Assembly: GCF_004134825.1 (NCBI RefSeq)
Contig: NZ_SDPN01000001.1
Location: 62,001 to 126,000 of the forward strand
Reading direction: 5' to 3'
DNA length: 64,000 bases
From: Agromyces albus
Lineage (GTDB): Bacteria > Actinomycetota > Actinomycetes > Actinomycetales > Microbacteriaceae
In this document: positions 1 through 64,000 of the stretch, piece by piece
Numbering within the stretch: the stretch's first letter is position 1
Layout: every line of letters starts with the position of its first letter
The notes under the pieces: generated by a model
Told to the model about the DNA's origin: nothing
The model's database searches: none
What the model saw: only the letters and a program-made list of their open reading frames with translations
Position numbers and translations under genes: made by a program

Positions 1-327
1 CTTCCGGTCGCCGCCGAGCAGCCGCGGCAGGGCGGCGACGTTGTCGACGACGGTTCGGTGCGGGAAGAGCCCTGCGTGCTGAATGACGTAGCCGATCTTG
101 CGACGAAGACCGACTCGGTCGGTGCTCGACACGTCGACGCCGTCGAGCGTGATCGTGCCGCTCGTGGCATCGATCAGCCGGTTGATCATGCGAAGAGAGG
201 TGGTCTTGCCGCATCCGGAGGGGCCCACGAGAGCCAGCAGACTGCCGGTCGGGACTTCCAGATTGAGGTTGTCGACGGCGGTCGTGCCGTCGTCGTAGAC
301 CTTGGAGACGCTTTCGAATCGGATCAT
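1..327 (-). CDS. ABC transporter ATP-binding protein, osmoprotectant type (partial)
   Basis: First 109 residues of a cytoplasmic ATPase subunit; the rest lies beyond the left edge. Walker A GPSGCGKTT is at residues 35-43, and the Q-loop stretch IGYVIQHAGLFPH follows at 78-90. The spelling LRMINRLI after Walker A and VIQHAGLFPH at the Q-loop is typical of glycine betaine/choline/carnitine importers of the OpuCA/ProV type. The start follows a good ribosome-binding site (TAGGAG) and lies 8 bases after the stop of the iclR gene, so the two genes are probably one transcript. The substrate is inferred only from family style. Confidence 0.8.
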   Translation of the reverse strand, partial: MIRFESVSKVYDDGTTAVDNLNLEVPTGSLLALVGPSGCGKTTSLRMINRLIDATSGTITLDGVDVSSTDRVGLRRKIGYVIQHAGLFPHRTVVDNVAALPRLLGGDRK

Positions 328-335
328 GGCTGCTC

Positions 336-995
336 CTAGAGGGCGGTTCCGTCGGTGAGACCGGACGAGAGACGGCGGGCGGCGGCTGCCAAGAGCACGC
401 CGCACTGCTGGGCGGATTGCTCGTCCATGCGGTAGCTCGGCACCAGAATGCTGATCACGGCGACGATGCGCCCTGCCGCAGTCACCGGGGACGCGACCGC
501 CGTGACGTCCCGTTCGATACCGCGCTCGACGATGACGTAGCCACTGTCGGGTGTCTCGCCCCGCAGGACGAGACCTGCGGCGGATCCGGCGAGCGGGATC
601 GTGCGGCCGACCCAGTTCGAGTGCCGCACCGAGTGGGAACCCTCGACGATGCTGATGTAGAGGGCGGATGCCGCGTGCCCCTCGACGCTCAGGTACACCG
701 ACTCCCCGGTGGCCTGTTCGAGCCCGACCATCTCGTCGTGGCAGACGTCGATGAGCGACTCGTGTCCGAGGGCTTGTGCGCCGAGCTGCATGAGACGAGG
801 GCCGGCGCGATACCGTCCCTCGTCTTCGCGACGGACGAAGCCGCTCGCCTCGAGTGTGCGGAGCAGCCGCAGAGCGGTGCTCGGTGCGAGATCGACGGCC
901 CGGGAAGCATCCGAGAGCGACGTGCTGCCCTTCTCGCACACGGTGGCGAGCAGGGACAGCGCTCGCTCCACAGTGCGTGTGGACTGTTCGCTCAT
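336..995 (-). CDS. IclR-family transcriptional regulator
   Basis: A 219-residue regulator with an N-terminal winged helix-turn-helix (residues about 5-70, with LAPSTALRLLRTLEASGFV as recognition region) and a C-terminal IclR effector domain. An upstream extension of the frame exists, but the start at MSEQSTRTVERAL is chosen because GGGAGG sits 7 bases before it and the family normally begins there. It is divergent from the HAL-like/hutD pair across a 141-base gap with an AT-rich core near 1060-1080, and leads into the ABC ATPase gene. It could control either side; aromatic or imidazole metabolites are plausible ligands by context only. Confidence 0.88.
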   Translation of the reverse strand: MSEQSTRTVERALSLLATVCEKGSTSLSDASRAVDLAPSTALRLLRTLEASGFVRREDEGRYRAGPRLMQLGAQALGHESLIDVCHDEMVGLEQATGESVYLSVEGHAASALYISIVEGSHSVRHSNWVGRTIPLAGSAAGLVLRGETPDSGYVIVERGIERDVTAVASPVTAAGRIVAVISILVPSYRMDEQSAQQCGVLLAAAARRLSSGLTDGTAL

Positions 996-1136
996 GAGAG
1001 CCTCCCTGAATCGACAACTCTGACGATAGGGACCGGGTGTTTCTTCGCCAGTCACCGAATGTTTCCGCTTAGTAAAATACACTTGCCACCCAGTGAAAAG
1101 CTAGCCGTGGCGCGATTCGTGAGGAAGAGTGACGAT

Positions 1137-2594
1137 GTGAGCCGTTCCGCACCCACCCGACGAGACACCATCACCTTCGATGTCGATGTCCCGATCTCAC
1201 TGTCAGATGTCGTCACCATCGCCGACGGCGCGCGCGTGCAGGTCACCGACGCCGTCCTTCACGCGGTCGCCGATGCGGCCTCCGCCGCTGACGCGATCGC
1301 AAGCGCCACACCGGCGTACGGCAGATCGACGGGCGTCGGCGCGAACAGGGAGACGTCGGTCACCGACGCGTCCGATCACGGAATACGGCTCATTCGAAGC
1401 CACGCCACCGACGCCGGCGACGACCTTCCCGCCCGCACGGTGCGCGCACTCATCGCCACCCGGCTCGCCCAACTCGCTCGCGCGGGGTCGGGGATCGACC
1501 CGGCCATCCTGCCGGCGCTCGTCGACGCCCTCGATCGTGATGACGTCGCCGAGATCGGCGCCGTCGGCTCGATCGGCACCGCTGATCTGGCCGCACTCGC
1601 CGCGCTCGGCCTCACCCTCGCCGGCGAGCGCAGCGCCGGGTCGCCGGTTGAACCGGTGCGCTGGGGAGTCGAGAGCGCGCTGCCCTTCCTCAGCAGCAGT
1701 GCCTTGACCATCGGGAGGGCGATCCTCGCTTCCGCGGAGCTGCGACGACTCGATCGCGGGGGCCGGATCGTCTTCGCCCTGACTTCGGCAGCTCTCCGAG
1801 CCAATCCCTCTGCGCTCTCGGATGCCGCAGCCGCCGCCGCTGCGGCACCGCATGTCGAGGAGGTCGGCGCCGAGATCCGGGGACTGCTCGACGGTGCATC
1901 GTGGTCACCCGCACGCATCCAGGATCCGTTCGGATTCCGCGTCTATCCGATCACGCAGGGAGCACTCCTCACCTCACTCGAGCGGCTCGATGCCCAACTC
2001 CTCAGGCTGCTGAATGCGGCCCAGGAGAACCCCGTGTTCGACGTGGAAGCGGGCATCGTCACCCACCACGGTGCGTTCTTCCAGGCCCAGCTGGCACTCG
2101 ACCTCGACGCGACGAACCTCGCGATCGCGCAGTCGGCGACCAACGCCCACGCGTTGCTCCGGCTCACGAACGAGCCGGCGTTCACCGGCCTCGCCCCCTT
2201 CCTCGCGACAGGCCCGGCCGGAGCGTCCGGGCTCATGATGCTCGAGTACACGGCAGCTGCGGCGCTGGCCGAGATCCGAAACGCGGCAACCCCGGCATCC
2301 CTCGGCACGATCGTGCTCTCGCGCGGCACCGAAGAGGACGCCAGCTTCGCGACGCAGGGTGCTGTGCAGTTGGAGCGTGCCGTCGCGTCGTACCGAATCG
2401 TGCTCGCCTGCGAGCTGATCGCGGTGTCGCGCCTGCTCGCCCAGCTCGACGTCGAGGTGCCCGCACCGCTGACGCGCGCGGCCGCCGGCATCCGTGCGCT
2501 GCAGCCCCACCAAGAGGATCAAGACCTCCGCGGCCCGCTTCAGGCAGCCGCAGACCTGCTCGACACGCTCCACGAGACCGACCTCGTGCCGTGA
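1137..2594 (+). CDS. Aromatic amino acid lyase (HAL/PAL) family protein lacking the MIO triad
   Basis: A 485-residue member of the histidine/phenylalanine ammonia-lyase fold. Conserved parts are visible: the YGRSTGVGAN loop (Y61), IQDPFGFRVYPITQG (about 261-275), NAAQENPVF, and the C-terminal GLMMLEYTAAAALAE...PASLGTI segment. Real HALs form the MIO cofactor from Ala-Ser-Gly in GSVGASGDLAPL; here the segment is GSIGTADLAAL (144-154), so the triad is replaced by Thr-Ala with one residue deleted. The usual LNGT segment is LSSS, losing the conserved Asn. MIO-dependent ammonia elimination is therefore unlikely. The GTG start is chosen for GAGGAAG 11 bases upstream and for family length. hutD follows 16 bases downstream. 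Confidence 0.8.
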   Translation: MSRSAPTRRDTITFDVDVPISLSDVVTIADGARVQVTDAVLHAVADAASAADAIASATPAYGRSTGVGANRETSVTDASDHGIRLIRSHATDAGDDLPARTVRALIATRLAQLARAGSGIDPAILPALVDALDRDDVAEIGAVGSIGTADLAALAALGLTLAGERSAGSPVEPVRWGVESALPFLSSSALTIGRAILASAELRRLDRGGRIVFALTSAALRANPSALSDAAAAAAAAPHVEEVGAEIRGLLDGASWSPARIQDPFGFRVYPITQGALLTSLERLDAQLLRLLNAAQENPVFDVEAGIVTHHGAFFQAQLALDLDATNLAIAQSATNAHALLRLTNEPAFTGLAPFLATGPAGASGLMMLEYTAAAALAEIRNAATPASLGTIVLSRGTEEDASFATQGAVQLERAVASYRIVLACELIAVSRLLAQLDVEVPAPLTRAAAGIRALQPHQEDQDLRGPLQAAADLLDTLHETDLVP

Positions 2595-2610
2595 CGCTCG
2601 CCGCCGTTCC

Positions 2611-3165
2611 ATGCTGATCCAGCCGGCCGAGAAGACGAGCGTCCCGTGGGCCAACGGTCGCGGCAGCACGCGGGAACTGGCGCACGACGTTCGTCGCTCG
2701 TGGCGCCTCAGCATGGCCGACATCCGTGAGGATGCTCCGTTCTCGACCTTCCCCGACATCGACCGGATCTTCATCGTCGTCGACGGCGAGGTGCGGCTCC
2801 GGATCGATGGTGTCGAGCACCAGCTCGTTGCCGGCGCAGCGGTGGAGTTCCGCGGGGAGTCCGCCGCATCGGCGGTCGCCGTCGCCGACACCGCACACGT
2901 GGTGAACCTCATGACGGTGCGGGGCGAGGCTCAGTTCGACTGTCTGCGGGCCGAACCGACCCTCGAAGTCGGGCCGCCCGTCGTCGACGACGAGCTGGTC
3001 GTATTCCTCTCTCGCGGCCGCACAATGGATGGGATCGCGGTCGAGCCCGGCACCGTACTCATGAAGAGCTCCTCGGAAGAGCCGTCAGCTGGAAGCGACG
3101 CAGCGCAGTCTTCGCTGCGCTTCACGGACCCCGTCGCCGTCTACCGCCTCACGCCGCGTTCCTGA
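2611..3165 (+). CDS. hutD: HutD/Ves family cupin protein
   Basis: A 184-residue protein of the HutD/Ves family, a bicupin fold found with histidine-utilisation genes; its biochemical role is not settled. The family signature near the N-terminus (PWANGRGSTREL, compare PWKNGGGTTREI) and the WRLSMADIREDAPFSTFPDIDR segment are clear. It starts 16 bases after the HAL-like stop with no strong ribosome-binding site, so translation is probably coupled. The pairing keeps a hut-like arrangement, but hutU, hutI and hutG are not in the window. Confidence 0.85.
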   Translation: MLIQPAEKTSVPWANGRGSTRELAHDVRRSWRLSMADIREDAPFSTFPDIDRIFIVVDGEVRLRIDGVEHQLVAGAAVEFRGESAASAVAVADTAHVVNLMTVRGEAQFDCLRAEPTLEVGPPVVDDELVVFLSRGRTMDGIAVEPGTVLMKSSSEEPSAGSDAAQSSLRFTDPVAVYRLTPRS

Positions 3166-3169
3166 CGAC

Positions 3170-5470
3170 TCACGGTGTGACGGGACCAGCGTTCGCCGCA
3201 GCGAGCAGCTGCTCGACCTGGTCGCGGCCGAACGGCGACCCGGGGAACGACGCGACGCGCCCGATCGGGAACGACGCCATCATCTTGAACATGCTCGGGT
3301 CGGCGAGAAGGGCACTCTCGGCGCTGTCGCCCGCGGCGAGCGCCTGCCGCACGAACTCCCCCGCGATCGGGTGCTCGATCACCTCGCCGATCGTCGAGTT
3401 CATCGTGAGCGGCGCAGCCGAGCTGTCGCCCTCCACGGCAACCGTCACCGACGAGCGGATGTCGCGGCTCGACGCCCCGACCGCGACAGTGTAGTCGCCG
3501 CCCTCCACCACCCAGCGGTCGACACGGATGTCCCAGTACGCGAGGTCCTCTCGGCGCACGTGCACCACGACCTCACGCGACTCCCCCGCGGCGAGCGTCA
3601 CCTTCGCGAACCCCTTGAGCTCACGAGGAGCACGAACCACGGCCGAGCCCTGCAGCGACGTGTAGACCTGAACGACCTCGGCGCCGGCACGGTCACCGGT
3701 GTTGGTCACGGTGACCCGCACGGCGAGGCCGGAGGCATCCGTCGTCACCGAAGCATCCGAGTACTCGAAGCTCGTGTACGAGAGCCCGTGCCCGAACGGG
3801 AACGACACCTCGAGCTCGCGCGCGTCGTACCAGCGATAGCCCACGAAGAGGCCCTCGCCGTAGCGCACGTGGCCGTGCTCGCCCGGGAAGTCGAGGTACG
3901 CGGGGCTATCGGCGAGGCGCAGCGGGATCGTCTCGGCGAGGCGGCCCGACGGGTTCACGACGCCGTAGAGCACGTCGGCGATCGCGCCGCCGCCGGCCTG
4001 GCCGAGCAGCCAGCCCTCGACGATCGCCGGCACGCGGTCGGCGAGTCCCGAGAGGCGCACGACGCCGCCGTTCGAGAGCACCACGACGGTGCGCGGGTTC
4101 GCGGCGATGACCGCGTCGGCGAGCGCGAGCTGCGCGGCCGGCAGTTCGATGTCGTCGCGGTCGAAGCCCTCCGACTCGAGGGCGGCGGGCACGCCGAGAA
4201 ACAGCAGCACCGTCTCGGCAGCGGATGCCGCAGCCACGGCTTCGGCGGTGAGCTCGTCGGATGCCGCACCGTCGTCGCCATACCCGGCGGCGAACGCCAC
4301 CTCGGCAGCGGGCCCGGCGAGCGCGCGGATCTCGTCGAGCGCGTTGTCGAGCCGCGTCGGGTTGATGAGCGACGAGCCGGCGCCTTGGTAGCGCGGCGTG
4401 CGAGCGAGCTCGCCGATGACGGCGACGGATGCTTCGGCGGCCAGCGGCAGCACCGCACCCTCGTTCTTCAGCAGCACGATCGACGCGCCGGCGACCTCGC
4501 GAGCGAGCGCGTGGTGCGCGTCGACGTCGTACGAGGCATCCGCTTGAACGCCACCGACCGCCTTCTGCACGAGCTCAATCGCACGCCGAGCCGCGGTATC
4601 GAGCGTCCGCTCGTCGAGCACTCCCGATCGCACCGCGGCGACGAGTTCGGCATCGGTGCGACCGCCGCTCGCCGGCATCTCGAGGTCGAGGCCGGCCGCA
4701 ACGCCAGTGACTCGCTCGTTCACTGCGCCCCAGTCCGAGACGACGAGTCCCTCGAAGCCCCACTCGTCGCGCAGCACGCGAGACAGCAGCCACGGATCCT
4801 CCGAGGTGTAGACGCCGTTCAAGCGGTTGTACGAGCACATCACCGTCCACGGCTGCTCGTCTTCGACGACGCGCTGGAACCCGCGCAAGTAGATCTCGCG
4901 CAGCGGCCGCGCGTCGATGTCGGCCGACACTCGCATGCGGTCGGCCTCCTGGTTGTTCGCCGCGAAGTGCTTGAGCGACGCGCCCACGCCCTGCGACTGC
5001 AGGCCCCGCACGAGCGCCGAGCCGAGCACGCCAGACACGATCGGGTCTTCCGAGAGGTACTCGAAGTTGCGCCCGCACAGCGGCGAGCGCTTGATGTTGA
5101 TGCCCGGGCCGAGCAGCACGCCCACACCCTCGGCCTGCGACTCCTCGCCGAGGGCGACGCCCACTCGCTCGAGCAGCGCCGGGTCGAACGACGAGCCGAG
5201 CGCGACAGCGGGCGGGAAGCACGTCGCGGGCACGCTGTCGCCGATGCCGAGGTGGTCGGCTCCGGCGCGCTGCTTGCGCACGCCGTGCGGGCCGTCGGTG
5301 AGCAGGATCGACGGCAGCCCCACGCGATCGATCGGCTTCGTCGTCCAGAAGTCGGCTCCGCTCGTGAGCGAGGCCTTCTCCTCGAGGGTGAGATCGGCCA
5401 CGATCTCACCCGCGGTGCGATCGAGGGCGGATGCCGCAGCATCCGTCGACTGGTTCAGCGTCTCGGTCAT
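3170..5470 (-). CDS. Glycoside hydrolase family 3 beta-glucosidase
   Basis: A 766-residue GH3 enzyme that should release glucose (or a related sugar) from the non-reducing end of beta-glycosides. The N-terminal barrel carries the KHFAANNQE motif (167-175) and the nucleophile Asp in VVSDWGA (D246). The C-terminal alpha/beta domain and a fibronectin-III-like domain (VTVTNTGDRAGAEVVQVYTS, about 565-585) complete the standard three-domain form. There is no signal peptide, so it acts inside the cell on imported glycosides. The start follows AAAGGA. It is divergent from a TetR gene, with a shared operator between them. Confidence 0.93.
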   Translation of the reverse strand: MTETLNQSTDAAASALDRTAGEIVADLTLEEKASLTSGADFWTTKPIDRVGLPSILLTDGPHGVRKQRAGADHLGIGDSVPATCFPPAVALGSSFDPALLERVGVALGEESQAEGVGVLLGPGINIKRSPLCGRNFEYLSEDPIVSGVLGSALVRGLQSQGVGASLKHFAANNQEADRMRVSADIDARPLREIYLRGFQRVVEDEQPWTVMCSYNRLNGVYTSEDPWLLSRVLRDEWGFEGLVVSDWGAVNERVTGVAAGLDLEMPASGGRTDAELVAAVRSGVLDERTLDTAARRAIELVQKAVGGVQADASYDVDAHHALAREVAGASIVLLKNEGAVLPLAAEASVAVIGELARTPRYQGAGSSLINPTRLDNALDEIRALAGPAAEVAFAAGYGDDGAASDELTAEAVAAASAAETVLLFLGVPAALESEGFDRDDIELPAAQLALADAVIAANPRTVVVLSNGGVVRLSGLADRVPAIVEGWLLGQAGGGAIADVLYGVVNPSGRLAETIPLRLADSPAYLDFPGEHGHVRYGEGLFVGYRWYDARELEVSFPFGHGLSYTSFEYSDASVTTDASGLAVRVTVTNTGDRAGAEVVQVYTSLQGSAVVRAPRELKGFAKVTLAAGESREVVVHVRREDLAYWDIRVDRWVVEGGDYTVAVGASSRDIRSSVTVAVEGDSSAAPLTMNSTIGEVIEHPIAGEFVRQALAAGDSAESALLADPSMFKMMASFPIGRVASFPGSPFGRDQVEQLLAAANAGPVTP

Positions 5471-5507
5471 GGTGATCCTTTCGAGGCCGCAACGGCGAGG
5501 CAATGTC

Positions 5508-5532
5508 GAAAACCATATCCCGGTCGGTTTTC
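5508..5532. promoter_or_regulatory. Operator, inverted repeat GAAAACC-N11-GGTTTTC
   Basis: A perfect 7-base inverted repeat between the GH3 gene and the divergent TetR gene. The right half reads CGGTCGGTTTTC, which matches half-sites near two other TetR genes in this window (26983-27033 and 36344-36365). It is probably bound by the adjacent TetR protein. Confidence 0.75.
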
Positions 5533-5563
5533 ATTTGCAATGGCGAGTACGTACGATGCAGGT

Positions 5564-6142
5564 ATGGCGCGCAGGGGCTCATACGCGAAAGGCATCGCGA
5601 AGCGCGAGGAGATCCTCACGGCGGCGCTCGAGGTCATCGCCCGCAATGGATACCGCCGCACGAGCGTGCGCGAGCTCGCCGACGCCGTCGGACTCAGCCA
5701 AGCGGGCCTCCTGCACTACTTCAGCTCGAAGGAGGAGCTCTTCCAGGAGATCCTCCGAAAGCGCGACGAGGTCGACGTCGAGAGCTACGGGTTCGACCTG
5801 GCGCGCCCGATCGACGGTCTCGTCGCCGTGATCCGCCACAACGCCGACGTGCCCGGCCTCGTGCAGCTCTACGCGCAGCTCTCCGTCGAGGCGGTCGACC
5901 CCGAGCATCCGTCGCACGACTTCTTCGTCGAGCGCTACGAGGACCTGCGCCGCGAGTTCGGTGGATACATCCGCGAGGAGCAGCGGGCCGGCGCCATCGA
6001 CCCCGAGCTCGACCCCGACCTCACCGCGACGCTCTTCGTCGCGGCATCCGACGGCCTCCAGACCCAGTGGCTGCTCGACCCGTCGATCGACATGTCCGAG
6101 CACATCATGCAGCTGTGGCGCCTCGTCACGCGCCGCGCCTGA
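5564..6142 (+). CDS. TetR-family repressor, GSYAKG type (carbohydrate-linked)
   Basis: A 192-residue TetR protein. The N-terminal helix-turn-helix (about 8-55) has the sequence RRGSYAKGIAKREEIL and recognition helix LSQAGLLHYF. The C-terminal domain ends with QTQWLLDPSIDM. Both ends closely resemble the regulators at 27035 and 35708, so the three are paralogues. An alternative in-frame ATG lies 24 bases upstream at 5540; the chosen start matches the conserved N-terminus. It probably represses the divergent GH3 gene and responds to a sugar or glycoside. Confidence 0.9.
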   Translation: MARRGSYAKGIAKREEILTAALEVIARNGYRRTSVRELADAVGLSQAGLLHYFSSKEELFQEILRKRDEVDVESYGFDLARPIDGLVAVIRHNADVPGLVQLYAQLSVEAVDPEHPSHDFFVERYEDLRREFGGYIREEQRAGAIDPELDPDLTATLFVAASDGLQTQWLLDPSIDMSEHIMQLWRLVTRRA

Positions 6143-6215
6143 GCAGGGCCGCGCCTGACGGCACGACTCTTCGCCGATGACTGGACACGCGGGCCGGCCG
6201 AGGATAGGGTCCGTC

Positions 6216-6239
6216 AATACCGAGTATGCGCTCGGTATT
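6216..6239. promoter_or_regulatory. Operator, inverted repeat AATACCGAG-N6-CTCGGTATT
   Basis: A perfect 9-base inverted repeat centred about 40 bases upstream of the secreted esterase start. It has no T-run, so it is an operator rather than a terminator. The sequence is unlike the GGTTT operators of the neighbouring TetR, so a regulator outside this neighbourhood probably binds it. Confidence 0.7.
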
Positions 6240-6266
6240 CACGCGCACGACGACGAAGGAGTCGCC

Positions 6267-7334
6267 ATGACCGAGCATCCCCGCACCCCGCACGCGTCCG
6301 CTCTCCGAGTCGGCAGACTCGTGGCCGTCGCCGCTGTGTCGACCGTCGCCCTCACCTCGTTGGGCGTGTCCGCAGCAGCTCAGGCGTCCGAGCGCCCAGG
6401 CGTCGGGGCCGCCGCCGAGAGCGCGTGCACGCGAGTCATCCCCGTCGGCACCTCGACATTCGACATCGCATTCGAGGGTGAGACCTACGCCGTTCGGGTA
6501 CACGTTCCCGACGTTCCCGTGCGCCGCAGCCTGCCGCTCGTGCTCGACCTTCACGGATCGAACAACAACGCCACGACCCAGGCCGACATCTCCGACCTGG
6601 AGTCGCTCGCCGACGCGGAGAACTTCATCGTGGCCACACCGACGGGTGACATCGCATTCCCGCAGACCCTGCCCGACGGCAACTGGGCGTGGAACGTGCC
6701 AGGCGTGCCGCTGACCTCCGGCACCTACCCACCGGCGGGCTCGCGCGACGACGTGGCGTTCCTCACTGCCGTGGTGGACGAGCTCGACACGGCCGGATGC
6801 ATCGACGACCGTCGCGTGTACGCGACCGGGTTCTCGGGTGGCGGGCGCATGGCCTCGGCGCTGGCATGCCATGCATCCGAGGTCTTCGCGGCGATCGCCC
6901 CGGTCGCGGGTCTGCGTGCCGGCCGGCCCGACGTGGCCGACCTCACGACGCCCGAGGCGGGAACGTGCGATCCGCCGCAGCCGGTTTCCGTGCTGACCTT
7001 CCACGGCACGGACGACCTCGTCAATCCGTATCCGGGCAACACCGATCCCCGCTGGGGATACACCGTGCAGACGGCCGCGGCGACGTGGGCGGGCCTGAAC
7101 GAGTGCCGCGTCGGCCCGACGACCACCGCGGTGAGCGAGTCCGTCGTGGCATACTCCTGGACCGAGTGTCTCGGACACGCCGACGTCGTGCTCTACGAGG
7201 TCGCCGGCGGCGGCCACACCTGGCCCGGCACCGACGTGCCGCTCGACCAGTTCGGGCTGGGCACGGTGACGCATGAGATCAACGCGTCGTCGCTGATGTG
7301 GGACTTCTTCGAGGCGCACCCGCGCCGCGGCTGA
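6267..7334 (+). CDS. Secreted esterase of the PHB-depolymerase/LpqC-like family
   Basis: A 355-residue exported alpha/beta hydrolase. The signal peptide covers residues 1-40 with a hydrophobic core at about 17-35 and a likely cut after AQA. The catalytic Ser is in GFSGGG (S190); HGTDDLVNPY supplies the Asp and GGHTWPGT the His. The oxyanion region LDLHGSNNN also fits. Members act on feruloyl or acetyl esters of plant polymers or on short polyesters; which applies here cannot be read from sequence. GAAGGAG precedes the chosen start. The upstream perfect inverted repeat suggests dedicated control. Confidence 0.85.
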   Translation: MTEHPRTPHASALRVGRLVAVAAVSTVALTSLGVSAAAQASERPGVGAAAESACTRVIPVGTSTFDIAFEGETYAVRVHVPDVPVRRSLPLVLDLHGSNNNATTQADISDLESLADAENFIVATPTGDIAFPQTLPDGNWAWNVPGVPLTSGTYPPAGSRDDVAFLTAVVDELDTAGCIDDRRVYATGFSGGGRMASALACHASEVFAAIAPVAGLRAGRPDVADLTTPEAGTCDPPQPVSVLTFHGTDDLVNPYPGNTDPRWGYTVQTAAATWAGLNECRVGPTTTAVSESVVAYSWTECLGHADVVLYEVAGGGHTWPGTDVPLDQFGLGTVTHEINASSLMWDFFEAHPRRG

Positions 7335-7418
7335 TCTCGCCGGCCGCCCGCGAAGGACCGAACATATGATGCAACTGCGGCGGATCGTCGCGTCTCGCGT
7401 GATCGGAGAGGATCGCAC

Positions 7419-8924
7419 ATGCCTTTGACCGCCACCGGCACGACTGTCGAGGTCGACACCACGGCGGGCCGCGTGCGCGGACGCTGGCGCACGGATGCCG
7501 CGGGCCACCGCTCGGCGGCCTTCCTCGGCATCCCCTTCGCCGAGCCGCCCGTCGGCGACCTGCGCTTCGCGGCTCCCGTGCCGCACCGGCCATGGCAGGG
7601 CGTTCGCGACGCGCTCGAGTACGGCGCGACCGCGCAGCGCGGCGATCCTGGGGTGACGTTCATCCCCGAGCCGTCGATTCCCGGCGAATCGACGCTCAAC
7701 GTCAACGTCTTCACGCCGGCCCCGGCGACGGATGCCTCGGCGCAGGCGTTGCTGCCGGTGCTCGTCTACATCCACGGCGGCGGCTACTTCGCGGGCTCCC
7801 CCGCGAGCCCGTGGTACGACGGCGCGGCCTTCAACCGCGACGGCGTCGTGACGGTCTCGATCTCGTATCGGCTCGGCTTCGACGGCTTCGGCTGGATCGC
7901 GGATGCCCCGATGAACCGCGGCGTGCTCGACTGGCTGCTCGCCCTCGAATGGGTGCGCGACAACGTCGCGTCCTTCGGCGGCGACCCCTCGCGCGTCACC
8001 ATCGTCGGACAATCGGCGGGCGGCGGAGCCGTGCTCACCCTGCTCGGCATGCCGCGCGCCCAGCCGCTCTTCGCGGGCGTCTACAGCATCTCGGGGGTGG
8101 CGGCCGACGTCACCCTCGAGCGCGCGGAGTCGTTCGGCCGTCGCCTCGCCGAGGCCGCCGGCGTTCAGCCGACGCGTGCCGGCCTCTCTGCGCTGAGCGA
8201 GGAGCGCCTCCGCGAGGTGCAGGGCGAGCTGAGCGCTCGCGAGCAGGGCGGCAGCCCCTTCGACGAGCTTCGCCGGTTCATCGTCGGTGGGCTCGAGTTC
8301 GGTCCGGTGATCGACGGCGACGTCGTGCCGATGCGCACGGTCGACGCGATCGCTGCGGGCATCGGGGCCGACAAGCCCCTCGTGCTCGGCGCCACCGACG
8401 ACGAGTTCTCGACGATCCTCGACGGTGCGAAGGGCAAGCTCCGCTTCGTTCCGGCGCGGTTCCTGCTCGGCCGGGCGGGGCTCGAGCGCGCAGTCCGCTC
8501 GCCCTACCTCGCGGCGAATCGCGACGTCACGAAGCTCGGCAGTGCCGCGGTCGTCGGCCGCTACCTCACCGACCGGTTGTTCCGCACCCTCGCCCTCCGC
8601 ATCGCCCGCGCCCGCGGCGCTGCACCCACCTGGTTGTACCGCTTCTCGTGGGCCTCGCCGATATCGGGACGGGCCGTGCACTGCCTCGACGTGCCGTTCT
8701 TCTTCGATTGCCTCGATGCCGAGCGGGTCGACGTCGTCGCGGGCGACGCGCCCCCGCAAGCACTCGCCGACGAAGTGCACGGCGGCGCAGTCGCGTTCGT
8801 CACGAGCGGCGACCCGGGCTGGCCGCGGTTCACGGATGCCGCGGGCACCGTGCGCGTCTACGACACGACCTCGACCGTGGTCGAACACGGCTTCGCCGCC
8901 GTGCGGCCGCTGCTCTCGAACTGA
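7419..8924 (+). CDS. Carboxylesterase, type B family
   Basis: A 501-residue cytoplasmic esterase of the para-nitrobenzyl-esterase/cholinesterase-like family. The nucleophile elbow GQSAGGG has S199; the oxyanion motif IHGGGYFAGSP is at 118-128; LGATDDEFS contributes the acidic residue and AVHCLDVPFFF the His. Full length for the family. GGAGAGG lies just before the ATG. It stands alone on its own 84-base leader between the secreted esterase and an SDR gene. Confidence 0.9.
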   Translation: MPLTATGTTVEVDTTAGRVRGRWRTDAAGHRSAAFLGIPFAEPPVGDLRFAAPVPHRPWQGVRDALEYGATAQRGDPGVTFIPEPSIPGESTLNVNVFTPAPATDASAQALLPVLVYIHGGGYFAGSPASPWYDGAAFNRDGVVTVSISYRLGFDGFGWIADAPMNRGVLDWLLALEWVRDNVASFGGDPSRVTIVGQSAGGGAVLTLLGMPRAQPLFAGVYSISGVAADVTLERAESFGRRLAEAAGVQPTRAGLSALSEERLREVQGELSAREQGGSPFDELRRFIVGGLEFGPVIDGDVVPMRTVDAIAAGIGADKPLVLGATDDEFSTILDGAKGKLRFVPARFLLGRAGLERAVRSPYLAANRDVTKLGSAAVVGRYLTDRLFRTLALRIARARGAAPTWLYRFSWASPISGRAVHCLDVPFFFDCLDAERVDVVAGDAPPQALADEVHGGAVAFVTSGDPGWPRFTDAAGTVRVYDTTSTVVEHGFAAVRPLLSN

Positions 8925-9006
8925 GCGGCGCCGGCACCGCGGCGGCGCCGAAGTGGACGATCCCGGGGGCTCCCCGAAGGCGCGCCACCGTGCTTACGAT
9001 GTGGTC

Positions 9007-9792
9007 ATGGCCCTCCCTGCGCTCTGGAATCTCGATGGGCGCGTCGCCATCGTGAGCGGCGCCGGCAGCCCCATCGGCATCGGATTCGCCGCCGCCCGCG
9101 CCCTCGGCGAGCTCGGTGCGGGCATCGTCCTCACCGCGACGAGCGAGCGTGTGCTCGAACGCGCCGAGGAACTCCGCGAAGCGGGGATCACCGCGGTCGG
9201 CTACGTGGCGCGACTGGACGTCGAGGAGGAGGTCGACGAGCTCTCGGCCGAGCTCGCGGCCACCGGCATCCGTCCCAACATCGTCGTCAACAATGCGGGC
9301 CTCATCGCGACCGGCGATCCCGAGATGATCGGTGGCGACGCGATGATGTCGCTCGCCGACTGGAACGCGCGTTTCGCGATGAACCTCACGACGGCGTTCC
9401 TGCTGACCCGCGCGATGCTTCCCGGAATGCGAGAGACCGGCTGGGGTCGCATCATCTGCGTCTCGAGCGTCACCGGCCCGGTCATGGCCTCCCGCGGCGA
9501 CGTCGCCTATGCCGCGGCGAAGGCCGGGTTGCTCGGATACGTGCGCGCCCTCGCGGTCGACGAGGCGGCCTACGGCATCACCGCGAACGCCGTCGCACCG
9601 GGCTGGATCTCCACCGCGAGCCAGCTCCCGAGTGAGGCCGAGGAGGCGCTGCTCGTGCCGCTCGGGCGCAGCGGCCGGCCCGACGAGGTCGCATCGGCGA
9701 TCGCCTGGCTCGCGACACCGGGAGCCGCGTACACGACCGGGGAGCTCATCGTCGTCGACGGCGGCAACGCCATCGCCGAGGAGCGCCGCTGA
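9007..9792 (+). CDS. Short-chain dehydrogenase/reductase
   Basis: A 261-residue NAD(P)-dependent SDR. The cofactor loop is SGAGSPIGIG (a small deviation from TGxxxGIG), NNAG is present, the catalytic pair is in S..V and YAAAK, and the C-terminus ends with the usual TGELIVVDGG. The ATG is chosen because its product begins 12 residues before the Rossmann strand; an in-frame GTG lies two codons upstream. The substrate is unknown; sequence style is that of 3-oxoacyl-ACP-reductase-like SDRs. Confidence 0.88.
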   Translation: MALPALWNLDGRVAIVSGAGSPIGIGFAAARALGELGAGIVLTATSERVLERAEELREAGITAVGYVARLDVEEEVDELSAELAATGIRPNIVVNNAGLIATGDPEMIGGDAMMSLADWNARFAMNLTTAFLLTRAMLPGMRETGWGRIICVSSVTGPVMASRGDVAYAAAKAGLLGYVRALAVDEAAYGITANAVAPGWISTASQLPSEAEEALLVPLGRSGRPDEVASAIAWLATPGAAYTTGELIVVDGGNAIAEERR

Positions 9793-9848
9793 GCGGCGGG
9801 TCGTCCGCTCGCGGGAATGATCGGAGGCGCTCCGCGCTTTAAGCTCAC

Positions 9849-10730
9849 ATGAGCGCGATCGAGGCATCCGCAGTCCCCGACGTCCTCGGCGAAGCCGAGC
9901 GCACCATCGACGCCGTGCTCGAACGCCTGCACTGGAGCGTGCTCGAGTTCGGAGATCGCGAGCTGCCCGCGGGTGTCAAGGCGCGCGACGACGGCCCCGG
10001 CATCCGCTTCCATTACGTCGCGACGGGCGCCATCGAGGTGCACCGTCGCGGCGACGAGCCGCTGGACATGCAGGCCGGCGACTTCGTCATGGTCCCGCAC
10101 GGCGGTCCTGTCGAGCTGCACACGATGCGCGACACGATGCTGCTGAGCGGCTCGCTCGCCCTCAACGGCAGCGACCCGATCTCGGCGCGGGCCATGCCAC
10201 CGGTGCTGTTCACGTGCGGATTCCGGGTGCACGAGCCGATCTTCGCCTCGCTGCTCGACACGATGTACCGCGAGGCTTCGAGCGATCGAGCCGGCAGTCA
10301 CTCCGTGATCGAGCGGCTCGCCGATGTCGTGGCGTCGGCCGCCGTGCGCATCTGGCTCGAACGCGGATGCGGCAGTGCGCTCGACCTGCTCGCCACCGGG
10401 CGCGACCCGCACCTCAGCCGCGCGCTCGAGGCGATCCACGACGACCCGGGCTCGCCCTGGACGGTCGAGTCCCTCGCCCGCCTCGCCCGCGCCTCGCGAT
10501 CGCAGTTCGCCGAGCAGTTCAAGGACGCGGTCGGCGACTCCCCCGCCCGCTACCTCACGCGGGTGCGCATGGAGCGAGCCGAGCGGATGCTGCGGGCGGG
10601 GGCATCCGTCACCGATATCGCCTTCCAGCTGGGCTACGAGAGCGACGCGGGATTCAGCCGCGCGTTCCGGCGGCACACCGGCGTCTCGCCGAGCCTCTGG
10701 CGTCGCGCGGCCGTGCACGCCGTGGCGTAG
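9849..10730 (+). CDS. AraC-family transcriptional regulator
   Basis: A 293-residue regulator with an N-terminal cupin-like sensing domain (about 25-180) and a C-terminal double helix-turn-helix (about 195-288: WTVESLARLARASRSQFAEQFK, then SVTDIAFQLGYESDAGFSRAFRRHTG). It converges on the MFS exporter gene with only 20 bases between stops. AraC proteins with this cupin type are often next to drug efflux pumps or dehydrogenases, so either the MFS gene or the upstream SDR may be a target. Confidence 0.9.
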   Translation: MSAIEASAVPDVLGEAERTIDAVLERLHWSVLEFGDRELPAGVKARDDGPGIRFHYVATGAIEVHRRGDEPLDMQAGDFVMVPHGGPVELHTMRDTMLLSGSLALNGSDPISARAMPPVLFTCGFRVHEPIFASLLDTMYREASSDRAGSHSVIERLADVVASAAVRIWLERGCGSALDLLATGRDPHLSRALEAIHDDPGSPWTVESLARLARASRSQFAEQFKDAVGDSPARYLTRVRMERAERMLRAGASVTDIAFQLGYESDAGFSRAFRRHTGVSPSLWRRAAVHAVA

Positions 10731-10750
10731 CGGCCGCGCGACGCCCACCT

Positions 10751-11962
10751 CTATCGGGCGCGAGCCGAGCTCAGCACGCCGGCGCCGAGCACTGCCGCGA
10801 TGCCGCCGCCGATGAGCGCCGCCTGCACCCCGACCGAGTCGACGAGCAGCCCGCCGACCGCCGCGCCGATCGTGATCGCGATCTGGAACGCGGCGACGAT
10901 GAGGCCGCCGGCACTCTCGAGCCGTTCGGGCACGACATGGGCCATCCAGGTCTGGATCATGGTCGGGATCGCTCCGAAGCCGACGCCCCACACGAACACG
11001 GTCACGGCGGCGAGGGCGACGCTCGATCCGGCGAGCGCGAGCACGATCGTGCCCACGCCGATTGCGGCCGGCGCCACGATCACGAGCACGGGCAGCCGGC
11101 GATCGGCGAGCGGCCCGGCGACCATGTTGCCGATGAAGCTCGCGACGCCGAAGATCATGAGGAGCAGCGCGAGCAGGCTCGGAGTGATACCGTCGATCGC
11201 CTCGAAGGCGGGACGAAGGTAGGTGAAGCCCATGAAGTGGCCGCCCGCGAGCAGGATGATCGCGAGGACGCCCAGGGCGACCACCGGGATGCGAGCCGTC
11301 TGCAGCAGCGTGCGGAAGCCTGGGGCGCCGCTCGCCGGGATGGACGGCAGCGTCGCAAGCTGGGCGACGAGTGTCAGCACACCGGCCGCAGCGGCCAGCA
11401 GGAACACCGCTCGCCAGCCGACCAGTTCACCCAGGTAGGCCCCCGCCGGCACCGCGGCGATCGTCGCCAGCGAGACGCCGGTGTTGACGACGGTCATCGC
11501 GCGGCCGAGCCGGTCGGCGGGCACGAGCTGAGCCGTCACGGCGAGCGACATCGCCCAGAAACCCGAGATCGCGATGCCGAGCAGGAGGCGCGAGGCGAGC
11601 ATGAGGCCGAACACGGGTGAGACCGCGACGAGCACGTTCGACACGATCGCGAGCGTGGTCAGGCCGGCCATCACCCACCGGCGGTTCACCCGCGGCAACG
11701 CCGAGACCACGAGCGGGCCACCGATGATTCCGATGATGCTCGTCGCAGTGACCAACTGGCCGGCCGTGCCCTCGGTGATACCGAGTTCGGCGGCGATCGG
11801 CGAGAGCAGGCTCGCCGGGAGGAACTCGCTCGCGACGAGCGTGAAGATTCCGAGGCCGAGCGAGACGACGGCGAGCCAGGCGGTCGGCCGGACCGCCTGG
11901 GTCGCGACTTCGGGCGGCGCGCCCGGGGACTGCGTCGGTGTCGACAGCGTGTTCGTTGACAT
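10751..11962 (-). CDS. MFS transporter, DHA1 drug-efflux type
   Basis: A 403-residue inner-membrane protein with about 12 hydrophobic segments. The loop after helix 2 (RVNRRWVMAGLTTLA) and the segment LLGIAISGFWAMSLAVTAQL resemble the arabinose/chloramphenicol exporter group (AraJ/Cml/PbuE-like). Substrates may be drugs, sugars or purine-like molecules. GGAG precedes the start. The gene converges with araC-type regulator and lies upstream of an SDR on the same strand, 120 bases away. Confidence 0.87.
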   Translation of the reverse strand: MSTNTLSTPTQSPGAPPEVATQAVRPTAWLAVVSLGLGIFTLVASEFLPASLLSPIAAELGITEGTAGQLVTATSIIGIIGGPLVVSALPRVNRRWVMAGLTTLAIVSNVLVAVSPVFGLMLASRLLLGIAISGFWAMSLAVTAQLVPADRLGRAMTVVNTGVSLATIAAVPAGAYLGELVGWRAVFLLAAAAGVLTLVAQLATLPSIPASGAPGFRTLLQTARIPVVALGVLAIILLAGGHFMGFTYLRPAFEAIDGITPSLLALLLMIFGVASFIGNMVAGPLADRRLPVLVIVAPAAIGVGTIVLALAGSSVALAAVTVFVWGVGFGAIPTMIQTWMAHVVPERLESAGGLIVAAFQIAITIGAAVGGLLVDSVGVQAALIGGGIAAVLGAGVLSSARAR

Positions 11963-12082
11963 GGTGCTCCTTCAAGTCGACTCCCAGCCTCCCGCGCGCA
12001 GCCGACATGCGCCCGACCGATCGTCCTCCCTACCCGACCGTTCCTCCGGAAGGCGCAGCGATGATCGCGATGCGGCATCCGC

Positions 12083-12871
12083 TCAATCGGTAATCAGACG
12101 TGCCGTGATCGGGATCACGATCGAACGCGGCATGATTCGGCCCATGAGGGCCGTCGCGGCGTTCCGTCCGCCCGAGACCACCGAGGGCGGCGTGCGCCGG
12201 GCGTCGAGCGCCCGCATCGCCGTGGCGACGACCTCTTCGGAGGTCTGGTAGTTGCCCACTCGCACTCCTTCACTGCCGACGACGTCGAAGAACTCGGTGC
12301 GGGTGGCGCCAGGCGCTAGCGCGGTGACGCGCAGTCCCGAGTCACGGGTCTCGAAGGCGACGGCCTCGGTGAAGCTCAATACGAACGCCTTCGTCGCCGC
12401 ATACGTCGCCATGAACGGCACGGGTTGGAATGCCGCAGTGCTCGCGACGTTCACGAGGACGCCGCGGCCTGAGGCTGTCAACTCTGGCAGGAACGCCCGG
12501 GTGAGGGCGACGAGCGCGCCGACGTTCAGGCGCACCTGCTCGTCGATTCGCGGGGCATCCGCCTCTGCCAGGGGTCCATGCATGCCGAAGCCGGCGTTGT
12601 TCACGAGCGAGTCGACGGTGAGGCCGCGATCGTGCACGAAGGTCTCGACGGCGTCGACGGCGCCCGGTGCCGCGAGATCGAGAGCGAGCGGATGCACCGC
12701 CACGCCGTGTGCGGCGACGAGTTCGTCAGCGAGTGCGATGAGCCGGTCCTCGCGGCGGGCGACGAGCACGAGGTTCGCCCCTCGGACGGCGAGCGTGCGG
12801 GCGAATTCGGCGCCGATGCCCGAGCTCGCGCCCGTGATGACGGCGGTGGTGCCAGCGTGATTGCGGGCCAT
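12083..12871 (-). CDS. Short-chain dehydrogenase/reductase (DltE/YdfG-like)
   Basis: A 262-residue SDR with cofactor motif TGASSGIG (12-19), NNAG, and the catalytic Ser/YAATK pair (ASTAAFQPVPFMATYAATK). The C-terminal segment is of the classical SDR type that lacks the C-terminal VDGG. The start MARNHAGTT is chosen for GGAGCATCACC upstream. It is divergent from a TetR gene with two palindromic operators in the gap, so it is almost certainly that repressor's target. Confidence 0.9.
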   Translation of the reverse strand: MARNHAGTTAVITGASSGIGAEFARTLAVRGANLVLVARREDRLIALADELVAAHGVAVHPLALDLAAPGAVDAVETFVHDRGLTVDSLVNNAGFGMHGPLAEADAPRIDEQVRLNVGALVALTRAFLPELTASGRGVLVNVASTAAFQPVPFMATYAATKAFVLSFTEAVAFETRDSGLRVTALAPGATRTEFFDVVGSEGVRVGNYQTSEEVVATAMRALDARRTPPSVVSGGRNAATALMGRIMPRSIVIPITARLITD

Positions 12872-12903
12872 GGTGATGCTCCGATCGATTCGTGATTCAT
12901 TGA

Positions 12904-12957
12904 TGTAGACAGTGACAACATTATGAACACCGCGACCCAATGTTGTCAATGACTACA
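12904..12957. promoter_or_regulatory. Twin TetR operators, TGTnGTCAnTGACnACA
   Basis: Two 17-base palindromes at 12904-12920 (one arm mismatch) and 12941-12957 (perfect arms), 37 bases apart. They lie between the divergent SDR and TetR genes, one per promoter. Together they also form a 19-base inverted repeat with two mismatches. Confidence 0.85.
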
Positions 12958-12977
12958 TTGGGACTAGACTGCGATAC

Positions 12978-13580
12978 GTGACCACCGGCACGTACCACCG
13001 CGAGAATCTCCGCGAGACGCTGCTCGAGTTCGCCGAGCGCACGGTGCGGCGGTCGGGCGTCGAGGGGCTCTCGCTCCGACAGCTCGCGCGCGATGCGAAC
13101 GTCAGTCATGGCGCCCCCGCGCGGCACTTCCGCGACAAGCAGGCCCTGCTCGAAGCGCTCGCCCTCGATGGATTCCAGCGCCTGAACCAGGCGATGACGG
13201 ATGCCGCCGCGACATCCGGTTCGTTCGACACGCGGTTCCGCGCGATCGCGACGGCCTACGTGTCATTCGTCGTCGAGAACGCCGCCCTCCTCGGCCTGAT
13301 GTACACGGTGAAGCACGGCGCCGACGCGAGCGAGACCCTCGTCGAGACCGGACGCCGCAGCATGGGTGCCACCGTCGCACTCATCGCCGAGGCTCAGGCC
13401 GCGGGCGCCGTGCAGTCCGGCGATCCCGAGCGGCTCGCCTTCGTGGCGTTCGCGAGCGTGCACGGGGTGGCCGTGCTCGCCACCAGCGACATGCTTGACG
13501 GCGTCTCGGTCGAGGAGGCGACGGATGCCGTGGTGGACATGCTGCTCAGCGCGATCGCCGCACCCGGCCCCTTGGCGTGA
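12978..13580 (+). CDS. TetR/AcrR-family regulator (WHG-domain type)
   Basis: A 200-residue repressor. The helix-turn-helix is at about 10-58 with recognition segment VSHGAPARHFRDKQAL, a spelling typical of TetR proteins with the WHG C-terminal domain. GTG start 20 bases after the second operator. It probably represses itself and the divergent SDR; the inducer is unknown. Confidence 0.88.
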   Translation: MTTGTYHRENLRETLLEFAERTVRRSGVEGLSLRQLARDANVSHGAPARHFRDKQALLEALALDGFQRLNQAMTDAAATSGSFDTRFRAIATAYVSFVVENAALLGLMYTVKHGADASETLVETGRRSMGATVALIAEAQAAGAVQSGDPERLAFVAFASVHGVAVLATSDMLDGVSVEEATDAVVDMLLSAIAAPGPLA

Positions 13581-13637
13581 ACACGCCGGCGCAAGCCAGT
13601 TGCGGCATCGGATTTCCTTGGATCGGGGTGACAGCTA

Positions 13638-14066
13638 GTGACCTCACCGCTCGCGTTCATCACAGGGCTCGGCCGCCCGAACGGGATCGCGCACGCGATC
13701 GCGCTTCGCCTCGCCTCAGAGGGCTGGGACATCGCCTATACCCACTGGTCAACGTACGACGCTCGCCTTGGACTCGGGGCGTCGAGTGCTCACGAGATCT
13801 CCGAGGAGATTCGGGCAACCGGCCGACGGGTCCTCGCGCTCGAGGGCGATCTCGCCGACCCGGCCACCCCCGAGCGCTTGCTGGCAGAGGCGAACGCGAC
13901 GCTCGGCCCCGTCTCCGCGCTCGTGCTCTCGCATTCGGAAAGCGTGGATTCCACCATCTTGGACACCACCATCGAGAGCTTCGATCGTCACTTCGCCGTC
14001 AACGTCCGCGCCGCATGGCTGCTACACACCGCCGCCCTCGGGCTCGGTCGCCAGACTCGCCCCTAG
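13638..14066 (+). pseudogene. Truncated short-chain dehydrogenase (C-terminal half missing)
   Basis: Reads as the first half of a 3-oxoacyl-ACP-reductase-like SDR: cofactor loop ITGLGRPNGIA, the GDLADP segment, and NVRAAWLL at the end of the fourth helix. It then stops after GLGRQTRP at residue 142. A complete SDR of this type is about 250 residues, and the Ser/Tyr-x-x-x-Lys catalytic part is absent. The aldo-keto reductase gene begins 14 bases later, so the break looks like a deletion junction. GTG start with GGGGTGA upstream. A short functional protein is unlikely. Confidence 0.78.
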
Positions 14067-14080
14067 CTAGGCTCGGCCGT

Positions 14081-15049
14081 ATGAGCGCGATGACGTACGC
14101 CCACCTCGGCCGATCGGGCCTGCTCGTCAGCCGGTTGGGCTTGGGCACGATGAACTTCGGCTACACGATCGATGAAGCCGCCAGTTTCGACATCATGGAC
14201 GCCGCAGTTGACGCGGGCATCAACTACTTCGACACCGCCGACGTCTACGGCGGCCCGCAGACGCCCGACATGGCCAAGGGCTACGGCATCTCCGAAGAGG
14301 TTATTGGGCGCTGGATGCAGCGCAGCGGCCACCGCGACGACATCGTGCTCGCCACGAAGGTGTACCAGCCCATGGGACTGGGACCCAACGACCGGCGACT
14401 GTCGGCCTATCACATCCGCCGCGCCTGCGAGGCTAGCCTCCGACGGCTGCAGACCGATCACATCGACCTGTACCAGATGCACCACGTCGACCGTGCGACG
14501 CCATGGGAGGAGACGTGGCAGGCGATGGAGCAGCTGGTGCGCGAGGGCAAGATCAGCTACGTCGGCAGCAGCAACTTCGCCGCATGGGACGTCGCTCTCG
14601 CTCAATCCATCGCATCGGCACGTCACTTCCTCGGGCTGACCTCTGAGCAGAGCCTGTACAACCTCGCCATCCGCGCGACCGAGATGGAGTTGATCCCAGC
14701 CCTGCGTCACTTGGGTATCGGGCTGATCGCGTACAGCCCCCTCCATGCCGGACTCCTCACCGGTGCGCTCTCGCGCGGGAGCGACGATCCGCGAGTGGAG
14801 GCACACCGCGATCAGCTCGAAGCCTACGAGGCGCTTGCTCGGGAGCTCGGCGCGAAACCGTCGGACGTGGCGCTCGCGTGGCTGCTTCGCAATCCGACGC
14901 TCTCTACAGCGATTGTCGGCGCGACGAGTACCGATGAACTCCGAGCAAACCTCGGCGGCTTGTCGCTACGGCTTGACGATGAAGCGGTCGCGCGACTCGA
15001 TCAGATCTGGCCCGGACCTGGAGAAGCACCGCAGGCATACGCCTGGTAG
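14081..15049 (+). CDS. Aldo/keto reductase
   Basis: A 322-residue NADPH-dependent AKR of the voltage-gated-potassium-channel-beta/YajO-like group. The catalytic tetrad is visible: Asp and Tyr in FDTADVYGG, Lys in ATKVYQPMG, His in YQMHHVDRATPWEE. The C-terminal cofactor segment (TSTDELRANL) is intact. The start lies just after the truncated SDR. Its stop is one base from the stop of the convergent SDR gene, so no terminator fits between them. Confidence 0.92.
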   Translation: MSAMTYAHLGRSGLLVSRLGLGTMNFGYTIDEAASFDIMDAAVDAGINYFDTADVYGGPQTPDMAKGYGISEEVIGRWMQRSGHRDDIVLATKVYQPMGLGPNDRRLSAYHIRRACEASLRRLQTDHIDLYQMHHVDRATPWEETWQAMEQLVREGKISYVGSSNFAAWDVALAQSIASARHFLGLTSEQSLYNLAIRATEMELIPALRHLGIGLIAYSPLHAGLLTGALSRGSDDPRVEAHRDQLEAYEALARELGAKPSDVALAWLLRNPTLSTAIVGATSTDELRANLGGLSLRLDDEAVARLDQIWPGPGEAPQAYAW

Positions 15050-15050
15050 G

Positions 15051-15866
15051 TCAGGCGGGGAGCTTGTTGAGCTTCCGGAGCTGCTGGTCGAACATCCGCA
15101 CGGGCACGAGGCGGCGCATCGTCGACACGCTCGCGGTGCGCGAGCTTCCTGCGTATCGGACCTTGGGGTTCTTGTCGGTAGCCGCGGCGACGATCGCCTT
15201 CGCCACGACGGCTGGATCATCGCCCTGCTTCACGGCGTCGGCCATGAACTCCTCGAACACCCGGCGTCGCTCGGCGTAGACCGGCAGCGGCTGGTCGGCC
15301 CGCACGCTGTTGGCCTCGAAGGCGGTGTTCGTGTAGGCCGGCTGGACCAGCGCAACGCGCACCCCGAACTCGCGGAGCTCATGGTCGAGGGACTCCGAGT
15401 AGCCCTCGATGGCGTGCTTGGTCGCGGCGTAGACCGCCATGTAGGGCTGCGGAATGATGCCGAGCACCGACGAGAGATTCACGATGCGGCCACTCCGCTG
15501 CGCGCGCATGATCGGCAGCACCGCATTCGTCAGGCGGATGACGCCGAAGACGTTGATGTCGAAGATCTGCTGCGCCTGCTCGGTCGAGCTCTCCTCGGCG
15601 GCTCCGGAGGAACCGATCCCGGCGTTGTTCACGAGCACGTCGATGCGACCGTAGACGCTCATCACGTGAGCGATCGCGTTCTGCACCGACGACTCGCTGG
15701 CCACGTCGAGGTCGATGAAGGTCACGCCGTCGATCGGCTTGGCCTTCGATGCCGAACGACTCGTGCCGACGACCGCATACCCCGCCTTGACGAGAGCGGA
15801 TGCCGCCGCCGCCCCGATTCCCTTCGACGCCCCGGTCACGAGCGCCACGTTCTGCGATGAAGCCAT
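15051..15866 (-). CDS. Short-chain dehydrogenase/reductase
   Basis: A 271-residue SDR with TGASKGIG (13-20), NNAG and the SSV...YAATK catalytic region. The segment ESLDHELREFGVRVALVQPAYTNT matches the classical oxidoreductases that act on retinol-like or steroid-like carbonyls; the true substrate is unknown. A strong GGAGGAACAGC site precedes the ATG. It is divergent from a TetR gene with an inverted repeat in between. Confidence 0.92.
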   Translation of the reverse strand: MASSQNVALVTGASKGIGAAAASALVKAGYAVVGTSRSASKAKPIDGVTFIDLDVASESSVQNAIAHVMSVYGRIDVLVNNAGIGSSGAAEESSTEQAQQIFDINVFGVIRLTNAVLPIMRAQRSGRIVNLSSVLGIIPQPYMAVYAATKHAIEGYSESLDHELREFGVRVALVQPAYTNTAFEANSVRADQPLPVYAERRRVFEEFMADAVKQGDDPAVVAKAIVAAATDKNPKVRYAGSSRTASVSTMRRLVPVRMFDQQLRKLNKLPA

Positions 15867-15910
15867 TGCTGTTCCTCCGATGGATTTAGTTGGATGGTTT
15901 GCTAACCGTT

Positions 15911-15926
15911 ACTGCACTGTAGCAGT
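15911..15926. promoter_or_regulatory. Putative operator ACTGC-N6-GCAGT
   Basis: A 5-base inverted repeat in the AT-rich gap between the divergent SDR and TetR genes, close to the SDR start. The arms are short, so this is a moderate-confidence TetR operator. Confidence 0.5.
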
Positions 15927-16030
15927 TCTTGCATGAGTCGCAACTCTGAAGCAGCAGATACCTCGACAAATGACAAAGACATGTAGGATTTCCTCGTTGC
16001 CATCGACGAGACAGTAGGAGGTGCCGGCAC

Positions 16031-16603
16031 ATGGAGAGACCGCTCCGCGCAGACGCCGAGCGCAGCGTACGCGCCATCATCGAAGCCGCCGAGCGGGTGC
16101 TCGCCACTGATCAGGGCGCGTCTGTCGAGCAGATCGCCGAGGCTGCGGGCCTCACTCGAACCACGGTCCATCGGCGATTCTCGAGCCGTCAGGCGATCAT
16201 CGACGCACTGGCCGTGTCGGCGAAGCAGGAGCTCGCCGAAGCGATCGCAGCCGCACGCACCGAGCAGTCCCCCGCTCTGGTGGCACTGCACCGGGTCACC
16301 GAATACGTGCTGCGCACCAAGGGCCGCTGGAAGTTCACGCTCGGCAATCCCCTGGCCGACACCAGCGCAGCTCACGAGATCTGGGCCGAGATCAACGCCG
16401 CCACCCTTGGGCTGCTCGCCCGCGCGAAGTCCGAGGGCCTGATCGCCCAAGAGGCCGACCTCGAATGGGTGCGCCAGGTCTACTACGCGCTGCTCCACGA
16501 GGCCATCGCCAAACCCGCCGATTCACCGGAGGTCGGTCCCGACTATGTCGCATTGGCCACGCTCGTGACCGACACCCTTCTGCACGGCGCCGGGCCACAG
16601 TGA
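16031..16603 (+). CDS. TetR/AcrR-family regulator
   Basis: A 190-residue TetR protein. The helix-turn-helix covers about residues 9-55 with recognition segment LTRTTVHRRFSSRQAIID. AGGAGGT lies 7 bases before the ATG. The C-terminal ligand domain is of the common TetR_C type with no specific hint of ligand. Divergent from the SDR gene, which it probably controls. Confidence 0.9.
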   Translation: MERPLRADAERSVRAIIEAAERVLATDQGASVEQIAEAAGLTRTTVHRRFSSRQAIIDALAVSAKQELAEAIAAARTEQSPALVALHRVTEYVLRTKGRWKFTLGNPLADTSAAHEIWAEINAATLGLLARAKSEGLIAQEADLEWVRQVYYALLHEAIAKPADSPEVGPDYVALATLVTDTLLHGAGPQ

Positions 16604-16643
16604 ACAGCACCGTCCCCTCACTCGCGCGCCAAGTGTCGGGACG

Positions 16644-16742
16644 ACGGATGTCTCTCCATTGGCCGGACTGACCAACCTCACGATGCTCGGGCTGGATGAC
16701 TCATCGGTGCAGGACATCAGCCCCCTCGCCGGCGGTGGGAGC
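16644..16742 (+). pseudogene. Remnant of an internalin-type leucine-rich-repeat protein
   Basis: A stretch of about 33 codons reads TDVSPLAGLTNLTMLGLDD, then SSVQDISPLAGG. These are one and a half 22-residue LRR units of the bacterial internalin kind (DISPLAGLTNL). There is no start, no flanking repeat and no continuation: the frame then runs into the antisense of the 3' end of the membrane protein at 16701. It is a scar of a lost surface-protein gene, about 40 bases after a TetR gene. Confidence 0.75.
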
Positions 16743-17318
16743 GGCAGTACTCGGTCTGACGGATGTCGCGGCGAGCATGCCGCCCAGACCCGTGAGCATG
16801 ATCGCGAAACTGACGAGTGTGATGCCGTCGACGCGGGTGGCCGCGCCGACCCCGTTCAGCACGGCGCCGACGATGACCAGCCCGGCCGCCCATGGGCTCA
16901 GGCGCACCCATTCGACCGCGATGAGCAGCAGGCCGATGAAGAACAACGCGGGTCCGACCCACAGGAAGGGCACGGCGACCTGTGGTGAATCGAGCGCGGC
17001 GCTGAGGGCGTCGTCGAGCATCGAGTCGGCGGGCAGCGTCCACAGCATGAGGTCGATCGCGACCATTCCACCGAAGCCGATGGCGCCGATCACGACGAAG
17101 GCACGTGCCATCCGGCCGAGTTGGCCGAGCACGAATCCTGAGGTGCTGACCGCACCGCCTGCTGCGCCGACGAGGATGAGCCAGTGCGCCCAGTCGATGG
17201 GCTGTTGGGCATCGATGAAGTCACGCCCGAATGAGAGGAGAAGCTGCCCGACGCCCATCGCCGCGAGCGAAACTGCCAAGAGGAGGGCCGCGCTCCTGGC
17301 GCGCATGATCTGTTCCAT
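16701..17318 (-). CDS. Hypothetical multi-pass membrane protein
   Basis: A 205-residue protein not recognised as a named family. About six hydrophobic segments are visible (roughly 9-30, 43-64, 72-92, 115-137, 140-160, 165-188), with a short charged C-terminus. The 3' end overlaps the LRR remnant on the other strand, so the last 14 or so residues (TAAPTAGEGADVLHR) may be an altered tail created when the neighbouring gene was lost. No nearby gene suggests a role. Confidence 0.65.
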   Translation of the reverse strand: MEQIMRARSAALLLAVSLAAMGVGQLLLSFGRDFIDAQQPIDWAHWLILVGAAGGAVSTSGFVLGQLGRMARAFVVIGAIGFGGMVAIDLMLWTLPADSMLDDALSAALDSPQVAVPFLWVGPALFFIGLLLIAVEWVRLSPWAAGLVIVGAVLNGVGAATRVDGITLVSFAIMLTGLGGMLAATSVRPSTAAPTAGEGADVLHR

Positions 17319-17403
17319 GGCCCGAAGCTATCGCCGGTATCGCAACGCGACTGTGGAGCTCGCCCCCGAGCTCACAGGGGGTTTGCCCCCCGCGGTCGCG
17401 GCG

Positions 17404-18186
17404 TCAGGCGTGGGAGCTCGTCGAGGAGCCGTCGCTGCGTGCAGCCCGCCTCGGCCGGCGCTTGAACAGGCTGCGGATGCCCCACGCGGTGACGCGTACC
17501 ATCGCCTCGACCACGATCGCCGGGGTCATCTTCGATCGGCCGTGCGCTCGCTCGACGAACGTGACGGGCACCTCGGCGACCGTGAGGCCGGCCTCGCGCG
17601 CGTGCCAGAGCATGTCGACCTGGAAGCCGTAGCCGCGGGTGTGCACGTCTTCGAGCCGGATGCGGCGCAGCGCGTCGGCCCGGAACGCGCGATAGCCGGC
17701 GGTCGCGTCGCGGGTGTCGAGGCGCAGCACGGCGCGGGCGTAGGCGCTCCCCCAGCGGGAGAGCAGCTCGCGGTGACGCGGCCAGTTCTCGATGGAGCCG
17801 CCCGGGATCCACCTCGACCCGATGACGAGATCGGCGCGGCCCGCGGCATCCGTCGCCTCGAGCCGTTCGAGCAGCCGCGGCAACTGCTCGGGCAGGTGCG
17901 AGCCGTCGGCGTCGAGCTGCACGATCGGATCGAATCCGCGCTCGAGCGCCCACGCGAAGGCCTCGAGGTATGCGGCGCCGAGGCCGTCTTTCGCGGTGCG
18001 GTGCAGCACCTGCACGGCCGGATCGCCCGCTGCGAGCTGGTCGGCGAGGTCGCCCGTTCCGTCTGGTGACGAGTCGTCGACCACGAGCACGGATGCCGCA
18101 GGCACCGCAGCGCGAACCCGGGCCACGGTGTCGGCGAGGTTCTCGCGCTCGTTGTACGTCGGGATGACCACGAGGGGCCGCGACAT
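17404..18186 (-). CDS. Glycosyltransferase family 2, polyprenol monophosphomannose synthase-like
   Basis: A 260-residue GT-A enzyme that resembles dolichol-phosphate mannose synthase and the catalytic domain of mycobacterial Ppm1, which transfer mannose from GDP-mannose to polyprenyl phosphate on the cytoplasmic side of the membrane. Visible motifs: VIPTYNERENL, VVDDSSPDGTG, QLDADGSH (metal-binding DxD), GSRWIPGG, and EVPVTFVERAHGRSKM. The C-terminus is basic (FKRRPRRAARSDG) and without membrane helices, as in stand-alone bacterial enzymes. Product would feed lipoglycan or protein mannosylation. Confidence 0.88.
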   Translation of the reverse strand: MSRPLVVIPTYNERENLADTVARVRAAVPAASVLVVDDSSPDGTGDLADQLAAGDPAVQVLHRTAKDGLGAAYLEAFAWALERGFDPIVQLDADGSHLPEQLPRLLERLEATDAAGRADLVIGSRWIPGGSIENWPRHRELLSRWGSAYARAVLRLDTRDATAGYRAFRADALRRIRLEDVHTRGYGFQVDMLWHAREAGLTVAEVPVTFVERAHGRSKMTPAIVVEAMVRVTAWGIRSLFKRRPRRAARSDGSSTSSHA

Positions 18187-18291
18187 CCGTTCTCCCCTCG
18201 ATGCGTGCTCGGACCATCGTATGGGGCGAGGCAGGAGTGCGGCTGCGCGCAGTCGACGGCGAGGGCGCCTCCCCGTTGCCGAGGCCCTGCC

Positions 18292-18885
18292 TCAGCTTCG
18301 CTGGAGTGACGCCATCGCAGCCGCCGTCATGAGCTCCGCTGCTGCGTCGTCGTCGAGCCCCTCGCGCGCCAGGCGGCGCCAGGTCCAGAAGTCGAGTCCC
18401 AGTCGGACGAGTGCTCGGCGTTCCGCACTCTCGCCCAACCCGATCGCGAGCGTGTCGGCGAGCTGATCGAGCCGCGCATCCGCAGTGCGTCGCATCAAGG
18501 AATCGAGCGACGGCACGGAGCCGCGGTCGCGCTGGACCTTCTCGGCCATCGGCTCGGTCTCGCGGTACCAGCCGTACTGAGCGCGGAAGACGGAGCGAAC
18601 CCGTTCGGCCGGATCGTCGGCTGCAAGGGCGGTGGCGACATCGGGGAGGGGATGCAGCTGCATCCAGTGCGCCTGGCATGCACCGAAGAGGCCGGTGTCG
18701 TCGGGGAAGTGGTTGTAGACCGTGAGCCGCTGCACGCCCGCCCGACGGGCGACTTCGGCAACCGTGGTGAGCGCCGGCCCCACCTCGGTGTGCAGTTCTA
18801 CCGTGGCGGCCACGATGCGCTCTCGCGTCTGCTGCTGGGCTGCGGCTCGAGACTTGAGCTCGTATTTCCGCTTTTCGATTGACAT
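18292..18885 (-). CDS. TetR-family regulator
   Basis: A 197-residue regulator with a helix-turn-helix at about 20-66 (TVAEVARRAGVQRLTVYNHFPDDTGLF). In-frame starts also exist 21 bases upstream and further; the chosen one keeps the promoter gap to the divergent cupin gene free. The C-terminal part contains LDFWTWRRLAREGL, common in actinobacterial TetR proteins. It probably regulates the divergent cupin. Confidence 0.85.
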   Translation of the reverse strand: MSIEKRKYELKSRAAAQQQTRERIVAATVELHTEVGPALTTVAEVARRAGVQRLTVYNHFPDDTGLFGACQAHWMQLHPLPDVATALAADDPAERVRSVFRAQYGWYRETEPMAEKVQRDRGSVPSLDSLMRRTADARLDQLADTLAIGLGESAERRALVRLGLDFWTWRRLAREGLDDDAAAELMTAAAMASLQRS

Positions 18886-18947
18886 GGTGTTCACCGATGT
18901 TAGCATGAAGAATCGATTAACGCTCTGTTCATTGAAAGAGGGCAATC

Positions 18948-19457
18948 ATGCTGACCACACAGGCACGGGTTCTTCGAGCCGACGAGGGCAAGCTCGCCCA
19001 GCTCGGCTCGATCGGAGTTCGCTTCATCGTCGATTCGGTCGACTCGGGCGGGGCGTTCTCGCTGGTCGAGCATCCGATCCCGCCGCGCAAGCTCGCGGCG
19101 CCGCTGCATCGGCATCACCGTGAAGACGAGTACACCGTCGTTCTGTCCGGCGAGATCGGCGTGCTGCTGGGTGACGACGTGGTGTTCGGCGCACCCGGTG
19201 ATGTGATCTTCAAGCCGCGTGGGCAATGGCACACGTTCTGGAACGCGGGCTCCGAGCCGGCTCTGGTGCTGGAGATCATCTCGCCGGCTGGTTTCGAGGC
19301 CTACTTCCAGCAGTTCAGCGACCTGCTCGCCGCAGAGGGTTCACCGCCTGACCCCGTGAAGGCGGGAGAGATCGCGGGCCGTTTCGGGCTCGAGCTCGAC
19401 TTGGCGAGCATCCCTCGTTTGACCGCCGAGCACGGGCTGACCTTCGGCAGGGATTGA
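18948..19457 (+). CDS. Cupin-domain protein (quercetin-dioxygenase-like)
   Basis: A 169-residue single-domain cupin. Cupin motif 1 (PLHRHHREDEYTVVLSGEIG, about 52-71) supplies His-His-Glu metal ligands; motif 2 (GDVIFKPRGQWHTFWNAG, about 84-101) supplies the last His. The metal site is therefore intact, which allows an oxygenase or isomerase activity, but the substrate is not evident. GAGGG precedes the ATG. Divergent from a TetR gene. Confidence 0.85.
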   Translation: MLTTQARVLRADEGKLAQLGSIGVRFIVDSVDSGGAFSLVEHPIPPRKLAAPLHRHHREDEYTVVLSGEIGVLLGDDVVFGAPGDVIFKPRGQWHTFWNAGSEPALVLEIISPAGFEAYFQQFSDLLAAEGSPPDPVKAGEIAGRFGLELDLASIPRLTAEHGLTFGRD

Positions 19458-19619
19458 CGCGTGTCGCGTGCCGGGTCGCCCTCACCGGTTCCCCTCAGCT
19501 CGGGCGGCCCGAATTTCCCCGGAGCACGTTCTGCGACGCTGCTCGTGAGGTCACCATACTCCCGACTGCGAGAGCGAGGGGCTGAATATGAGCCGTTCTC
19601 GCTATCGAATCCGGTCGAT

Positions 19620-19638
19620 GCCCACTCCAGAGGTGGGC
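19620..19638. other. Hairpin GCCCAC-N7-GTGGGC
   Basis: A 6-base perfect stem in the 217-base gap between the cupin gene and the convergent RidA gene. It could act as a terminator for either gene but lacks a T-run. The rest of the gap shows no gene. Confidence 0.4.
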
Positions 19639-19674
19639 ACACGCCGAGACAATCGCGCGATCGCGCACCCCTCG

Positions 19675-20061
19675 TCAGGTCGCCGCCATCGCCTCGACCT
19701 CGAGTTTCCATCCCGGCTCGAGCAAGCGGGCGCAGAGCACGGTTCGAGGCACCTGCAGCTCACCGAGGTGGCGACGCAGGATGCGCACGTTCGCCTCGTC
19801 GTACTCGGGCTCAGCCAGGTAGAAGCGCAGCGAGATGAGATTGCTGAAGTCCATCTCGGCGGCGGCCAGGGCTGTGCGCAGATGGCTCCAGATCAGCTCT
19901 GCCTGCTCATCGAAGCTCTCGGGCATCGTGACGCCGTCGGCTTCGTAGCCGTTCAGGCCGGCGATCACGAGAAGTCGCGAGTCGCCGCGCACCTCGGTGG
20001 CGTGGCTGTACGAGTGATAGGGCGGATACATGGCGGACGGGTTGTGCCTGACGATGCTCAC
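19675..20061 (-). CDS. RidA/YjgF family protein
   Basis: A 128-residue Rid-fold protein, normally a homotrimer that hydrolyses reactive enamines or imines formed by PLP enzymes. The C-terminal signature VPRTVLCARLLEPGWKLEVEAMA keeps the Arg that binds the substrate carboxylate in active RidA proteins. It lies 45 bases downstream of the alpha/beta hydrolase stop on the same strand. Confidence 0.85.
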   Translation of the reverse strand: MSIVRHNPSAMYPPYHSYSHATEVRGDSRLLVIAGLNGYEADGVTMPESFDEQAELIWSHLRTALAAAEMDFSNLISLRFYLAEPEYDEANVRILRRHLGELQVPRTVLCARLLEPGWKLEVEAMAAT

Positions 20062-20106
20062 GTGACGAGGCTAGGCCCAACCGCCGACGGCCACTCGTCG
20101 AGTGGC

Positions 20107-20805
20107 TCAGGACGCCTCGGCCATCCACGACAGCACCAGCTCACGGGTTGCTTCGGGGGTGTCGTAGTGCGGGGAGTGTCCTGCGCCCGGCACCACGCGA
20201 TAGTCGATGTGCGGCGCTCGCTCGGCGATCGCCTTGGCATCGGCCGGGTCGAGCATCGTGTACACCTGCGGATCGCCGCTGACCACGAGAGTCGGGACGC
20301 CAAGACTGCCGGCGGCCTCCGTCAGGTCCCAGCGGCCGGTGTCAGTGAACGTGCGGGTGACCGCCTCGGGATCGACCTGGGCGATCGATCCCAGCTTCGC
20401 GTCGATGTCGCGCGGATCCCAGTGCGGCTTCTCCGCCTCGAGCTGCGGACGGGTGAGCGCGAGCTCCGCGCGCTGGTCGGCGATGATCGCCGGCTCCTCC
20501 TCGGCCGGGATCCGCCACACCGGCTCGAGCAGCACGAGCCGAGCCGCCCAGCGTGAATCCGCCGCCGCGACGATGGTCGCGGCACTGGCCCCGAGAGAGT
20601 GCGCGACTACCGCATCCCACGGCCCGGTCGCCGCGAGGTCGGATGCATACGATGGCAGCGCGTAGTCGTCTGCCGGGCGTTGCCCGCCATGCCCTCGCAG
20701 CGCGAACGCCTCGGTCGTCCATCCGGCCTCCTCGAGCCAGTGCCTGACTCGCCACAACCCTGCTGGGCTCGAACTCAGACCGTGGATGAGGAGTACGCGG
20801 CGCAT
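20107..20805 (-). CDS. Alpha/beta hydrolase
   Basis: A 232-residue hydrolase. LLIHGLSSSP is the oxyanion strand, AHSLGAS the nucleophile elbow (Ser about residue 90), SGDPQVYTML supplies the acid region and GAGHSPHYD the His. Size and style match lipase/esterase-like members of the general fold; the substrate is unknown. It begins 135 bases downstream of the glycosylase-like gene on the same strand and is followed by the RidA gene. Confidence 0.85.
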   Translation of the reverse strand: MRRVLLIHGLSSSPAGLWRVRHWLEEAGWTTEAFALRGHGGQRPADDYALPSYASDLAATGPWDAVVAHSLGASAATIVAAADSRWAARLVLLEPVWRIPAEEEPAIIADQRAELALTRPQLEAEKPHWDPRDIDAKLGSIAQVDPEAVTRTFTDTGRWDLTEAAGSLGVPTLVVSGDPQVYTMLDPADAKAIAERAPHIDYRVVPGAGHSPHYDTPEATRELVLSWMAEAS

Positions 20806-20940
20806 GTCGCCAAGCTAATCGAGCAGAAGGGTCATCCGACCGTCAGTGCCAGTGCTTTGGCGGGATATTGCCGTGGCTCGGCGCGAAATCGGCGAAGCCC
20901 CAGCGCAAGAGGTCGAGGTGACCGAGCGTCGCCGCTCGGA

Positions 20941-21597
20941 TCAGGCGATGATGCCCTCGGCGAGCAGCTCGTGCAGCCCGCGAGCGAACTTCTCGCGGCC
21001 GCCGTGGGCAGGGTGCCGCACACGTGGCACCGTGAGTCCGCTTCGCACGATGCTGCGATGGGCCACGTTCCCGACCGCAACGACCGTGCGGATCGAGAAG
21101 AGGTCCTGCAACGCCAGCCAGGACCACGACCATTCCGCCGCCTCCGCCGGCGAGGGTGTTCGGTTCGACAGAGGGTTGCCTGCGCGATGCGGATGCAGCG
21201 GGTAGGCGCTCCACAACACCGGGAGGAAGTCGAGCTCCACGAGCGTGCGCCACATCACCGTCGCCGTCGGCTCGGCGGCGACCAGCGGGAGCTCGTTGGG
21301 CACCTCGTACCCGTTGGCGGCCCCGAGCAGACCGAAATGCCCGATTCCCTGCTGCAGGATCGCGGTGTTCGTGAACGGCACGCCCGTGATGCGCATCCCG
21401 CGATATCCGGGCGCCTCCCCCACGAGCAGCACCGTCGGCCGACGCTCGGCGAGCTGGTGGAGGTACAACCCCAGGTTCCGACGCCGGATCGCATTGTTCG
21501 GGTTCGAGAAGGCGAATTGGTTCACGCTGTTCGGGCCGGCGGGGCTCGTTGCCAGCCGCTCGATGAAGGCGTCGATCGTCACGGTTGGCACGGTCAC
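20941..21597 (-). CDS. Uracil-DNA glycosylase superfamily protein
   Basis: A 218-residue member of the UDG superfamily, which removes uracil or deaminated bases from DNA. Motif 1 reads LLVGEAPGYRGMRITGVPFTN (about 57-77) and motif 2 VRHPAHGG (about 192-199). The protein has no cysteines, so it cannot hold the Fe-S cluster of family 4/5 enzymes. It overlaps the upstream CGNR gene by 4 bases (GTGA-type coupling), an unusual partner. Confidence 0.82.
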   Translation of the reverse strand: MTVPTVTIDAFIERLATSPAGPNSVNQFAFSNPNNAIRRRNLGLYLHQLAERRPTVLLVGEAPGYRGMRITGVPFTNTAILQQGIGHFGLLGAANGYEVPNELPLVAAEPTATVMWRTLVELDFLPVLWSAYPLHPHRAGNPLSNRTPSPAEAAEWSWSWLALQDLFSIRTVVAVGNVAHRSIVRSGLTVPRVRHPAHGGREKFARGLHELLAEGIIA

Positions 21598-22190
21598 GTG
21601 GTCGCTTGCGGCCGTCCCTTACGAGCGGCATAGGCCTTCTGCATCTTGACGATGTTGCCGCAACCGGCCATGGTGCACCATCGGCTTGATCGGTTGCGCG
21701 AATGGTCGTAGTACGCCCAGCGGCAGGAGTCGCGCGCGCACGCCTTCAGCCGAGCCCACGTGCCGTCTTCGGTCGACTGGCGAACGGCATCGAGCATGCC
21801 GGCGAGCGCGCCTCGAACCGGCTCGGTGCTCGCCGGCACGAGCCCGAAGCTCTCCGACTCGCCGAACGACACCCGCACCGGCAGTTCCTCGAGTGCTTCG
21901 TTGAGTCGCCGAATGGATGACTCGTCGGCATCATGGCCGGCGTGCAGCTCGAGCACGCCGCGCAATCCCTCGCGCAACTGCTTCGCGAACGCGAGGTCTT
22001 CCGGCGTCGCCGTGACGGCCGATTTCAGGAGCCCGCGAACGGCCAGCCAGTTGCTGAGATCGCTCGGCTCCTTCAGGCGTTCGTCGTCGAGTTGGTACTC
22101 GATCGTGTTCACGAAGTCCCGAACGAGCCGGAGGGCCGGCGGGATGACTTCGTCTTCCTTCTGAAACGCAAGATCCGTTTGCCCGCCCAT
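21594..22190 (-). CDS. CGNR zinc-finger / ABATE-domain regulator
   Basis: A 198-residue protein with an N-terminal ABATE (ligand-sensing) domain and a C-terminal CGNR zinc finger: CARDSCRWAYYDHSRNRSSRWC followed by GCGNIVKMQKAYAARKG, four cysteines intact. CGNR proteins are presumed DNA-binding regulators related to stress. It overlaps the glycosylase-like gene, and its own start codon lies inside the TAACACC box cluster, which points to self-repression. Confidence 0.9.
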   Translation of the reverse strand: MGGQTDLAFQKEDEVIPPALRLVRDFVNTIEYQLDDERLKEPSDLSNWLAVRGLLKSAVTATPEDLAFAKQLREGLRGVLELHAGHDADESSIRRLNEALEELPVRVSFGESESFGLVPASTEPVRGALAGMLDAVRQSTEDGTWARLKACARDSCRWAYYDHSRNRSSRWCTMAGCGNIVKMQKAYAARKGRPQATT

Positions 22191-22270
22191 AACACCAGCG
22201 TAACCCCTTGACAGGTGTTACGACCAGCGGCAGTGTTAATAACACCAGTAACTGTAGTTCAGTGGTGTTA
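22190..22270. promoter_or_regulatory. Cluster of TAACACC/GGTGTTA boxes
   Basis: Boxes at 22190-22196 (TAACACC), 22214-22220 (GGTGTTA), 22233-22246 (GTGTTA-A-TAACACC, a full palindrome) and 22264-22270 (GGTGTTA). They fill the gap between the CGNR gene and a small divergent gene. Likely operator array for the CGNR protein. Confidence 0.75.
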
Positions 22271-22288
22271 TGAGACGGAGGCTGGAAG

Positions 22289-22510
22289 ATGTCAGGATTC
22301 GACGAAGCCAGCGAATACGACGCGCCATTCCCCAAGGCGAGTGCACGTGCGAACGAGCACGGGGCGCAGAATCCCGCGAGATCCCACCTGCTGCGGTTCG
22401 CCGAGTGGCGTTCCAGGCGACGCGCAACCAGGGCCGAGCGACGCGCCGCCAGGCAAGAGGAGTGGACCGACCAGATTCCACCGTGGTCGTTCGGCATCCT
22501 GCACAGGTGA
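22289..22510 (+). CDS. Small basic hypothetical protein
   Basis: A 73-residue frame that starts 18 bases after the last GGTGTTA box with GGAGGCTGGAAG upstream. The product is rich in Arg and Ala in the middle (WRSRRRATRAERRAARQEEW), likely one amphipathic helix, and ends PPWSFGILHR. No family recognised. The operator array and ribosome-binding site support a real gene; lack of a known domain keeps confidence moderate. Confidence 0.5.
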   Translation: MSGFDEASEYDAPFPKASARANEHGAQNPARSHLLRFAEWRSRRRATRAERRAARQEEWTDQIPPWSFGILHR

Positions 22511-22540
22511 GCGGATGGCGCACCCGCGCCGTGCGCCCGA

Positions 22541-23710
22541 TCAGCCGTCGGCGACGGCCCCCGCGCGCGCGACCTCGCCGAGCCAGCCGAGGCTCGGCTT
22601 GGGCAGGCGCTCGAAGGTGCGCGGGTCCCAGCCGATGAGCCCGAACGTCGGCGTGAAGCTCCCCCACTCGTAGTTGTCGAGCGCGCTCCAGTGCAGGTAC
22701 CCCTGCACGTCGATGCCGTCGGAGATCGCGGATGCCACCGCGCCGAGCGCGCCCCGCGTGTAGTCGATGCGGCGAGCGTCGTCGGCCGTGGCGATGCCGT
22801 TCTCGGTGACGTACACCGGCAGCCCGTTGCGGGCCCAGGAGTTGCGGATGCCGTCGCCGATGGCGGGCGGGTAGTACTCCCAGCCGGTGAGCGTGCGCTC
22901 CGCGTCATCCGGAATCGGCAACGGCCCGTCTGCCCCGATCTTCGTGCGCGTGTAGGCCTGCACGCCGACCCAGTCGTCACCGGATGCCGCGTCGAGGAAC
23001 ACGTCTTCACGCGACCGGCCGTACTCCGCCGCGACCTGCTCGGCCCCGGGCTCGGCCTGGTAGGCCTGCGTCGCGATCGACCAGCCCGCGCGGCTGCCAG
23101 CGCCGCGCACGAGCTCGACGGCGCGTTTGTGCGCGTCGACGAGCCGATCGGTCACGTGCGGCACGCCCGGCGGCAGCCCGATCGACGGGAACCCCACGGC
23201 CGGATCGGCGAGCACCGAGACCATGTTCGGCTCGTTGATCGTGCACACGAGGTCGACGTCGTCGAGGATCGGCAGCGCGGCCTCGACGAACCGCGCGAAG
23301 CGGTCGACCGAGGCATCCGTCAGCCAACCGCCCTCACGTGCGAACCACGCCGGATTCGTGAAGTGATGCAGCGTCACGATCGGCTCGAGGCCGAGCCCGC
23401 GAGCGGTGTCGACCATGCGCCGGTAGTGGTCGATCATCGCCCGTGAGACGAACCCCTGCTCGGGCTCGATGCGCGCCCACTCGATGCTGAAGCGGTAGGC
23501 GTTCAGCCCGGCCCCTGCGAGCAGCGCCATGTCCTCGGGATAGCGGTGGAAGCTGTCGGCGGCGTCGCCCGACGGCGTCTCGACCGGCGCGCCGGGCAAG
23601 TGACCGTGCTCGCGTTGCCACCAGTCGGAGTTGACGTTGTTGCCCTCGATCTGATGGGCGGCGGTCGAGGCGCCCCAGAGGAAGCCGTCGGGGAAGCGGA
23701 TGTCTGCCAT
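22541..23710 (-). CDS. Glycoside hydrolase family 1 beta-glucosidase
   Basis: A 389-residue GH1 barrel. The N-terminal FLWGASTAAHQIEGN, acid/base Glu in CTINEPN (E160) and nucleophile Glu in YVTENG (E303) are all present. It is shorter than the usual 440-480 residues, mainly in loop regions. No signal peptide: intracellular cleavage of imported beta-glucosides. Last gene of the ABC operon, 55 bases after the second permease, with three 12-base direct repeats in that gap. GGAGGG precedes the ATG. Confidence 0.93.
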   Translation of the reverse strand: MADIRFPDGFLWGASTAAHQIEGNNVNSDWWQREHGHLPGAPVETPSGDAADSFHRYPEDMALLAGAGLNAYRFSIEWARIEPEQGFVSRAMIDHYRRMVDTARGLGLEPIVTLHHFTNPAWFAREGGWLTDASVDRFARFVEAALPILDDVDLVCTINEPNMVSVLADPAVGFPSIGLPPGVPHVTDRLVDAHKRAVELVRGAGSRAGWSIATQAYQAEPGAEQVAAEYGRSREDVFLDAASGDDWVGVQAYTRTKIGADGPLPIPDDAERTLTGWEYYPPAIGDGIRNSWARNGLPVYVTENGIATADDARRIDYTRGALGAVASAISDGIDVQGYLHWSALDNYEWGSFTPTFGLIGWDPRTFERLPKPSLGWLGEVARAGAVADG

Positions 23711-23727
23711 CCAGCCCTCCTTCACTT

Positions 23728-23763
23728 GGATCGAAACGTGGATCGGAACGTGGATCGGATCGA
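23728..23763. repeat. Three tandem 12-base repeats (GGATCGRAACGT)
   Basis: GGATCGAAACGT, GGATCGGAACGT and GGATCGGATCGA lie head to tail just upstream of the GH1 start, inside the operon. They may be a polymorphic spacer, an RNA-processing or repressor site, or a remnant; no palindrome is seen. Confidence 0.7.
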
Positions 23764-23765
23764 AA

Positions 23766-24677
23766 TCACTTGATTCCCGTAAGCGCGATGCCCTGCACGA
23801 AGTAACGCTGCAGCACCACGAAGATGAGCAGCACGGGCACGACCACGACGACCGCACCGGCCATCATGAGCCCGTACTGCGCCGCGTTCTGGCCCACCGA
23901 ATACAGCGCGAGCGCCACCGGCAGGGTGTACTTGTCTTCGCTCGTGGCCACGACGAGCGGCCAGAGGAAGTTGTTCCAGCTCCCGAGGAACGTCAGGATC
24001 GTGAGCGTCGCGACCGCCGGGCCGCACAGCGGCATGATCACGCTGAGGAAGGTGCGCCACTCCCCCGCACCGTCGATGCGCGCCGCCTCGATGATGTCGT
24101 CGGGCAGGCTCAGCATGAACTGGCGCATCAGGAACACCCCGAGCGGGGTGATCAGGAACGGCAGGATCATCCCCGGGTAGGAGTTCACGAGCCCGAGGTT
24201 CGCGGTCAGCACGAACAGCGGAACGAACGTCACGACGCCCGGCACCATGAGCGTGCCGAGCACGAGCACGAAGAGCAGTTTCTTGCCACGGAACTCGAGC
24301 TTCGCGAGGGCGTAGCCCACCATCGACGAGAACACGATGTTGCCGAGCGTCACGAACACGGCGACGATGATGCTGTTCGTGAAGAACGTCGCGAAGTCGA
24401 GCCGGCCGAACAGCTGCGTGTAGTTGTCGAGGGTCGGCTCGATCGGCCAGAAGTTCGTCGGGTACTGGCGGATCTCGGCGGTGGTCTTGAACGAGCCGAG
24501 GAGCATCCACACGAACGGCATGACCATCGCGATGAGACCGAGCGTGAGCACGACGTAGAGCCACCAGCGCGGTCGCGGCCGCCGTCGACGACTGGGCGAA
24601 CCGGTCGAGGTCGAGCGAGCGGATGCCGCATCGCGGGCGGCATCCGACACCTCAGTGTCTTTCGTGGTCGCCGACAT
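23766..24677 (-). CDS. Carbohydrate ABC transporter permease (MalG type)
   Basis: A 303-residue inner-membrane permease with six hydrophobic segments and the EAA loop IEAARIDGAGEWRTFLSVIMP that contacts the ATPase. It pairs with the permease gene upstream; the two are separated by one base. No ATPase gene is in the operon, as usual for CUT1 importers in Actinobacteria that share an MsiK-like ATPase encoded elsewhere (inference). Confidence 0.95.
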   Translation of the reverse strand: MSATTKDTEVSDAARDAASARSTSTGSPSRRRRPRPRWWLYVVLTLGLIAMVMPFVWMLLGSFKTTAEIRQYPTNFWPIEPTLDNYTQLFGRLDFATFFTNSIIVAVFVTLGNIVFSSMVGYALAKLEFRGKKLLFVLVLGTLMVPGVVTFVPLFVLTANLGLVNSYPGMILPFLITPLGVFLMRQFMLSLPDDIIEAARIDGAGEWRTFLSVIMPLCGPAVATLTILTFLGSWNNFLWPLVVATSEDKYTLPVALALYSVGQNAAQYGLMMAGAVVVVVPVLLIFVVLQRYFVQGIALTGIK

Positions 24678-24678
24678 G

Positions 24679-25599
24679 TCAGTCCTTCTTTCCGAGCAGC
24701 CGGAACTGGATCAGCGACAGCGCGACGATCGCGAGGAAGAGCACGTAGCTCGCCGCGGAGGCGTACGAGTAGTTGCCGAACCCGAACTGGTTGAAGGTGT
24801 ACATCGCCGCCGACAGGGTGGCGTCGAGCGGTCCGCCGCGCGTCATCACGAACGGCTCCTCGAAGAACTGCAGGAAGCCGATTCCGGTGATGACGGCCGC
24901 GAAGAGCAGTGTGGGGCGCATCGCCGGAATCGTGATGTTACCGAAGCGCTGGAACGCGTTCGCGCCGTCGACCATCGCCGCTTCGTGGTGCTCCTTCGGC
25001 ACCCCCTGCAGGCCGGCGAGGAAGATCACCATGAGCGTGCCGATGTTGCGCCAGACAGCCATGAGGATGAGCGAGGGCAGCGCCCACGTCGTGCTCTGCA
25101 GCCAGTCAGGGCCGGCGATGCCGAACCAGCCGAGGAAGCCGTTCAGCAGCCCGTCGGGCTGGAGGATGAACCGCCAGACGATCGCGATCGCGACGATGCT
25201 CGTGACGACGGGCGCGTAGTAGCCCACCCGGAACACGGTGCGGAACTTCGCGATGCCCGTGTTGAGCGCGAGCGCGACGGCGAGCGCGACCGCCATCGTG
25301 AGCGGCACGCCGACGATCACGAACACCGCGGTGTTCAGCAGCGATCGCACGAACCTGGGGTCGCCGAAGAGCTGCGCGTAGTTCTCGAACCCCACGAAGT
25401 TCACGTTGAAGGGCGTCTGCAGGTCTCGCGTCGTGAGGTCGGTGAAGCTCATCATGAGCGACGCCACGATCGGCCCGGCCATGAACACGAGGAACAGGAT
25501 CAGGAACGGTGCAGCGAAGCCCCACGCGACGAACGTGGCGTGCCGGCTCCGACGCGACGCGCGAGCGCGCGCCGGAGCCTGCGGGACGAGGGTGGCCAT
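24679..25599 (-). CDS. Carbohydrate ABC transporter permease (MalF type)
   Basis: A 306-residue CUT1 permease with six hydrophobic segments, a basic cytoplasmic N-terminus, and EAA loop HHEAAMVDGANAFQRFGNITIPAMRP. Second gene of the operon, five bases after the binding-protein stop. Partner of the MalG-type permease. Confidence 0.95.
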   Translation of the reverse strand: MATLVPQAPARARASRRSRHATFVAWGFAAPFLILFLVFMAGPIVASLMMSFTDLTTRDLQTPFNVNFVGFENYAQLFGDPRFVRSLLNTAVFVIVGVPLTMAVALAVALALNTGIAKFRTVFRVGYYAPVVTSIVAIAIVWRFILQPDGLLNGFLGWFGIAGPDWLQSTTWALPSLILMAVWRNIGTLMVIFLAGLQGVPKEHHEAAMVDGANAFQRFGNITIPAMRPTLLFAAVITGIGFLQFFEEPFVMTRGGPLDATLSAAMYTFNQFGFGNYSYASAASYVLFLAIVALSLIQFRLLGKKD

Positions 25600-25604
25600 G
25601 ATGC

Positions 25605-26903
25605 CTACTGGCCCGTGCCGATCGACTCGGCCTGCTGCTGCACCGCGGCGAGCGCGTCTTCAACGCTCGTCTCGCCGCGCGTGACCTTCTCGAGCTCCTG
25701 GTCGATGACCGCCGACACCTGCGCCCACGTGGGGATCGCCGGCGGGGCCTTCGAGTCGGTGAGCTGCTCGCCGAAGACGCTGAGGTACGGGTCGTCGGCG
25801 AACACCGCGTCGTCCCATGCGGCCTCGACGCTCGGCAGGTCGGTCGAGATGTCGTACCACGCCACCTGCGTCTCGGGCTGGCTCAGCCAGCGCACGAACT
25901 TCCACGCGGCGTCGCGGTTCTCGCTGTCGTCGAAGACGGCGAGGTTGCCGCCGCCCGTGAAGCTCGTCTGGGTGTCGGCGCCCGGCACCATCGCGACGGC
26001 GAACTTGTCGGCGAACTCGGGTCCGCCCTGTTCGCGCAGCAGGCCCACGTGGAACGGCCCGCTGAAGAACGATCCGACCTCGCCCGAGATGAACTTCTGC
26101 TCGATCTCGCCGCCCTCGAGACGCACGGGCTCGGAGATGCCCTCCTCGAAGAAACTCGCGTAGAACTCGAACGCCTCCTGCCACTCGGGGCTGTCGAGCG
26201 TGAACGTCTCGCCGTCGGAGTCGAGGATGTCTCCACCCTGCTGCCAGGCGAGCGGTGCGACGTACTGCCACGAGTCGAATCCGCCGGGCGGCAGCGAGAC
26301 ACCGGAGGTCGCGCCCTGGCTCTTCAGTGCCGCGGCGAAGGTCTTGTACTCCTCCCACGTCGTGGGCGCTTCGACGCCGGCCGCCTCGGCCAGGTCGGTG
26401 CGGTAGTAGAGCACGCGGGTGTCGACGTACCACGGCACGCCGTAGGCCACGTCGTCGACGACGGTGGTGTTCCACGAGCCCTCGAAGAAGTCGCCCTCGT
26501 CGACGAGTCCGTCGGGCGTCGGCTCGAAGGCACCGGTGGCGGCGAACTCGCCGACCCACGTGGTGCCGAGCATCGAGATGTCGGGGGTCTCGCCGCCGGC
26601 GATGGCAGTGGCGATGCGGTCGTGGGCGCTCTCCCACGGCACTGCGGTGACGTCGATCGTGACGTCGGGGTTCTCCTCCTCGAACTTGGCGGCGAGCTCA
26701 CCGAGCACTTCGCCCTCGTTGCCCATCGCCCAGATCTCGACCGTGCCCGTGGCGGGCTCGTCGTTGATCGCGCCCTTGCTCTCGGGGCCGCCGGCCGCTC
26801 CGTCGCCACGCCCGCACGCGGTCAGCATGATCGCGCCGGCAGCCACGATCGCGCCGGCCGCCACCATGCGCCCGGTTGCTCGCTGTGATCTCCATCGATT
26901 CAT
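25605..26903 (-). CDS. Extracellular sugar-binding lipoprotein
   Basis: A 432-residue solute-binding protein. The N-terminus has a basic start, a hydrophobic stretch and lipobox LTAC (residues about 27-30), so it is anchored to the outer face of the membrane. The mature part is typical of family 1 sugar-binding proteins (VTIDVTAVPWESAHDRIATAIAGG; GVPWYVDTRVLYYRTDL). An in-frame ATG lies five codons upstream; the chosen one has GGAGG 8 bases before it. With GH1 downstream the ligand is probably a beta-glucoside or cello-oligosaccharide. Confidence 0.95.
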   Translation of the reverse strand: MNRWRSQRATGRMVAAGAIVAAGAIMLTACGRGDGAAGGPESKGAINDEPATGTVEIWAMGNEGEVLGELAAKFEEENPDVTIDVTAVPWESAHDRIATAIAGGETPDISMLGTTWVGEFAATGAFEPTPDGLVDEGDFFEGSWNTTVVDDVAYGVPWYVDTRVLYYRTDLAEAAGVEAPTTWEEYKTFAAALKSQGATSGVSLPPGGFDSWQYVAPLAWQQGGDILDSDGETFTLDSPEWQEAFEFYASFFEEGISEPVRLEGGEIEQKFISGEVGSFFSGPFHVGLLREQGGPEFADKFAVAMVPGADTQTSFTGGGNLAVFDDSENRDAAWKFVRWLSQPETQVAWYDISTDLPSVEAAWDDAVFADDPYLSVFGEQLTDSKAPPAIPTWAQVSAVIDQELEKVTRGETSVEDALAAVQQQAESIGTGQ

Positions 26904-26982
26904 CGTCTCGGCCTCCATTGGTCGGTGCCCGCTCGGGGCTCGTGCGACGGCTACCCGACGCAACGCGTCCAACATAGCGCAG

Positions 26983-27033
26983 AAACCTTTCATGCGGTAG
27001 GTTTTAGGCAATGGAAGGCCGGTAGGTTTCAGG
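26983..27033. promoter_or_regulatory. Operator region: AAACC-N12-GGTTT plus a direct repeat CGGTAGGTTTyAGG
   Basis: AAACC at 26983-26987 pairs with GGTTT at 27000-27004. The half-site CGGTAGGTTTTAGG (26995-27008) is repeated as CGGTAGGTTTCAGG (27020-27033), directly against the TetR start codon. Similar to the operators at 5508 and 36344. Confidence 0.72.
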
Positions 27034-27034
27034 T

Positions 27035-27748
27035 ATGAACAGCAATGAGGCGACGGATGCCGCGAGCGGCACGAGCGCGTCGACGCCGACGCCCGAGGCA
27101 TCGGGGCACGAGGCATCCGGTGCCTCGTCATCGCGAGCGCCGCGCGGCAGTTACGCGAAGGGGCAGGCCAAGCGCCAGGAGATCGTCGACGCCGCACTCG
27201 TGGTGTTCGGGCGCAGCGGGTACCACAGCGGATCGCTGCGCGAGATCGCGAAACGGGTCGACCTCACCCTCGCGGGACTCATGCATCACTTCGCCGGCAA
27301 GGAGGAGCTCTTCACCGAGGTGCTCCGCCAGCGCGACGCCCGCGTGCAGGAGGCCGCCGGCGACGTGTCGGAGTTCACCCTGCTCGAGCAGATGCGCAAG
27401 GTCGTCGCCTACAACCAGACCACTCGCGGCCTCACCTCGCTCTACACGGTGATCTCAGCCGAGGCGACCGACAGCGAGCACCCCGCGCACGAGCAGTTCG
27501 CTCGGCGGTACGCCGACACGGCGAACTCGACTCGCGCCGTGCTCGACGATGCCCAACGCGACGGCATCATCCGTGCCGACATCGACACCGCCCACGCCTC
27601 CCGGCTCATCGCCGCCGTGATGGACGGCCTGCAGCAGCAATGGCTGCTCGACGAGTCGGTCGACATGACGGCGGCGTTCGACGAGTTCGTGCGCGGCTAC
27701 CTGCTGGCACCGCGGGGCGACAACGAGGGAACCTCCCCGAAGCGCTGA
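27035..27748 (+). CDS. TetR-family repressor, GSYAKG type (carbohydrate-linked)
   Basis: A 237-residue TetR protein with a 30-residue low-complexity Ala/Ser N-terminal tail before RGSYAKGQAKRQEIV. Recognition helix LTLAGLMHHF; C-terminal domain ends QQQWLLDESVDM. Paralogue of the regulators at 5564 and 35708. Divergent from the beta-glucoside ABC/GH1 operon and very likely its repressor. The start codon abuts a half-site, which indicates autoregulation. Confidence 0.9.
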   Translation: MNSNEATDAASGTSASTPTPEASGHEASGASSSRAPRGSYAKGQAKRQEIVDAALVVFGRSGYHSGSLREIAKRVDLTLAGLMHHFAGKEELFTEVLRQRDARVQEAAGDVSEFTLLEQMRKVVAYNQTTRGLTSLYTVISAEATDSEHPAHEQFARRYADTANSTRAVLDDAQRDGIIRADIDTAHASRLIAAVMDGLQQQWLLDESVDMTAAFDEFVRGYLLAPRGDNEGTSPKR

Positions 27749-27759
27749 GGCCTCAGCGC
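27742..27759. terminator. Palindrome GCGCTGAGG/CCTCAGCGC
   Basis: A perfect 18-base palindrome that includes the TetR stop codon and lies before the stop of the convergent MMPL gene. It can form a stem in either transcript; no T-run. Probable bidirectional terminator. Confidence 0.5.
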
Positions 27760-27783
27760 CGCCCCGACGACATCGCGCGGCGG

Positions 27784-30147
27784 TCAGGCGGCGTGGTGTC
27801 GCCGCTCGAGCGCCGCTCCCTCGACGTCGACGTTCGGCAGGATGCGGTCGAGCCAGCGCGGGATCCACCACGCCGACCTGCCGAGCAGGTGCATGAGCGC
27901 CGGCATGAGGAGCATCCGCACGACGAAGGCGTCGAGGAGCACCCCGAGCGCCAGGCCGAATCCGATCGAACGGATCATCGTCGACTCGGCGAACACGAAC
28001 CCGCCGAACACCGAGACCATGATGAGGCCGGCCGCGGTGACGACGGTTCGACCGGCGCGGAATCCTCGCGCCACGGCGATCCTGGCCGATGCGCCGTGCA
28101 CGTACGCCTCCCGCATGCCCGACGCGAGGAACAGCTGGTAGTCCATGGCGAGCCCGAACAGGATGCCCACGAGGATCACCGGCAGGAAGCTCAGGATCGG
28201 GCCGGGCTGGATCCCGAGCGGTTCGGCGAACCATCCCCATTGGAAGACCGCGACGATCGCTCCATAGGTGGCGAACAGGGAGAGGATGAACCCGCCGGTC
28301 GCGATGAGGGGCACGAGGATCGAGCGGAACACCAGGATCATGATGAGCAGCGACAGGCCCACGACGACCACGAGGTAGAGCGGCAGCACGTTCGCGAGGT
28401 TCTCGGAGATGTCGATGTTGATCGCGGCCTGGCCGGCGACGCCGAGCGGCATGTCGCCGTCGACCGGCGGCAGCTCGCGCAGGGCCTGCACGAGTTCTCC
28501 GGTCGAGACGCTGTTCGGGCCCTCCTCGGGCACGACCTGGAAGGCGGCGAGCCGGTCGTCGTCGGAGACCGCGATCGGGGCGACGGCGGCCACGTCGTGC
28601 TGCTCGGCGATGGTGCGTGCGACGTCGAGCTGGGCTTCGACGACGGCGTCGTCATCGAGCCCGGCGGGCAGCTCCGCGGTGACGAGGAGCGGGCCGTTGG
28701 CGCCGGCACCGAAGGCGTCTTCGGTCGTGGTGAACGCCTCGTACTCCGCCGAGTGCTCGGGTGCAGTCGAACCGTCGGGCAGTCCGACCCGCATCGAGAG
28801 CGCAGGGATCGCGATGGTGAGCAGCGCCGCGGCGGTCATGGCGACGGTCAGCACCGCGCGCCACGTCGGCATGGGCCGAGACGTGGTGTCCTCGTGATGC
28901 TCCTCTCCGATCCGCGCGCGAGCGCGACGGCCGAGCACCCTCGGGCCGAGCAGGCCGAGCAGTGCCGGGGTGAGGGTCACGGCGATGAGCACGGCGATCG
29001 CCACAGCGATCGCGCCGACGGTGCCCATGAGGCCGAGGAACGGCACGCCGGTGACGTTGAGGGCGAGCAGCGCGACGATCACGGTCGCGCCGGCGAAGAC
29101 GACGGCGTTCCCGGCGGTGCCGTTCGCAAGCCCGATCGACTCGCGCACCTCGGCGCCCTCCAGGAGCTGCTTGCGGTGGCGATTGATGATGAACAAGGAG
29201 TAGTCGATGCCGACCGCCAGGCCGAGCATGATGGCGAGCACCGGGGTGACCGAGGCCATCTGCACGACGCCGGAGAACGCGAGCGAGCCCGTTGCGGCGA
29301 CCGCGATGCCGAGGATCGCGGTCACGAGGGGAAGCGCGGCCGCGAGGATCGAGCCGAGCATGACGAGGAGCACGACGGCGGCGAACACCACGCCGACGAT
29401 CTCGCCGACCCCGAACAGCGGAGGCGGGCCTTGCGCGATGTCGCTCGAGAACGACGCCTCGGTGCCGTCGATCGGTTCGGACTCGAAGTGCTCGATGACG
29501 GCGTTCTTCGTCTCCTCCGAGAGCTCGAGGCGGGGCTGCGTGAAGGCGACGTTGACGAGGGCGGTCGAGCCGTCTTCCGAGACGACGCGGATGCCGCTCG
29601 AGAGCTCGAGCAGCTCTGCACCGGTCTCGAGCTGCTCGCTCTTCTCGTCGAGCTCGTCGCGCGCGTCGTCGAGTTGGGCCTGCTGCTCGGGAAGCTGGGC
29701 GCCTTGCGCGTCGAGTTGCGCCTGCTGCGCGTCGAGCTGCGTCCGGCCGTCTTCGATCTGCTTTCGGCCGTCGACGACCTCCTGCTGTCGCTCGGCCCGC
29801 TGCTGCTCGACGTCGAAGGGATCGACGACATCGGCGACCTCCGGAAGGTCGCGGCCGTCGGCGACGAGCGCGCTGATCTGCTCGTGCTGCTCAGCCGTGA
29901 ACGCCGTGCCGTCGGTCGTCTCGAAGACCACTGATCCTGCTGCGCCACTGAAATCGGGAAGGTGCTCCTGAAGTTCATCGGTCACCGCGCCAGATGCGGT
30001 GCCCGGGATGTCGAAGCTCGTCGTAAGCCCCTTGAACCCGATTGCGAAGCCGCCGGCGGCGATCGCCGCCACGACGACCCACGCCGCGATGACCACCCAG
30101 GTTCGCCGGGCGGCCAGCTTGCCGAGCCGGTGGAGCAATTCCGCCAT
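27784..30147 (-). CDS. MMPL/RND-family membrane transporter
   Basis: A 787-residue exporter with two MMPL repeats, each a transmembrane helix, a large extracytoplasmic loop and five further helices. The first loop contains a long coiled-coil rich in Gln (about 130-200, with repeats of the form AQLDAQ and EQQAQLDDA). Known relatives move lipids, siderophores or hydrophobic drugs by proton motive force. The start MAELLHRLG is chosen for GGAG 7 bases before it; an ATG two codons upstream is an alternative. Divergent from a TetR gene with a palindromic operator between them. Confidence 0.9.
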   Translation of the reverse strand: MAELLHRLGKLAARRTWVVIAAWVVVAAIAAGGFAIGFKGLTTSFDIPGTASGAVTDELQEHLPDFSGAAGSVVFETTDGTAFTAEQHEQISALVADGRDLPEVADVVDPFDVEQQRAERQQEVVDGRKQIEDGRTQLDAQQAQLDAQGAQLPEQQAQLDDARDELDEKSEQLETGAELLELSSGIRVVSEDGSTALVNVAFTQPRLELSEETKNAVIEHFESEPIDGTEASFSSDIAQGPPPLFGVGEIVGVVFAAVVLLVMLGSILAAALPLVTAILGIAVAATGSLAFSGVVQMASVTPVLAIMLGLAVGIDYSLFIINRHRKQLLEGAEVRESIGLANGTAGNAVVFAGATVIVALLALNVTGVPFLGLMGTVGAIAVAIAVLIAVTLTPALLGLLGPRVLGRRARARIGEEHHEDTTSRPMPTWRAVLTVAMTAAALLTIAIPALSMRVGLPDGSTAPEHSAEYEAFTTTEDAFGAGANGPLLVTAELPAGLDDDAVVEAQLDVARTIAEQHDVAAVAPIAVSDDDRLAAFQVVPEEGPNSVSTGELVQALRELPPVDGDMPLGVAGQAAINIDISENLANVLPLYLVVVVGLSLLIMILVFRSILVPLIATGGFILSLFATYGAIVAVFQWGWFAEPLGIQPGPILSFLPVILVGILFGLAMDYQLFLASGMREAYVHGASARIAVARGFRAGRTVVTAAGLIMVSVFGGFVFAESTMIRSIGFGLALGVLLDAFVVRMLLMPALMHLLGRSAWWIPRWLDRILPNVDVEGAALERRHHAA

Positions 30148-30181
30148 TTTCATTCTCCAGTCAGGTTCCCCGGATAAACAA

Positions 30182-30202
30182 TACGCAACGCACCGTTGCG
30201 TA
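30182..30202. promoter_or_regulatory. TetR operator TACGCAACG-N3-CGTTGCGTA
   Basis: A perfect 9-base inverted repeat in the 76-base gap between the MMPL and TetR genes. The close half-sites fit a TetR dimer. It overlaps both expected promoters. Confidence 0.85.
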
Positions 30203-30223
30203 AACTGAGGATAGGGTGTGAAG

Positions 30224-30808
30224 ATGGCCAACGGACGGCGCGGTGCCCCACGCAACGAGGAGGCCCGGCTTGCGATCCTGCAGGCCACGGCGAACCAATT
30301 CATCACTCGTCACTACGAGCACCTCACCGTCGAGGGCATCGCCGCCGACGCCGGCGTGAGCAAGCAGACGATCTACCGCTGGTGGCCGACCAAGGGCGCG
30401 CTCATCGCGGAAGCGATGATCGAGGGGCTCCTGTTCGCCGAACCGCTCACGCCGCTCGACACCGGCGATCTGCGGCACGACCTGGTGACGTGGCTCGACA
30501 CGTTGTTCGAGTTCGCCCGAGATGAGCGCAACGAGGCACTCGTGCGCTCACTCGTGGCGGCGGCCGCCGAGAACGCCGATGTCGGACTCCGGCTCAGCGA
30601 GTCCGTCGGCGCGGCGTCAACCCTCATCGCACGGCTCGAATCGGGCATCGAGACCTCCGAGCTCCGCCCCGACGCTCCGGTCACGGATATCGTCAACGCG
30701 CTCCTCGGGGCGTTCATCGTGCGAATACTGACCCGAATACCGACCGATGTGGGCGCTGCCACGCGACTCGTCGATGCCGTGCTCGGCCCCGCACCGGCCA
30801 GCCGGTAG
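30224..30808 (+). CDS. TetR-family regulator of the MMPL exporter
   Basis: A 194-residue TetR protein with helix-turn-helix at about 13-60 (LTVEGIAADAGVSKQTIYRWWPTKGALIAEA) and a TetR_C_16-like C-terminal domain (GAFIVRILTRIP). AGGG lies 7 bases before the ATG; an in-frame GTG lies two codons upstream. It presumably represses the divergent MMPL gene until an exported compound binds. Confidence 0.9.
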   Translation: MANGRRGAPRNEEARLAILQATANQFITRHYEHLTVEGIAADAGVSKQTIYRWWPTKGALIAEAMIEGLLFAEPLTPLDTGDLRHDLVTWLDTLFEFARDERNEALVRSLVAAAAENADVGLRLSESVGAASTLIARLESGIETSELRPDAPVTDIVNALLGAFIVRILTRIPTDVGAATRLVDAVLGPAPASR

Positions 30809-30836
30809 CCGGGAACGCCAGCCGCGAACCCTCAGG

Positions 30837-31334
30837 TCACGCCGCGCCGAGCTTCGCCCTGGCGTAGTGGCGGCGCGCCTTCTCGCGGTTGCCGCACGTC
30901 TCCATCGAGTGCCACTTGCGCGCGTTCGCGCGACTCTCGTCGATGAGGAAGTGCTGGCAGTCGGCAGCGGCGCACGGCCGGATGCGCGAGCCCTGCTCCC
31001 CCTGCAGCGCGCTCCACTCCTCGATCGCCTTCGCGCCGATCGCGAGTGCGGGGTCGACCTCGTCGACCCACTCGATGCCGCCGTCGTGCAGTTCGGCGCG
31101 CTTGCGCATGGCGCCGGCCCACGGCGCGAGCGCAATGGCATCCGTCTCCCCTCGCAGGAACGGCACGAGCACCTCGCGCGCCGCCCGCGCATCGGCGATC
31201 TCCTCGCGGGTGCCGGCGTGGCCGTGGGCCTTGAGCCACGCGGATGCCGCGGTGTCGTCGCCGAGCTCGTCGCTGACCTCGTCGCCGAGCACGAGGCGCG
31301 AGTTCACGAGGTCGAGCAGCAGAGAGGCAGACAT
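30837..31334 (-). CDS. CGNR zinc-finger / ABATE-domain regulator
   Basis: A 165-residue second CGNR protein: short ABATE domain, then CAAADCQHFLIDESRANARKW and METCGNREKARRHYARAK with four cysteines. Sequence identity to the CGNR protein at 21594 is low outside the finger. Divergent from a chloroperoxidase-like hydrolase, with a perfect 12-base inverted repeat split between the two promoters. Converges on the TetR gene with 28 bases between stops. Confidence 0.9.
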   Translation of the reverse strand: MSASLLLDLVNSRLVLGDEVSDELGDDTAASAWLKAHGHAGTREEIADARAAREVLVPFLRGETDAIALAPWAGAMRKRAELHDGGIEWVDEVDPALAIGAKAIEEWSALQGEQGSRIRPCAAADCQHFLIDESRANARKWHSMETCGNREKARRHYARAKLGAA

Positions 31335-31356
31335 GAGGGGTCTCGATTCGGACGGT

Positions 31357-32357
<1,001 letters not shown>

Positions 32358-32382
32358 GCCACAGCGCAGTCAGCACGAAGAC

Positions 32383-32416
32383 GAGAGGAGCGGATGCCGC
32401 AGCATCCGCTCCTCTC
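32383..32416. terminator. Strong bidirectional hairpin terminator
   Basis: A perfect 15-base stem, GAGAGGAGCGGATGC / GCATCCGCTCCTCTC, with a CGCA loop, between two convergent genes. No T-run. The stem contains the GGATGC/GCATCC motif on both arms. Confidence 0.85.
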
Positions 32417-32421
32417 TCACG

Positions 32422-33669
32422 TCACTCGCCGTGCAGCTCCTCGAGCACGGCCTCGAGCTGGTCGACCGCCCAGTCGAGGTCGCCCTGCTCCACGACGATC
32501 GGCGGCGCGAGCCGGATCGTCGAACCGTGCGTGTCCTTCACGAGCACGCCCCGGCGCATGAGCGCCTCGCACACCACGCGACCCGTCGCGAGCTCGGGGT
32601 CGATGTCGATGCCGGCCCAGAGGCCCGCGCCGCGCACCGCGACGACGCCGCGCCCGACGAGCGCCTCGAGTCGGTCGTGCAGGTGCGCGCCGAGGGCTCG
32701 GGCACGCTCCTGCGGCTCGCCCGTCGCGAGCATGCGCACGACCTCGAGGCCGATCGCTGCGGCGAGCGGGTTGCCGCCGAACGTCGAGCCGTGCTGGCCC
32801 GGCTGGAGCACTCCCAGCACGTCGCGGTCGCCGACCACCGCGGAGACGGGCACGATGCCGCCGCCGAGGGCCTTGCCGAGCAGGTAGAGGTCGGGCACGA
32901 CGCCCACGAGGTCGCACGCGAACGTCGAACCCGTGCGGCCGAGGCCCGACTGGATCTCGTCGGCGATGAGCAGCACGTTGTGGCGACGGGTGATCTCGCG
33001 CAGCGCCGGCAGGAAGTCCGCCGATGGCACGAGGATGCCCGACTCGCCCTGGATCGGCTCGACGAGCACCGCGACGGTGTCGTCGTCGATGGCCGCCTCG
33101 ACCGCCGCGGCATCGCCGTAGGGCACCGTGCGGAACCCAGGGGTGTACGGCCCGAAGTCGTCGTGCGCGTCGGCGTCGTCGCTGAACGAGATGATCGTCG
33201 TCGTGCGGCCGTGGAAGTTGCCCGCCATCACGATGATGTTCGCGGCATCCGCTGCCACGCCCTTCACCCGGTAGCCCCACGCGCGAGCGACCTTGATGCC
33301 CGACTCCACGGCCTCGGCGCCGGTGTTCATCGGAAGCACCATGTCCTTGCCGGCGAGCGCGGCGAGCTCGGTCACGAACGGGCCGAGCTGGTCGTTGTGG
33401 AACGCGCGGCTCGTGAGCGTGATGCGGCCGAGCTGCGCGCGCGCCACATCGAGGAGGCGTTCGTTGCCGTGGCCGAAGTTCACGGCCGAGTAGGCGGCGA
33501 GGCAATCGAGATAGCGGCGGCCGTCGACATCCGTCACCCAGGCGCCGTCGCCGCGCTCCACTACGACGGGCAGCGGGTGGTAATTGTGGGCCGCGTGCTC
33601 GTCTTCCGCACGGATGAGCTCTGCGGTGCGCTCGCTCACGCCCGTGGCCTCGGTCACGTCGCGGCTCAT
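32422..33669 (-). CDS. rocD: Ornithine aminotransferase
   Basis: A 415-residue class-III PLP aminotransferase that moves the delta-amino group of ornithine to 2-oxoglutarate, giving glutamate semialdehyde. Visible: NTGAEAVESGIK (114-126), LLIADEIQSGLGRTG (PLP ring contact), and the Schiff-base Lys in LLGKALGGG (K266). The ATGA overlap with ddaH shows a coupled two-gene operon. The product is the same intermediate handled by the P5C dehydrogenase part of PutA, encoded 8 kb away. Confidence 0.93.
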   Translation of the reverse strand: MSRDVTEATGVSERTAELIRAEDEHAAHNYHPLPVVVERGDGAWVTDVDGRRYLDCLAAYSAVNFGHGNERLLDVARAQLGRITLTSRAFHNDQLGPFVTELAALAGKDMVLPMNTGAEAVESGIKVARAWGYRVKGVAADAANIIVMAGNFHGRTTTIISFSDDADAHDDFGPYTPGFRTVPYGDAAAVEAAIDDDTVAVLVEPIQGESGILVPSADFLPALREITRRHNVLLIADEIQSGLGRTGSTFACDLVGVVPDLYLLGKALGGGIVPVSAVVGDRDVLGVLQPGQHGSTFGGNPLAAAIGLEVVRMLATGEPQERARALGAHLHDRLEALVGRGVVAVRGAGLWAGIDIDPELATGRVVCEALMRRGVLVKDTHGSTIRLAPPIVVEQGDLDWAVDQLEAVLEELHGE

Positions 33670-34526
33670 CGGCGCAGCTCCAGCGTGCAGCACTTCACGC
33701 CGCCGCCGCCGCGCAGCAGCTCGGAGAGATCGACGCCGATCGGGTTGTAGCCGTGCTCACGCAACTGCCGCTCGAAGTCGGCCGCCCGCGAGGCGATGAC
33801 CACGTTGTGGCCGTCGCTGAACGAATTGAGACCGAGCACCGCGGCATCCGTCTCATTGACGATGATCGCGTCGGGGTACCGCTCACGCAGCACGGCGACG
33901 GATGCCTCGTCGAACGCGCTCGGCAGATAGGCGATGTGCTCCTGGCCGGGCGTCGGGTCGAGCACTGCGACGGCGGTGTCGAGGTGGTAGAAGCTCGGAT
34001 CCACGAGCCGGAGGGTCACGATCTCGCGACCGGAGATGCGGCCGAGCTCCTCGTGCGAGAGCGAGTCGCTGCGGAAGCCCGTGCCGGCGAGGATCGTGTC
34101 GCCGACGAGCAGGAAGTCGCCTTCGCCCTCGTTGATCTCCTCGGGAACGCGCACGTCGAAACCGGCCTCGCGGAACCAGTCCATGTATGCGGGGCCCTCG
34201 GGCTGGCGCTCGGGATGCGTGAACTTCGCGCCGTAGGCGATGCCGTCGATGACGAACCCGCCATTCGCGGCGTAGACCATGTCGGGCAGGCCCTCGATGG
34301 GGTCGATGAGCTGCACCTCGAAGCCGAGGCCGACGTACGTGTCGTAGAGCGCCTGCCACTGCGTGAGGGCGAGGCTCGTGTCGGTGGGCTCGGCCGGGTT
34401 CATCCACGGGTTGATGCGGTACACGACCGTGAAGTGCTCAGGGCGGCACATCAGGACGCTGCGGCCGGTGGGTCTGCGTTCGGGCCGGATCTCCGGCTGG
34501 TCTTCGGTCTGGATCACGGTCGACAT
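33666..34526 (-). CDS. ddaH: Dimethylargininase-like guanidine hydrolase
   Basis: A 286-residue pentein-fold enzyme. Family residues are seen in VYAANGGFV, EGEGDFLLVGDTILAGTG, the catalytic His in FYHLDTAVAVL, and the nucleophile Cys in the C-terminal GGGVKCCTLEL. The usual reaction is hydrolysis of N,N-dimethylarginine to citrulline and dimethylamine. It precedes and overlaps rocD, which needs ornithine, so the in vivo substrate may differ (for instance arginine-derived). ATG chosen by the conserved length; a longer upstream frame has no family match. Confidence 0.88.
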   Translation of the reverse strand: MSTVIQTEDQPEIRPERRPTGRSVLMCRPEHFTVVYRINPWMNPAEPTDTSLALTQWQALYDTYVGLGFEVQLIDPIEGLPDMVYAANGGFVIDGIAYGAKFTHPERQPEGPAYMDWFREAGFDVRVPEEINEGEGDFLLVGDTILAGTGFRSDSLSHEELGRISGREIVTLRLVDPSFYHLDTAVAVLDPTPGQEHIAYLPSAFDEASVAVLRERYPDAIIVNETDAAVLGLNSFSDGHNVVIASRAADFERQLREHGYNPIGVDLSELLRGGGGVKCCTLELRR

Positions 34527-34854
34527 CTCACTCCTCGAGAGCACTTGCGGAGGTTGCGACGCACCATTTCGTGGTGAATGGGGTCGCCTCGGTCCGCGGT
34601 GTGGGCAAAGACGGCGGACCAGGTCACTCTCGCGAGCCTCGACGACGACGTTCGAGTTGTCGCCGTCGAGACGCCACTTCCAGTGTGAACGGAATCGAGC
34701 TGCGGTTCCCGGATTGGTGCGCAGTTTTCGTGCCCGTTCGGCGCGAATTCGCGACATCCGTGCGTGAATCAGCGGTCGGATGCCGCGACCTGCGCGTCTC
34801 GGTACCGGTTTCCGGCACAGCCCGCCGATGCGGGATGGCTCCCGATCGGCCGCC
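34527..34854. other. Non-coding 328-base leader region of ddaH-rocD
   Basis: No gene recognised on either strand. The only site seen is an inverted repeat CACCA-N5-TGGTG at 34562-34576, about 40 bases upstream of ddaH, which could bind an Lrp-type regulator. The rest shows no repeat or structure of note. It lies between ddaH and the 3' end of the LLM oxidoreductase gene. Confidence 0.5.
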
Positions 34855-35655
34855 TCAGCCGTTCTTGCCGTCGCGCCAGCGGAGCCAGTGCTGCACCCGA
34901 TCGAGGTCGTAGTCGGGCCCCGAGATGCCGAGCGTGAACAGTCGCACGCCTGCGTCGTAGAGCGCGTCGGCGTGCTCGACGTCGTAGCCGCGGCCGAGCT
35001 CGTTCGAGACGGTGATGCCCGAGACATCCCGGCCGTCCTTCTCGCCCCAGCGGGCGATGACGTCGAGCTTGTGCGCGATCTCCTCAGGCCCCACGAAGGA
35101 GTGCCAGATGTCGGCGTGATGCGCGACGATGCGAAGCGTCTTCTGCTCGCCCTTGCCGCCGATCATGATCGGGATGCGGCGCGTGGGCGGCGGGTTCAGC
35201 TTCGCCCAGCGCTCCTCGATGCGGGGCAGCGCGTGGGCGAGCGCGGTGAGCCGCGTTCCGGCAGTGCCGAACTCGTAGCCGTACTCGTCGTAGTCACGAT
35301 GGAACCAGCCCGAACCGGTGCCGAAGATGAAGCGCCCGACGCCCGTGCCCTTCTCGCTGATGTGGTCGATGGTGCGGGCCATGTCGGCCTGCAGGTCGGC
35401 GCCCCGGTAGGAGTTGCAGTTCACGAGCGTGCCGAACTCGATGCGCTCGGTCTGCTCGGCCCACGCACCGAGCATCGTCCACGCTTCGAAGTGCAGGCCG
35501 TCGCGATCGCCGGAGAGCGGGAAGAAATGGTCCCAGTTGAAGACGATGTCGGTGCCGAGCTCTTCGAGGCGGAGCACGGTGTCGCGGATGGCGGTGTACT
35601 GGGCGTGCTGCGGCTGTACCTGGATACCGAGACGCACGGGGGAATCGAGACGCAT
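34855..35655 (-). CDS. LLM-class (luciferase-like) F420-dependent oxidoreductase
   Basis: A 266-residue TIM-barrel flavin/F420 enzyme. The N-terminus RLGIQVQPQHAQYTAIRDT, the TDIVFNWDHFFPLSGD segment and the GTLVNCNSYRG motif are typical of actinobacterial F420-dependent members. Also LPRIEERWAKLNPPPTRRIPIMIGGKGEQKTLRIVAHHAD, which binds the cofactor phosphate. Substrate unknown. Stand-alone gene, 52 bases downstream of the TetR gene on the same strand. Confidence 0.88.
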   Translation of the reverse strand: MRLDSPVRLGIQVQPQHAQYTAIRDTVLRLEELGTDIVFNWDHFFPLSGDRDGLHFEAWTMLGAWAEQTERIEFGTLVNCNSYRGADLQADMARTIDHISEKGTGVGRFIFGTGSGWFHRDYDEYGYEFGTAGTRLTALAHALPRIEERWAKLNPPPTRRIPIMIGGKGEQKTLRIVAHHADIWHSFVGPEEIAHKLDVIARWGEKDGRDVSGITVSNELGRGYDVEHADALYDAGVRLFTLGISGPDYDLDRVQHWLRWRDGKNG

Positions 35656-35707
35656 TCCGCCAGCCTAGGACGATCGGATGCCGCGACGGCGGCGTCTCCG
35701 GATTTTC

Positions 35708-36319
35708 CTAGCGTTCGACGCCGAGCAGTCGTTCGAGCACCTCGAGCGAGGGGGCGGGATCGACGCCGGGGTCGAGCAGCCACTGCACCTGCAAGCCGTC
35801 GGACGCCGCGATCACGAGCGAGGCGACGGATGCCGCGTCGACGTCGGCGCGCATCCGGCCGGCTGCCTGCTCCGCCTCGACCTGCGCCACGAGCTCGGCG
35901 CGGACCCTGGCGAAGCGCGCCGTCGCGAAGTCGCGCGCGTCATCGTGCCCGCGCTCGAGCGCCGAGGCGACGAGCGTCGTGTAGAGCTGCACGAGACCGG
36001 GAACGGCATGGTTGCGGCGCGCGGCGTTCGTCATCGAGCCGACGGCGGTCGTTCCCGGGGGGTTCGGGTCTTCGATGTGCGTGCGCTCCTCGGCGGCGCG
36101 GTACACGGCGACGAGGAGCTGTTCGCGAGAGTCGAAGTAGTGGCGCAGCGCTGCGTGCGAGACGCCGATCGCCTCACCGATCGCACGCAGCGAGGTGCCC
36201 TCGGCGCCGCGCTCGGCGAAGACCTCGATGGCGCGGTCGAGGATCTCCTGCCGTCGTTCGACGCCCTTGGCGTAGGACCCCCGGCGGCGATCGTCGGGGT
36301 CGGCGCTCGGCGACTCCAT
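35708..36319 (-). CDS. TetR-family repressor, GSYAKG type (carbohydrate-linked)
   Basis: A 203-residue TetR protein: N-terminal RRRGSYAKGVERRQEIL, recognition helix VSHAALRHYF, C-terminal QVQWLLDPGVDP. It is the third paralogue of this subfamily in the window. Divergent from a sugar isomerase/oxidoreductase pair with the best palindrome of the three operators between them. Confidence 0.9.
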   Translation of the reverse strand: MESPSADPDDRRRGSYAKGVERRQEILDRAIEVFAERGAEGTSLRAIGEAIGVSHAALRHYFDSREQLLVAVYRAAEERTHIEDPNPPGTTAVGSMTNAARRNHAVPGLVQLYTTLVASALERGHDDARDFATARFARVRAELVAQVEAEQAAGRMRADVDAASVASLVIAASDGLQVQWLLDPGVDPAPSLEVLERLLGVER

Positions 36320-36343
36320 GCGGCCATCGTAAGCCGTCGAACA

Positions 36344-36365
36344 AAAACCTCCACGCGGAGGTTTT
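36344..36365. promoter_or_regulatory. TetR operator AAAACCTCC-N4-GGAGGTTTT
   Basis: A perfect 9-base inverted repeat in the 65-base gap between TetR and the isomerase gene. Shares the AAACC/GGTTT core with the operators at 5508 and 26983. Confidence 0.85.
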
Positions 36366-36384
36366 CGGTGCTAAGGTCGTTCGG

Positions 36385-37206
36385 GTGACCTCATCGACGA
36401 CCTCACCCACGACCTCCATCCAGCTCTTCACCGTTCGCGAGCACCTCGAGCGCGACGCCGACGAGGCGCTCGGTCGCCTCGCCGACATCGGCTACACCAC
36501 GGTGGAGCCCTACGACTTCGTACGCCGCGCGGGCGAGCTCGCCGCCGCACTCAAGCGGCACGGGCTCGCAGCCCCCACCGGCCACGCGTTCCTCTCCTCG
36601 CCGTCGTTCATCGCGCCCGACGGCAGCGGCACCGCGATTGCGGCGCCCAGCCACGACGAGGTCTTCGCCGCAGCGCGCGAACTCGGCATGTCGATCGTGA
36701 TCGAGCCGTACACCGACCCCGACCGCTGGTCGACCCGAGAGCAGATCGAGGAGACCGCCGACCTGCTGAACGCGGCCGCCGCCACGGCGGCCACGCACGG
36801 CCTGCGCGTCGGCTATCACAACCACGCGCACGAACTCGACCGCGACATCGACGGCCGGCGCGGCCTCGAGATCCTCGCCGACGCTCTCGACCCCGAGGTC
36901 GCGCTCGAGGTCGACCTCTACTGGGCGGCCCGCGCAGGCGTCGACGTCGTCGCGCTCATCGGCCGGCTCGGCGACCGCGTGCGCGCCGTGCACGTGAAAG
37001 ACGGGAGCCTCGATCCCGAGCTCGTCACGGCCTACCCGCCGGCCGATCAGGTGCCCGCCGGCCGGGGAGCGGTGCCGCTCGCGGCGGCCATCGACGCGGC
37101 ATCCGCCCTCGAATTCGCGGTCGTCGAGTACGACGCCTACGACGGCGACCTCTACGACGGACTCGCGCAGAGCCACAAGTTCCTCGCCGCGCGGAGCGCC
37201 GCCTGA
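36385..37206 (+). CDS. Sugar phosphate isomerase/epimerase (xylose-isomerase-like TIM barrel)
   Basis: A 273-residue AP-endonuclease-2-family barrel. QLFTVREHLERDADEALGRLADIGYTTVEPYDF is the typical first half; metal ligands are suggested by IEPYTD, GYHNHAHEL and EVDLYWAARAGVD. Members isomerise or epimerise sugars, inositols or keto-sugars. GTG start 20 bases after the operator. Its stop overlaps the start of the Gfo/Idh/MocA gene (TGATG), so both act in one pathway. Confidence 0.9.
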   Translation: MTSSTTSPTTSIQLFTVREHLERDADEALGRLADIGYTTVEPYDFVRRAGELAAALKRHGLAAPTGHAFLSSPSFIAPDGSGTAIAAPSHDEVFAAARELGMSIVIEPYTDPDRWSTREQIEETADLLNAAAATAATHGLRVGYHNHAHELDRDIDGRRGLEILADALDPEVALEVDLYWAARAGVDVVALIGRLGDRVRAVHVKDGSLDPELVTAYPPADQVPAGRGAVPLAAAIDAASALEFAVVEYDAYDGDLYDGLAQSHKFLAARSAA

Positions 37207-38333
37207 TGGGCGCGGGCAACGCCGTCGGCGTCGGCGTCATCGGCGCCGGCAACATCAGCGACACCTACCTCGAGCACCTCACGAGCTTCCCCGACCTCGA
37301 GGTGCACGTCGTCGGCGACCTCGACCTCGACCGCGCGCGGGCGCAGGCCGAGAAGCACGGAGTCCGCGCGTCGGGCGATGCCGACGCCGTGCTCTCGCAC
37401 CCCGACGTCGAGCTCGTCGTGAACCTCACGATCCCCGCTGTGCACGCCGAGGTCTCGTCGGCCGCGGTGTCGGCCGGCAAGCACGTGTGGAGCGAGAAGC
37501 CCATCGGCATCGACCGGGCGAGCGCCGCAGCGCTGCTCGACCAGGCTGCAGCGGCGGGCGTGCGCATCGGCGTTGCCCCCGACACCGTGCTCGGCCCCGG
37601 GCTGCAGTCGGCGCGGCGTGCCATCGCCCGCGGCGACATCGGCCGCCCACTGTTCGCCCAGACGACGTTCCAGTGGCAGGGCCCCGAGCTGTTCCACCCG
37701 AACCCCGGCTTCCTCTACGCGCGCGGTGGCGGGCCGCTCCTCGACATGGGCCCGTACTACGTGTCGGCGCTCGTGCACGTCTTCGGCCCCGTCGCCGAGG
37801 TCGCTGCGCTCGGGCAGCGCGGCACCGACATCCGCTCGGTGCAGGTCGGCCCGCTCGCCGGGCAGTCCTTCCCGGTCGAGGTGCCGTCGACCGTACAGGT
37901 GCTGACCCGCTTCGAGGAGGGCGGCCAGGCCCAGAGCCTCTACAGCACCGACTCCCCGCTCCTGCGGCAGGGCATCGTCGAGATCTCGGGCACCGAGGGC
38001 ACGATCGTCATCCCCGACCCCAACACCTTCGGCGGCCGTATCGCCATCGTGCGCCCGCTCGCCTCGCTCGCCGATGCCGGCGCGCAGGAGTGGATCGACA
38101 TCGAGCAGGAGGGCGTCATGGTCGGGCGGGGCCTCGGCGCGCTCGATCTCGCCCGCGCGGTGCGGGGCGGCCACACGCATCTCGCGAGCGGCGAGATCGG
38201 CTACCACGTGCTCGACACCCTGCTCGCGATCGAGGAGTCGGTGGAGCAGGGCGGGTTCGTGCCCGTCGAGAGCACCGTCGACGTGGTCGGCATGATGCCC
38301 GCCGATTTCGATCCGTTCATGCGCACGGTCTGA
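37206..38333 (+). CDS. Gfo/Idh/MocA-family oxidoreductase
   Basis: A 375-residue NAD(P)-dependent dehydrogenase. Rossmann motif VIGAGNISDTYLEHL near the N-terminus, the EKP motif in WSEKPIGID (about 95-103), and the catalytic region GGGPLLDMGPYYVSALVHVFGP. Family members oxidise hydroxyls on sugars, inositols or glycosides. Coupled to the upstream isomerase; together they resemble 3-keto-sugar or inositol catabolic pairs (inference). Confidence 0.92.
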   Translation: MGAGNAVGVGVIGAGNISDTYLEHLTSFPDLEVHVVGDLDLDRARAQAEKHGVRASGDADAVLSHPDVELVVNLTIPAVHAEVSSAAVSAGKHVWSEKPIGIDRASAAALLDQAAAAGVRIGVAPDTVLGPGLQSARRAIARGDIGRPLFAQTTFQWQGPELFHPNPGFLYARGGGPLLDMGPYYVSALVHVFGPVAEVAALGQRGTDIRSVQVGPLAGQSFPVEVPSTVQVLTRFEEGGQAQSLYSTDSPLLRQGIVEISGTEGTIVIPDPNTFGGRIAIVRPLASLADAGAQEWIDIEQEGVMVGRGLGALDLARAVRGGHTHLASGEIGYHVLDTLLAIEESVEQGGFVPVESTVDVVGMMPADFDPFMRTV

Positions 38334-38390
38334 CCGGCGCGGCCCGGGTCGTGCTCGGCCATCTCGAACGGCTCGCGCAGGAAACCCGCG

Positions 38391-38427
38391 TTCAACGCTA
38401 TTCCAACGCAATGAATCCGCATATACT
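38391..38427 (+). promoter_or_regulatory. Promoter and possible operator of the Lrp gene
   Basis: TATACT at 38422-38427 is an excellent -10 element only six bases before the ATG, so the mRNA may be leaderless. Upstream, TTCAACGC and TTCCAACGC repeat, and TTCA/TGAA ends (38391-38415) make a weak inverted repeat that may be an autoregulatory site. Confidence 0.6.
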
Positions 38428-38433
38428 GCGAGG

Positions 38434-38871
38434 ATGGACAACCTCGACCGCGCCATCCTCGACCTGTTGCGGCAGAACTCCCGGGCTGGGTACGGCGACA
38501 TCGGGTCGTCCGTGGGCCTCTCGGCGTCGGCCGTGAAGCGGCGTGTCGACCGGCTCGTCGCCGACGGCGTCATCCGCTCGTTCACGATCCAGGTCGACCC
38601 CGCCGTCGACGGCATGAGCACCGAGGCCTATGTCGAGCTGTTCTGCCGGGGCACCGTCGCACCCGACGAACTGCAACGCATCCTCCAGGGCGTGCCCGAA
38701 GTCGTCTACGCGGGCACGGTCACGGGCAGCGCCGACGCGATCGTGCACATGCGCGCCCGCGACATCACCTCGCTCGAAGACGCCCTCGAACGCGTGCGAA
38801 TCGCCCCCAATGTCGACCACACCCGAAGCGCGATCGTGCTGTCGAGACTCGTGAACCGCAACCGGGACTGA
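38434..38871 (+). CDS. Lrp/AsnC-family regulator
   Basis: A 145-residue leucine-responsive-type regulator: helix-turn-helix at about 5-60 (LDRAILDLLRQNSRAGYGDIG, then LSASAVKRRVDRLVADGVI) and a C-terminal RAM domain (VVYAGTVTGSADAIVHMRARDI). Such proteins sense amino acids; the ddaH-rocD and putA genes in this window are possible targets. The stop is two bases from the MORN-repeat gene. Confidence 0.9.
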   Translation: MDNLDRAILDLLRQNSRAGYGDIGSSVGLSASAVKRRVDRLVADGVIRSFTIQVDPAVDGMSTEAYVELFCRGTVAPDELQRILQGVPEVVYAGTVTGSADAIVHMRARDITSLEDALERVRIAPNVDHTRSAIVLSRLVNRNRD

Positions 38872-38873
38872 CG

Positions 38874-39302
38874 ATGACGGATGCCGCGAGCAGCACGCCG
38901 AGCGAGTCGGCGCCGAACGCCCTCGACGAAGACGGCCGCAAGCACGGCCACTGGCAGGAGCACTTCGCCGACGGCCGGGTCTCGGCCGAGGGCAGCTACG
39001 AGCACGGCGTGCAGCAGGGCCCCTGGCGGTACTGGTACCGGAACGGCCAGCTGAAGGCAGCCGGCAACCGGCTCGAAGACACGCTCGACGGCCACTGGCG
39101 GTGGTGGCGCGAAGACGGCGGCCCGCTGCAGGAGGGCGCCTTCGTGCGCAACGAGCAGCACGGCGAGTGGCGGCGGTGGCACGCGACCGGCGAATTGCTC
39201 GACGAAGGCGAGTATCACCTGGGCCGCAAGATCGGCATGTGGCGCAGCTACCACCCCGACGGCAGCCTCAAGCAGGAGAGATCGCATCAGCCGCGCCACT
39301 AG
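38874..39302 (+). CDS. MORN-repeat-variant protein
   Basis: A 142-residue protein made of about five repeats of the type G.W..Y..NGQL...G.Y..G...G.W (HGHWQEHFADGRVSAEGSY; QGPWRYWYRNGQLKAAGN; DGHWRWWREDGGPLQEGAF; HGEWRRWHATGELLDEGEY; IGMWRSYHPDGSLKQE). This is the MORN_2 type of repeat also seen in bacterial toxin-immunity and surface proteins. No signal peptide, so probably cytoplasmic. Follows the Lrp gene by two bases. Confidence 0.82.
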   Translation: MTDAASSTPSESAPNALDEDGRKHGHWQEHFADGRVSAEGSYEHGVQQGPWRYWYRNGQLKAAGNRLEDTLDGHWRWWREDGGPLQEGAFVRNEQHGEWRRWHATGELLDEGEYHLGRKIGMWRSYHPDGSLKQERSHQPRH

Positions 39303-39321
39303 CGGGGATGCAGGAGCGCCG

Positions 39322-39690
39322 ATGCTCGAGGTCGATCCGAACAGTGCGGTGGCGCCCTTCGAGCAGATTCGCGTGCAGGTGATCGAAGCCGTGCGCAGCG
39401 GAGACCTCGTGCCCGGCAGCCGGATGCCCACGGTGCGCCGGCTCGCTGAAGAGCTCGGCCTCGCCCCGAACACCGTCGCCCGCGCCTACCGTGAGCTCGA
39501 ACACGACGGCGTCATCGAGACGCGAGGACGGAACGGCTCGTTCGTGTCAGCGACCGGTGACCCGACCCGGCAGCAGGCGCAGCTCGCGGCATCCGCCTAC
39601 GCCGATCACATCGCCCGGCTCGGGGTCGACGCCGACGAGGCGCTCGCGATCGTGCGTTCAGCCCTGGGGCTCCCCGCTCAGCGAGGCTGA
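39322..39690 (+). CDS. GntR-family regulator (short, YtrA-like)
   Basis: A 122-residue protein with a winged helix-turn-helix at about 10-78 (FEQIRVQVIEAVRSGDLVPGSRMPTVRRLAEELGLAPNTVARAYRELEHDGVI) and only a short helical tail, as in the YtrA subgroup. YtrA regulators usually control ABC transporters; none is adjacent here. It starts 19 bases after the MORN gene, so it may share that transcript. Confidence 0.88.
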   Translation: MLEVDPNSAVAPFEQIRVQVIEAVRSGDLVPGSRMPTVRRLAEELGLAPNTVARAYRELEHDGVIETRGRNGSFVSATGDPTRQQAQLAASAYADHIARLGVDADEALAIVRSALGLPAQRG

Positions 39691-39705
39691 TCGCGCCGAC
39701 CTGGT

Positions 39706-39740
39706 CTCGGTTCTCGGTTCTCGGTTCTCAGCTCTCGGGA
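39706..39740. repeat. Tandem heptanucleotide repeats (TCTCGGT)
   Basis: Three perfect copies of TCTCGGT (39706-39726) followed by two degenerate ones (TCTCAGC, TCTCGGG). The last two lie inside the 3' end of rimK and encode its final residues. A slippage-prone site between convergent genes. Confidence 0.75.
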
Positions 39741-40918
39741 ATGGGTTGTTTCGGCAGCTTGCGCACCTTCGCGCGCCGGCGTCGCCGCTCGGGGATCATC
39801 GAACGCATCTCCTCGAGCTTGCCGAAGCACAGCAGCCGGTCTTCGGCCTGCAGCTCGACGCTGCGGCGCGGGTTCGGGATGACGCTCGTGCCACGGTGCA
39901 GCGTGAGCACGGTGATGTCGCGCTCCGAGAGCCCCGAGTCGCCGAGGGTCGTGCCCACCAGGTCGGCGCCGCCGTGCACGACGAGCTCGGCCACGCCGTA
40001 ACCCGTCGAGACGGTGAGGCGCTGCCGCACGTCGATCTCGGGGAAGGCGACCTGGTTCGCGATGTGGTCGACGATCGCGCCGGCCACATCGAGCTTCGTC
40101 GCGGTCTCGATGCCTTCGAGGCCTGGGGAGGAGTTCACCTCCATCACGAGCGGGCCCTCGTCGCCCTCGAGCATGTCGACGCCGGCGACCCTGAGTCCCA
40201 TGATCTGGGCCGAGCGCACGGCTGCCTGCTCGAATTCGGGCGTCAGCTCGACGGACTCCACCGTGCCGCCGCGGTGCACGTTCGAGCGGAACTCGTCGCC
40301 GATCGCGCTCCGGCGCATCGCCGCGACCACGCGATCGCCGACGACGAGGGCACGGATGTCGCGGCCGCGGCTCTCCTTGATGAACCGCTGGATGAGCACG
40401 TTCTGCTTCGTCGAGTGCAGGGTCTCGATGATCGCCTCGGCGACCTTGACCTCGGGCGCGAGGATGACGCCGATGCCCTGTGTTCCCTCGAGCAGCTTGA
40501 TGACGACCGGCGCACCGCCCACCCGCTCGATCGCGGGTCGTACATCGGCGCGGTTCCGCACGAAGGCCGTCGCCGGCATGCCGATGTTGTGACGGGACAG
40601 GATCTGGTTGGCGCGCAGCTTGTCACGCGAGTTCGTGATGCCGTTCGCCGTGTTCGGCGTGAAGACGTCCATCTGCTCGAACTGCCGCACCACCGCCGTG
40701 CCGTAGTAGGTGACCGAGTTGCCGATCCTCGGCAGCACCGCGTCGTAGTCGGAGAGCGGCCGCCCGCGGTACTGCAGGTCGGGCTCGGGCCCCGACAGGT
40801 CGATCGCGAAGCGCAGGGTGTCGAGCACTCTCACCTGGTGTCCGCGTTGTTCCGCGGCCGCCCGGAGTCGCTGCGTCGAGTACGCCTGCGGGGCGCGCGA
40901 GAGGATCGCCAGTTTCAT
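39728..40918 (-). CDS. rimK: RimK-type ATP-grasp glutamate ligase with C-terminal TrkA-C domain
   Basis: A 396-residue fusion. The N-terminal part is RimK-like: MKLAILSRAPQAYST, ATP-grasp segments GAPVVIKLLEGTQGIGVILA, IQRFIKESRGRDIRALVVGDRVVAAM, and metal-binding PLVMEVNSSPGLEGIE. RimK adds glutamate to ribosomal protein S6. Residues about 305-370 (YGVAELVVHGGADLVG, LGDSGLSERDITVLTLHRG, EDRLLCFG) form an RCK/TrkA-C ligand-binding domain, absent from E. coli RimK. Divergent from a RimB-like protease with only 27 bases between starts. Confidence 0.9.
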   Translation of the reverse strand: MKLAILSRAPQAYSTQRLRAAAEQRGHQVRVLDTLRFAIDLSGPEPDLQYRGRPLSDYDAVLPRIGNSVTYYGTAVVRQFEQMDVFTPNTANGITNSRDKLRANQILSRHNIGMPATAFVRNRADVRPAIERVGGAPVVIKLLEGTQGIGVILAPEVKVAEAIIETLHSTKQNVLIQRFIKESRGRDIRALVVGDRVVAAMRRSAIGDEFRSNVHRGGTVESVELTPEFEQAAVRSAQIMGLRVAGVDMLEGDEGPLVMEVNSSPGLEGIETATKLDVAGAIVDHIANQVAFPEIDVRQRLTVSTGYGVAELVVHGGADLVGTTLGDSGLSERDITVLTLHRGTSVIPNPRRSVELQAEDRLLCFGKLEEMRSMIPERRRRRAKVRKLPKQPIPES

Positions 40919-40945
40919 CAGTTGTACCCCTGCGAAGATGGTCGG

Positions 40946-41449
40946 GTGAACGAGACTCCCCATTCAAACACCATCGTCGGATGGCGCGAGTGGGTAAGTC
41001 TGCCCGATGCAGGGGTGCCGTGGATCAAAGCCAAGCTCGACACCGGCGCACGAACCTCGTCGTTGCACGCCTTCGACGTGGAGGAGGCGCAGCATGACGG
41101 CACGTCGATGGTGCGATTCGGCATCCACCCATGGCAGGACACCGGCGACGACGCCGTCGTGGTGGAGCTGCCGATCCACGACCGCCGAAAGGTGCGCAGC
41201 TCCTCGGGCCACACTGAGGAGCGCATCGTCGTGCTCATGGAGGTCGTGCTTCGAGGACGCGCCATCACCGCCGAGGTGACACTCACGAACCGTGACGAGA
41301 TGGGCTTCCGCATGCTCATCGGCCGAGAAGCCTTGCGCCGGGGATTCATCGTCGACGCAGCACGCTCGTTCCTCGGCGGACGCGCGCCCCGCCGCATCCG
41401 CCGTCGCAACCGGGGCCGCACGGTGCGCGTGGTCGATCGCTCGAAGTAG
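40946..41449 (+). CDS. RimB-like ATP-dependent zinc protease family protein
   Basis: A 167-residue retropepsin-like protein. The signature IKAKLDTGARTSSLHA (about 29-44) contains the Asp-Thr-Gly of aspartic proteases, and GFRMLIGREALRRGF is the family's second motif. In Pseudomonas the related RimB removes glutamates added by RimK; that pairing is repeated here by divergent genes. GTG start with GAAGATGG upstream. The C-terminus is very basic (RAPRRIRRRNRGRTVR), which could bind RNA. Confidence 0.88.
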   Translation: MNETPHSNTIVGWREWVSLPDAGVPWIKAKLDTGARTSSLHAFDVEEAQHDGTSMVRFGIHPWQDTGDDAVVVELPIHDRRKVRSSSGHTEERIVVLMEVVLRGRAITAEVTLTNRDEMGFRMLIGREALRRGFIVDAARSFLGGRAPRRIRRRNRGRTVRVVDRSK

Positions 41450-41452
41450 CCC

Positions 41453-44400
41453 CTAGATCACGCCCGCCGAGAGCGAACTCGGGTTGCCGAAGCGGTGGTT
41501 CGTGATCGAGACGGCCTGCTCGCGCAGGAACGGCAGCAGCTCCACGCGGCCCGAGGGCGTCACGGCGTGCGACCACACCGCGACATCCGGGCTTCCGCCG
41601 AGCGCTTCGGTGAGTGCCGGGGCGCCGCCGCCGACGAGCCGCACGCGTGTCGTGGTGATGCCGCCCTTCGCGGCGCGCGCGAGCCATCCGGCATCCTTCT
41701 CGCGGACGATGCGCACGTCACGCGCGGCGAGCACGTTGCGCACGCCCTTCGGCAGGTCGATCGCCGTCGACACCGTGAGCGGCGCCTTCGCGAGCACGCC
41801 GGCGGCGATGACGCGGAGCCCCTCGGCGAGGGTCGCCTGCTCGCCGATGCGGATCGTGACGGGCAGCGGGCGGTAGCGGAACAGGTTCCGCTCGACCTCG
41901 ACGCCCGAGACGTCCTTCACGACGCCGTACTCCTCGGCCCACGCGAGCTCGTCGGAGAGGGCAGAGCGGCGCAGCAGGTCGAACTCCTCGTAGCCGAGCG
42001 CCGGCTGCGAGGCCTCGATGATCTCGGTGACGCGCTTCTCGAGTCCGCGCAGGTGCAGCGTGGAGCTCGCGGGGCCGTGCTCGGGCACCCACTCGCCGAG
42101 ACCGAACAGGTAGTTCGGGCCGCCCGCCTTCGCGCCGGCGCCGACCGACGAGCGCTTCCAGCCGCCGAACGGCTGGCGCTGCACGATCGCACCGGTGGTG
42201 CCGCGGTTCACGTAGAGGTTGCCGGCCTCGACGCGATCGAGCCAGGTGGCGAGCTCGGCGGGATCGAGCGAGTGCAGGCCCGCGGTGAGCCCGTAGTCGA
42301 CGGCGTTCTGCATGCGGATCGCCTCGTCGAGGTTCCGAGCGTGCATGACGCCGAGCACCGGGCCGAAGAACTCGGTGAGGTGGAAATAGGAGCCGGCGGC
42401 GACGCCCGAGCGGATGCCGGGAGACCAGAGCTGCCCCGTCTCGTCGAGCTGCCTCGGCTCGACGAGCCAGTCCTCGCCGATGCCGAGCTGCGTGAGCGCG
42501 TGCAGCAGCTTGCCGTTCGCGGGCTCGATGATCGGGCCCATCTGGCTCCGCGGGTCTTCGGGCCAGCCGACCTGCAACGACATGGTCGCGTCGACGAGCT
42601 GCCGGCGGAATCGCTCGGACTTCGCGACCGATCCCACGAGGATCACGAGCGAGGCGGCCGAGCACTTCTGCCCCGCGTGTCCGAAGGCGCTCTTCACGAC
42701 GTCGGCAGCGGCGAGGTCGAGGTCGGCCGACGGCGTCACGATGATCGCGTTCTTGCCGCTCGTCTCGGCGAGGAGCGGGAGGTCTTTCCGGAACGAGCGG
42801 AACAGCTGCGCGGTCTCGTACGCGCCCGTGAGGATGACGCGGTCGACCTCGGGCGCCGAGACGAGTTGCTTGCCGAGGTCGTGGTTGGCGAGGTCGACGA
42901 GGGCGAGGAGGTGGCGCGGCACGCCGGCCTCCCAGAGCGCCTCGACCATGACGGCGCCGGAGCGCTGGGCGAGCTTCGCGGGCTTGATGATGACGCCCGA
43001 ACCTGCGGCGAGCGCGGCGAGCACACCGCCGGCCGGTATGGCGACCGGGAAATTCCACGGCGGCGTCACGACGGTGAGCTTCGGTGGCACGAACGAAGCC
43101 CCCTGCACGTGGTCGAGCTCGCGGGCGCGCTCGGCATAGTAATGCGCGAAGTCGATCGCCTCGCTCACCTCGGGGTCGGCCTCGGCGATGGTCTTGCCCG
43201 TCTCGGCGGCCATCGCCTCGATGAGGCGGTCGCGGTTCGCGGCGAGCGCGATGCCCGCGCGATGCAGCACGGCGGCGCGTTCGGCGCCGGGCAGCCTGCC
43301 CCACGCGGCACCGCGGGCGTGCACGGAACCGATGATGGAGTCGAGGGTCTCGGGGTCGTCGACGCGGGCCGCGGCGACCGTGTCCATGCCGACACGCGAT
43401 CCGGGCACGCGGGCGAGGATGCGGCGTCCCCAGTCGCGGTTCGCGGCGATCGCCGGGTCGGTGTCGGGTTCGTTGCGGAAGCCGGGAGTCGCGCCCGGGC
43501 CCATGGGCGCGCCCGGCGTGCCCGGCGCCGAGGGAGCAGCGGATGCCGCGGCATCCGCCAGCTCGATGCCGTCGATGCCGTCGGAGCCGCGCACGAGGTT
43601 GAGCACGACGCTCGTGAGCGACTCGTCTTCGTGCTCGGTGCCCGGAGCGGGAGCGTCGGGAATCGCCATCGCCGCGGCGAGCGACTCCTCGCTCCACTCG
43701 GTGCGGCGGTTCTGGGTGCGATTCGGCGTGGGCGCGGCCGGGTTCGCGGCATCCGCTTCGAGCGCTTCGACCGAGCGGAGGTAGCGTGCCTGCTCACGCT
43801 CGAAGAGCCGCTCGTCGCCGGCGAGCTCGAACACGGCCGACATGAAGTTGTCGTCGCTCGCGTTCTCTTCGAGGCGGCGGATCAGGTAGGCGATCGCCAC
43901 GTCGAACTCCGCGGGGTTCACGACGGGCGTGTAGAGCAGCAGGTTGCCGACGGTGGCGCGCACCGCTTCCGCCTGGCCGGTCGCCATGCCGAGGAGCATC
44001 TCGAACTCGACGCGATCGTCGACGCCGCGATACTTCGCGGTGAGCCAGGCGTCGGCGACGTCGAAGAGATTGTGGCCGGCGACGCCGAGCTTGACCGCGT
44101 GAGTGCGTTCGGGCGTCATCGACCAGCGGAGCACCCGCTTGTAGTTCGTGTCGGAGTCCTGCTTGGTGCCGTACGTCGCGACGGGCCAGCCGTGGATCGC
44201 GGCGTCGACGTGCTCCATCGCGAGGTTCGCGCCCTTCACGACCCGCACCTTGATCGGTGCGCCGCCGGCGGCGCGGCGGGCCGTCGCCCATGCGGTGAGG
44301 TCCTGCATCGCGCCGAGCGCGTCGGGCAGGTAGGTCTGCAGCACGATGCCCGCTTCGAGGCCGCGCAACTGCGGCTTGTCGAGCAGGGTCTTGAACACCG

Positions 44401-45106
44401 CGATCGTGAGGTCGAGGTCGCGGTACTCCTCCATGTCGAGGTTGATGAACTTGGGCGACGGGCTCTTCGCGGCGAGCTCGTAGAGCGGGGTGAGCTTCTC
44501 GACGACCTTCTCGACGGCTTCGTCGAACGACCACATCGAGAGCTGGCTCACGACGCTCGAGACCTTGATCGACACGTAGTCCACGTCGTCTCGGGCGAGG
44601 AACTCGTAGGTGCCGCGCAAGCGGCGGGCGGCCTCGTCTTCGCCGAGCACGGCCTCGCCGAGGAGGTTGAGGTTCAAGCGGTTGCCGTTCTCGCGCAGCG
44701 AGGCGATCGCGGGGCCGAGCTTCTCGGGCGTCGCGTCGAGCACGAGGTGGCCGACCATGCTGCGCAGCACGCGACGCGCGATCGGGATGACGATCCACGG
44801 GAACGCCGGCGCGACGAATCCGCCGAGCCGGATCGCAGCGCGCAGGTACCAAGGCAGGAACCGCGGCGTGAGCCTCGCGACCTGCTCGAGGTTTCGGCCG
44901 GCCACGCCGACGTCTTCGGGCCGCATGACGCCGTCGACGAATCCGACGGTGAAGTCGAGGCCGCGCGGGTCTTTCAGCACGCCGGCGAGACGCTCGGCGG
45001 CGGGCTCTGCGGGATACTCGGCGCTCTCGGCAAGCCAGCGTCGCACGAGGGCGACGACGTGATCGGTGCTCGGTCGTGCGTCCGTGGCAGCGTTCGACAT
45101 GGTCAC
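41453..45106 (-). CDS. putA: Bifunctional proline dehydrogenase / L-glutamate gamma-semialdehyde dehydrogenase
   Basis: A 1217-residue fusion enzyme that oxidises proline to glutamate. The FAD-dependent proline dehydrogenase covers about 90-440 (YVSIKVSSVVSQLSMW; KVRVVKGANLAMEH). A Pro/Gly/Ala-rich linker follows at about 500-560. The NAD-dependent aldehyde dehydrogenase has Glu in LLAETSGKNAII (about E781) and Cys in HAGQKCSAASL (about C814). The last 200 residues match the C-terminal part seen in long PutA proteins. No N-terminal ribbon-helix-helix, so it does not regulate itself. GTG start has AAAGGA upstream; an ATG lies two codons later. Divergent from a LysR gene. Confidence 0.93.
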   Translation of the reverse strand: MTMSNAATDARPSTDHVVALVRRWLAESAEYPAEPAAERLAGVLKDPRGLDFTVGFVDGVMRPEDVGVAGRNLEQVARLTPRFLPWYLRAAIRLGGFVAPAFPWIVIPIARRVLRSMVGHLVLDATPEKLGPAIASLRENGNRLNLNLLGEAVLGEDEAARRLRGTYEFLARDDVDYVSIKVSSVVSQLSMWSFDEAVEKVVEKLTPLYELAAKSPSPKFINLDMEEYRDLDLTIAVFKTLLDKPQLRGLEAGIVLQTYLPDALGAMQDLTAWATARRAAGGAPIKVRVVKGANLAMEHVDAAIHGWPVATYGTKQDSDTNYKRVLRWSMTPERTHAVKLGVAGHNLFDVADAWLTAKYRGVDDRVEFEMLLGMATGQAEAVRATVGNLLLYTPVVNPAEFDVAIAYLIRRLEENASDDNFMSAVFELAGDERLFEREQARYLRSVEALEADAANPAAPTPNRTQNRRTEWSEESLAAAMAIPDAPAPGTEHEDESLTSVVLNLVRGSDGIDGIELADAAASAAPSAPGTPGAPMGPGATPGFRNEPDTDPAIAANRDWGRRILARVPGSRVGMDTVAAARVDDPETLDSIIGSVHARGAAWGRLPGAERAAVLHRAGIALAANRDRLIEAMAAETGKTIAEADPEVSEAIDFAHYYAERARELDHVQGASFVPPKLTVVTPPWNFPVAIPAGGVLAALAAGSGVIIKPAKLAQRSGAVMVEALWEAGVPRHLLALVDLANHDLGKQLVSAPEVDRVILTGAYETAQLFRSFRKDLPLLAETSGKNAIIVTPSADLDLAAADVVKSAFGHAGQKCSAASLVILVGSVAKSERFRRQLVDATMSLQVGWPEDPRSQMGPIIEPANGKLLHALTQLGIGEDWLVEPRQLDETGQLWSPGIRSGVAAGSYFHLTEFFGPVLGVMHARNLDEAIRMQNAVDYGLTAGLHSLDPAELATWLDRVEAGNLYVNRGTTGAIVQRQPFGGWKRSSVGAGAKAGGPNYLFGLGEWVPEHGPASSTLHLRGLEKRVTEIIEASQPALGYEEFDLLRRSALSDELAWAEEYGVVKDVSGVEVERNLFRYRPLPVTIRIGEQATLAEGLRVIAAGVLAKAPLTVSTAIDLPKGVRNVLAARDVRIVREKDAGWLARAAKGGITTTRVRLVGGGAPALTEALGGSPDVAVWSHAVTPSGRVELLPFLREQAVSITNHRFGNPSSLSAGVI

Positions 45107-45175
45107 GAGGCTAGTGTCCTTTGCTTCTGGCGCGCCGGGGGCCGCGCGCCGCTTGAGATAAGTGTGCGCCGATGC

Positions 45176-45208
45176 ATCCGTTCGGTACAGCGAATGAATC
45201 CGAAGGAT
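45176..45208. promoter_or_regulatory. Imperfect inverted repeat, probable LysR site
   Basis: ATCCGTTCGG (45176-45185) faces CCGAAGGAT (45200-45208), with one extra base in the left arm. It is in the gap between putA and the LysR gene where a LysR activator would bind. Confidence 0.55.
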
Positions 45209-45253
45209 ACTGTTCAGAGGAACCGATGTATCGACTGTCGCCTGGAGGCCGTC

Positions 45254-46213
45254 ATGCTCGATGTGCGCCGCTTGCGCCTGCTCGTCGAACTCAGCCAGCG
45301 CGGCACCCTCGCGGCGGTCGCCGAGGCGCTCTCGTACAGCCCGTCCTCAGTGTCGCAGCAGCTCAGTCAGCTCGAGCGCGAGGCGGGGGTGCCGCTGCTC
45401 GTGCAGGTCGGTCGCAGGGTGCAGCTGACCCCGCAGGCCGAAGTTCTCGTCGAGCACGCCCGTGCGGTGCTCGATCGCCTCGAGGAGGCGGAGTCGGATG
45501 TCGCGCGCTCGCTCACGACCGTCGGCGGCACGGTGCGCATCGCGGTGTTCCAGTCGGCGGCCCACGCGATCGTGCCGCAGGCCCTCACGCTGCTTCGTGC
45601 GGAGCATCCCGACCTGCGCGTCGAGGTCACCGAGCGCGAGCCCGAGCTCGCCCTCTTCGACGTCGCGGCGCGCGACTTCGACCTCGTGATCGCCGAGCAA
45701 TACCCCGGCCACACGCGCGCCCACCGCGACGACCTCGACCGCGTGCACCTCGCCGCCGACGTGATCCGGCTCGCGCTGCCGCCTGATGCCGCCTCCGGTG
45801 GTCGAGTAGCGCCGCCGCAGGCGACTCGTATCGAGGCCACCCCGGATTCCGGGAGTCCCCTCGCCGCGGCATCCGACCTCCCTTGGGTGCTCGAGCCCGC
45901 CGGAACAGCCTCTCGCGAGTGGGCCGAGCAACTCTGCCGTGAAGCCGGCTTCGAGCCCGACGTGCGGTTCGAGACGGCCGACCTCATGGCGCACATCCGC
46001 CTCATCCGCTCAGGCAACGCCGTCGGGCTCCTGCCCGATCTCGTCTGGGCGGGCGAGGTGCCGAACGTGGCCCTCATCGACCTGCCGGGGCATCCGCAGC
46101 GCGAGGTGTTCAGCTCCACGCGGCTCGCGGCGGCGACGCGGCCGGCCGTGGTCGCCTGTCGCGACGCCCTGGCCAGGGCTGCCCGCGCAGACGCGGCTCC
46201 CAGGCGCAGCTGA
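45254..46213 (+). CDS. LysR-family transcriptional regulator
   Basis: A 319-residue LysR protein. N-terminal helix-turn-helix MLDVRRLRLLVELSQRGTLAAVAEALSYSPSSVSQQLSQLEREAG; C-terminal periplasmic-binding-like effector domain (VRIAVFQSAAHAIVPQAL; LVIAEQYPGH). GGAGG precedes the ATG. An insertion rich in Ala, Pro and Ser (about 175-215) lengthens the effector domain. Divergent from putA and probably its proline-responsive regulator; by family it could also control an exporter. Confidence 0.9.
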   Translation: MLDVRRLRLLVELSQRGTLAAVAEALSYSPSSVSQQLSQLEREAGVPLLVQVGRRVQLTPQAEVLVEHARAVLDRLEEAESDVARSLTTVGGTVRIAVFQSAAHAIVPQALTLLRAEHPDLRVEVTEREPELALFDVAARDFDLVIAEQYPGHTRAHRDDLDRVHLAADVIRLALPPDAASGGRVAPPQATRIEATPDSGSPLAAASDLPWVLEPAGTASREWAEQLCREAGFEPDVRFETADLMAHIRLIRSGNAVGLLPDLVWAGEVPNVALIDLPGHPQREVFSSTRLAAATRPAVVACRDALARAARADAAPRRS

Positions 46214-46238
46214 GCGATCCTCGGAATAGACTGTGGCC

Positions 46239-46415
46239 ATGGCACGGATGTCTCGTTCCACGACACGTGTCGGCGGGATCGTCGTCGCAGCGGTCGCCGT
46301 CCTGACCCTCACCGGCTGCCCGTCGAACGGCGGCGGCACCGGCGGCGGCGGGTACGGACTCGGCCCCGACGTGTCCGTCGTCGTGGAGGCCCCGGCTGGC
46401 GCTGCAGGCACCTAA
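46239..46415 (+). CDS. Small putative lipoprotein
   Basis: A 58-residue frame with a basic N-terminus, a hydrophobic stretch (GGIVVAAVAVLTL), lipobox LTGC and a Gly-rich mature part ending YGLGPDVSVVVEAPAGAAGT. The same C-terminal end, decayed, recurs at 47528-47586. Starts at MARMS; a GTG lies two codons upstream. No family recognised; the repeated presence beside META-domain genes suggests it belongs with them. Confidence 0.55.
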   Translation: MARMSRSTTRVGGIVVAAVAVLTLTGCPSNGGGTGGGGYGLGPDVSVVVEAPAGAAGT

Positions 46416-46498
46416 CGCGCCGCCGCCGACCTGCGGCGCTCCGGGCTCGCGACGGCGAGCACCGGCCGCCGATCGCGCCGCAGCGTTACGCTGACGCC

Positions 46499-46888
46499 AT
46501 GGCACAGATGCTGCGGTTCTCGGCTCTGACCGGTGCGTTGCTCGTCGCGGCGACGCTCACGCTCGTGGGGTGCGCGACGAACGCGGGCCCCGGAGCGGCG
46601 CCCGACCCGATCGGCACGTGGGGCGACCCGACGGCAACCACCGAGCCGTCGATCGTGCTCGCCGCCGACGGCACACTCACCGGCACCGACGGCTGCAACC
46701 GTCTCACCGGCGGCTGGAGCATGGACGGCACCACGGTCACGTTCGAGCACGTCGCGACGACCCGCATGTTCTGCGAAGGCGTCGACACCTGGCTCTCGGA
46801 ACTCGCCGCGGCGACCATCGCCGACGAGACGATGACCGTGCTCGACGCATCCGGTGCGCAGATCGGCACGCTGCCGCGCACCGAGTGA
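46499..46888 (+). CDS. META-domain lipoprotein (HslJ-like)
   Basis: A 129-residue exported lipoprotein: hydrophobic N-terminus, lipobox LVGC (about residue 24), then one META-like domain (IGTWGDP, SIVLAADGTLTGTDGCNRLTGGWSMDG, TTRMFCEG, LPRTE). In E. coli HslJ the domain is linked to heat or novobiocin resistance; exact role unknown. Paralogue of the two-domain protein at 47643. Confidence 0.82.
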   Translation: MAQMLRFSALTGALLVAATLTLVGCATNAGPGAAPDPIGTWGDPTATTEPSIVLAADGTLTGTDGCNRLTGGWSMDGTTVTFEHVATTRMFCEGVDTWLSELAAATIADETMTVLDASGAQIGTLPRTE

Positions 46889-46919
46889 GCGGCGCTCGTC
46901 TCTCGGAGTCTCAACTGCG

Positions 46920-47282
46920 CTACAGCGACAGATGGAACCTGATCGCGTCGTCGATCGCATCGAGAACACGTGCAGGACATCGCCCGATGGTGCCGCGAAC
47001 GCGTTCGACCGAGACGGCGCGAAGCTGCGCGGCCTGCGCCTTGGACGGCGCACCAAGACCCATGGTCGCGAGTTCGTCGCGCTCGGAGACCAGGGTCTCG
47101 AAGCCGTTGAACACACGTGCGACGTTCGAGGTGAGCGGAACGATGGTCACCACCCCGCGACCGAGCCGACTCGCCATGGTGTTCGCGCCGTCATTGCTCA
47201 CGAGCACGCACGGCCGGGCCTTCGAAGCCTCGGCAGGCAGTGCGGGATCGAGTGAGACGATGACGACGTCGCCGCGCCTCAC
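46920..47282 (-). CDS. mazF: MazF/PemK-type mRNA interferase toxin
   Basis: A 120-residue type II toxin. The N-terminus RRGDVVIVSLDPALPAEASKARPCVLVSNDGAN matches the MazF core (RGD, K.RP, S.D..N), and VVTIVPLTSNVARVFNGFETLV and LDAIDDAIRFHL follow. MazF proteins cleave mRNA at short sequences. GTG start overlaps the antitoxin stop by 4 bases. The pair is inserted between two copies of a META/lipoprotein unit. Confidence 0.9.
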   Translation of the reverse strand: MRRGDVVIVSLDPALPAEASKARPCVLVSNDGANTMASRLGRGVVTIVPLTSNVARVFNGFETLVSERDELATMGLGAPSKAQAAQLRAVSVERVRGTIGRCPARVLDAIDDAIRFHLSL

Positions 47283-47500
47283 TCCGAGAGCCCGTCGGCC
47301 GTCGCGGACTCCCACGCAGCAGCGTCGCCCGACGACTCCCATTCGTCGAAGGCTGCGGCGTAGTCATCGGCGGCGGCGAGCTCGCGCCCGAGACGCACGA
47401 GGTCGTGGATGGCAGCAGAACGATTGCCGTCGAACCGCACGGCGATCGAGTCGATGAAGGCCACGTCGGCGGGCGGGAGACTGACGCTCAACTTGGTCAT
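47279..47500 (-). CDS. Ribbon-helix-helix antitoxin
   Basis: A 73-residue antitoxin. The N-terminus MTKLSVSLPPADVAFIDSIAVRFDGNRSAAIHDLVRLG is a ribbon-helix-helix DNA-binding domain; the acidic C-terminal tail (FDEWESSGDAAAWESATADGLSE) should wrap the toxin. Located first in the operon as usual and probably represses its own promoter together with the toxin. Confidence 0.88.
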   Translation of the reverse strand: MTKLSVSLPPADVAFIDSIAVRFDGNRSAAIHDLVRLGRELAAADDYAAAFDEWESSGDAAAWESATADGLSE

Positions 47501-47527
47501 ACCCTGATCCTACCCGAGCACTACTCG

Positions 47528-47586
47528 GGTATGGACTCGGCCCCGACGTGTCGGTCGTCATGGACGCCCGGCCGGCGCACCCAACG
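47528..47586 (+). pseudogene. Decayed copy of the small lipoprotein C-terminus
   Basis: The DNA matches 46351-46417 closely: both read GGACTCGGCCCCGACGTGTC followed by a diverged tail ending in AACG. The copy encodes YGLGPDVSVVMDARPAHPT with no start or signal peptide. It lies just upstream of the second META gene, as the intact one lies upstream of the first. Confidence 0.8.
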
Positions 47587-47642
47587 TTTCCCGCTGCCCG
47601 TTCGTCTCAAAGGGTAGGGACACCCTCGGGATGGAGACGACT

Positions 47643-48431
47643 ATGAGGAGCATGACACGGGCGTATGACCACGACACGGCTCGAACCGCGACGCGTTCGG
47701 CGCTGATCGGCGCACTGGTCCTCGCTGCCACCGCTCTGCTCGCGGGGTGCGCGGGCGCGACTGCGGGCGGCGCGCCCGTTGCCGAGGCATCCGATGCCGT
47801 CGGAGCCTGGGGCAATCCCACCGGGATGACCACCGGGTGGGTGATCGAGCCATCGCTCAACCTCGCGGCCGATGGCACCCTCACCGGATCCGACAGCTGC
47901 AACAGGCTCCACGGGTCGTGGAGCGACGACGACGGCACGATCGCGTTCCATGACGTCGTATCCCCGGGGATGGTGTGCAGCCCCGAGTCCCCCGAGTCAT
48001 TCGACACCTGGCTTTCCGGTCTCGCCTCGGGCACCGTCGACGGCGACGTGCTGACGATCCTCGACGTCGACGGCACCGAGATCGGCACGCTCGACCGTGC
48101 GAGCGATGTCGATCCGGCCACAGTCCCCTCGGGCGATGCCGAAGCCTTCTTCGGCACCTGGGGCACGGCCGATACCGAGGGCGAGCCCTCGATCGTGATC
48201 TCCGCCGACGGCACGTACAACGGCAGTGACGGCTGCAACTTCTTCAACGGTCTCTGGTGGATCGAAGCCGACACGCTCGACTTCGGATTCCACTCGTTGA
48301 CGGAGAGAGGATGCCTCCCCGGCATCGACGACTGGCTGAATCAGCACGCCACCGCCACCGTCGACGGCGACACGATCACCTTCTTCGACCGAGCGGGTTC
48401 CGAGATCGGCACGCTCACGCGGAGCGAGTAG
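47643..48431 (+). CDS. Lipoprotein with two META-like domains
   Basis: A 262-residue lipoprotein: hydrophobic segment ALIGALVLAATALLAGC with lipobox LAGC, then two related domains (about 45-145: VGAWGNPTG, LNLAADGTLTGSDSCNRLHGSWSDD; about 155-258: FGTWGTAD, SIVISADGTYNGSDGCNFFNGLWWIEAD). Paralogue of the protein at 46499 by duplication plus internal domain doubling. GGAGACGACT precedes the ATG. Function unknown; presumably at the cell surface. Confidence 0.82.
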   Translation: MRSMTRAYDHDTARTATRSALIGALVLAATALLAGCAGATAGGAPVAEASDAVGAWGNPTGMTTGWVIEPSLNLAADGTLTGSDSCNRLHGSWSDDDGTIAFHDVVSPGMVCSPESPESFDTWLSGLASGTVDGDVLTILDVDGTEIGTLDRASDVDPATVPSGDAEAFFGTWGTADTEGEPSIVISADGTYNGSDGCNFFNGLWWIEADTLDFGFHSLTERGCLPGIDDWLNQHATATVDGDTITFFDRAGSEIGTLTRSE

Positions 48432-48435
48432 CCGC

Positions 48436-49422
48436 TCACGCGGAGCGAGCAGCCGCCGCGAACCGCTCGGCCTGCACCGCGAGGAACTCGAGCACCTCGG
48501 GCGGCCCCTCCACGCGATAGGGCACGCCGCGGGGCATCCACATGAGCCCCATCATGAGGTTCTCGAGCGAGTCGGCCTCGAGCGGCCAGGCGCTCTGGGT
48601 CGCGCCGTGCGCCGTCACATCGCGCCCGTACCATCCGAGGTAGTCGGCGAATTCAGGGTGCGGCAGGTCGACGATGACCGTGGCCTTCAAGCTCCGCTCG
48701 CGCCAGCGCAGCGCGGCCTCGACGCGATCCCGCGCCGCTTCGTCGGTCAGCGCGCGTGGCTCGAAGTGCACGCGCGTCGGGAACACCTCGCTCACCCGGT
48801 CGAGCCGGAACGTGCGCCAGTCGTCGCGCTCGCGGTCCCAGGCGAGGAGGTACCAGCGGCGCGCCACGGGCACGAGCCGGTACGGCTCGACGACACGCGA
48901 TGACACCTCGCCCGCGGCATCCGTGTACCTGAAGCGCAGCCGTTCGGAGTCGCGGCAGCCGAGCGCGAGGAGCCCGAGCAGTTCGGCGTCGATCTCGGGA
49001 ACGGGGCGTCCGGATGCTCCCCGCCCGCCGGCCCCGACCGTCGCGTGCGATTGCAGGGCGTCGATGCGGCGGCGCAGCGCGGGCGGCAACACCTGCTCGA
49101 TCTTGGCGAGCGCGCTGAGCGTGGTGTGCTCGGCGCCGCGGAGGCCCGCCGTCGCCTGGGAGCGCAGTCCCACCGCGATCGCCACGCCCTCGTCGTCGGT
49201 CAGGAGCAGCGGCGGCATGCCCGTGCCGGCCTCGAGCCGGTATCCCCCGGCACTGCCGCGAGCCGACTCGATGCCGTAGCCGAGCTCGCGCAGCCGCTCG
49301 ACGTCGCGGCGCAGAGTGCGATCCGAGACGCCGAGCCGGTCGACGAGCTCGCGTGCCGACCAGTGCCGGTGGCTCTGGAGCAGGGAGAGGAGTTCGAGGG
49401 CTCTCGAGGTGGTTGCGGCCAT
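48436..49422 (-). CDS. WYL-domain transcriptional regulator
   Basis: A 328-residue regulator: N-terminal helix-turn-helix (MAATTSRALELLSLLQSHRHWSARELVDRLGVSDRTLRRDVERLRELG), central WYL domain (VVEPYRLVPVARRWYLLAWDRERDDWRTFRLDRV) and a C-terminal WCX part. WYL domains bind nucleotides or other small ligands. Divergent from an ABC exporter operon with an inverted repeat in the 60-base gap, so this is probably its regulator. Converges on the META gene with 4 bases between stops. Confidence 0.92.
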   Translation of the reverse strand: MAATTSRALELLSLLQSHRHWSARELVDRLGVSDRTLRRDVERLRELGYGIESARGSAGGYRLEAGTGMPPLLLTDDEGVAIAVGLRSQATAGLRGAEHTTLSALAKIEQVLPPALRRRIDALQSHATVGAGGRGASGRPVPEIDAELLGLLALGCRDSERLRFRYTDAAGEVSSRVVEPYRLVPVARRWYLLAWDRERDDWRTFRLDRVSEVFPTRVHFEPRALTDEAARDRVEAALRWRERSLKATVIVDLPHPEFADYLGWYGRDVTAHGATQSAWPLEADSLENLMMGLMWMPRGVPYRVEGPPEVLEFLAVQAERFAAAARSA

Positions 49423-49444
49423 GTCTTCATTCTCTTCCCAATAA

Positions 49445-49459
49445 GGACAGAAAGTGTCC
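49445..49459. promoter_or_regulatory. Operator GGACA-N5-TGTCC
   Basis: A perfect 5-base inverted repeat in the 60-base gap between the WYL regulator and the ABC-2 ATPase gene. Likely WYL binding site that overlaps both promoters. Confidence 0.6.
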
Positions 49460-49482
49460 GGATGCCTCGAAAGACTGTCGAT

Positions 49483-50475
49483 ATGACGAACCACAACCAG
49501 ATGATCACCGCCCGAGGCCTCACGAAGACGTTCCGCTCCAAGGGGCAGACCGTCGAGGCCGTCCGCTCCGTCGACCTCGATGTGGCCGACGGCGAGCTCG
49601 TCGCCTTCCTCGGCCCGAACGGCGCCGGCAAGTCGACGACGCTCCGCATGCTCACGACCCTGCTGCCGCCCACCGAGGGCGAAGCGACGGTCGCGGGCTG
49701 CGACATCCGCCGCGATCCTGCCGGTGTTCGGCGCCGGATCGGCTATGTCGGCCAGGGCAATTCCGGCGGGCACACCCAGCGCGTGCGCGACGAGCTGCAC
49801 GCGCAGGGCTCGTTCTACGGAATGGGCCGCCGCGAGACCCGCGCGCGGGCCGACGAGCTCATCGAGTCGCTCGAGCTCGAGCAGTCGGCGAACCGCACGG
49901 TGCAGTCGCTCTCTGGCGGCCAGAAGCGCCGGCTCGACATCGCTGTCGGACTCATCCACCGGCCCGAGTTGCTCTTCCTCGACGAGCCGTCGACGGGCCT
50001 CGACCCGCACAGCCGCGCCAACCTCTGGGAGCACATCGTCGAGCTGCGCCGGCAGACCGGCACGACGATCTTCCTCACGACGCACTACCTCGACGAGGCC
50101 GACCAGCTCGCCGAGCGCGTCATGGTGATGGACCACGGCGCGGTCATCGCCGACGACACGGCGTGGGCGCTGAAGGAGTCACTCGCAGGCGACCGGATCA
50201 CCCTCGAGTTCGAAGGGGCGACGGATGCCGCAGCCGCCGCGGCCCGCATCGGCGGCGACACCTCGGGCCGGGTCGTGACCGTCACGGCTCGCGGCGGGGA
50301 CCGCGCGCTGCCCCGCTTCATCCGCGACCTCGGCGACGCGGGCCTCGACGTGGTGGCGGCCACGCACCGGCAGCCCACGCTCGACGACGTGTTCCTTGCG
50401 CTCACGGGCCGCAGCCTCCGCGAGGAGGCGGCGCACGCCGAGGCATCCGACGCCGCCGAGCCCGTCGCCGTCTGA
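49483..50475 (+). CDS. ABC-2 exporter ATP-binding protein (DrrA-like)
   Basis: A 330-residue ATPase: Walker A GPNGAGKST (about 42-50), signature SLSGGQKRR, Walker B LLFLDEPSTGLDPHSR, and a C-terminal DrrA-like regulatory extension (GRVVTVTARGGDRALPRFIRDLGDAGLDVV). This subgroup drives daunorubicin-type drug efflux or cell-envelope export. Partner permease follows 133 bases downstream. Confidence 0.93.
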   Translation: MTNHNQMITARGLTKTFRSKGQTVEAVRSVDLDVADGELVAFLGPNGAGKSTTLRMLTTLLPPTEGEATVAGCDIRRDPAGVRRRIGYVGQGNSGGHTQRVRDELHAQGSFYGMGRRETRARADELIESLELEQSANRTVQSLSGGQKRRLDIAVGLIHRPELLFLDEPSTGLDPHSRANLWEHIVELRRQTGTTIFLTTHYLDEADQLAERVMVMDHGAVIADDTAWALKESLAGDRITLEFEGATDAAAAAARIGGDTSGRVVTVTARGGDRALPRFIRDLGDAGLDVVAATHRQPTLDDVFLALTGRSLREEAAHAEASDAAEPVAV

Positions 50476-50512
50476 CCCGACTGCACCCCTCACTCGTTCA
50501 CCCGCACGACCC

Positions 50513-50583
50513 TGCAGGAAGAAACGCCGTCCGGCTCGCCTGACGAGGGGCAACACGCCGCAGGTGCGGCAGAAGTTCCTGCA
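50513..50583. other. Inverted repeat TGCAGGAA ... TTCCTGCA between ABC genes
   Basis: An 8-base perfect inverted repeat (50513-50520 and 50576-50583) in the gap between ATPase and permease genes. In RNA it would form a long stem-loop just upstream of the permease ribosome-binding site and may set the ratio of the two subunits. Confidence 0.5.
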
Positions 50584-50608
50584 TCTCGAATCCCAAAGGA
50601 GCATTCCC

Positions 50609-51433
50609 ATGAACACGATCACCTCGACCGCCGGTTCGGCACCCGCCGCGACCGACCGCCACGCGGCATCCGCTCGCCCGACCGGATTCGTGCGCGACAC
50701 CGCGAGCGTCTTCGTGCGCGAGTCCCGTCCGCTTGCGCGCGACCCGTTCAGCGTCATGTTCAGCCTCGTGCAGCCGCTCGTCTTCCTCGGACTCTTCGGG
50801 CCGCTGCTCGTCGGTGCCGCGGGCGGCGACGTCGCGGGCACACTGCAGTGGTTCGTGCCCGGCATCCTCGTGATGGTCGCGCTGTTCGGCACGGCCTCGA
50901 CCGGCGCGAACCTCCTCTTCGAGATGCAGACCGGTTCGCACGAGCGCACGCTCGTGGCGCCGCTCTCGCGCAGCGCGCTCCTCGTCGGCCGCGCCCTGAA
51001 GGAGGTCGTGCCGCTCGTGATCCAGGGCACGATCGTCGTGCTCGTCGCAGTGCCGTTCGGCTTCAGCGTCGACCCGCTCGGGCTCGTCTCCGGCCTCGCG
51101 GTGCTCGCGGTGTTCGGCATCGGCTTCGGTGCGCTGAGCTACTCGCTCGCCCTCGCGTGCCGCAACCGAGACTGGATGTTCTGGATGGTGCACCAGACGC
51201 TGCTGTTCCCGCTGATGATCCTCTCGGGCATGCTGCTGCCGCTCGAGGACGGCCCCGACTGGATGCAGGTCGCCGCGGCCGTCAACCCGCTCAGCTACCT
51301 CGTCGGCGCCGAGCGCGCACTGCTCGCGGGCGACTTCGGTGCCCCAGCGGTGCTCGGCGGCATCCTCGCCGCGGCGGCGACGTGCGCGATCGGCGTGCTC
51401 GTGGGCGTGCGGTCGATGCGCCGCGCGAGCTGA
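50609..51433 (+). CDS. ABC-2 type exporter permease (DrrB-like)
   Basis: A 274-residue membrane protein with six hydrophobic segments, and the ABC-2 permease features RESRPLARDPFSVMFSLVQPLVFLGLFGPLL and HERTLVAPLSRSALLVGRALKEVVP. FPLMILSGMLLPLEDGPDWMQVAAAVNPLSYLV is the typical last-but-one loop. AAAGGAG precedes the ATG. Forms a drug-export-type complex with the upstream ATPase. Confidence 0.93.
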   Translation: MNTITSTAGSAPAATDRHAASARPTGFVRDTASVFVRESRPLARDPFSVMFSLVQPLVFLGLFGPLLVGAAGGDVAGTLQWFVPGILVMVALFGTASTGANLLFEMQTGSHERTLVAPLSRSALLVGRALKEVVPLVIQGTIVVLVAVPFGFSVDPLGLVSGLAVLAVFGIGFGALSYSLALACRNRDWMFWMVHQTLLFPLMILSGMLLPLEDGPDWMQVAAAVNPLSYLVGAERALLAGDFGAPAVLGGILAAAATCAIGVLVGVRSMRRAS

Positions 51434-51449
51434 CGTCCACAATTCGCAC

Positions 51450-51525
51450 AATTCAGGAAGGCCCCGGCGTTTCGACTGCGACACGCCGGGGCCTCGGCAC
51501 GCCACGCCGAGCCCGCTCCTGAATT
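51450..51525. terminator. Nested hairpin terminator after the ABC operon
   Basis: A perfect 12-base stem AGGCCCCGGCGT (51459-51470) / ACGCCGGGGCCT (51483-51494) sits inside an outer 9-base repeat AATTCAGGA (51450-51458) / TCCTGAATT (51517-51525). Strong Rho-independent-like structure without a T-run. Confidence 0.8.
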
Positions 51526-51573
51526 CTGAAACAGGGCCCGGCGGATGCCGCATCCGCTCGTTACGCTCATTGG

Positions 51574-53262
51574 ATGCCCCACCCCCACGACGTCGTGATC
51601 ATCGGCGGCGGCCACAACGGTCTCACCGCCGCCGCCTACCTCGCCAGCGCCGGCAAGCGCGTGCTCCTGCTCGAGCGCGAGGACCACCTCGGCGGCGCGG
51701 CCGTCTCGGCCGAGGCGTTCGACGGGGTCGACGCGCGGCTTTCGCGCTATTCGTACCTCGTGAGCCTGTTGCCGCAGCGCATCGTCGACGATCTCGGGCT
51801 CGACGTTCAGCTCGTGCGCCGGCGCTATTCGTCGTACACGCCCGACCCGGCCGATCCGTCGCGCGGGCTGCTGATCGACCGGGAAGCCGGCGCCGAGGCA
51901 TCCGCCGCCGCGTTCGCCGGCATCGAGGCAGAGAACGACGCCGACGCCTGGAACGCGTTCTACGCCGAAACCGCGCACCTCGCCGAGCGCATCTTCCCGA
52001 CGCTCACCGAACCGTTGCCCACGCGCGCCGAGGCGCGCGCCCTCATCGGCGACGATCGCGTGTGGGGATCGTTCGTCGAGCGACCGCTCGGCGAGACGAT
52101 CGAGGCGCGTTTCGAGAACGACCTCGTGCGCGGCGTCGTCGCGACCGACGGCCTCATCGGCACGTTCACGAGCCTCGACGACCCGGCGCTCGACGCCAAC
52201 CGGTGCTTCCTCTACCACGTGATCGGCGGCGGCACCGGCGATTGGGACGTGCCCGTCGGCGGCATGGGCGCCGTCAGCGGTGAGCTCGCCCGGGCCGCTC
52301 GAGACGCCGGCGCCGAACTCGTCACGGGCGCCGAAGTGCTCGCCGTCGATCCCGGCGGTCGAGTGCGGTGTCGCCTCGAAGGCACCGAGCATGAGGCGAC
52401 CGCGGGGATCGTGCTCTCGAACGTCGCGCCCGCGGTGCTCGAGCGGCTGCTCACGGCCGGAGCGGCGGATGCCGCGGCGCACGCCGCGCGCGAGGCATCC
52501 GGCTCGATCGCACCTCGTGACCGGCCGCCGTTCACGCACGACTCGAAGCTCGACGTCCCGCCCGTCGTCCGCGAACGGCTTCGGCTCGCCGCCGAGCCCG
52601 AGGGCGCGCAGGTGAAGGTCAACCTGTTGCTCAACCGCCTGCCGCGCCTGCGCGACGCGAGCGTCGCTCCTGAGGTCGCGTTCGCCGGCACGTTCCACAT
52701 CAACGAACTCGAGTCACAGCTCGACGCCGCCTACGCGACGGCTGCGCGCGGTGCGATCCCATCGCCGCTGCCGTGCGAGATCTACTGCCACACGTTGAGC
52801 GACCCGTCGATCCTCTCGCCCGAGCTCGCGGCCACCGGCGCTCACACCCTCACGGTGTTCGGGCTGCACGTGCCCCATCGACTGCTCGAGCGCTTCGGCA
52901 ACGACGAGCTGCGCGCGCAATTGCAGGCGGCGGTGCTCGCCTCGCTCAACTCCGTGCTCGCCGAACCCATCGAAGACGTGATCGCGACGGATGCCGCGGG
53001 CCGCCCCTGCATCGAGACGAAGACCACCCTCGACCTCGAGGAGGCCCTGCGCATGCCGGGCGGCAACATCTTCCACGGCCCGCTCTCGTGGCCCTGGGCC
53101 GAAGACGGCGCGCCCCTCGACACGCCCGCCGAGCGCTGGGGCGTGGCGACGCGGCATCCGCGGATCCTCGTCTGCGGGGCGGGCGCCGTACGCGGCGGCG
53201 CGGTGAGCGGCATCGGCGGACACAATGCGGCGATGGCCGTGCTCGAGGCATCCGTGCTCTGA
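51574..53262 (+). CDS. CrtI/phytoene-dehydrogenase-like FAD oxidoreductase
   Basis: A 562-residue flavoprotein with N-terminal dinucleotide motif DVVIIGGGHNGLTAAAYLASAGKRVLLLEREDHLGG and C-terminal FAD segment ILVCGAGAVRGGAVSGIGGHNAAMAVL. It resembles the NAD(P)/FAD-dependent amine-oxidase-like group near pyridine-nucleotide-disulfide oxidoreductase domain 2 proteins rather than true carotenoid desaturases, and no other carotenoid gene is near. Substrate unknown. Confidence 0.88.
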   Translation: MPHPHDVVIIGGGHNGLTAAAYLASAGKRVLLLEREDHLGGAAVSAEAFDGVDARLSRYSYLVSLLPQRIVDDLGLDVQLVRRRYSSYTPDPADPSRGLLIDREAGAEASAAAFAGIEAENDADAWNAFYAETAHLAERIFPTLTEPLPTRAEARALIGDDRVWGSFVERPLGETIEARFENDLVRGVVATDGLIGTFTSLDDPALDANRCFLYHVIGGGTGDWDVPVGGMGAVSGELARAARDAGAELVTGAEVLAVDPGGRVRCRLEGTEHEATAGIVLSNVAPAVLERLLTAGAADAAAHAAREASGSIAPRDRPPFTHDSKLDVPPVVRERLRLAAEPEGAQVKVNLLLNRLPRLRDASVAPEVAFAGTFHINELESQLDAAYATAARGAIPSPLPCEIYCHTLSDPSILSPELAATGAHTLTVFGLHVPHRLLERFGNDELRAQLQAAVLASLNSVLAEPIEDVIATDAAGRPCIETKTTLDLEEALRMPGGNIFHGPLSWPWAEDGAPLDTPAERWGVATRHPRILVCGAGAVRGGAVSGIGGHNAAMAVLEASVL

Positions 53263-53281
53263 GATCTCAGACAGGAGAAGG

Positions 53282-53980
53282 ATGCGATTCGAACGCTACG
53301 AAGCGGCTGCCGACGCCGCCGAGCTGCGTGAACAGCTGCGGCACGTCTACTGGATCGGTGGCGGGAGTGGTGCAGGCAAGTCGACGATTGCCCGCCGCTT
53401 GGCGGATCAGTACGGGTGGCGTCTCTACGCGACCGACGACGTGATGTCGGAGCACGCTCGCCGGACCACACCCGAAGAAGCCCCGTTCCTTCATCAGTTC
53501 ATGGCCATGGACATGGACGAGCGATGGGTGAACCGGCCTCCGGACACCATGCTTGAGACTTTCCACTGGTTTCGCGGTGAGGGCTTCGGGCTGATCATCG
53601 AAGACCTCCTTCGCCTGCCTCCGGAACCTCGTGTCATCGTCGAGGGTTTCCGGCTGTTGCCACACCTCGTGAAGCCGCTCCTCACCGTGTCCAGTCACGC
53701 GGTTTGGCTCCTCCCCACGCCCGAATTCCGCCGGGCCGCGATCGAGAGTCGTGCCACGCCCGGCGAAGGCTTCATCTGGAAGACCAGTGATCCGGAGCGA
53801 GCCGGCCGCAACATCGCCGAACGCGACCAAGCCTTCGTGAAACGACTCCACGAGGAAGCGAAACGTCTCGAACTGCACGCCATCGAGGCTGACACCACGA
53901 TGACCGAAGATGATCTGGCCAAGCGAGTGACGGAAGCCTTCTTGGGCCGCGGAATGGCAGGTGGCGCAGCCGAAAGCTGA
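53282..53980 (+). CDS. P-loop ATPase/kinase-like protein
   Basis: A 232-residue protein with Walker A GGGSGAGKST (about 27-36) and a shikimate/adenylate-kinase-like layout: LYATDDVMSEHAR, IEDLLRLPPEPRVIVEGFRLLPHLVKPLL, and an Arg-rich lid region. It may phosphorylate a small molecule. AGGAGAAGG precedes the ATG. Base composition is slightly lower in GC than its neighbours. Confidence 0.8.
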   Translation: MRFERYEAAADAAELREQLRHVYWIGGGSGAGKSTIARRLADQYGWRLYATDDVMSEHARRTTPEEAPFLHQFMAMDMDERWVNRPPDTMLETFHWFRGEGFGLIIEDLLRLPPEPRVIVEGFRLLPHLVKPLLTVSSHAVWLLPTPEFRRAAIESRATPGEGFIWKTSDPERAGRNIAERDQAFVKRLHEEAKRLELHAIEADTTMTEDDLAKRVTEAFLGRGMAGGAAES

Positions 53981-53983
53981 ACC

Positions 53984-54039
53984 GCAGGAGATTCGCGGTC
54001 ATAGGCCCGCATACGCGCCTCTGACGCGGGATCTCCTGC
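53984..54039. terminator. Long hairpin GCAGGAGAT ... ATCTCCTGC
   Basis: A perfect 9-base inverted repeat that begins just after the P-loop gene stop and closes 27 bases before the stop of the convergent DoxX gene. Likely bidirectional terminator, with further pairing inside the loop. Confidence 0.6.
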
Positions 54040-54066
54040 ATTTCGCGAGCGGGAGCGCGAGCGGCC

Positions 54067-54426
54067 TCAGCCGAGCGCGACCCACCCGATGCCCACGGCG
54101 AGCGCGACAACGCCGAGCACGATGTTCACGATCGGCGACTCCTTGCGCTTCAGGTGCAGCGCAGACGCGGCACCCATCGTGAGCACGAGCGCGAACGCGG
54201 CCACGGGCGTGAGCCACGGCAGGATGCCGGTCGCGGCGGGCAGCACGAGGCCGAGCGCGCCGAGGAACTCGAGGATGCCGATGACACGCGCCTGGCCATT
54301 GCTGAGGTCCTCCATGTACGGCTGCTTCGGGATCAGCTTCTCGCGAGGCGTCAACGTCTTCATCGTGCCGGCGGCGAGGAAGGCGAGGGCGAGCAGGGCG
54401 GTGACGATCCACAGTGCGATGATCAT
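54067..54426 (-). CDS. DoxX-like membrane protein
   Basis: A 119-residue protein with four hydrophobic segments of the DoxX/DoxD-like type (IIALWIVTALLALAFLAAGTMKTLTPREKL; ARVIGILEFLGALGLVLP; WLTPVAAFALVLTMGAASALHLKRKE; IVNIVLGVVALAVGIGWVALG). DoxX proteins are linked to redox or thiol stress, though their reaction is not fixed. CTGGAG precedes the start. Divergent from an HxlR gene with twin operators between. Confidence 0.88.
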   Translation of the reverse strand: MIIALWIVTALLALAFLAAGTMKTLTPREKLIPKQPYMEDLSNGQARVIGILEFLGALGLVLPAATGILPWLTPVAAFALVLTMGAASALHLKRKESPIVNIVLGVVALAVGIGWVALG

Positions 54427-54455
54427 GTGATTCTCCAGAGGGTCGGTTACGATGA

Positions 54456-54520
54456 GTGCGTGACGCACGATCGGTGACTATAACCGACGGGTCCCCGGCA
54501 CTTCATCGTGCGTCACGCAC
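54456..54520. promoter_or_regulatory. Twin HxlR operators, GTGCGTnACGCAC
   Basis: GTGCGTGACGCACGAT (54456-54471) and its exact reverse complement ATCGTGCGTCACGCAC (54505-54520). Each half is itself a 13-base palindrome. One site per divergent promoter. Confidence 0.88.
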
Positions 54521-54559
54521 CTCGAGGTGCGTATTGGAGAGAGCGAGACGAGCGAGACG

Positions 54560-54985
54560 ATGACCACGACGGATGCCGCAGCACCCCGATTCGCCGATCA
54601 CCCTTTGGCGTCGGCGTCGACGTGCAGCAGCGACGAGCCGGCGAGCGGCGTGATCCGCGACGTGCTCTCGCGCGTCGGAGACAAGTGGAGCCTGCTCGTG
54701 GTGGGCTTGCTCGACGACCGCTCGCTGCGCTTCACCGAACTGCAGCGCAAGGTCGACGGCATCTCGCACCGCATGCTCACGCAGACCCTCCGCAACCTCG
54801 AACGAGACGGACTCGTCTCGCGCACTGCCTACCCCGAGATCCCGCCGCGCGTCGAATACGCGGCGACCGACCTCGGCCGCTCGCTCGCGGCGCCCGTGCT
54901 CGGCCTCGTCGGATGGGCCGCCGCGAACCACGAGGCGATCACGGCCGCGCGAGACACGTACGACGACGCGGCACCCGGCGCCTGA
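54560..54985 (+). CDS. HxlR-family transcriptional regulator
   Basis: A 141-residue winged-helix regulator: VLSRVGDKWSLLVVGLLDDRSLRFTELQRKVDGISHRMLTQTLRNLERDGLVSRTAYPEIPPRVEYAATDLG is the standard HxlR core. A Cys (STCSSDEP) before the core may be a redox sensor, as in some HxlR proteins. The ATG is chosen by family length; an in-frame GTG lies 11 codons upstream. Probably represses the divergent DoxX gene and itself. Confidence 0.88.
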   Translation: MTTTDAAAPRFADHPLASASTCSSDEPASGVIRDVLSRVGDKWSLLVVGLLDDRSLRFTELQRKVDGISHRMLTQTLRNLERDGLVSRTAYPEIPPRVEYAATDLGRSLAAPVLGLVGWAAANHEAITAARDTYDDAAPGA

Positions 54986-55178
54986 TCTTCGCGGGCGACC
55001 GAACCCCCTCGTCGAGCGCTCGCACGCCGATACGGTCGCCGAAGAGACCCGCGAACATGTTGCCGTTCACGAACGCGCCGAGGTTGCCGAACATGGGCTT
55101 CACGACGACGCGCGGGTCATCGGGCATCGACGACGTGAACCGCTCCTTGGCGGCATCCGATGGCTTCGGTATCTGCAT
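54939..55178 (-). pseudogene. Truncated TfoX N-terminal-domain protein
   Basis: The first 55 codons read MQIPKPSDAAKERF, then PRVVVKPMFGNLGAFVNGNMFAGLFGDRIGVR, the start of a TfoX_N (Sxy-like) protein, normally about 105 residues. The rest is replaced by Arg-rich sequence that overlaps the 3' end of the HxlR gene on the other strand. The conserved second half (GRPM.EYVVLP) is missing, so the gene is broken. Confidence 0.78.
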
Positions 55179-55331
55179 TCGCCCCCGCCTCACTCGGGTC
55201 TGATCAGGAGCGGCGACACGCTCTCCCGCAACCCATGGCGCCACTCTAATGAGCCCGATCGCTCGCGTGAAGCTCTAGTGAAAGCAGGCCGACCGCATTA
55301 GCCTGAAGAGCACGACGAGCGGGGGTCGAAG

Positions 55332-55841
55332 ATGATCGCGAAGCCGACCGGACACTATGCGTTGAAGCCTGACGGCCTGTACCTGCAGTTCGACCGCTTG
55401 TTCCATGCGCCGATCGTCGACGTCTGGTTCAGCCTCACGAATCCCACCGCGATGCAGTCGTGGATCGGCACCTACACCGGCAGCCCCGCCACGGGCGGCG
55501 TGCGCTTCATCATGTCGGCCGAGCCCGACGCTGAGTGGGAGAACGTGAGCATCCTCGAGTGCACGCCGCCGTATCGCTTCACCGCCGATGCCGGTTCGGG
55601 CGACAACGCGTGGCGCGTCTTCTGCCACCTCGTCGAGGGCGGCGGCCTGACGACGCTCACCCTCGGCCAGCGATTGAACAGGGCAGCGGATGCCCCGAGC
55701 ATCGGCCCCGGCTGGGACTACTACCTCGACCGCCTCAGCGCGGCTCGCAGGGGCATGGCCCTGCCCGAGTGGGATCACTACTATCCGGCGTTCTCCGAGC
55801 ACTACCGCAGCCTCAACGTGCCCGACGCGGCGCGGCGCTGA
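55332..55841 (+). CDS. SRPBCC/AHSA1-like ligand-binding domain protein
   Basis: A 169-residue START/Bet-v-1-like fold protein: YLQFDRLFHAPIVDVWFSLTNPTAMQSWIGTYTG, then ILECTPPYRFTADAG and GWDYYLDRLSAARRGMALPEWDHYYP. Members act as lipid or small-molecule binding proteins or as Hsp90 activators; the role here is unknown. No partner regulator gene (ArsR) is adjacent, unlike many AHSA1 genes. Confidence 0.83.
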   Translation: MIAKPTGHYALKPDGLYLQFDRLFHAPIVDVWFSLTNPTAMQSWIGTYTGSPATGGVRFIMSAEPDAEWENVSILECTPPYRFTADAGSGDNAWRVFCHLVEGGGLTTLTLGQRLNRAADAPSIGPGWDYYLDRLSAARRGMALPEWDHYYPAFSEHYRSLNVPDAARR

Positions 55842-55881
55842 GCGCGATTCAGTCGGCTCGCGTAGCCACGGCTCGGTGCGG

Positions 55882-56445
55882 TCAGCGCCAGACCGACGGC
55901 GCCTCGGCGCGCGTCGCGGGCAGCGCGACATCCGCTCCCCAACGCTCGATCCACTCGGGCAGGCCCTCGCCCTCGACGGTGCCGAACGCCTCGATGAGCT
56001 CGGGCACGGGCACGATGCCGCCCGACTTGCGCAGGAACCGCCCACGGATGAAGCCCTGGGCGAAGACCTCGGGCACGCCATCTGGGCCCGGCCGCACGAA
56101 GCGCTGCTCGACATAGACGGCCTTCTCGTCGAAGCCGAGGATGCGCGACTCGATCGTGAACCGCTGCCAGAGGTTCAGCGACTTGCGGAACGTGATCGTC
56201 TCGCTCGCGACGACGGGGTACCAGCCCTTCTCGCGCATGATGCGCCAGACCCCGTTGCGCACGAGCATGTCGAAACGCGCGACATCCATGATCGAGAAGT
56301 ACACGCCGTTGTTCATGTGGCGGTTGATGTCGAGGTCGGTCGGCAGGGTGATGAAGTTCGTGCGCGCGATGTCGTAGTGCCCGAGATCGTGCTTGCGGCG
56401 CGAGAGGAACAACACGTGGAGCAGCGTGCGGAAGAACATGTGCAT
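55882..56445 (-). CDS. Hotdog-fold acyl-CoA thioesterase-like protein
   Basis: A 187-residue 4HBT_2-type thioesterase: LPTDLDINRHMNNGVYFSIMDVARFDMLVRNGVW contains the Asp/Asn-His-His-Asn region of the hotdog active site; VASETITFRKSLNLWQRFTIESRILGFDEKAVYVEQRF follows. Predicted to hydrolyse acyl-CoA or acyl-ACP. The hydrophobic N-terminus (MFFRTLLHVLFLSRRKH) may dock to membrane. Convergent with the SRPBCC gene. Confidence 0.87.
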   Translation of the reverse strand: MHMFFRTLLHVLFLSRRKHDLGHYDIARTNFITLPTDLDINRHMNNGVYFSIMDVARFDMLVRNGVWRIMREKGWYPVVASETITFRKSLNLWQRFTIESRILGFDEKAVYVEQRFVRPGPDGVPEVFAQGFIRGRFLRKSGGIVPVPELIEAFGTVEGEGLPEWIERWGADVALPATRAEAPSVWR

Positions 56446-56515
56446 AGTCCACGACTGTAGGCCCGATTCGTCGTCGATCATCCATCATTGGCGGGTCGCC
56501 ACAGTCGGCGAGCGG

Positions 56516-57922
56516 ATGCCGCCACGCCGCGTTGTGCGCAACCGATACCGTGGTCTCGTGCTCACCGTGATCGCGATGACCGGCCGATTGCTGCTGGCCC
56601 ACTGGCCGGCGCTGCTCGCGTGGTTCCTCGGGGGCATCCTCGCCCGGTACCTCGTCATCGAACTGGCGGGCTTCGTCGGGGCGTACTCCGCGCTCGGCGG
56701 CACGCTGTTACTGCCGCTCGCGATCCTCGCCCGGCTCGTGAGCTTCGTCGCGATGTTCCTCGTGCTGCGTGACGGGATGAACCGGCTCGGAGCCATCGCA
56801 CCACTTCCCGGCGATGCCGGGGCACGACGGCGCGCCTTCGTCGACGCCGTGCTCGGCGGCATCCTGCCGTTCTTCGCCTTCTACGCGGCTTGGGGCTACC
56901 TTCGCGACGACTGGTTCGCCTACCTCGCCCGTGCGCTCGAGGTGCAGCAGGGCATCAACACCGTGGCGATCTTCGCGGGTGAGACCGTCTCCACCGAGGG
57001 CACCATCGACAAGCTGATGTTCGAGCCGGCCACGGTCGCGCTCATCGTGCTTGCCTTCGCCGGCCGATGGGCGTGGAACCGGTTCCGCACGCGGCTGCCG
57101 AAATGGTCGGCGATCGGAGCGGCCTACCTCGAGGCGGTCTGGGTCTTCTTCACCGTGATCCTGATCTCGGAGGCGCTCGGCCAAGTGTCGGCGTGGGTGC
57201 AGTCGCGGCAGGCGATGGTCTGGCTCGCCGATGTGCGAGCCTGGGTCACCAGCCAGGTCGAACCCGTGGCGTGGCTCTGGGAGGCGGTCGAGTGGCTGCT
57301 GGGCGAGGCCGGCGGCATCATCCTGCTGCCGCTCGCCTGGCTCACCATCGCCGGGGTCATCTACGGGCAGGCGGTCGCACCACAGGCGCCGCGGCTCGGC
57401 GGCGCCCTCGTCGATGGAGCCCGCCGCCGGTTCTCGAGCCTGCCCGAAGCGGTGCGTCGACGGCTCGGCGACGTGTGGTGGGACTTCGCCGCGCGATTCC
57501 GCCCCATCGGGCGCGCGGTGGTGCTGATGTGGCGCGCCGGGCCGGTGCTGGTCGGCGGGTACGTCCTCTTGTACACGATCGTGCTCGGCCTCGAGCAGAT
57601 GCTGCGCATCTGGGTCACCCGCCTCGTCGGCCCCCAGGACCTCTACTCATTCTGGGCGGTCGCCGACGCGGTGATCCTGCTCCTCGTGCCGCTCATCGTC
57701 GAGCCGCTGCGCGTGAGTCTCGTGGCGAGCGCCTACGACGCGACACTCGCACGACTCGTTCCGGCCTCCGCAGCCGGCTCGTCAGGGCTCGACGAGCAGT
57801 CGGGCGAATCTGGGAAGCGCGTTGGGCGAGATGAGCTCGACGGCGAAGGGCCCGGTGGCGTCGAGCGGAACGAGGAACGCGACGGTGATCGTGAAGGGGT
57901 CCGTCCCGGTCAGGGCGCATGA
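56516..57922 (+). CDS. Hypothetical multi-pass membrane protein
   Basis: A 468-residue protein with about eight to nine hydrophobic segments; not recognised. Notable patches: FDIGETVSTEG-like segment (AIFAGETVSTEGTIDKLMFEP) and EPLRVSLVASAYDATLARLVPA. The last 50 or so residues are highly charged (SGESGKRVGRDELDGEGPGGVERNEE) and are encoded on the antisense of the next gene (overlap 57782-57922), so the natural C-terminus may be near 57780. The start is uncertain: later GTG or ATG codons are possible. Confidence 0.6.
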   Translation: MPPRRVVRNRYRGLVLTVIAMTGRLLLAHWPALLAWFLGGILARYLVIELAGFVGAYSALGGTLLLPLAILARLVSFVAMFLVLRDGMNRLGAIAPLPGDAGARRRAFVDAVLGGILPFFAFYAAWGYLRDDWFAYLARALEVQQGINTVAIFAGETVSTEGTIDKLMFEPATVALIVLAFAGRWAWNRFRTRLPKWSAIGAAYLEAVWVFFTVILISEALGQVSAWVQSRQAMVWLADVRAWVTSQVEPVAWLWEAVEWLLGEAGGIILLPLAWLTIAGVIYGQAVAPQAPRLGGALVDGARRRFSSLPEAVRRRLGDVWWDFAARFRPIGRAVVLMWRAGPVLVGGYVLLYTIVLGLEQMLRIWVTRLVGPQDLYSFWAVADAVILLLVPLIVEPLRVSLVASAYDATLARLVPASAAGSSGLDEQSGESGKRVGRDELDGEGPGGVERNEERDGDREGVRPGQGA

Positions 57923-58330
57923 GCCGAGCTCGTCGGGCGCCGGCGACCACCCGATGTCGAAGGTGGCGTCACTCCATTCGCGTTGGGCTCCCGTCGTCTC
58001 CCGCAGGGTGGGTGTGTGGCACGTCACGGCATGCGCACCTGGATCGACCGGCACCGCGGCGGTGACGACCTGCGAACCGGCGGGAGCCTCGAACTCTGCA
58101 CCTGGGTCCACGACCTCGATCTCGGCGGGTCCCCAGACGGCGCCCTCGAACTCCACAGAGCCGCCCGGCGGTGCGACGACCGGCTGCGTCGCCTGTCCTG
58201 AGAAGTACTCGTTCCATTCATTCCAGGCAATCACGCCGAACGTCGCCGGGAGCAGCACCGCGACCCCCACGAGCGGGAGCGCGTTGCGCCGCCACCACCC
58301 GCGCCGGTTCGTGAGTGCATCGACCGTCAT
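57782..58330 (-). CDS. Membrane-anchored hypothetical protein
   Basis: A 182-residue protein: cytoplasmic basic N-terminus (DALTNRRGWWRRN), one hydrophobic helix (ALPLVGVAVLLPATFGVIAW), then an extracytoplasmic beta-rich domain with two Cys (TCHTP, GSCALTG) that could form a disulfide. Last gene of a three-gene operon with ATGA overlaps. Not recognised. Confidence 0.78.
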   Translation of the reverse strand: MTVDALTNRRGWWRRNALPLVGVAVLLPATFGVIAWNEWNEYFSGQATQPVVAPPGGSVEFEGAVWGPAEIEVVDPGAEFEAPAGSQVVTAAVPVDPGAHAVTCHTPTLRETTGAQREWSDATFDIGWSPAPDELGSCALTGTDPFTITVAFLVPLDATGPFAVELISPNALPRFARLLVEP

Positions 58331-58875
58331 CTCGCCCACCCGCTCGACATGAGTTCCGCCTCCTCGATTCGATCGAGGGTGCTCGGTTCGAAGTGCACTT
58401 CGATCAGAGAGTCGAGCCTCGGATCCGCCTCCAGGCCCAGACTCAGCACGGCGACGTCATCGCCGAGCGCTTCCTCGGGCAATTCGAACGCGATGCTCCC
58501 CGATCGCGGCACGCCCACTGCCAGTTCCGAGCGGAACATGGAGTCGGGCGGCCGCTCGCTCGCGCGGTAGGTGCGGCCGTCGACCGAGAGCGTGGCGTGC
58601 GAGAGTGTTGCGCGAAGGTCGCTCTGCACCGCCGCGGCCTCGAGGTCGACGATGAGCCACGGACCCTCGGCGTCCCAGCCGTCGATCGTCGCCGCATCCG
58701 CGGCTCGAATCCCCGTGACGGTCACGGCCAGGTTCCGCCCCTCGCCGCGGTCGCCGATCTCGACCGGCACGCTGAACGGCCGCTCGGCCTCCGCATCGTC
58801 GGGCGTCACGAGCGCGGTGCCCCATGCCGCGACCACGAGCGCCGTGCCGCCGAGCGCGGCGGCCCATCTCCTCAT
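58327..58875 (-). CDS. Secreted or anchored hypothetical protein
   Basis: A 182-residue protein with an N-terminal hydrophobic segment (RRWAAALGGTALVVAAWGTALV) and an Ig-like exported domain (AVTVTGIRAADAATIDGWDAEGPWLIVDLEAAAVQSDL). Layout resembles DUF4352-like exported domains. Middle gene; overlaps both neighbours by ATGA. Confidence 0.78.
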   Translation of the reverse strand: MRRWAAALGGTALVVAAWGTALVTPDDAEAERPFSVPVEIGDRGEGRNLAVTVTGIRAADAATIDGWDAEGPWLIVDLEAAAVQSDLRATLSHATLSVDGRTYRASERPPDSMFRSELAVGVPRSGSIAFELPEEALGDDVAVLSLGLEADPRLDSLIEVHFEPSTLDRIEEAELMSSGWAR

Positions 58876-59567
58876 TCGCCAGCCCCGGGATCTGGCTCTG
58901 CCACATCGCGGCCCGCTCCGACGTCCTCGATGTCGAGGGCCATGATCGCGGCGGGCACCGGATTGTCCCAGTACTGCCCGCTGATCACCGCCGTACCGGT
59001 GAAGAGCGTCTCGTCGTTCAGCACGACGCGCAACTCGTCGCCGGCAGCGTGGCGATCGGCGGGAACCACCCAGGCGAGCACGATCGTCGCGAGCACCCCG
59101 GGCTGCAACCACGGGTTCTCCGTCGTGTCGTCATAGCGGGAGATCCCCTCTGGTTCCGCCTCAGGATCGTCGGCCAGCGCGACCGTCGACGACAGGCTGT
59201 AGCCGGGTGTCGTGGGCAACGGCTCGTCCCAGAGGTTCTCGGCGTCGACGATCAGGGCGAGCACCCGCTCGCCGGGTTCCACCGTGACACCCGCCTCGGG
59301 CAGCTCATCGATGAGCACCGCACGCTTCACGGTGACCGCCAGCTGGTCGTTGCGATGTTCCTCGCCGGCGGTGAGCTCGGGCAGGCTTACGGCCTCCACC
59401 GTCTCGAGCCCGCCGAACGCAGCCGTCACGGCCAAGAACACGCCGGTCCCGATTCCTGCGACCCACTTCGTCGGCACTCGGTCGGCCGCCGCCCGCACCC
59501 AGCGGAATCGTCGCTTCGGCACGGCCTGCGGCTCAGTCGGTTGCGGCTCCCCCACGGGGGCAAGCAT
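58872..59567 (-). CDS. Membrane-anchored hypothetical protein
   Basis: A 231-residue protein: Pro-rich cytoplasmic start, helix at about 35-55 (WVAGIGTGVFLAVTAAFGG), and an exported Ig-like domain (LAVTVKRAVLIDELPEAGVTVEPGERVLALIVDAENLWDEPL). First gene of the operon. The three products look like subunits of one surface assembly (inference). Confidence 0.78.
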   Translation of the reverse strand: MLAPVGEPQPTEPQAVPKRRFRWVRAAADRVPTKWVAGIGTGVFLAVTAAFGGLETVEAVSLPELTAGEEHRNDQLAVTVKRAVLIDELPEAGVTVEPGERVLALIVDAENLWDEPLPTTPGYSLSSTVALADDPEAEPEGISRYDDTTENPWLQPGVLATIVLAWVVPADRHAAGDELRVVLNDETLFTGTAVISGQYWDNPVPAAIMALDIEDVGAGRDVAEPDPGAGE

Positions 59568-59633
59568 AGAGGCGCGGGTCAGCTGTTCGGCAGCACCACG
59601 TAGCGCACGTGGGTGAATTCGCGCGTCGAGCCC

Positions 59634-60845
59634 TCAGGGCAACTCGCCCGCGACCACGCGACCGCGCGAGACGACCGCGACGATGCCCGACGTGTCGAGC
59701 TCACGGATGTCGCGCCACGGCCTGCCCCGCATGACCACGAAGTCCGCGGCGAACCCCTCGCGGACCCGGCCGAGGGAGTCCCCTCGTCGGATCGTCCGCG
59801 CGGCCCGTGTGGTCGCCGCCTGCATGGCTCGCTCGGCGCTCCAACCCAGCGTTGAGGCCATCGCGCGCACCTCCGCCATCTGGTCGGCGAACCCGATGTG
59901 GTGCCCGTTCGCGTCAGTGCCGAGCACGAAGTCGACGCCGGCATCGGCCGCCGAGCGCATGAGCGCATCGCGCTCGGCGACGAGCGCGCTCGCCTTCGCC
60001 GCCTGCTCGGGCGTCACACCGAACTGGCCTGCGGCGATCCGGTCGTTGATGAGCAGCGTCGGGGCGATGCTCACTCCGCGAGCGGCGATGCGCTCGGCCT
60101 GGGCGGGTGAGACGAGCGTGCCGTGCTCGATGGAGTCGACGCCCTCGTCGAGGGCGATGCCGATGCCCTGCTCGGTGTGGGCATGCGCGGCCACGAGCAT
60201 GCCGAGCGCGTGCGCCTCGTCGACGATCGCGGCGATCTCAGCCCGCGTGTGATTGCGCCAGGAGCTCTTGTCGCCCACCGACAGCACGCCGCCGCTCGTG
60301 GCGATCTTCACCCCGTCAGCCCCGGCTCGCGCCCACTGGCGCACGAGCTTGCGGCACTCGTCGACGCCGTCGGCGACGGGCTTGCGCGCCGCGACGGCGG
60401 GCGGCACGAACAGGTCGCCGTGGCCCGCGGTCATGCTCACCATGCCGTGCGCGAGCACCCGAGGGCCGTCGACGATGCCGGCATCTAGGGCTCGCGCGAG
60501 CGAGAACTGGATCTCATCGGCGGAGAGGTCGCGCAGCGTCGTCACGCCGGCCTGTGCGGCTTGCCGCGCGTGCGCGAGCCCGTGCAACACCTGCTCCTCT
60601 GGGCGCGTGGTGAGCGGCCACGTGAGGAAGTCGACGCGCCCCTCGCCTGCGTGCCCGATGAGGTGCACGTGCGTGTCGATGAGACCGGGAATCACGGCAA
60701 AGCGGGGCGCTTGGGCGGATTCACTCGGCCGCACGGCGACGATCGTGCCGTCGGTGCCGCCGCCGTCGCTCCACTCGATCGTGGATGGCCCTTGCGCCGA
60801 GTCGCCATCCCACAGCTCGACGTTCTCGAGCACGTGAGACCTCAT
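59634..60845 (-). CDS. Metal-dependent amidohydrolase (imidazolonepropionase-like)
   Basis: A 403-residue TIM-barrel amidohydrolase. Metal ligands: HVH in LIDTHVHLIGH (about 57-67), carbamylated Lys candidate in DGVKIATSGGV, His in VAAHAHTEQG and SIEHGT, Asp in LGTDANGHH. The group includes Xaa-Pro/Xaa-Arg dipeptidases, isoaspartyl peptidases and imidazolonepropionases. It is the last gene of a nucleoside-type ABC operon with an ATGA overlap, so it probably degrades the imported compound. Confidence 0.88.
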   Translation of the reverse strand: MRSHVLENVELWDGDSAQGPSTIEWSDGGGTDGTIVAVRPSESAQAPRFAVIPGLIDTHVHLIGHAGEGRVDFLTWPLTTRPEEQVLHGLAHARQAAQAGVTTLRDLSADEIQFSLARALDAGIVDGPRVLAHGMVSMTAGHGDLFVPPAVAARKPVADGVDECRKLVRQWARAGADGVKIATSGGVLSVGDKSSWRNHTRAEIAAIVDEAHALGMLVAAHAHTEQGIGIALDEGVDSIEHGTLVSPAQAERIAARGVSIAPTLLINDRIAAGQFGVTPEQAAKASALVAERDALMRSAADAGVDFVLGTDANGHHIGFADQMAEVRAMASTLGWSAERAMQAATTRAARTIRRGDSLGRVREGFAADFVVMRGRPWRDIRELDTSGIVAVVSRGRVVAGELP

Positions 60846-62122
60846 GACCGCGCGTTCTTCCGTGGGAACACGTGGCCGAGCGCAGCGGGCGGACGCATCG
60901 TGACGCCGGCGACGACGAGCACCGCGAGTGTCACGAGGTACGGCGCGGCGGTGGCGAGGCCGCTCGGCAGCGGCACGAACAGGAAGACGAGCACGAGCAC
61001 GACTCCCAGCACGAGCGGGGCGATGCCGCCGCGCCGCTCGCCCTTCATGATGCGGCTCACGCCGACCACTACGAAGACGATCGCGAGGATGAACAGCAGC
61101 GCCCGGAACGTCTCGGGCCTCCCGAGTCCGACCGCATCGCTGAAGCCGAAGAGCGACGACCCGAGGAACACCCCAGAGGGCATCCAGTTGCCGAAGATGA
61201 GCGTCGCAAGTCCGATGAAGCCGCGGCCGGCCGTCTGGTGCTCGACGTAGCCCTGCGAGATCAGCACGAGGTATCCGCCGGCGAAGCCCGCCATGCCGCT
61301 GCCGATGAGCACGGCGAGCCAGCGCGTGCGGTGCACGTCACCGCCGAGCGCCTGGAGCGCCGCCGGCCGTTCGCCCGCCGCACGCCATCGCAGCCCGAAC
61401 GGCGTGCGCCACAGCACGTACGCGGTGGCCGGGATCAGCAGCAGCCCGATCACTGCCGTGATCGACACGTCGCGAGTGAGTCCGCCGACGATGCCGCCGA
61501 GCTGCGCGACGACCGGTAGGCCCGACGCCTCCATCACGCGAGTGAGGTCGAACGTGCCGAAGCCGCCCGAGAGGAAGGGGATGCCGATCGTCGGCAGGGA
61601 GCCGCCGATTCGCGGCGAGTGCGCGATGGTGCCGCCGTCGACGCCGTTGAAGACGATGTCGGCCATGAATCGGGCGAGCGCCGCCGCGATGACGTTGATC
61701 GAGACGCCGACGATGAGCTGGTTGAGCCCCATCTCGATGCAGAGCAGTGCCATCAGGAGTCCGAAGATCAACCCGCCGACGATGCCGCCGCCGAGCGCGG
61801 CCCACGGCCCCCAGAGCCAGCCGAACAGGCCCGCCATCCAGGTGCCGCCGATCATCATGCCCTCGAGGCCGACGTTGATGATGCCCGCGCGCTCGGAGTA
61901 GAGGCCGCCCATCGCCACGATGGCGATCGGCACCGTGAGGCGCAGCGCGGAACCCCACGTGGAGGAGGCCGCGATCCCCGGGGCGTCGGCGACGTACTGG
62001 GCAATGACGATCAGGCCGAATCCGAGCAGCGCCCAGCGGAGTCCGGTGCGAAGCGCCGCCCGCCCGGGCGCGAGTCGCGTCGGCGAAGGTCGCGCCGCGA
62101 CGTGCGTGATGGTGTCGGTCAT
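60842..62122 (-). CDS. ABC transporter permease, BMP/nucleoside type (YufQ-like)
   Basis: A 426-residue membrane permease (BPD_transp_2 type, about ten helices). Signature segments: LRLTVPIAIVAMGGLYSERAGIINVGLEGMMIGGTWMAG, IEMGLNQLIVGVSINVIAAALARF, and the EAA-like loop RWRAAGERPAALQALGGDVHRTR. Longer than usual because of three extra C-terminal helices (about 350-410). Second permease of the operon. Confidence 0.92.
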   Translation of the reverse strand: MTDTITHVAARPSPTRLAPGRAALRTGLRWALLGFGLIVIAQYVADAPGIAASSTWGSALRLTVPIAIVAMGGLYSERAGIINVGLEGMMIGGTWMAGLFGWLWGPWAALGGGIVGGLIFGLLMALLCIEMGLNQLIVGVSINVIAAALARFMADIVFNGVDGGTIAHSPRIGGSLPTIGIPFLSGGFGTFDLTRVMEASGLPVVAQLGGIVGGLTRDVSITAVIGLLLIPATAYVLWRTPFGLRWRAAGERPAALQALGGDVHRTRWLAVLIGSGMAGFAGGYLVLISQGYVEHQTAGRGFIGLATLIFGNWMPSGVFLGSSLFGFSDAVGLGRPETFRALLFILAIVFVVVGVSRIMKGERRGGIAPLVLGVVLVLVFLFVPLPSGLATAAPYLVTLAVLVVAGVTMRPPAALGHVFPRKNARS

Positions 62123-63222
62123 CGTGCGGCCTCCGCCCCGTCGGTGGCGAGCGGCATCCGTCGTCTCGCCCTGATCGCCCGCCAGAGGGCGATGCGCTGG
62201 TCGGCCTTCTCGGTGAACCAGTAGCCGATCGCCGAGCTCAGGAGGATCACCGCCATGAACACCGACCCGACCTCGGTCGGCAGTTGCACGAGCCCGAGCA
62301 CTTGCGAACTGCGCTCGACGAAGGCGAGCAGGAACGCGCCGAAGGCCATGCCGATCGGGTGCATCCTGCCGAGCAGCGCGGCCGCGAGTCCCGTGAACAT
62401 GAGGTCGATCGGCAGGGTGCCGTCGAAACGATGGGCCGTGCCGAGCACGTGCGGCATGCCGATGAGGCCCGCGATCGCGCCCGAGCCGAGCATCGCCCAG
62501 ATGATGCGATGCTTCACCTTGATGCCCGCCGACTCGGCGGCGTCGGGCGAGCGAGCGGCCACCTGCAGCGTGAAGCCGAACACCGTGCGGTACTGAATGA
62601 GGTAGAACAGCACGCCGAGCACGATCGCGACGACGAGAAAGCCCGTGATCGCGGTGCGATTGCCGATGCCGAGGTCGACGAGCACCGGCATCGCGCCGTT
62701 CTCGTCGATGATCGCCGTGCCGGTGTCCTGACCGCCGCCGGCGCGGAAGACGTTCGCGAGCAGGATGGCCACGACGGTCGTCGCGATCGCGTTCATGAGG
62801 ATCGAGGTGATGACCTCGTTCACTCCGCGGTACACCTTGAGCAGCGCGGGCACGAGCGCCCAGAGTGCGCCGGCCACGCTGCCGACCAGCAGCGAGAGCG
62901 GCAGCCGCACGGCGAGATCGAACGGGAGCTGCGCGGCCGCGACCGCGCCGGCGAGCGCTGCGACACGGTACTGGCCGTCGATGCCGATGTTGAAGAGTCC
63001 CATGCGAAGAGCGAACGCGGCGGCGATCCCCGCGATATAGAGCGGCACCGCGTTGTTCAGCGCCGACACGAGTGAGGCCGGCTCGATGCCGTAGTTCCAC
63101 ATGACCTCGTAGGCGGATGCCGCGGAGTAGCCGCTGAGGCTGAGGAACAGGGTGGTCACGAGCAGCGCGAGCAGCACCGAGACCACCGGGCCGCTCAGGG
63201 TGAGCACGATGCGTCGGATCAT
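62119..63222 (-). CDS. ABC transporter permease, BMP/nucleoside type (YufP-like)
   Basis: A 367-residue permease with about nine helices: LRMGLFNIGIDGQYRVAALAGAVAA, VNEVITSILMNAIATTVVAILL, and the loop RSPDAAESAGIKVKHRIIWAM. Pairs with the YufQ-like permease; both overlap neighbours by ATGA. Relatives import guanosine, adenosine or deoxynucleosides, or purine-derived lipoprotein-bound ligands. Confidence 0.92.
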   Translation of the reverse strand: MIRRIVLTLSGPVVSVLLALLVTTLFLSLSGYSAASAYEVMWNYGIEPASLVSALNNAVPLYIAGIAAAFALRMGLFNIGIDGQYRVAALAGAVAAAQLPFDLAVRLPLSLLVGSVAGALWALVPALLKVYRGVNEVITSILMNAIATTVVAILLANVFRAGGGQDTGTAIIDENGAMPVLVDLGIGNRTAITGFLVVAIVLGVLFYLIQYRTVFGFTLQVAARSPDAAESAGIKVKHRIIWAMLGSGAIAGLIGMPHVLGTAHRFDGTLPIDLMFTGLAAALLGRMHPIGMAFGAFLLAFVERSSQVLGLVQLPTEVGSVFMAVILLSSAIGYWFTEKADQRIALWRAIRARRRMPLATDGAEAAR

Positions 63223-64000
63223 TCGGCGGCCTCCTGGTCGATCGGTGCCGCAATGCGGTCGCTGCGTACACCGGTCATGTATTCGCCGAGGGTCTCGGCG
63301 TCGGTCGCGCGGGGGTCGAGCTCGCCCACGATCGTGCCGCGGTAGAACACGATCACGCGGTCGGAGAGGGCGAGCAGCTCATCGAGGTCGGCCGAGATGA
63401 GCAGCGTGCCCAGGCCGCGGTCACGCGCCTCGATGAGTTCGGCCCACACCGCCGATTGCGCGCCGATGTCGACGCCGCGGGTCGGATGCGCCGCGATGAG
63501 CACGCGCGGATCGGAGCCGAGCTCGCGCCCGACGATGAACTTCTGCTGGTTGCCGCCCGACAGGGACGACGCGAGGGTCATCGGCCCACCGCCGCGAACG
63601 TCGAATCGTGCGATGATCCGCTCGGCGACCGCCGCTGCGCCCGATCGGCTGAACCACGGCCCGCGCTTCACGGGGCGGTGGGTGTGGTGACCCAGCGCGG
63701 CGTTCTCGCGCAGCGGCATCGAGAGCACGAGACCGTCGTGGTGGCGATCTTCGGGGATGTACGCCATGCCGCCGCCGCGCCGCTGCTCGGTCGACAGCCC
63801 CGAGACATCCGCTCCACTCACCGACACCGTGCCGCGTGCCGCGACCCGGCCGAGCAGGGCGAGCATGAGCTCGGACTGGCCGTTGCCCTCGACCCCGGCG
63901 ACGCCGAGGATCTCGCCGGCCCGCACCGAGAACGACACGTCGTCGAGCGCGGGCACCTCCCCCTCGTCGCCGACCGTGAGCCCTCGGCCCTCGAGCACGA
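63219..64000 (-). CDS. ABC transporter ATP-binding protein, BMP/nucleoside type (partial)
   Basis: The C-terminal nucleotide-binding domain of a two-domain ATPase; the N-terminal domain and the likely binding-lipoprotein gene lie beyond the right edge. Walker A is degenerate as usual for this half (VEGNGQSEL instead of GxxxxGKST), then YIPEDRHHDGLVLSMPLRENAALG, signature LSGGNQQK and ARELG-like GRELGSDPRVLIAAHPTRGVDIGAQ. Overlaps the YufP-like gene by ATGA. Confidence 0.92.
   Translation of the reverse strand, partial: VLEGRGLTVGDEGEVPALDDVSFSVRAGEILGVAGVEGNGQSELMLALLGRVAARGTVSVSGADVSGLSTEQRRGGGMAYIPEDRHHDGLVLSMPLRENAALGHHTHRPVKRGPWFSRSGAAAVAERIIARFDVRGGGPMTLASSLSGGNQQKFIVGRELGSDPRVLIAAHPTRGVDIGAQSAVWAELIEARDRGLGTLLISADLDELLALSDRVIVFYRGTIVGELDPRATDAETLGEYMTGVRSDRIAAPIDQEAAE

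Follow-up and report, generated by a model that had tools for sequence, protein, structure and literature searches.

A RimK-type glutamate ligase fused to a C-terminal TrkA_C (RCK_C) domain and encoded divergently from a RimB-like protease in Agromyces albus and its relatives

Organization of the locus

The window analyzed here, a stretch of 64,000 nucleotides from Agromyces albus (contig NZ_SDPN01000001.1, positions 62,001 to 126,000), encodes a RimK-family ligase with an additional C-terminal domain and, on the opposite strand, a RimB-like protease. The features of the pair are as follows, in window coordinates.

39728..40918, minus strand: RimK-family alpha-L-glutamate ligase with a C-terminal TrkA_C/RCK_C domain, 396 amino acids plus stop (Pfam and NCBIfam profiles, conserved MKLAILSR start)
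40637..40918, minus strand: Rimk_N pre-ATP-grasp domain, residues 1-94 (PF18030, 125.8 bits)
40061..40627, minus strand: RimK ATP-grasp domain, residues 98-286 (PF08443, 195.6 bits)
39800..39994, minus strand: TrkA_C/RCK_C domain, residues 309-373 (PF02080, 35.2 bits, and fold matches)
39731..39799, minus strand: C-terminal tail with a basic stretch, residues 374-396 (PERRRRRAKVRKLP...) (alignment)
40919..40945, no strand: 27 intergenic bases between the divergent starts (spacing kept in relatives)
40946..41449, plus strand: RimB-like retropepsin-family protease (PF05618), 167 amino acids plus stop, DTGA at residues 32-35 (profile, 120.9 bits)

The fused rimK frame runs from an ATG at 40918 to the stop at 39728-39730, and the RimB-like frame from a GTG at 40946 to the stop at 41447-41449, with exactly 27 bases between the two starts. 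Longer alternative starts are possible for both frames; the RimK start chosen here is the one conserved in relatives (MKLAILSR). Parsing succeeded for 21 of 130 loci, among them that of the window; in 18 of these 21, an in-frame RimB start is available 24 to 28 bases from the RimK start, and in the remaining three the distances are 46, 47, and 52 bases. The frames, the starts, and the PF05618 score thus bear out the divergent RimB-like protease at 27 bases that had been noted in a preliminary description of this DNA.

On the other side of the RimB-like gene, and only a few bases from its stop, a 1217-residue PutA protein (proline dehydrogenase plus aldehyde dehydrogenase; 41453-45106, minus strand) is encoded convergently, and two genes on the plus strand, one for a MORN-repeat protein (MORN_2, 38874-39302) and one for a short GntR-type regulator (39322-39690), are convergent to the rimK stop. 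None of these three flanking genes encodes an EAL-type RimA. PutA is a neighbor in 14 of 50 loci of another set (A. albus included, flanks of only 1.5 kb) and in two of the 80 named loci (L193 and L195), an adjacency that probably reflects shared descent.

Domain architecture of the fused ligase

All three Pfam domains of the window protein score above their cut-offs, namely, Rimk_N (125.8 bits against 26.4), the RimK ATP-grasp domain (195.6 against 21), and TrkA_C (35.2 against 27), and these scores, together with the RCK_C fold matches described below, establish as real the fusion that the preliminary description had read from the sequence. The protein belongs to the RimK family (TIGR00768, 250.3 against a cut-off of 143.4) and scores below the cut-off of 331 for the S6--L-glutamate ligase equivalog NF007764 (326.2), as does a planctomycete fused protein (312.0); two unfused RimK controls score above that cut-off (435.7 and 443.9). 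In the ATP-grasp domain, K141, R189, R203, D248, E260, and N262 are invariant across 28 aligned rows, and, among the 12 RimK positions that we take to be ATP, Mg, or substrate sites, 11 are invariant in the same rows, K100 included, and position 178 varies. The full-length model, of moderate quality (mean pLDDT 67), matches the Pseudomonas and E. coli RimKs. Mean pairwise identity is highest in the linker between the ligase and the RCK_C domain (0.89), followed by the ATP-grasp domain (0.79), the RCK_C domain (0.67), and the tail (0.45), the basic stretch of which is kept among relatives despite this low value.

When modeled alone (mean pLDDT 77), the C-terminal part aligns to RCK_C domains with Z scores from 9.6 to 12.7, among them those of GsuK (12.7), KtrA (12.1), KtrC (11.7), KhtT (11.4), the RCK_C domain of Staphylococcus aureus KtrA (10.8), and BusR (9.9), PDB families that are found only weakly by sequence (best E 0.0014). 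TrkA_C is detected at E <= 0.001 in 28 of the 28 aligned members, a count that holds partly by construction because 27 of them were retrieved via the C-terminal domain. In the RCK_C region, S304, Y307, G308, E311, P348, N349, P350, D360, R361, C364, and G366 are invariant in the 28 rows. The window protein has no Pfam match to an RCK_N-type domain. It is a reasonable inference that the domain may provide ligand control inside one chain.

Distribution and origin of the fusion

The full-length fused protein is found in 22 of 24 other genomes of the genus. Over the order, 39 of 396 genomes have a match along nearly the whole length, and in a sample of the phylum, also of 396 genomes, nearly full-length matches number 21, A. 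albus among them and one interrupted by an internal stop, alongside two partial ones. In both samples, the fused matches show at least 73% identity, against at most 57% for RimKs matched over the ligase part only. In genome contigs, the C-terminal domain has at least 569 relatives, of which 80 were retained for analysis; these come mostly from Actinomycetota, and also from contigs labeled as Planctomycetota, Spirochaetota, Acidobacteriota, and Armatimonadetes, the non-Actinomycetota contigs being mostly metagenome bins. The Acidobacteriota-labeled contig groups beside one from Acidimicrobiia, so that mis-binning or transfer is possible there.

When 44 rows are compared over the ligase part, a single fully supported branch of the tree separates the 35 fused from the 9 plain RimKs; within this comparison, the fused clade appears to have arisen once, and it is no chance fusion. 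A mobile origin was considered and rejected, given that identity is below 60% in every one of the 104 plasmid and 34 phage records that match; one plasmid match (H5) reached residue 335, but the annotated gene ends at about 302 amino acids.

Linkage to the RimB-like protease and other neighbors

With a PF05618 score of 120.9 bits, against a cut-off of 27, and the DTGA motif, the partner belongs to the retropepsin family, and its relatives in the PDB are 9g59, 2pma, and 9g58. RimB is its best NCBIfam match, yet its score for the RimB equivalog NF052261 (98.6) is below the cut-off of 200; since the Phaeobacter protein of the rimK operon likewise falls below it (109.5), this model looks narrow. 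E. coli was not among the controls with a PF05618 match. In the order, the 39 of 396 genomes with PF05618 are identical to the 39 with the fused RimK, and, by the listed coordinates, the two genes lie next to each other in divergent orientation in every one of them. These identical sets confirm the tight link of the RCK_C-fused ligase to a RimB-family protease, although the 39 genomes are kin to one another and do not represent 39 independent pairing events. Further afield, RimB lies within the flanks in 59 of all 80 named loci and in 54 of the 60 that are flanked on either side by about 2.5 kb; it was not found within the flanks of the other six well-covered loci, five from Nitriliruptoraceae and one from Acidimicrobiaceae, so that the pair is not universal.

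An AstE/AspA-type gene (the family of PF24827) is present at 39 of the 60 well-covered named loci and at 45 of all 80. It is absent beside the RimK-RimB pair of the window, and two weak searches of the A. albus genome found none, one with PF04952 (for which E. coli gave the sole positive control) and one with the protein of a single relative as the query (with no positive control). The gene order varies. In Acidimicrobiia and others, RimK, RimB, and AspA are all on the same strand; at most loci of Nocardioides, Phycicoccus, and Agrococcus, RimB and AspA are divergent from RimK; and in Leifsonia, Curtobacterium, Humibacter, Leucobacter, Microbacterium, Agromyces, one Agrococcus, one Nocardioides, and the window, RimB is divergent and AspA is absent. 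The same trio occurs with an unfused RimK in Phaeobacter and Vibrio, which implies that it either predates the fusion or spreads as one unit.

The Vibrio trio adjoins a gene for a mechanosensitive channel (MscS), and a CorA-type gene lies near the Phaeobacter trio. MscS-like and CorA-like genes are each seen at 5 of the 80 named loci (query loci included), raw counts that are no more than suggestive of a meaning for ion-channel genes near rimK. Mechanosensitive-channel or CorA-type genes near fused or unfused rimK include those at L221 6398-7267, L171 1738-2571, L150 2227-4295, and L219 1946-2908.

Candidate ligands of the RCK_C domain

The preliminary description had raised c-di-AMP and c-di-GMP as possible ligands. 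The RCK_C domains of KtrA, KtrC, CpaA, KhtT, and BusR bind c-di-AMP (PMC8517857 and PMC10117811, available portions). DAC, the c-di-AMP synthase domain, has a match in 22 of the 28 fused genomes searched and in 11 of 14 control genomes, and has none in the A. albus genome (99.98% complete) or in G004, G061, G382, G801, and G808. Control by c-di-AMP in A. albus is accordingly not borne out. By family, DAC is absent from all three f1 genomes tested (G000, G004, and G061) and from G382 of family f6, and is present in all five f18 genomes and in the sole f14 genome tested. GGDEF has a single weak match in A. albus (3.6e-10), which leaves c-di-GMP a possible ligand in that genome; with no GGDEF match in 9 of the 28 fused genomes, the idea of c-di-GMP as a shared ligand finds no support. 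G004, G382, and G808 match neither synthase domain, which argues against a single dinucleotide ligand across the clade, unless another synthase exists. NAD, ADP, ions, or amino acids are possible ligands as well.

A signature for c-di-AMP-binding RCK_C domains, (I/L)(I/L)X2DX1RX5N(I/L)(I/L), has been described (PMC10117811, available portion). Neither a set of 57 fused proteins nor one of 62 contains it (the latter being 63 frames minus one unfused RimK, L078), but of five control stretches S. aureus KtrA alone fits it, and KhtT, a known binder, does not, so that this test is weak and was set aside. One loop of the domain resembles that of KhtT (LGELDVRQNYDVTVI against LGDSGLSERDITVL).

Ribosomal protein S6 as a candidate target

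The S6 protein of A. albus ends in -APAQKDA and has no terminal glutamate, whereas the E. coli control ends in -GDSEE. In 31 genomes with the fused RimK, the last residue of S6 is Glu in one and Asp in two (genome G468, with no S6 match, was left out of this count). It is Glu in two of eight genomes with only an unfused RimK and in two of 21 without a RimK match, and the tails are similar in relatives without a RimK match. In five fused hosts, S6 stops directly after the core as -LLRPGA. Among the families, the S6 proteins of f18 and f14 end at the core domain (...LLRPGA, ...LIRPDAH), and several genomes of the family to which A. albus belongs have long Ala/Lys-rich S6 tails.

The preliminary description had taken S6 as the target and had itself named an unsuitable S6 C-terminus as a refutation; the -KDA end is such a terminus, and the proposal is not borne out. 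With unsuitable ends in A. albus and in most fused genomes, S6 is unlikely to be the target, and we rejected it as a candidate. The need for a terminal Glu derives from other RimKs, however, and a ligase of different specificity could modify S6. Some rim hosts are reported to have S6 without a terminal Glu (PMC11957791, available portion).

Comparison with known systems

In the RimABK system of Pseudomonas, RimK shares the fold (7qyr; 55% identical where the two proteins align) and likewise has a retropepsin-like partner, but there the genes form one operon with RimA, whereas the window pair is divergent and has no EAL-type RimA in the three flanking genes; the RCK_C domain fused to RimK and the S6 without a terminal Glu are further differences of A. 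albus. E. coli RimK (5zct, 4iwx, 5zk6) shares the ligase fold, and the title of 5zct names it a poly-alpha-L-glutamate synthetase; unlike the window protein, 5zct has 306 residues, too short for RCK_C, and E. coli is not among the controls matched by PF05618 and has an S6 that ends in EE. A fusion within the rim system is known from the RimBK hybrid of D. psychrophila and relatives, where the S6 tested was not glutamylated (PMC11957791, available portion), but the hybrid joins RimB to RimK, whereas here RCK_C is on RimK and RimB is separate. KtrA/KtrC, KhtT, GsuK, MthK, and BusR share the RCK_C fold of the C-terminal domain (Z 9.6 to 12.7), but control potassium transport or transcription, whereas in the window RCK_C is attached to a ligase and an RCK_N-type domain is unmatched. 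The Rlo system of Pseudomonas aeruginosa (RloA/RloB/RloC) likewise combines an ATP-grasp protein with a retropepsin-like partner and has a role in hypoosmotic stress; its own features are a secreted RloA and an RloB located in the membrane (PMC12239564, available portion).

No RimK-RCK_C fusion is described among the listed results of the literature searches, although an earlier mention is possible and domain databases may list the architecture; the word TrkA is absent from the available portions of PMC11957791 and PMC10092738. The parts of the system are already known.

Discussion

The account that we favor, and consider somewhat probable, is that of a poly-alpha-glutamate ligase/endopeptidase pair that acts on a free polymer or on a protein other than S6, with an RCK_C domain that dimerizes the ligase and probably senses a ligand or ion. 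By analogy with Pseudomonas and E. coli, from work on which both reactions are extrapolated, the RimK-type ligase would spend ATP to attach glutamates, in alpha linkage, to a carboxyl terminus, the divergently encoded RimB-like retropepsin would cut polyglutamate, and the two together would determine how long or how abundant a polyglutamate tail or free polymer becomes. In this lineage, S6 is probably not the acceptor; free poly-alpha-glutamate, the presumed product, or another protein seems likelier. The fold suggests that RCK_C would most likely dimerize the ligase and couple the catalytic domain to the state of some small ligand or ion. This account draws on the domains and folds, the identical RimK and RimB sets of 39 genomes, the unsuitable S6 tails, and the linker as the most conserved region, as well as on the trio with unfused RimK, the two scored fused RimKs below the S6-ligase cut-off, and the report that RimB cleaves polyglutamate and stimulates the synthesis of free poly-alpha-glutamate by RimK (PMC11957791, available portion). 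Against it stand the RimB missing from 6 of 60 loci, the lower conservation of RCK_C compared with the ATP-grasp domain, the variation at position 178, and the score of the RimB-like protein below the RimB equivalog cut-off.

The main competitor with regard to the substrate, that the fused clade glutamylates a specific non-S6 protein and RimB reverses the modification, seems to us possible but on the unlikely side: alternative RimK targets have been raised, and RimB can cut polyglutamate in a non-native protein (PMC11957791, available portion), and the two fused RimKs that were scored are below the S6-ligase equivalog cut-off, but the neighbors surveyed, non-exhaustively, include no recurring acceptor candidate, and it is the AstE/AspA-type hydrolase that recurs instead. 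With regard to the C-terminal domain, we regard as rather unlikely that it is a mere oligomerization or docking module, for RimB, the ribosome, or the substrate, with no sensing, as might be surmised from the basic stretch that follows it and from the failure to find a dinucleotide pathway common to all hosts; the RCK_C residues that are invariant in 28 rows over several labeled phyla speak, suggestively only, for more than that. A history in which c-di-AMP was the ancestral RCK_C ligand and was lost along with its synthase in the family of A. albus appears quite improbable. The DAC domain in 22 of 28 fused genomes and the loop similar to that of KhtT, a known binder, are compatible with such a loss, but the signature is missing throughout, in a test weak enough that KhtT fails it, too, and DAC-less genomes (the own genus, G061, and G382) retain the RCK_C domain. 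The model of the preliminary description, in which the pair modifies S6 and RCK_C supplies c-di-AMP or c-di-GMP control, is in our view very improbable. Pseudomonas RimK does modify S6, and c-di-GMP, but not c-di-AMP, stimulates its ATPase (PMC10092738, available portion); four c-di-AMP binders, KtrA, KtrC, KhtT, and BusR, are among the fold matches, and A. albus has its one weak GGDEF match. Nevertheless, an acidic S6 end is present in only 3 of 31 fused genomes, DAC is absent from A. albus and the five other genomes listed above, GGDEF is absent from 9 of 28, and three genomes have neither synthase domain.

RimK is usually taken as an S6-modifying enzyme. Here, a large clade that is common in Actinomycetota appears to combine the RimK fold and a protease partner with a sensor-type domain in the same chain, mostly in hosts with no fitting S6. 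The clade makes it testable, in culturable soil bacteria, what RimK produces where it does not act on S6 and what role RCK_C plays in hosts in which no c-di-AMP synthase was found, some of them also without a c-di-GMP synthase.

More tentatively, and against the odds as we see them, the fused clade could represent a separate, non-ribosomal branch of the rim system, an ion- or metabolite-gated poly-alpha-glutamate cycle that tunes the fixed-anion pool under osmotic or ionic change. RCK_C would then switch between polymerization by RimK and cleavage by RimB and, in many hosts, the AstE/AspA-type hydrolase. For what follows, K05844 is taken to be rimK. The osmotic conjecture draws, indirectly throughout, on the RCK_C fold, on the MscS- or CorA-type neighbors at a few loci, and on a genome survey in which glutamate-modification genes, K05844 included, are more common in brackish than in marine relatives (PMC10219603, available portion).

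The A. albus genome also encodes a second RimK-type ATP-grasp protein (54.9 bits; contig 57, L002 1474-2769, minus strand), the gene of which is adjoined by one of 335 amino acids.
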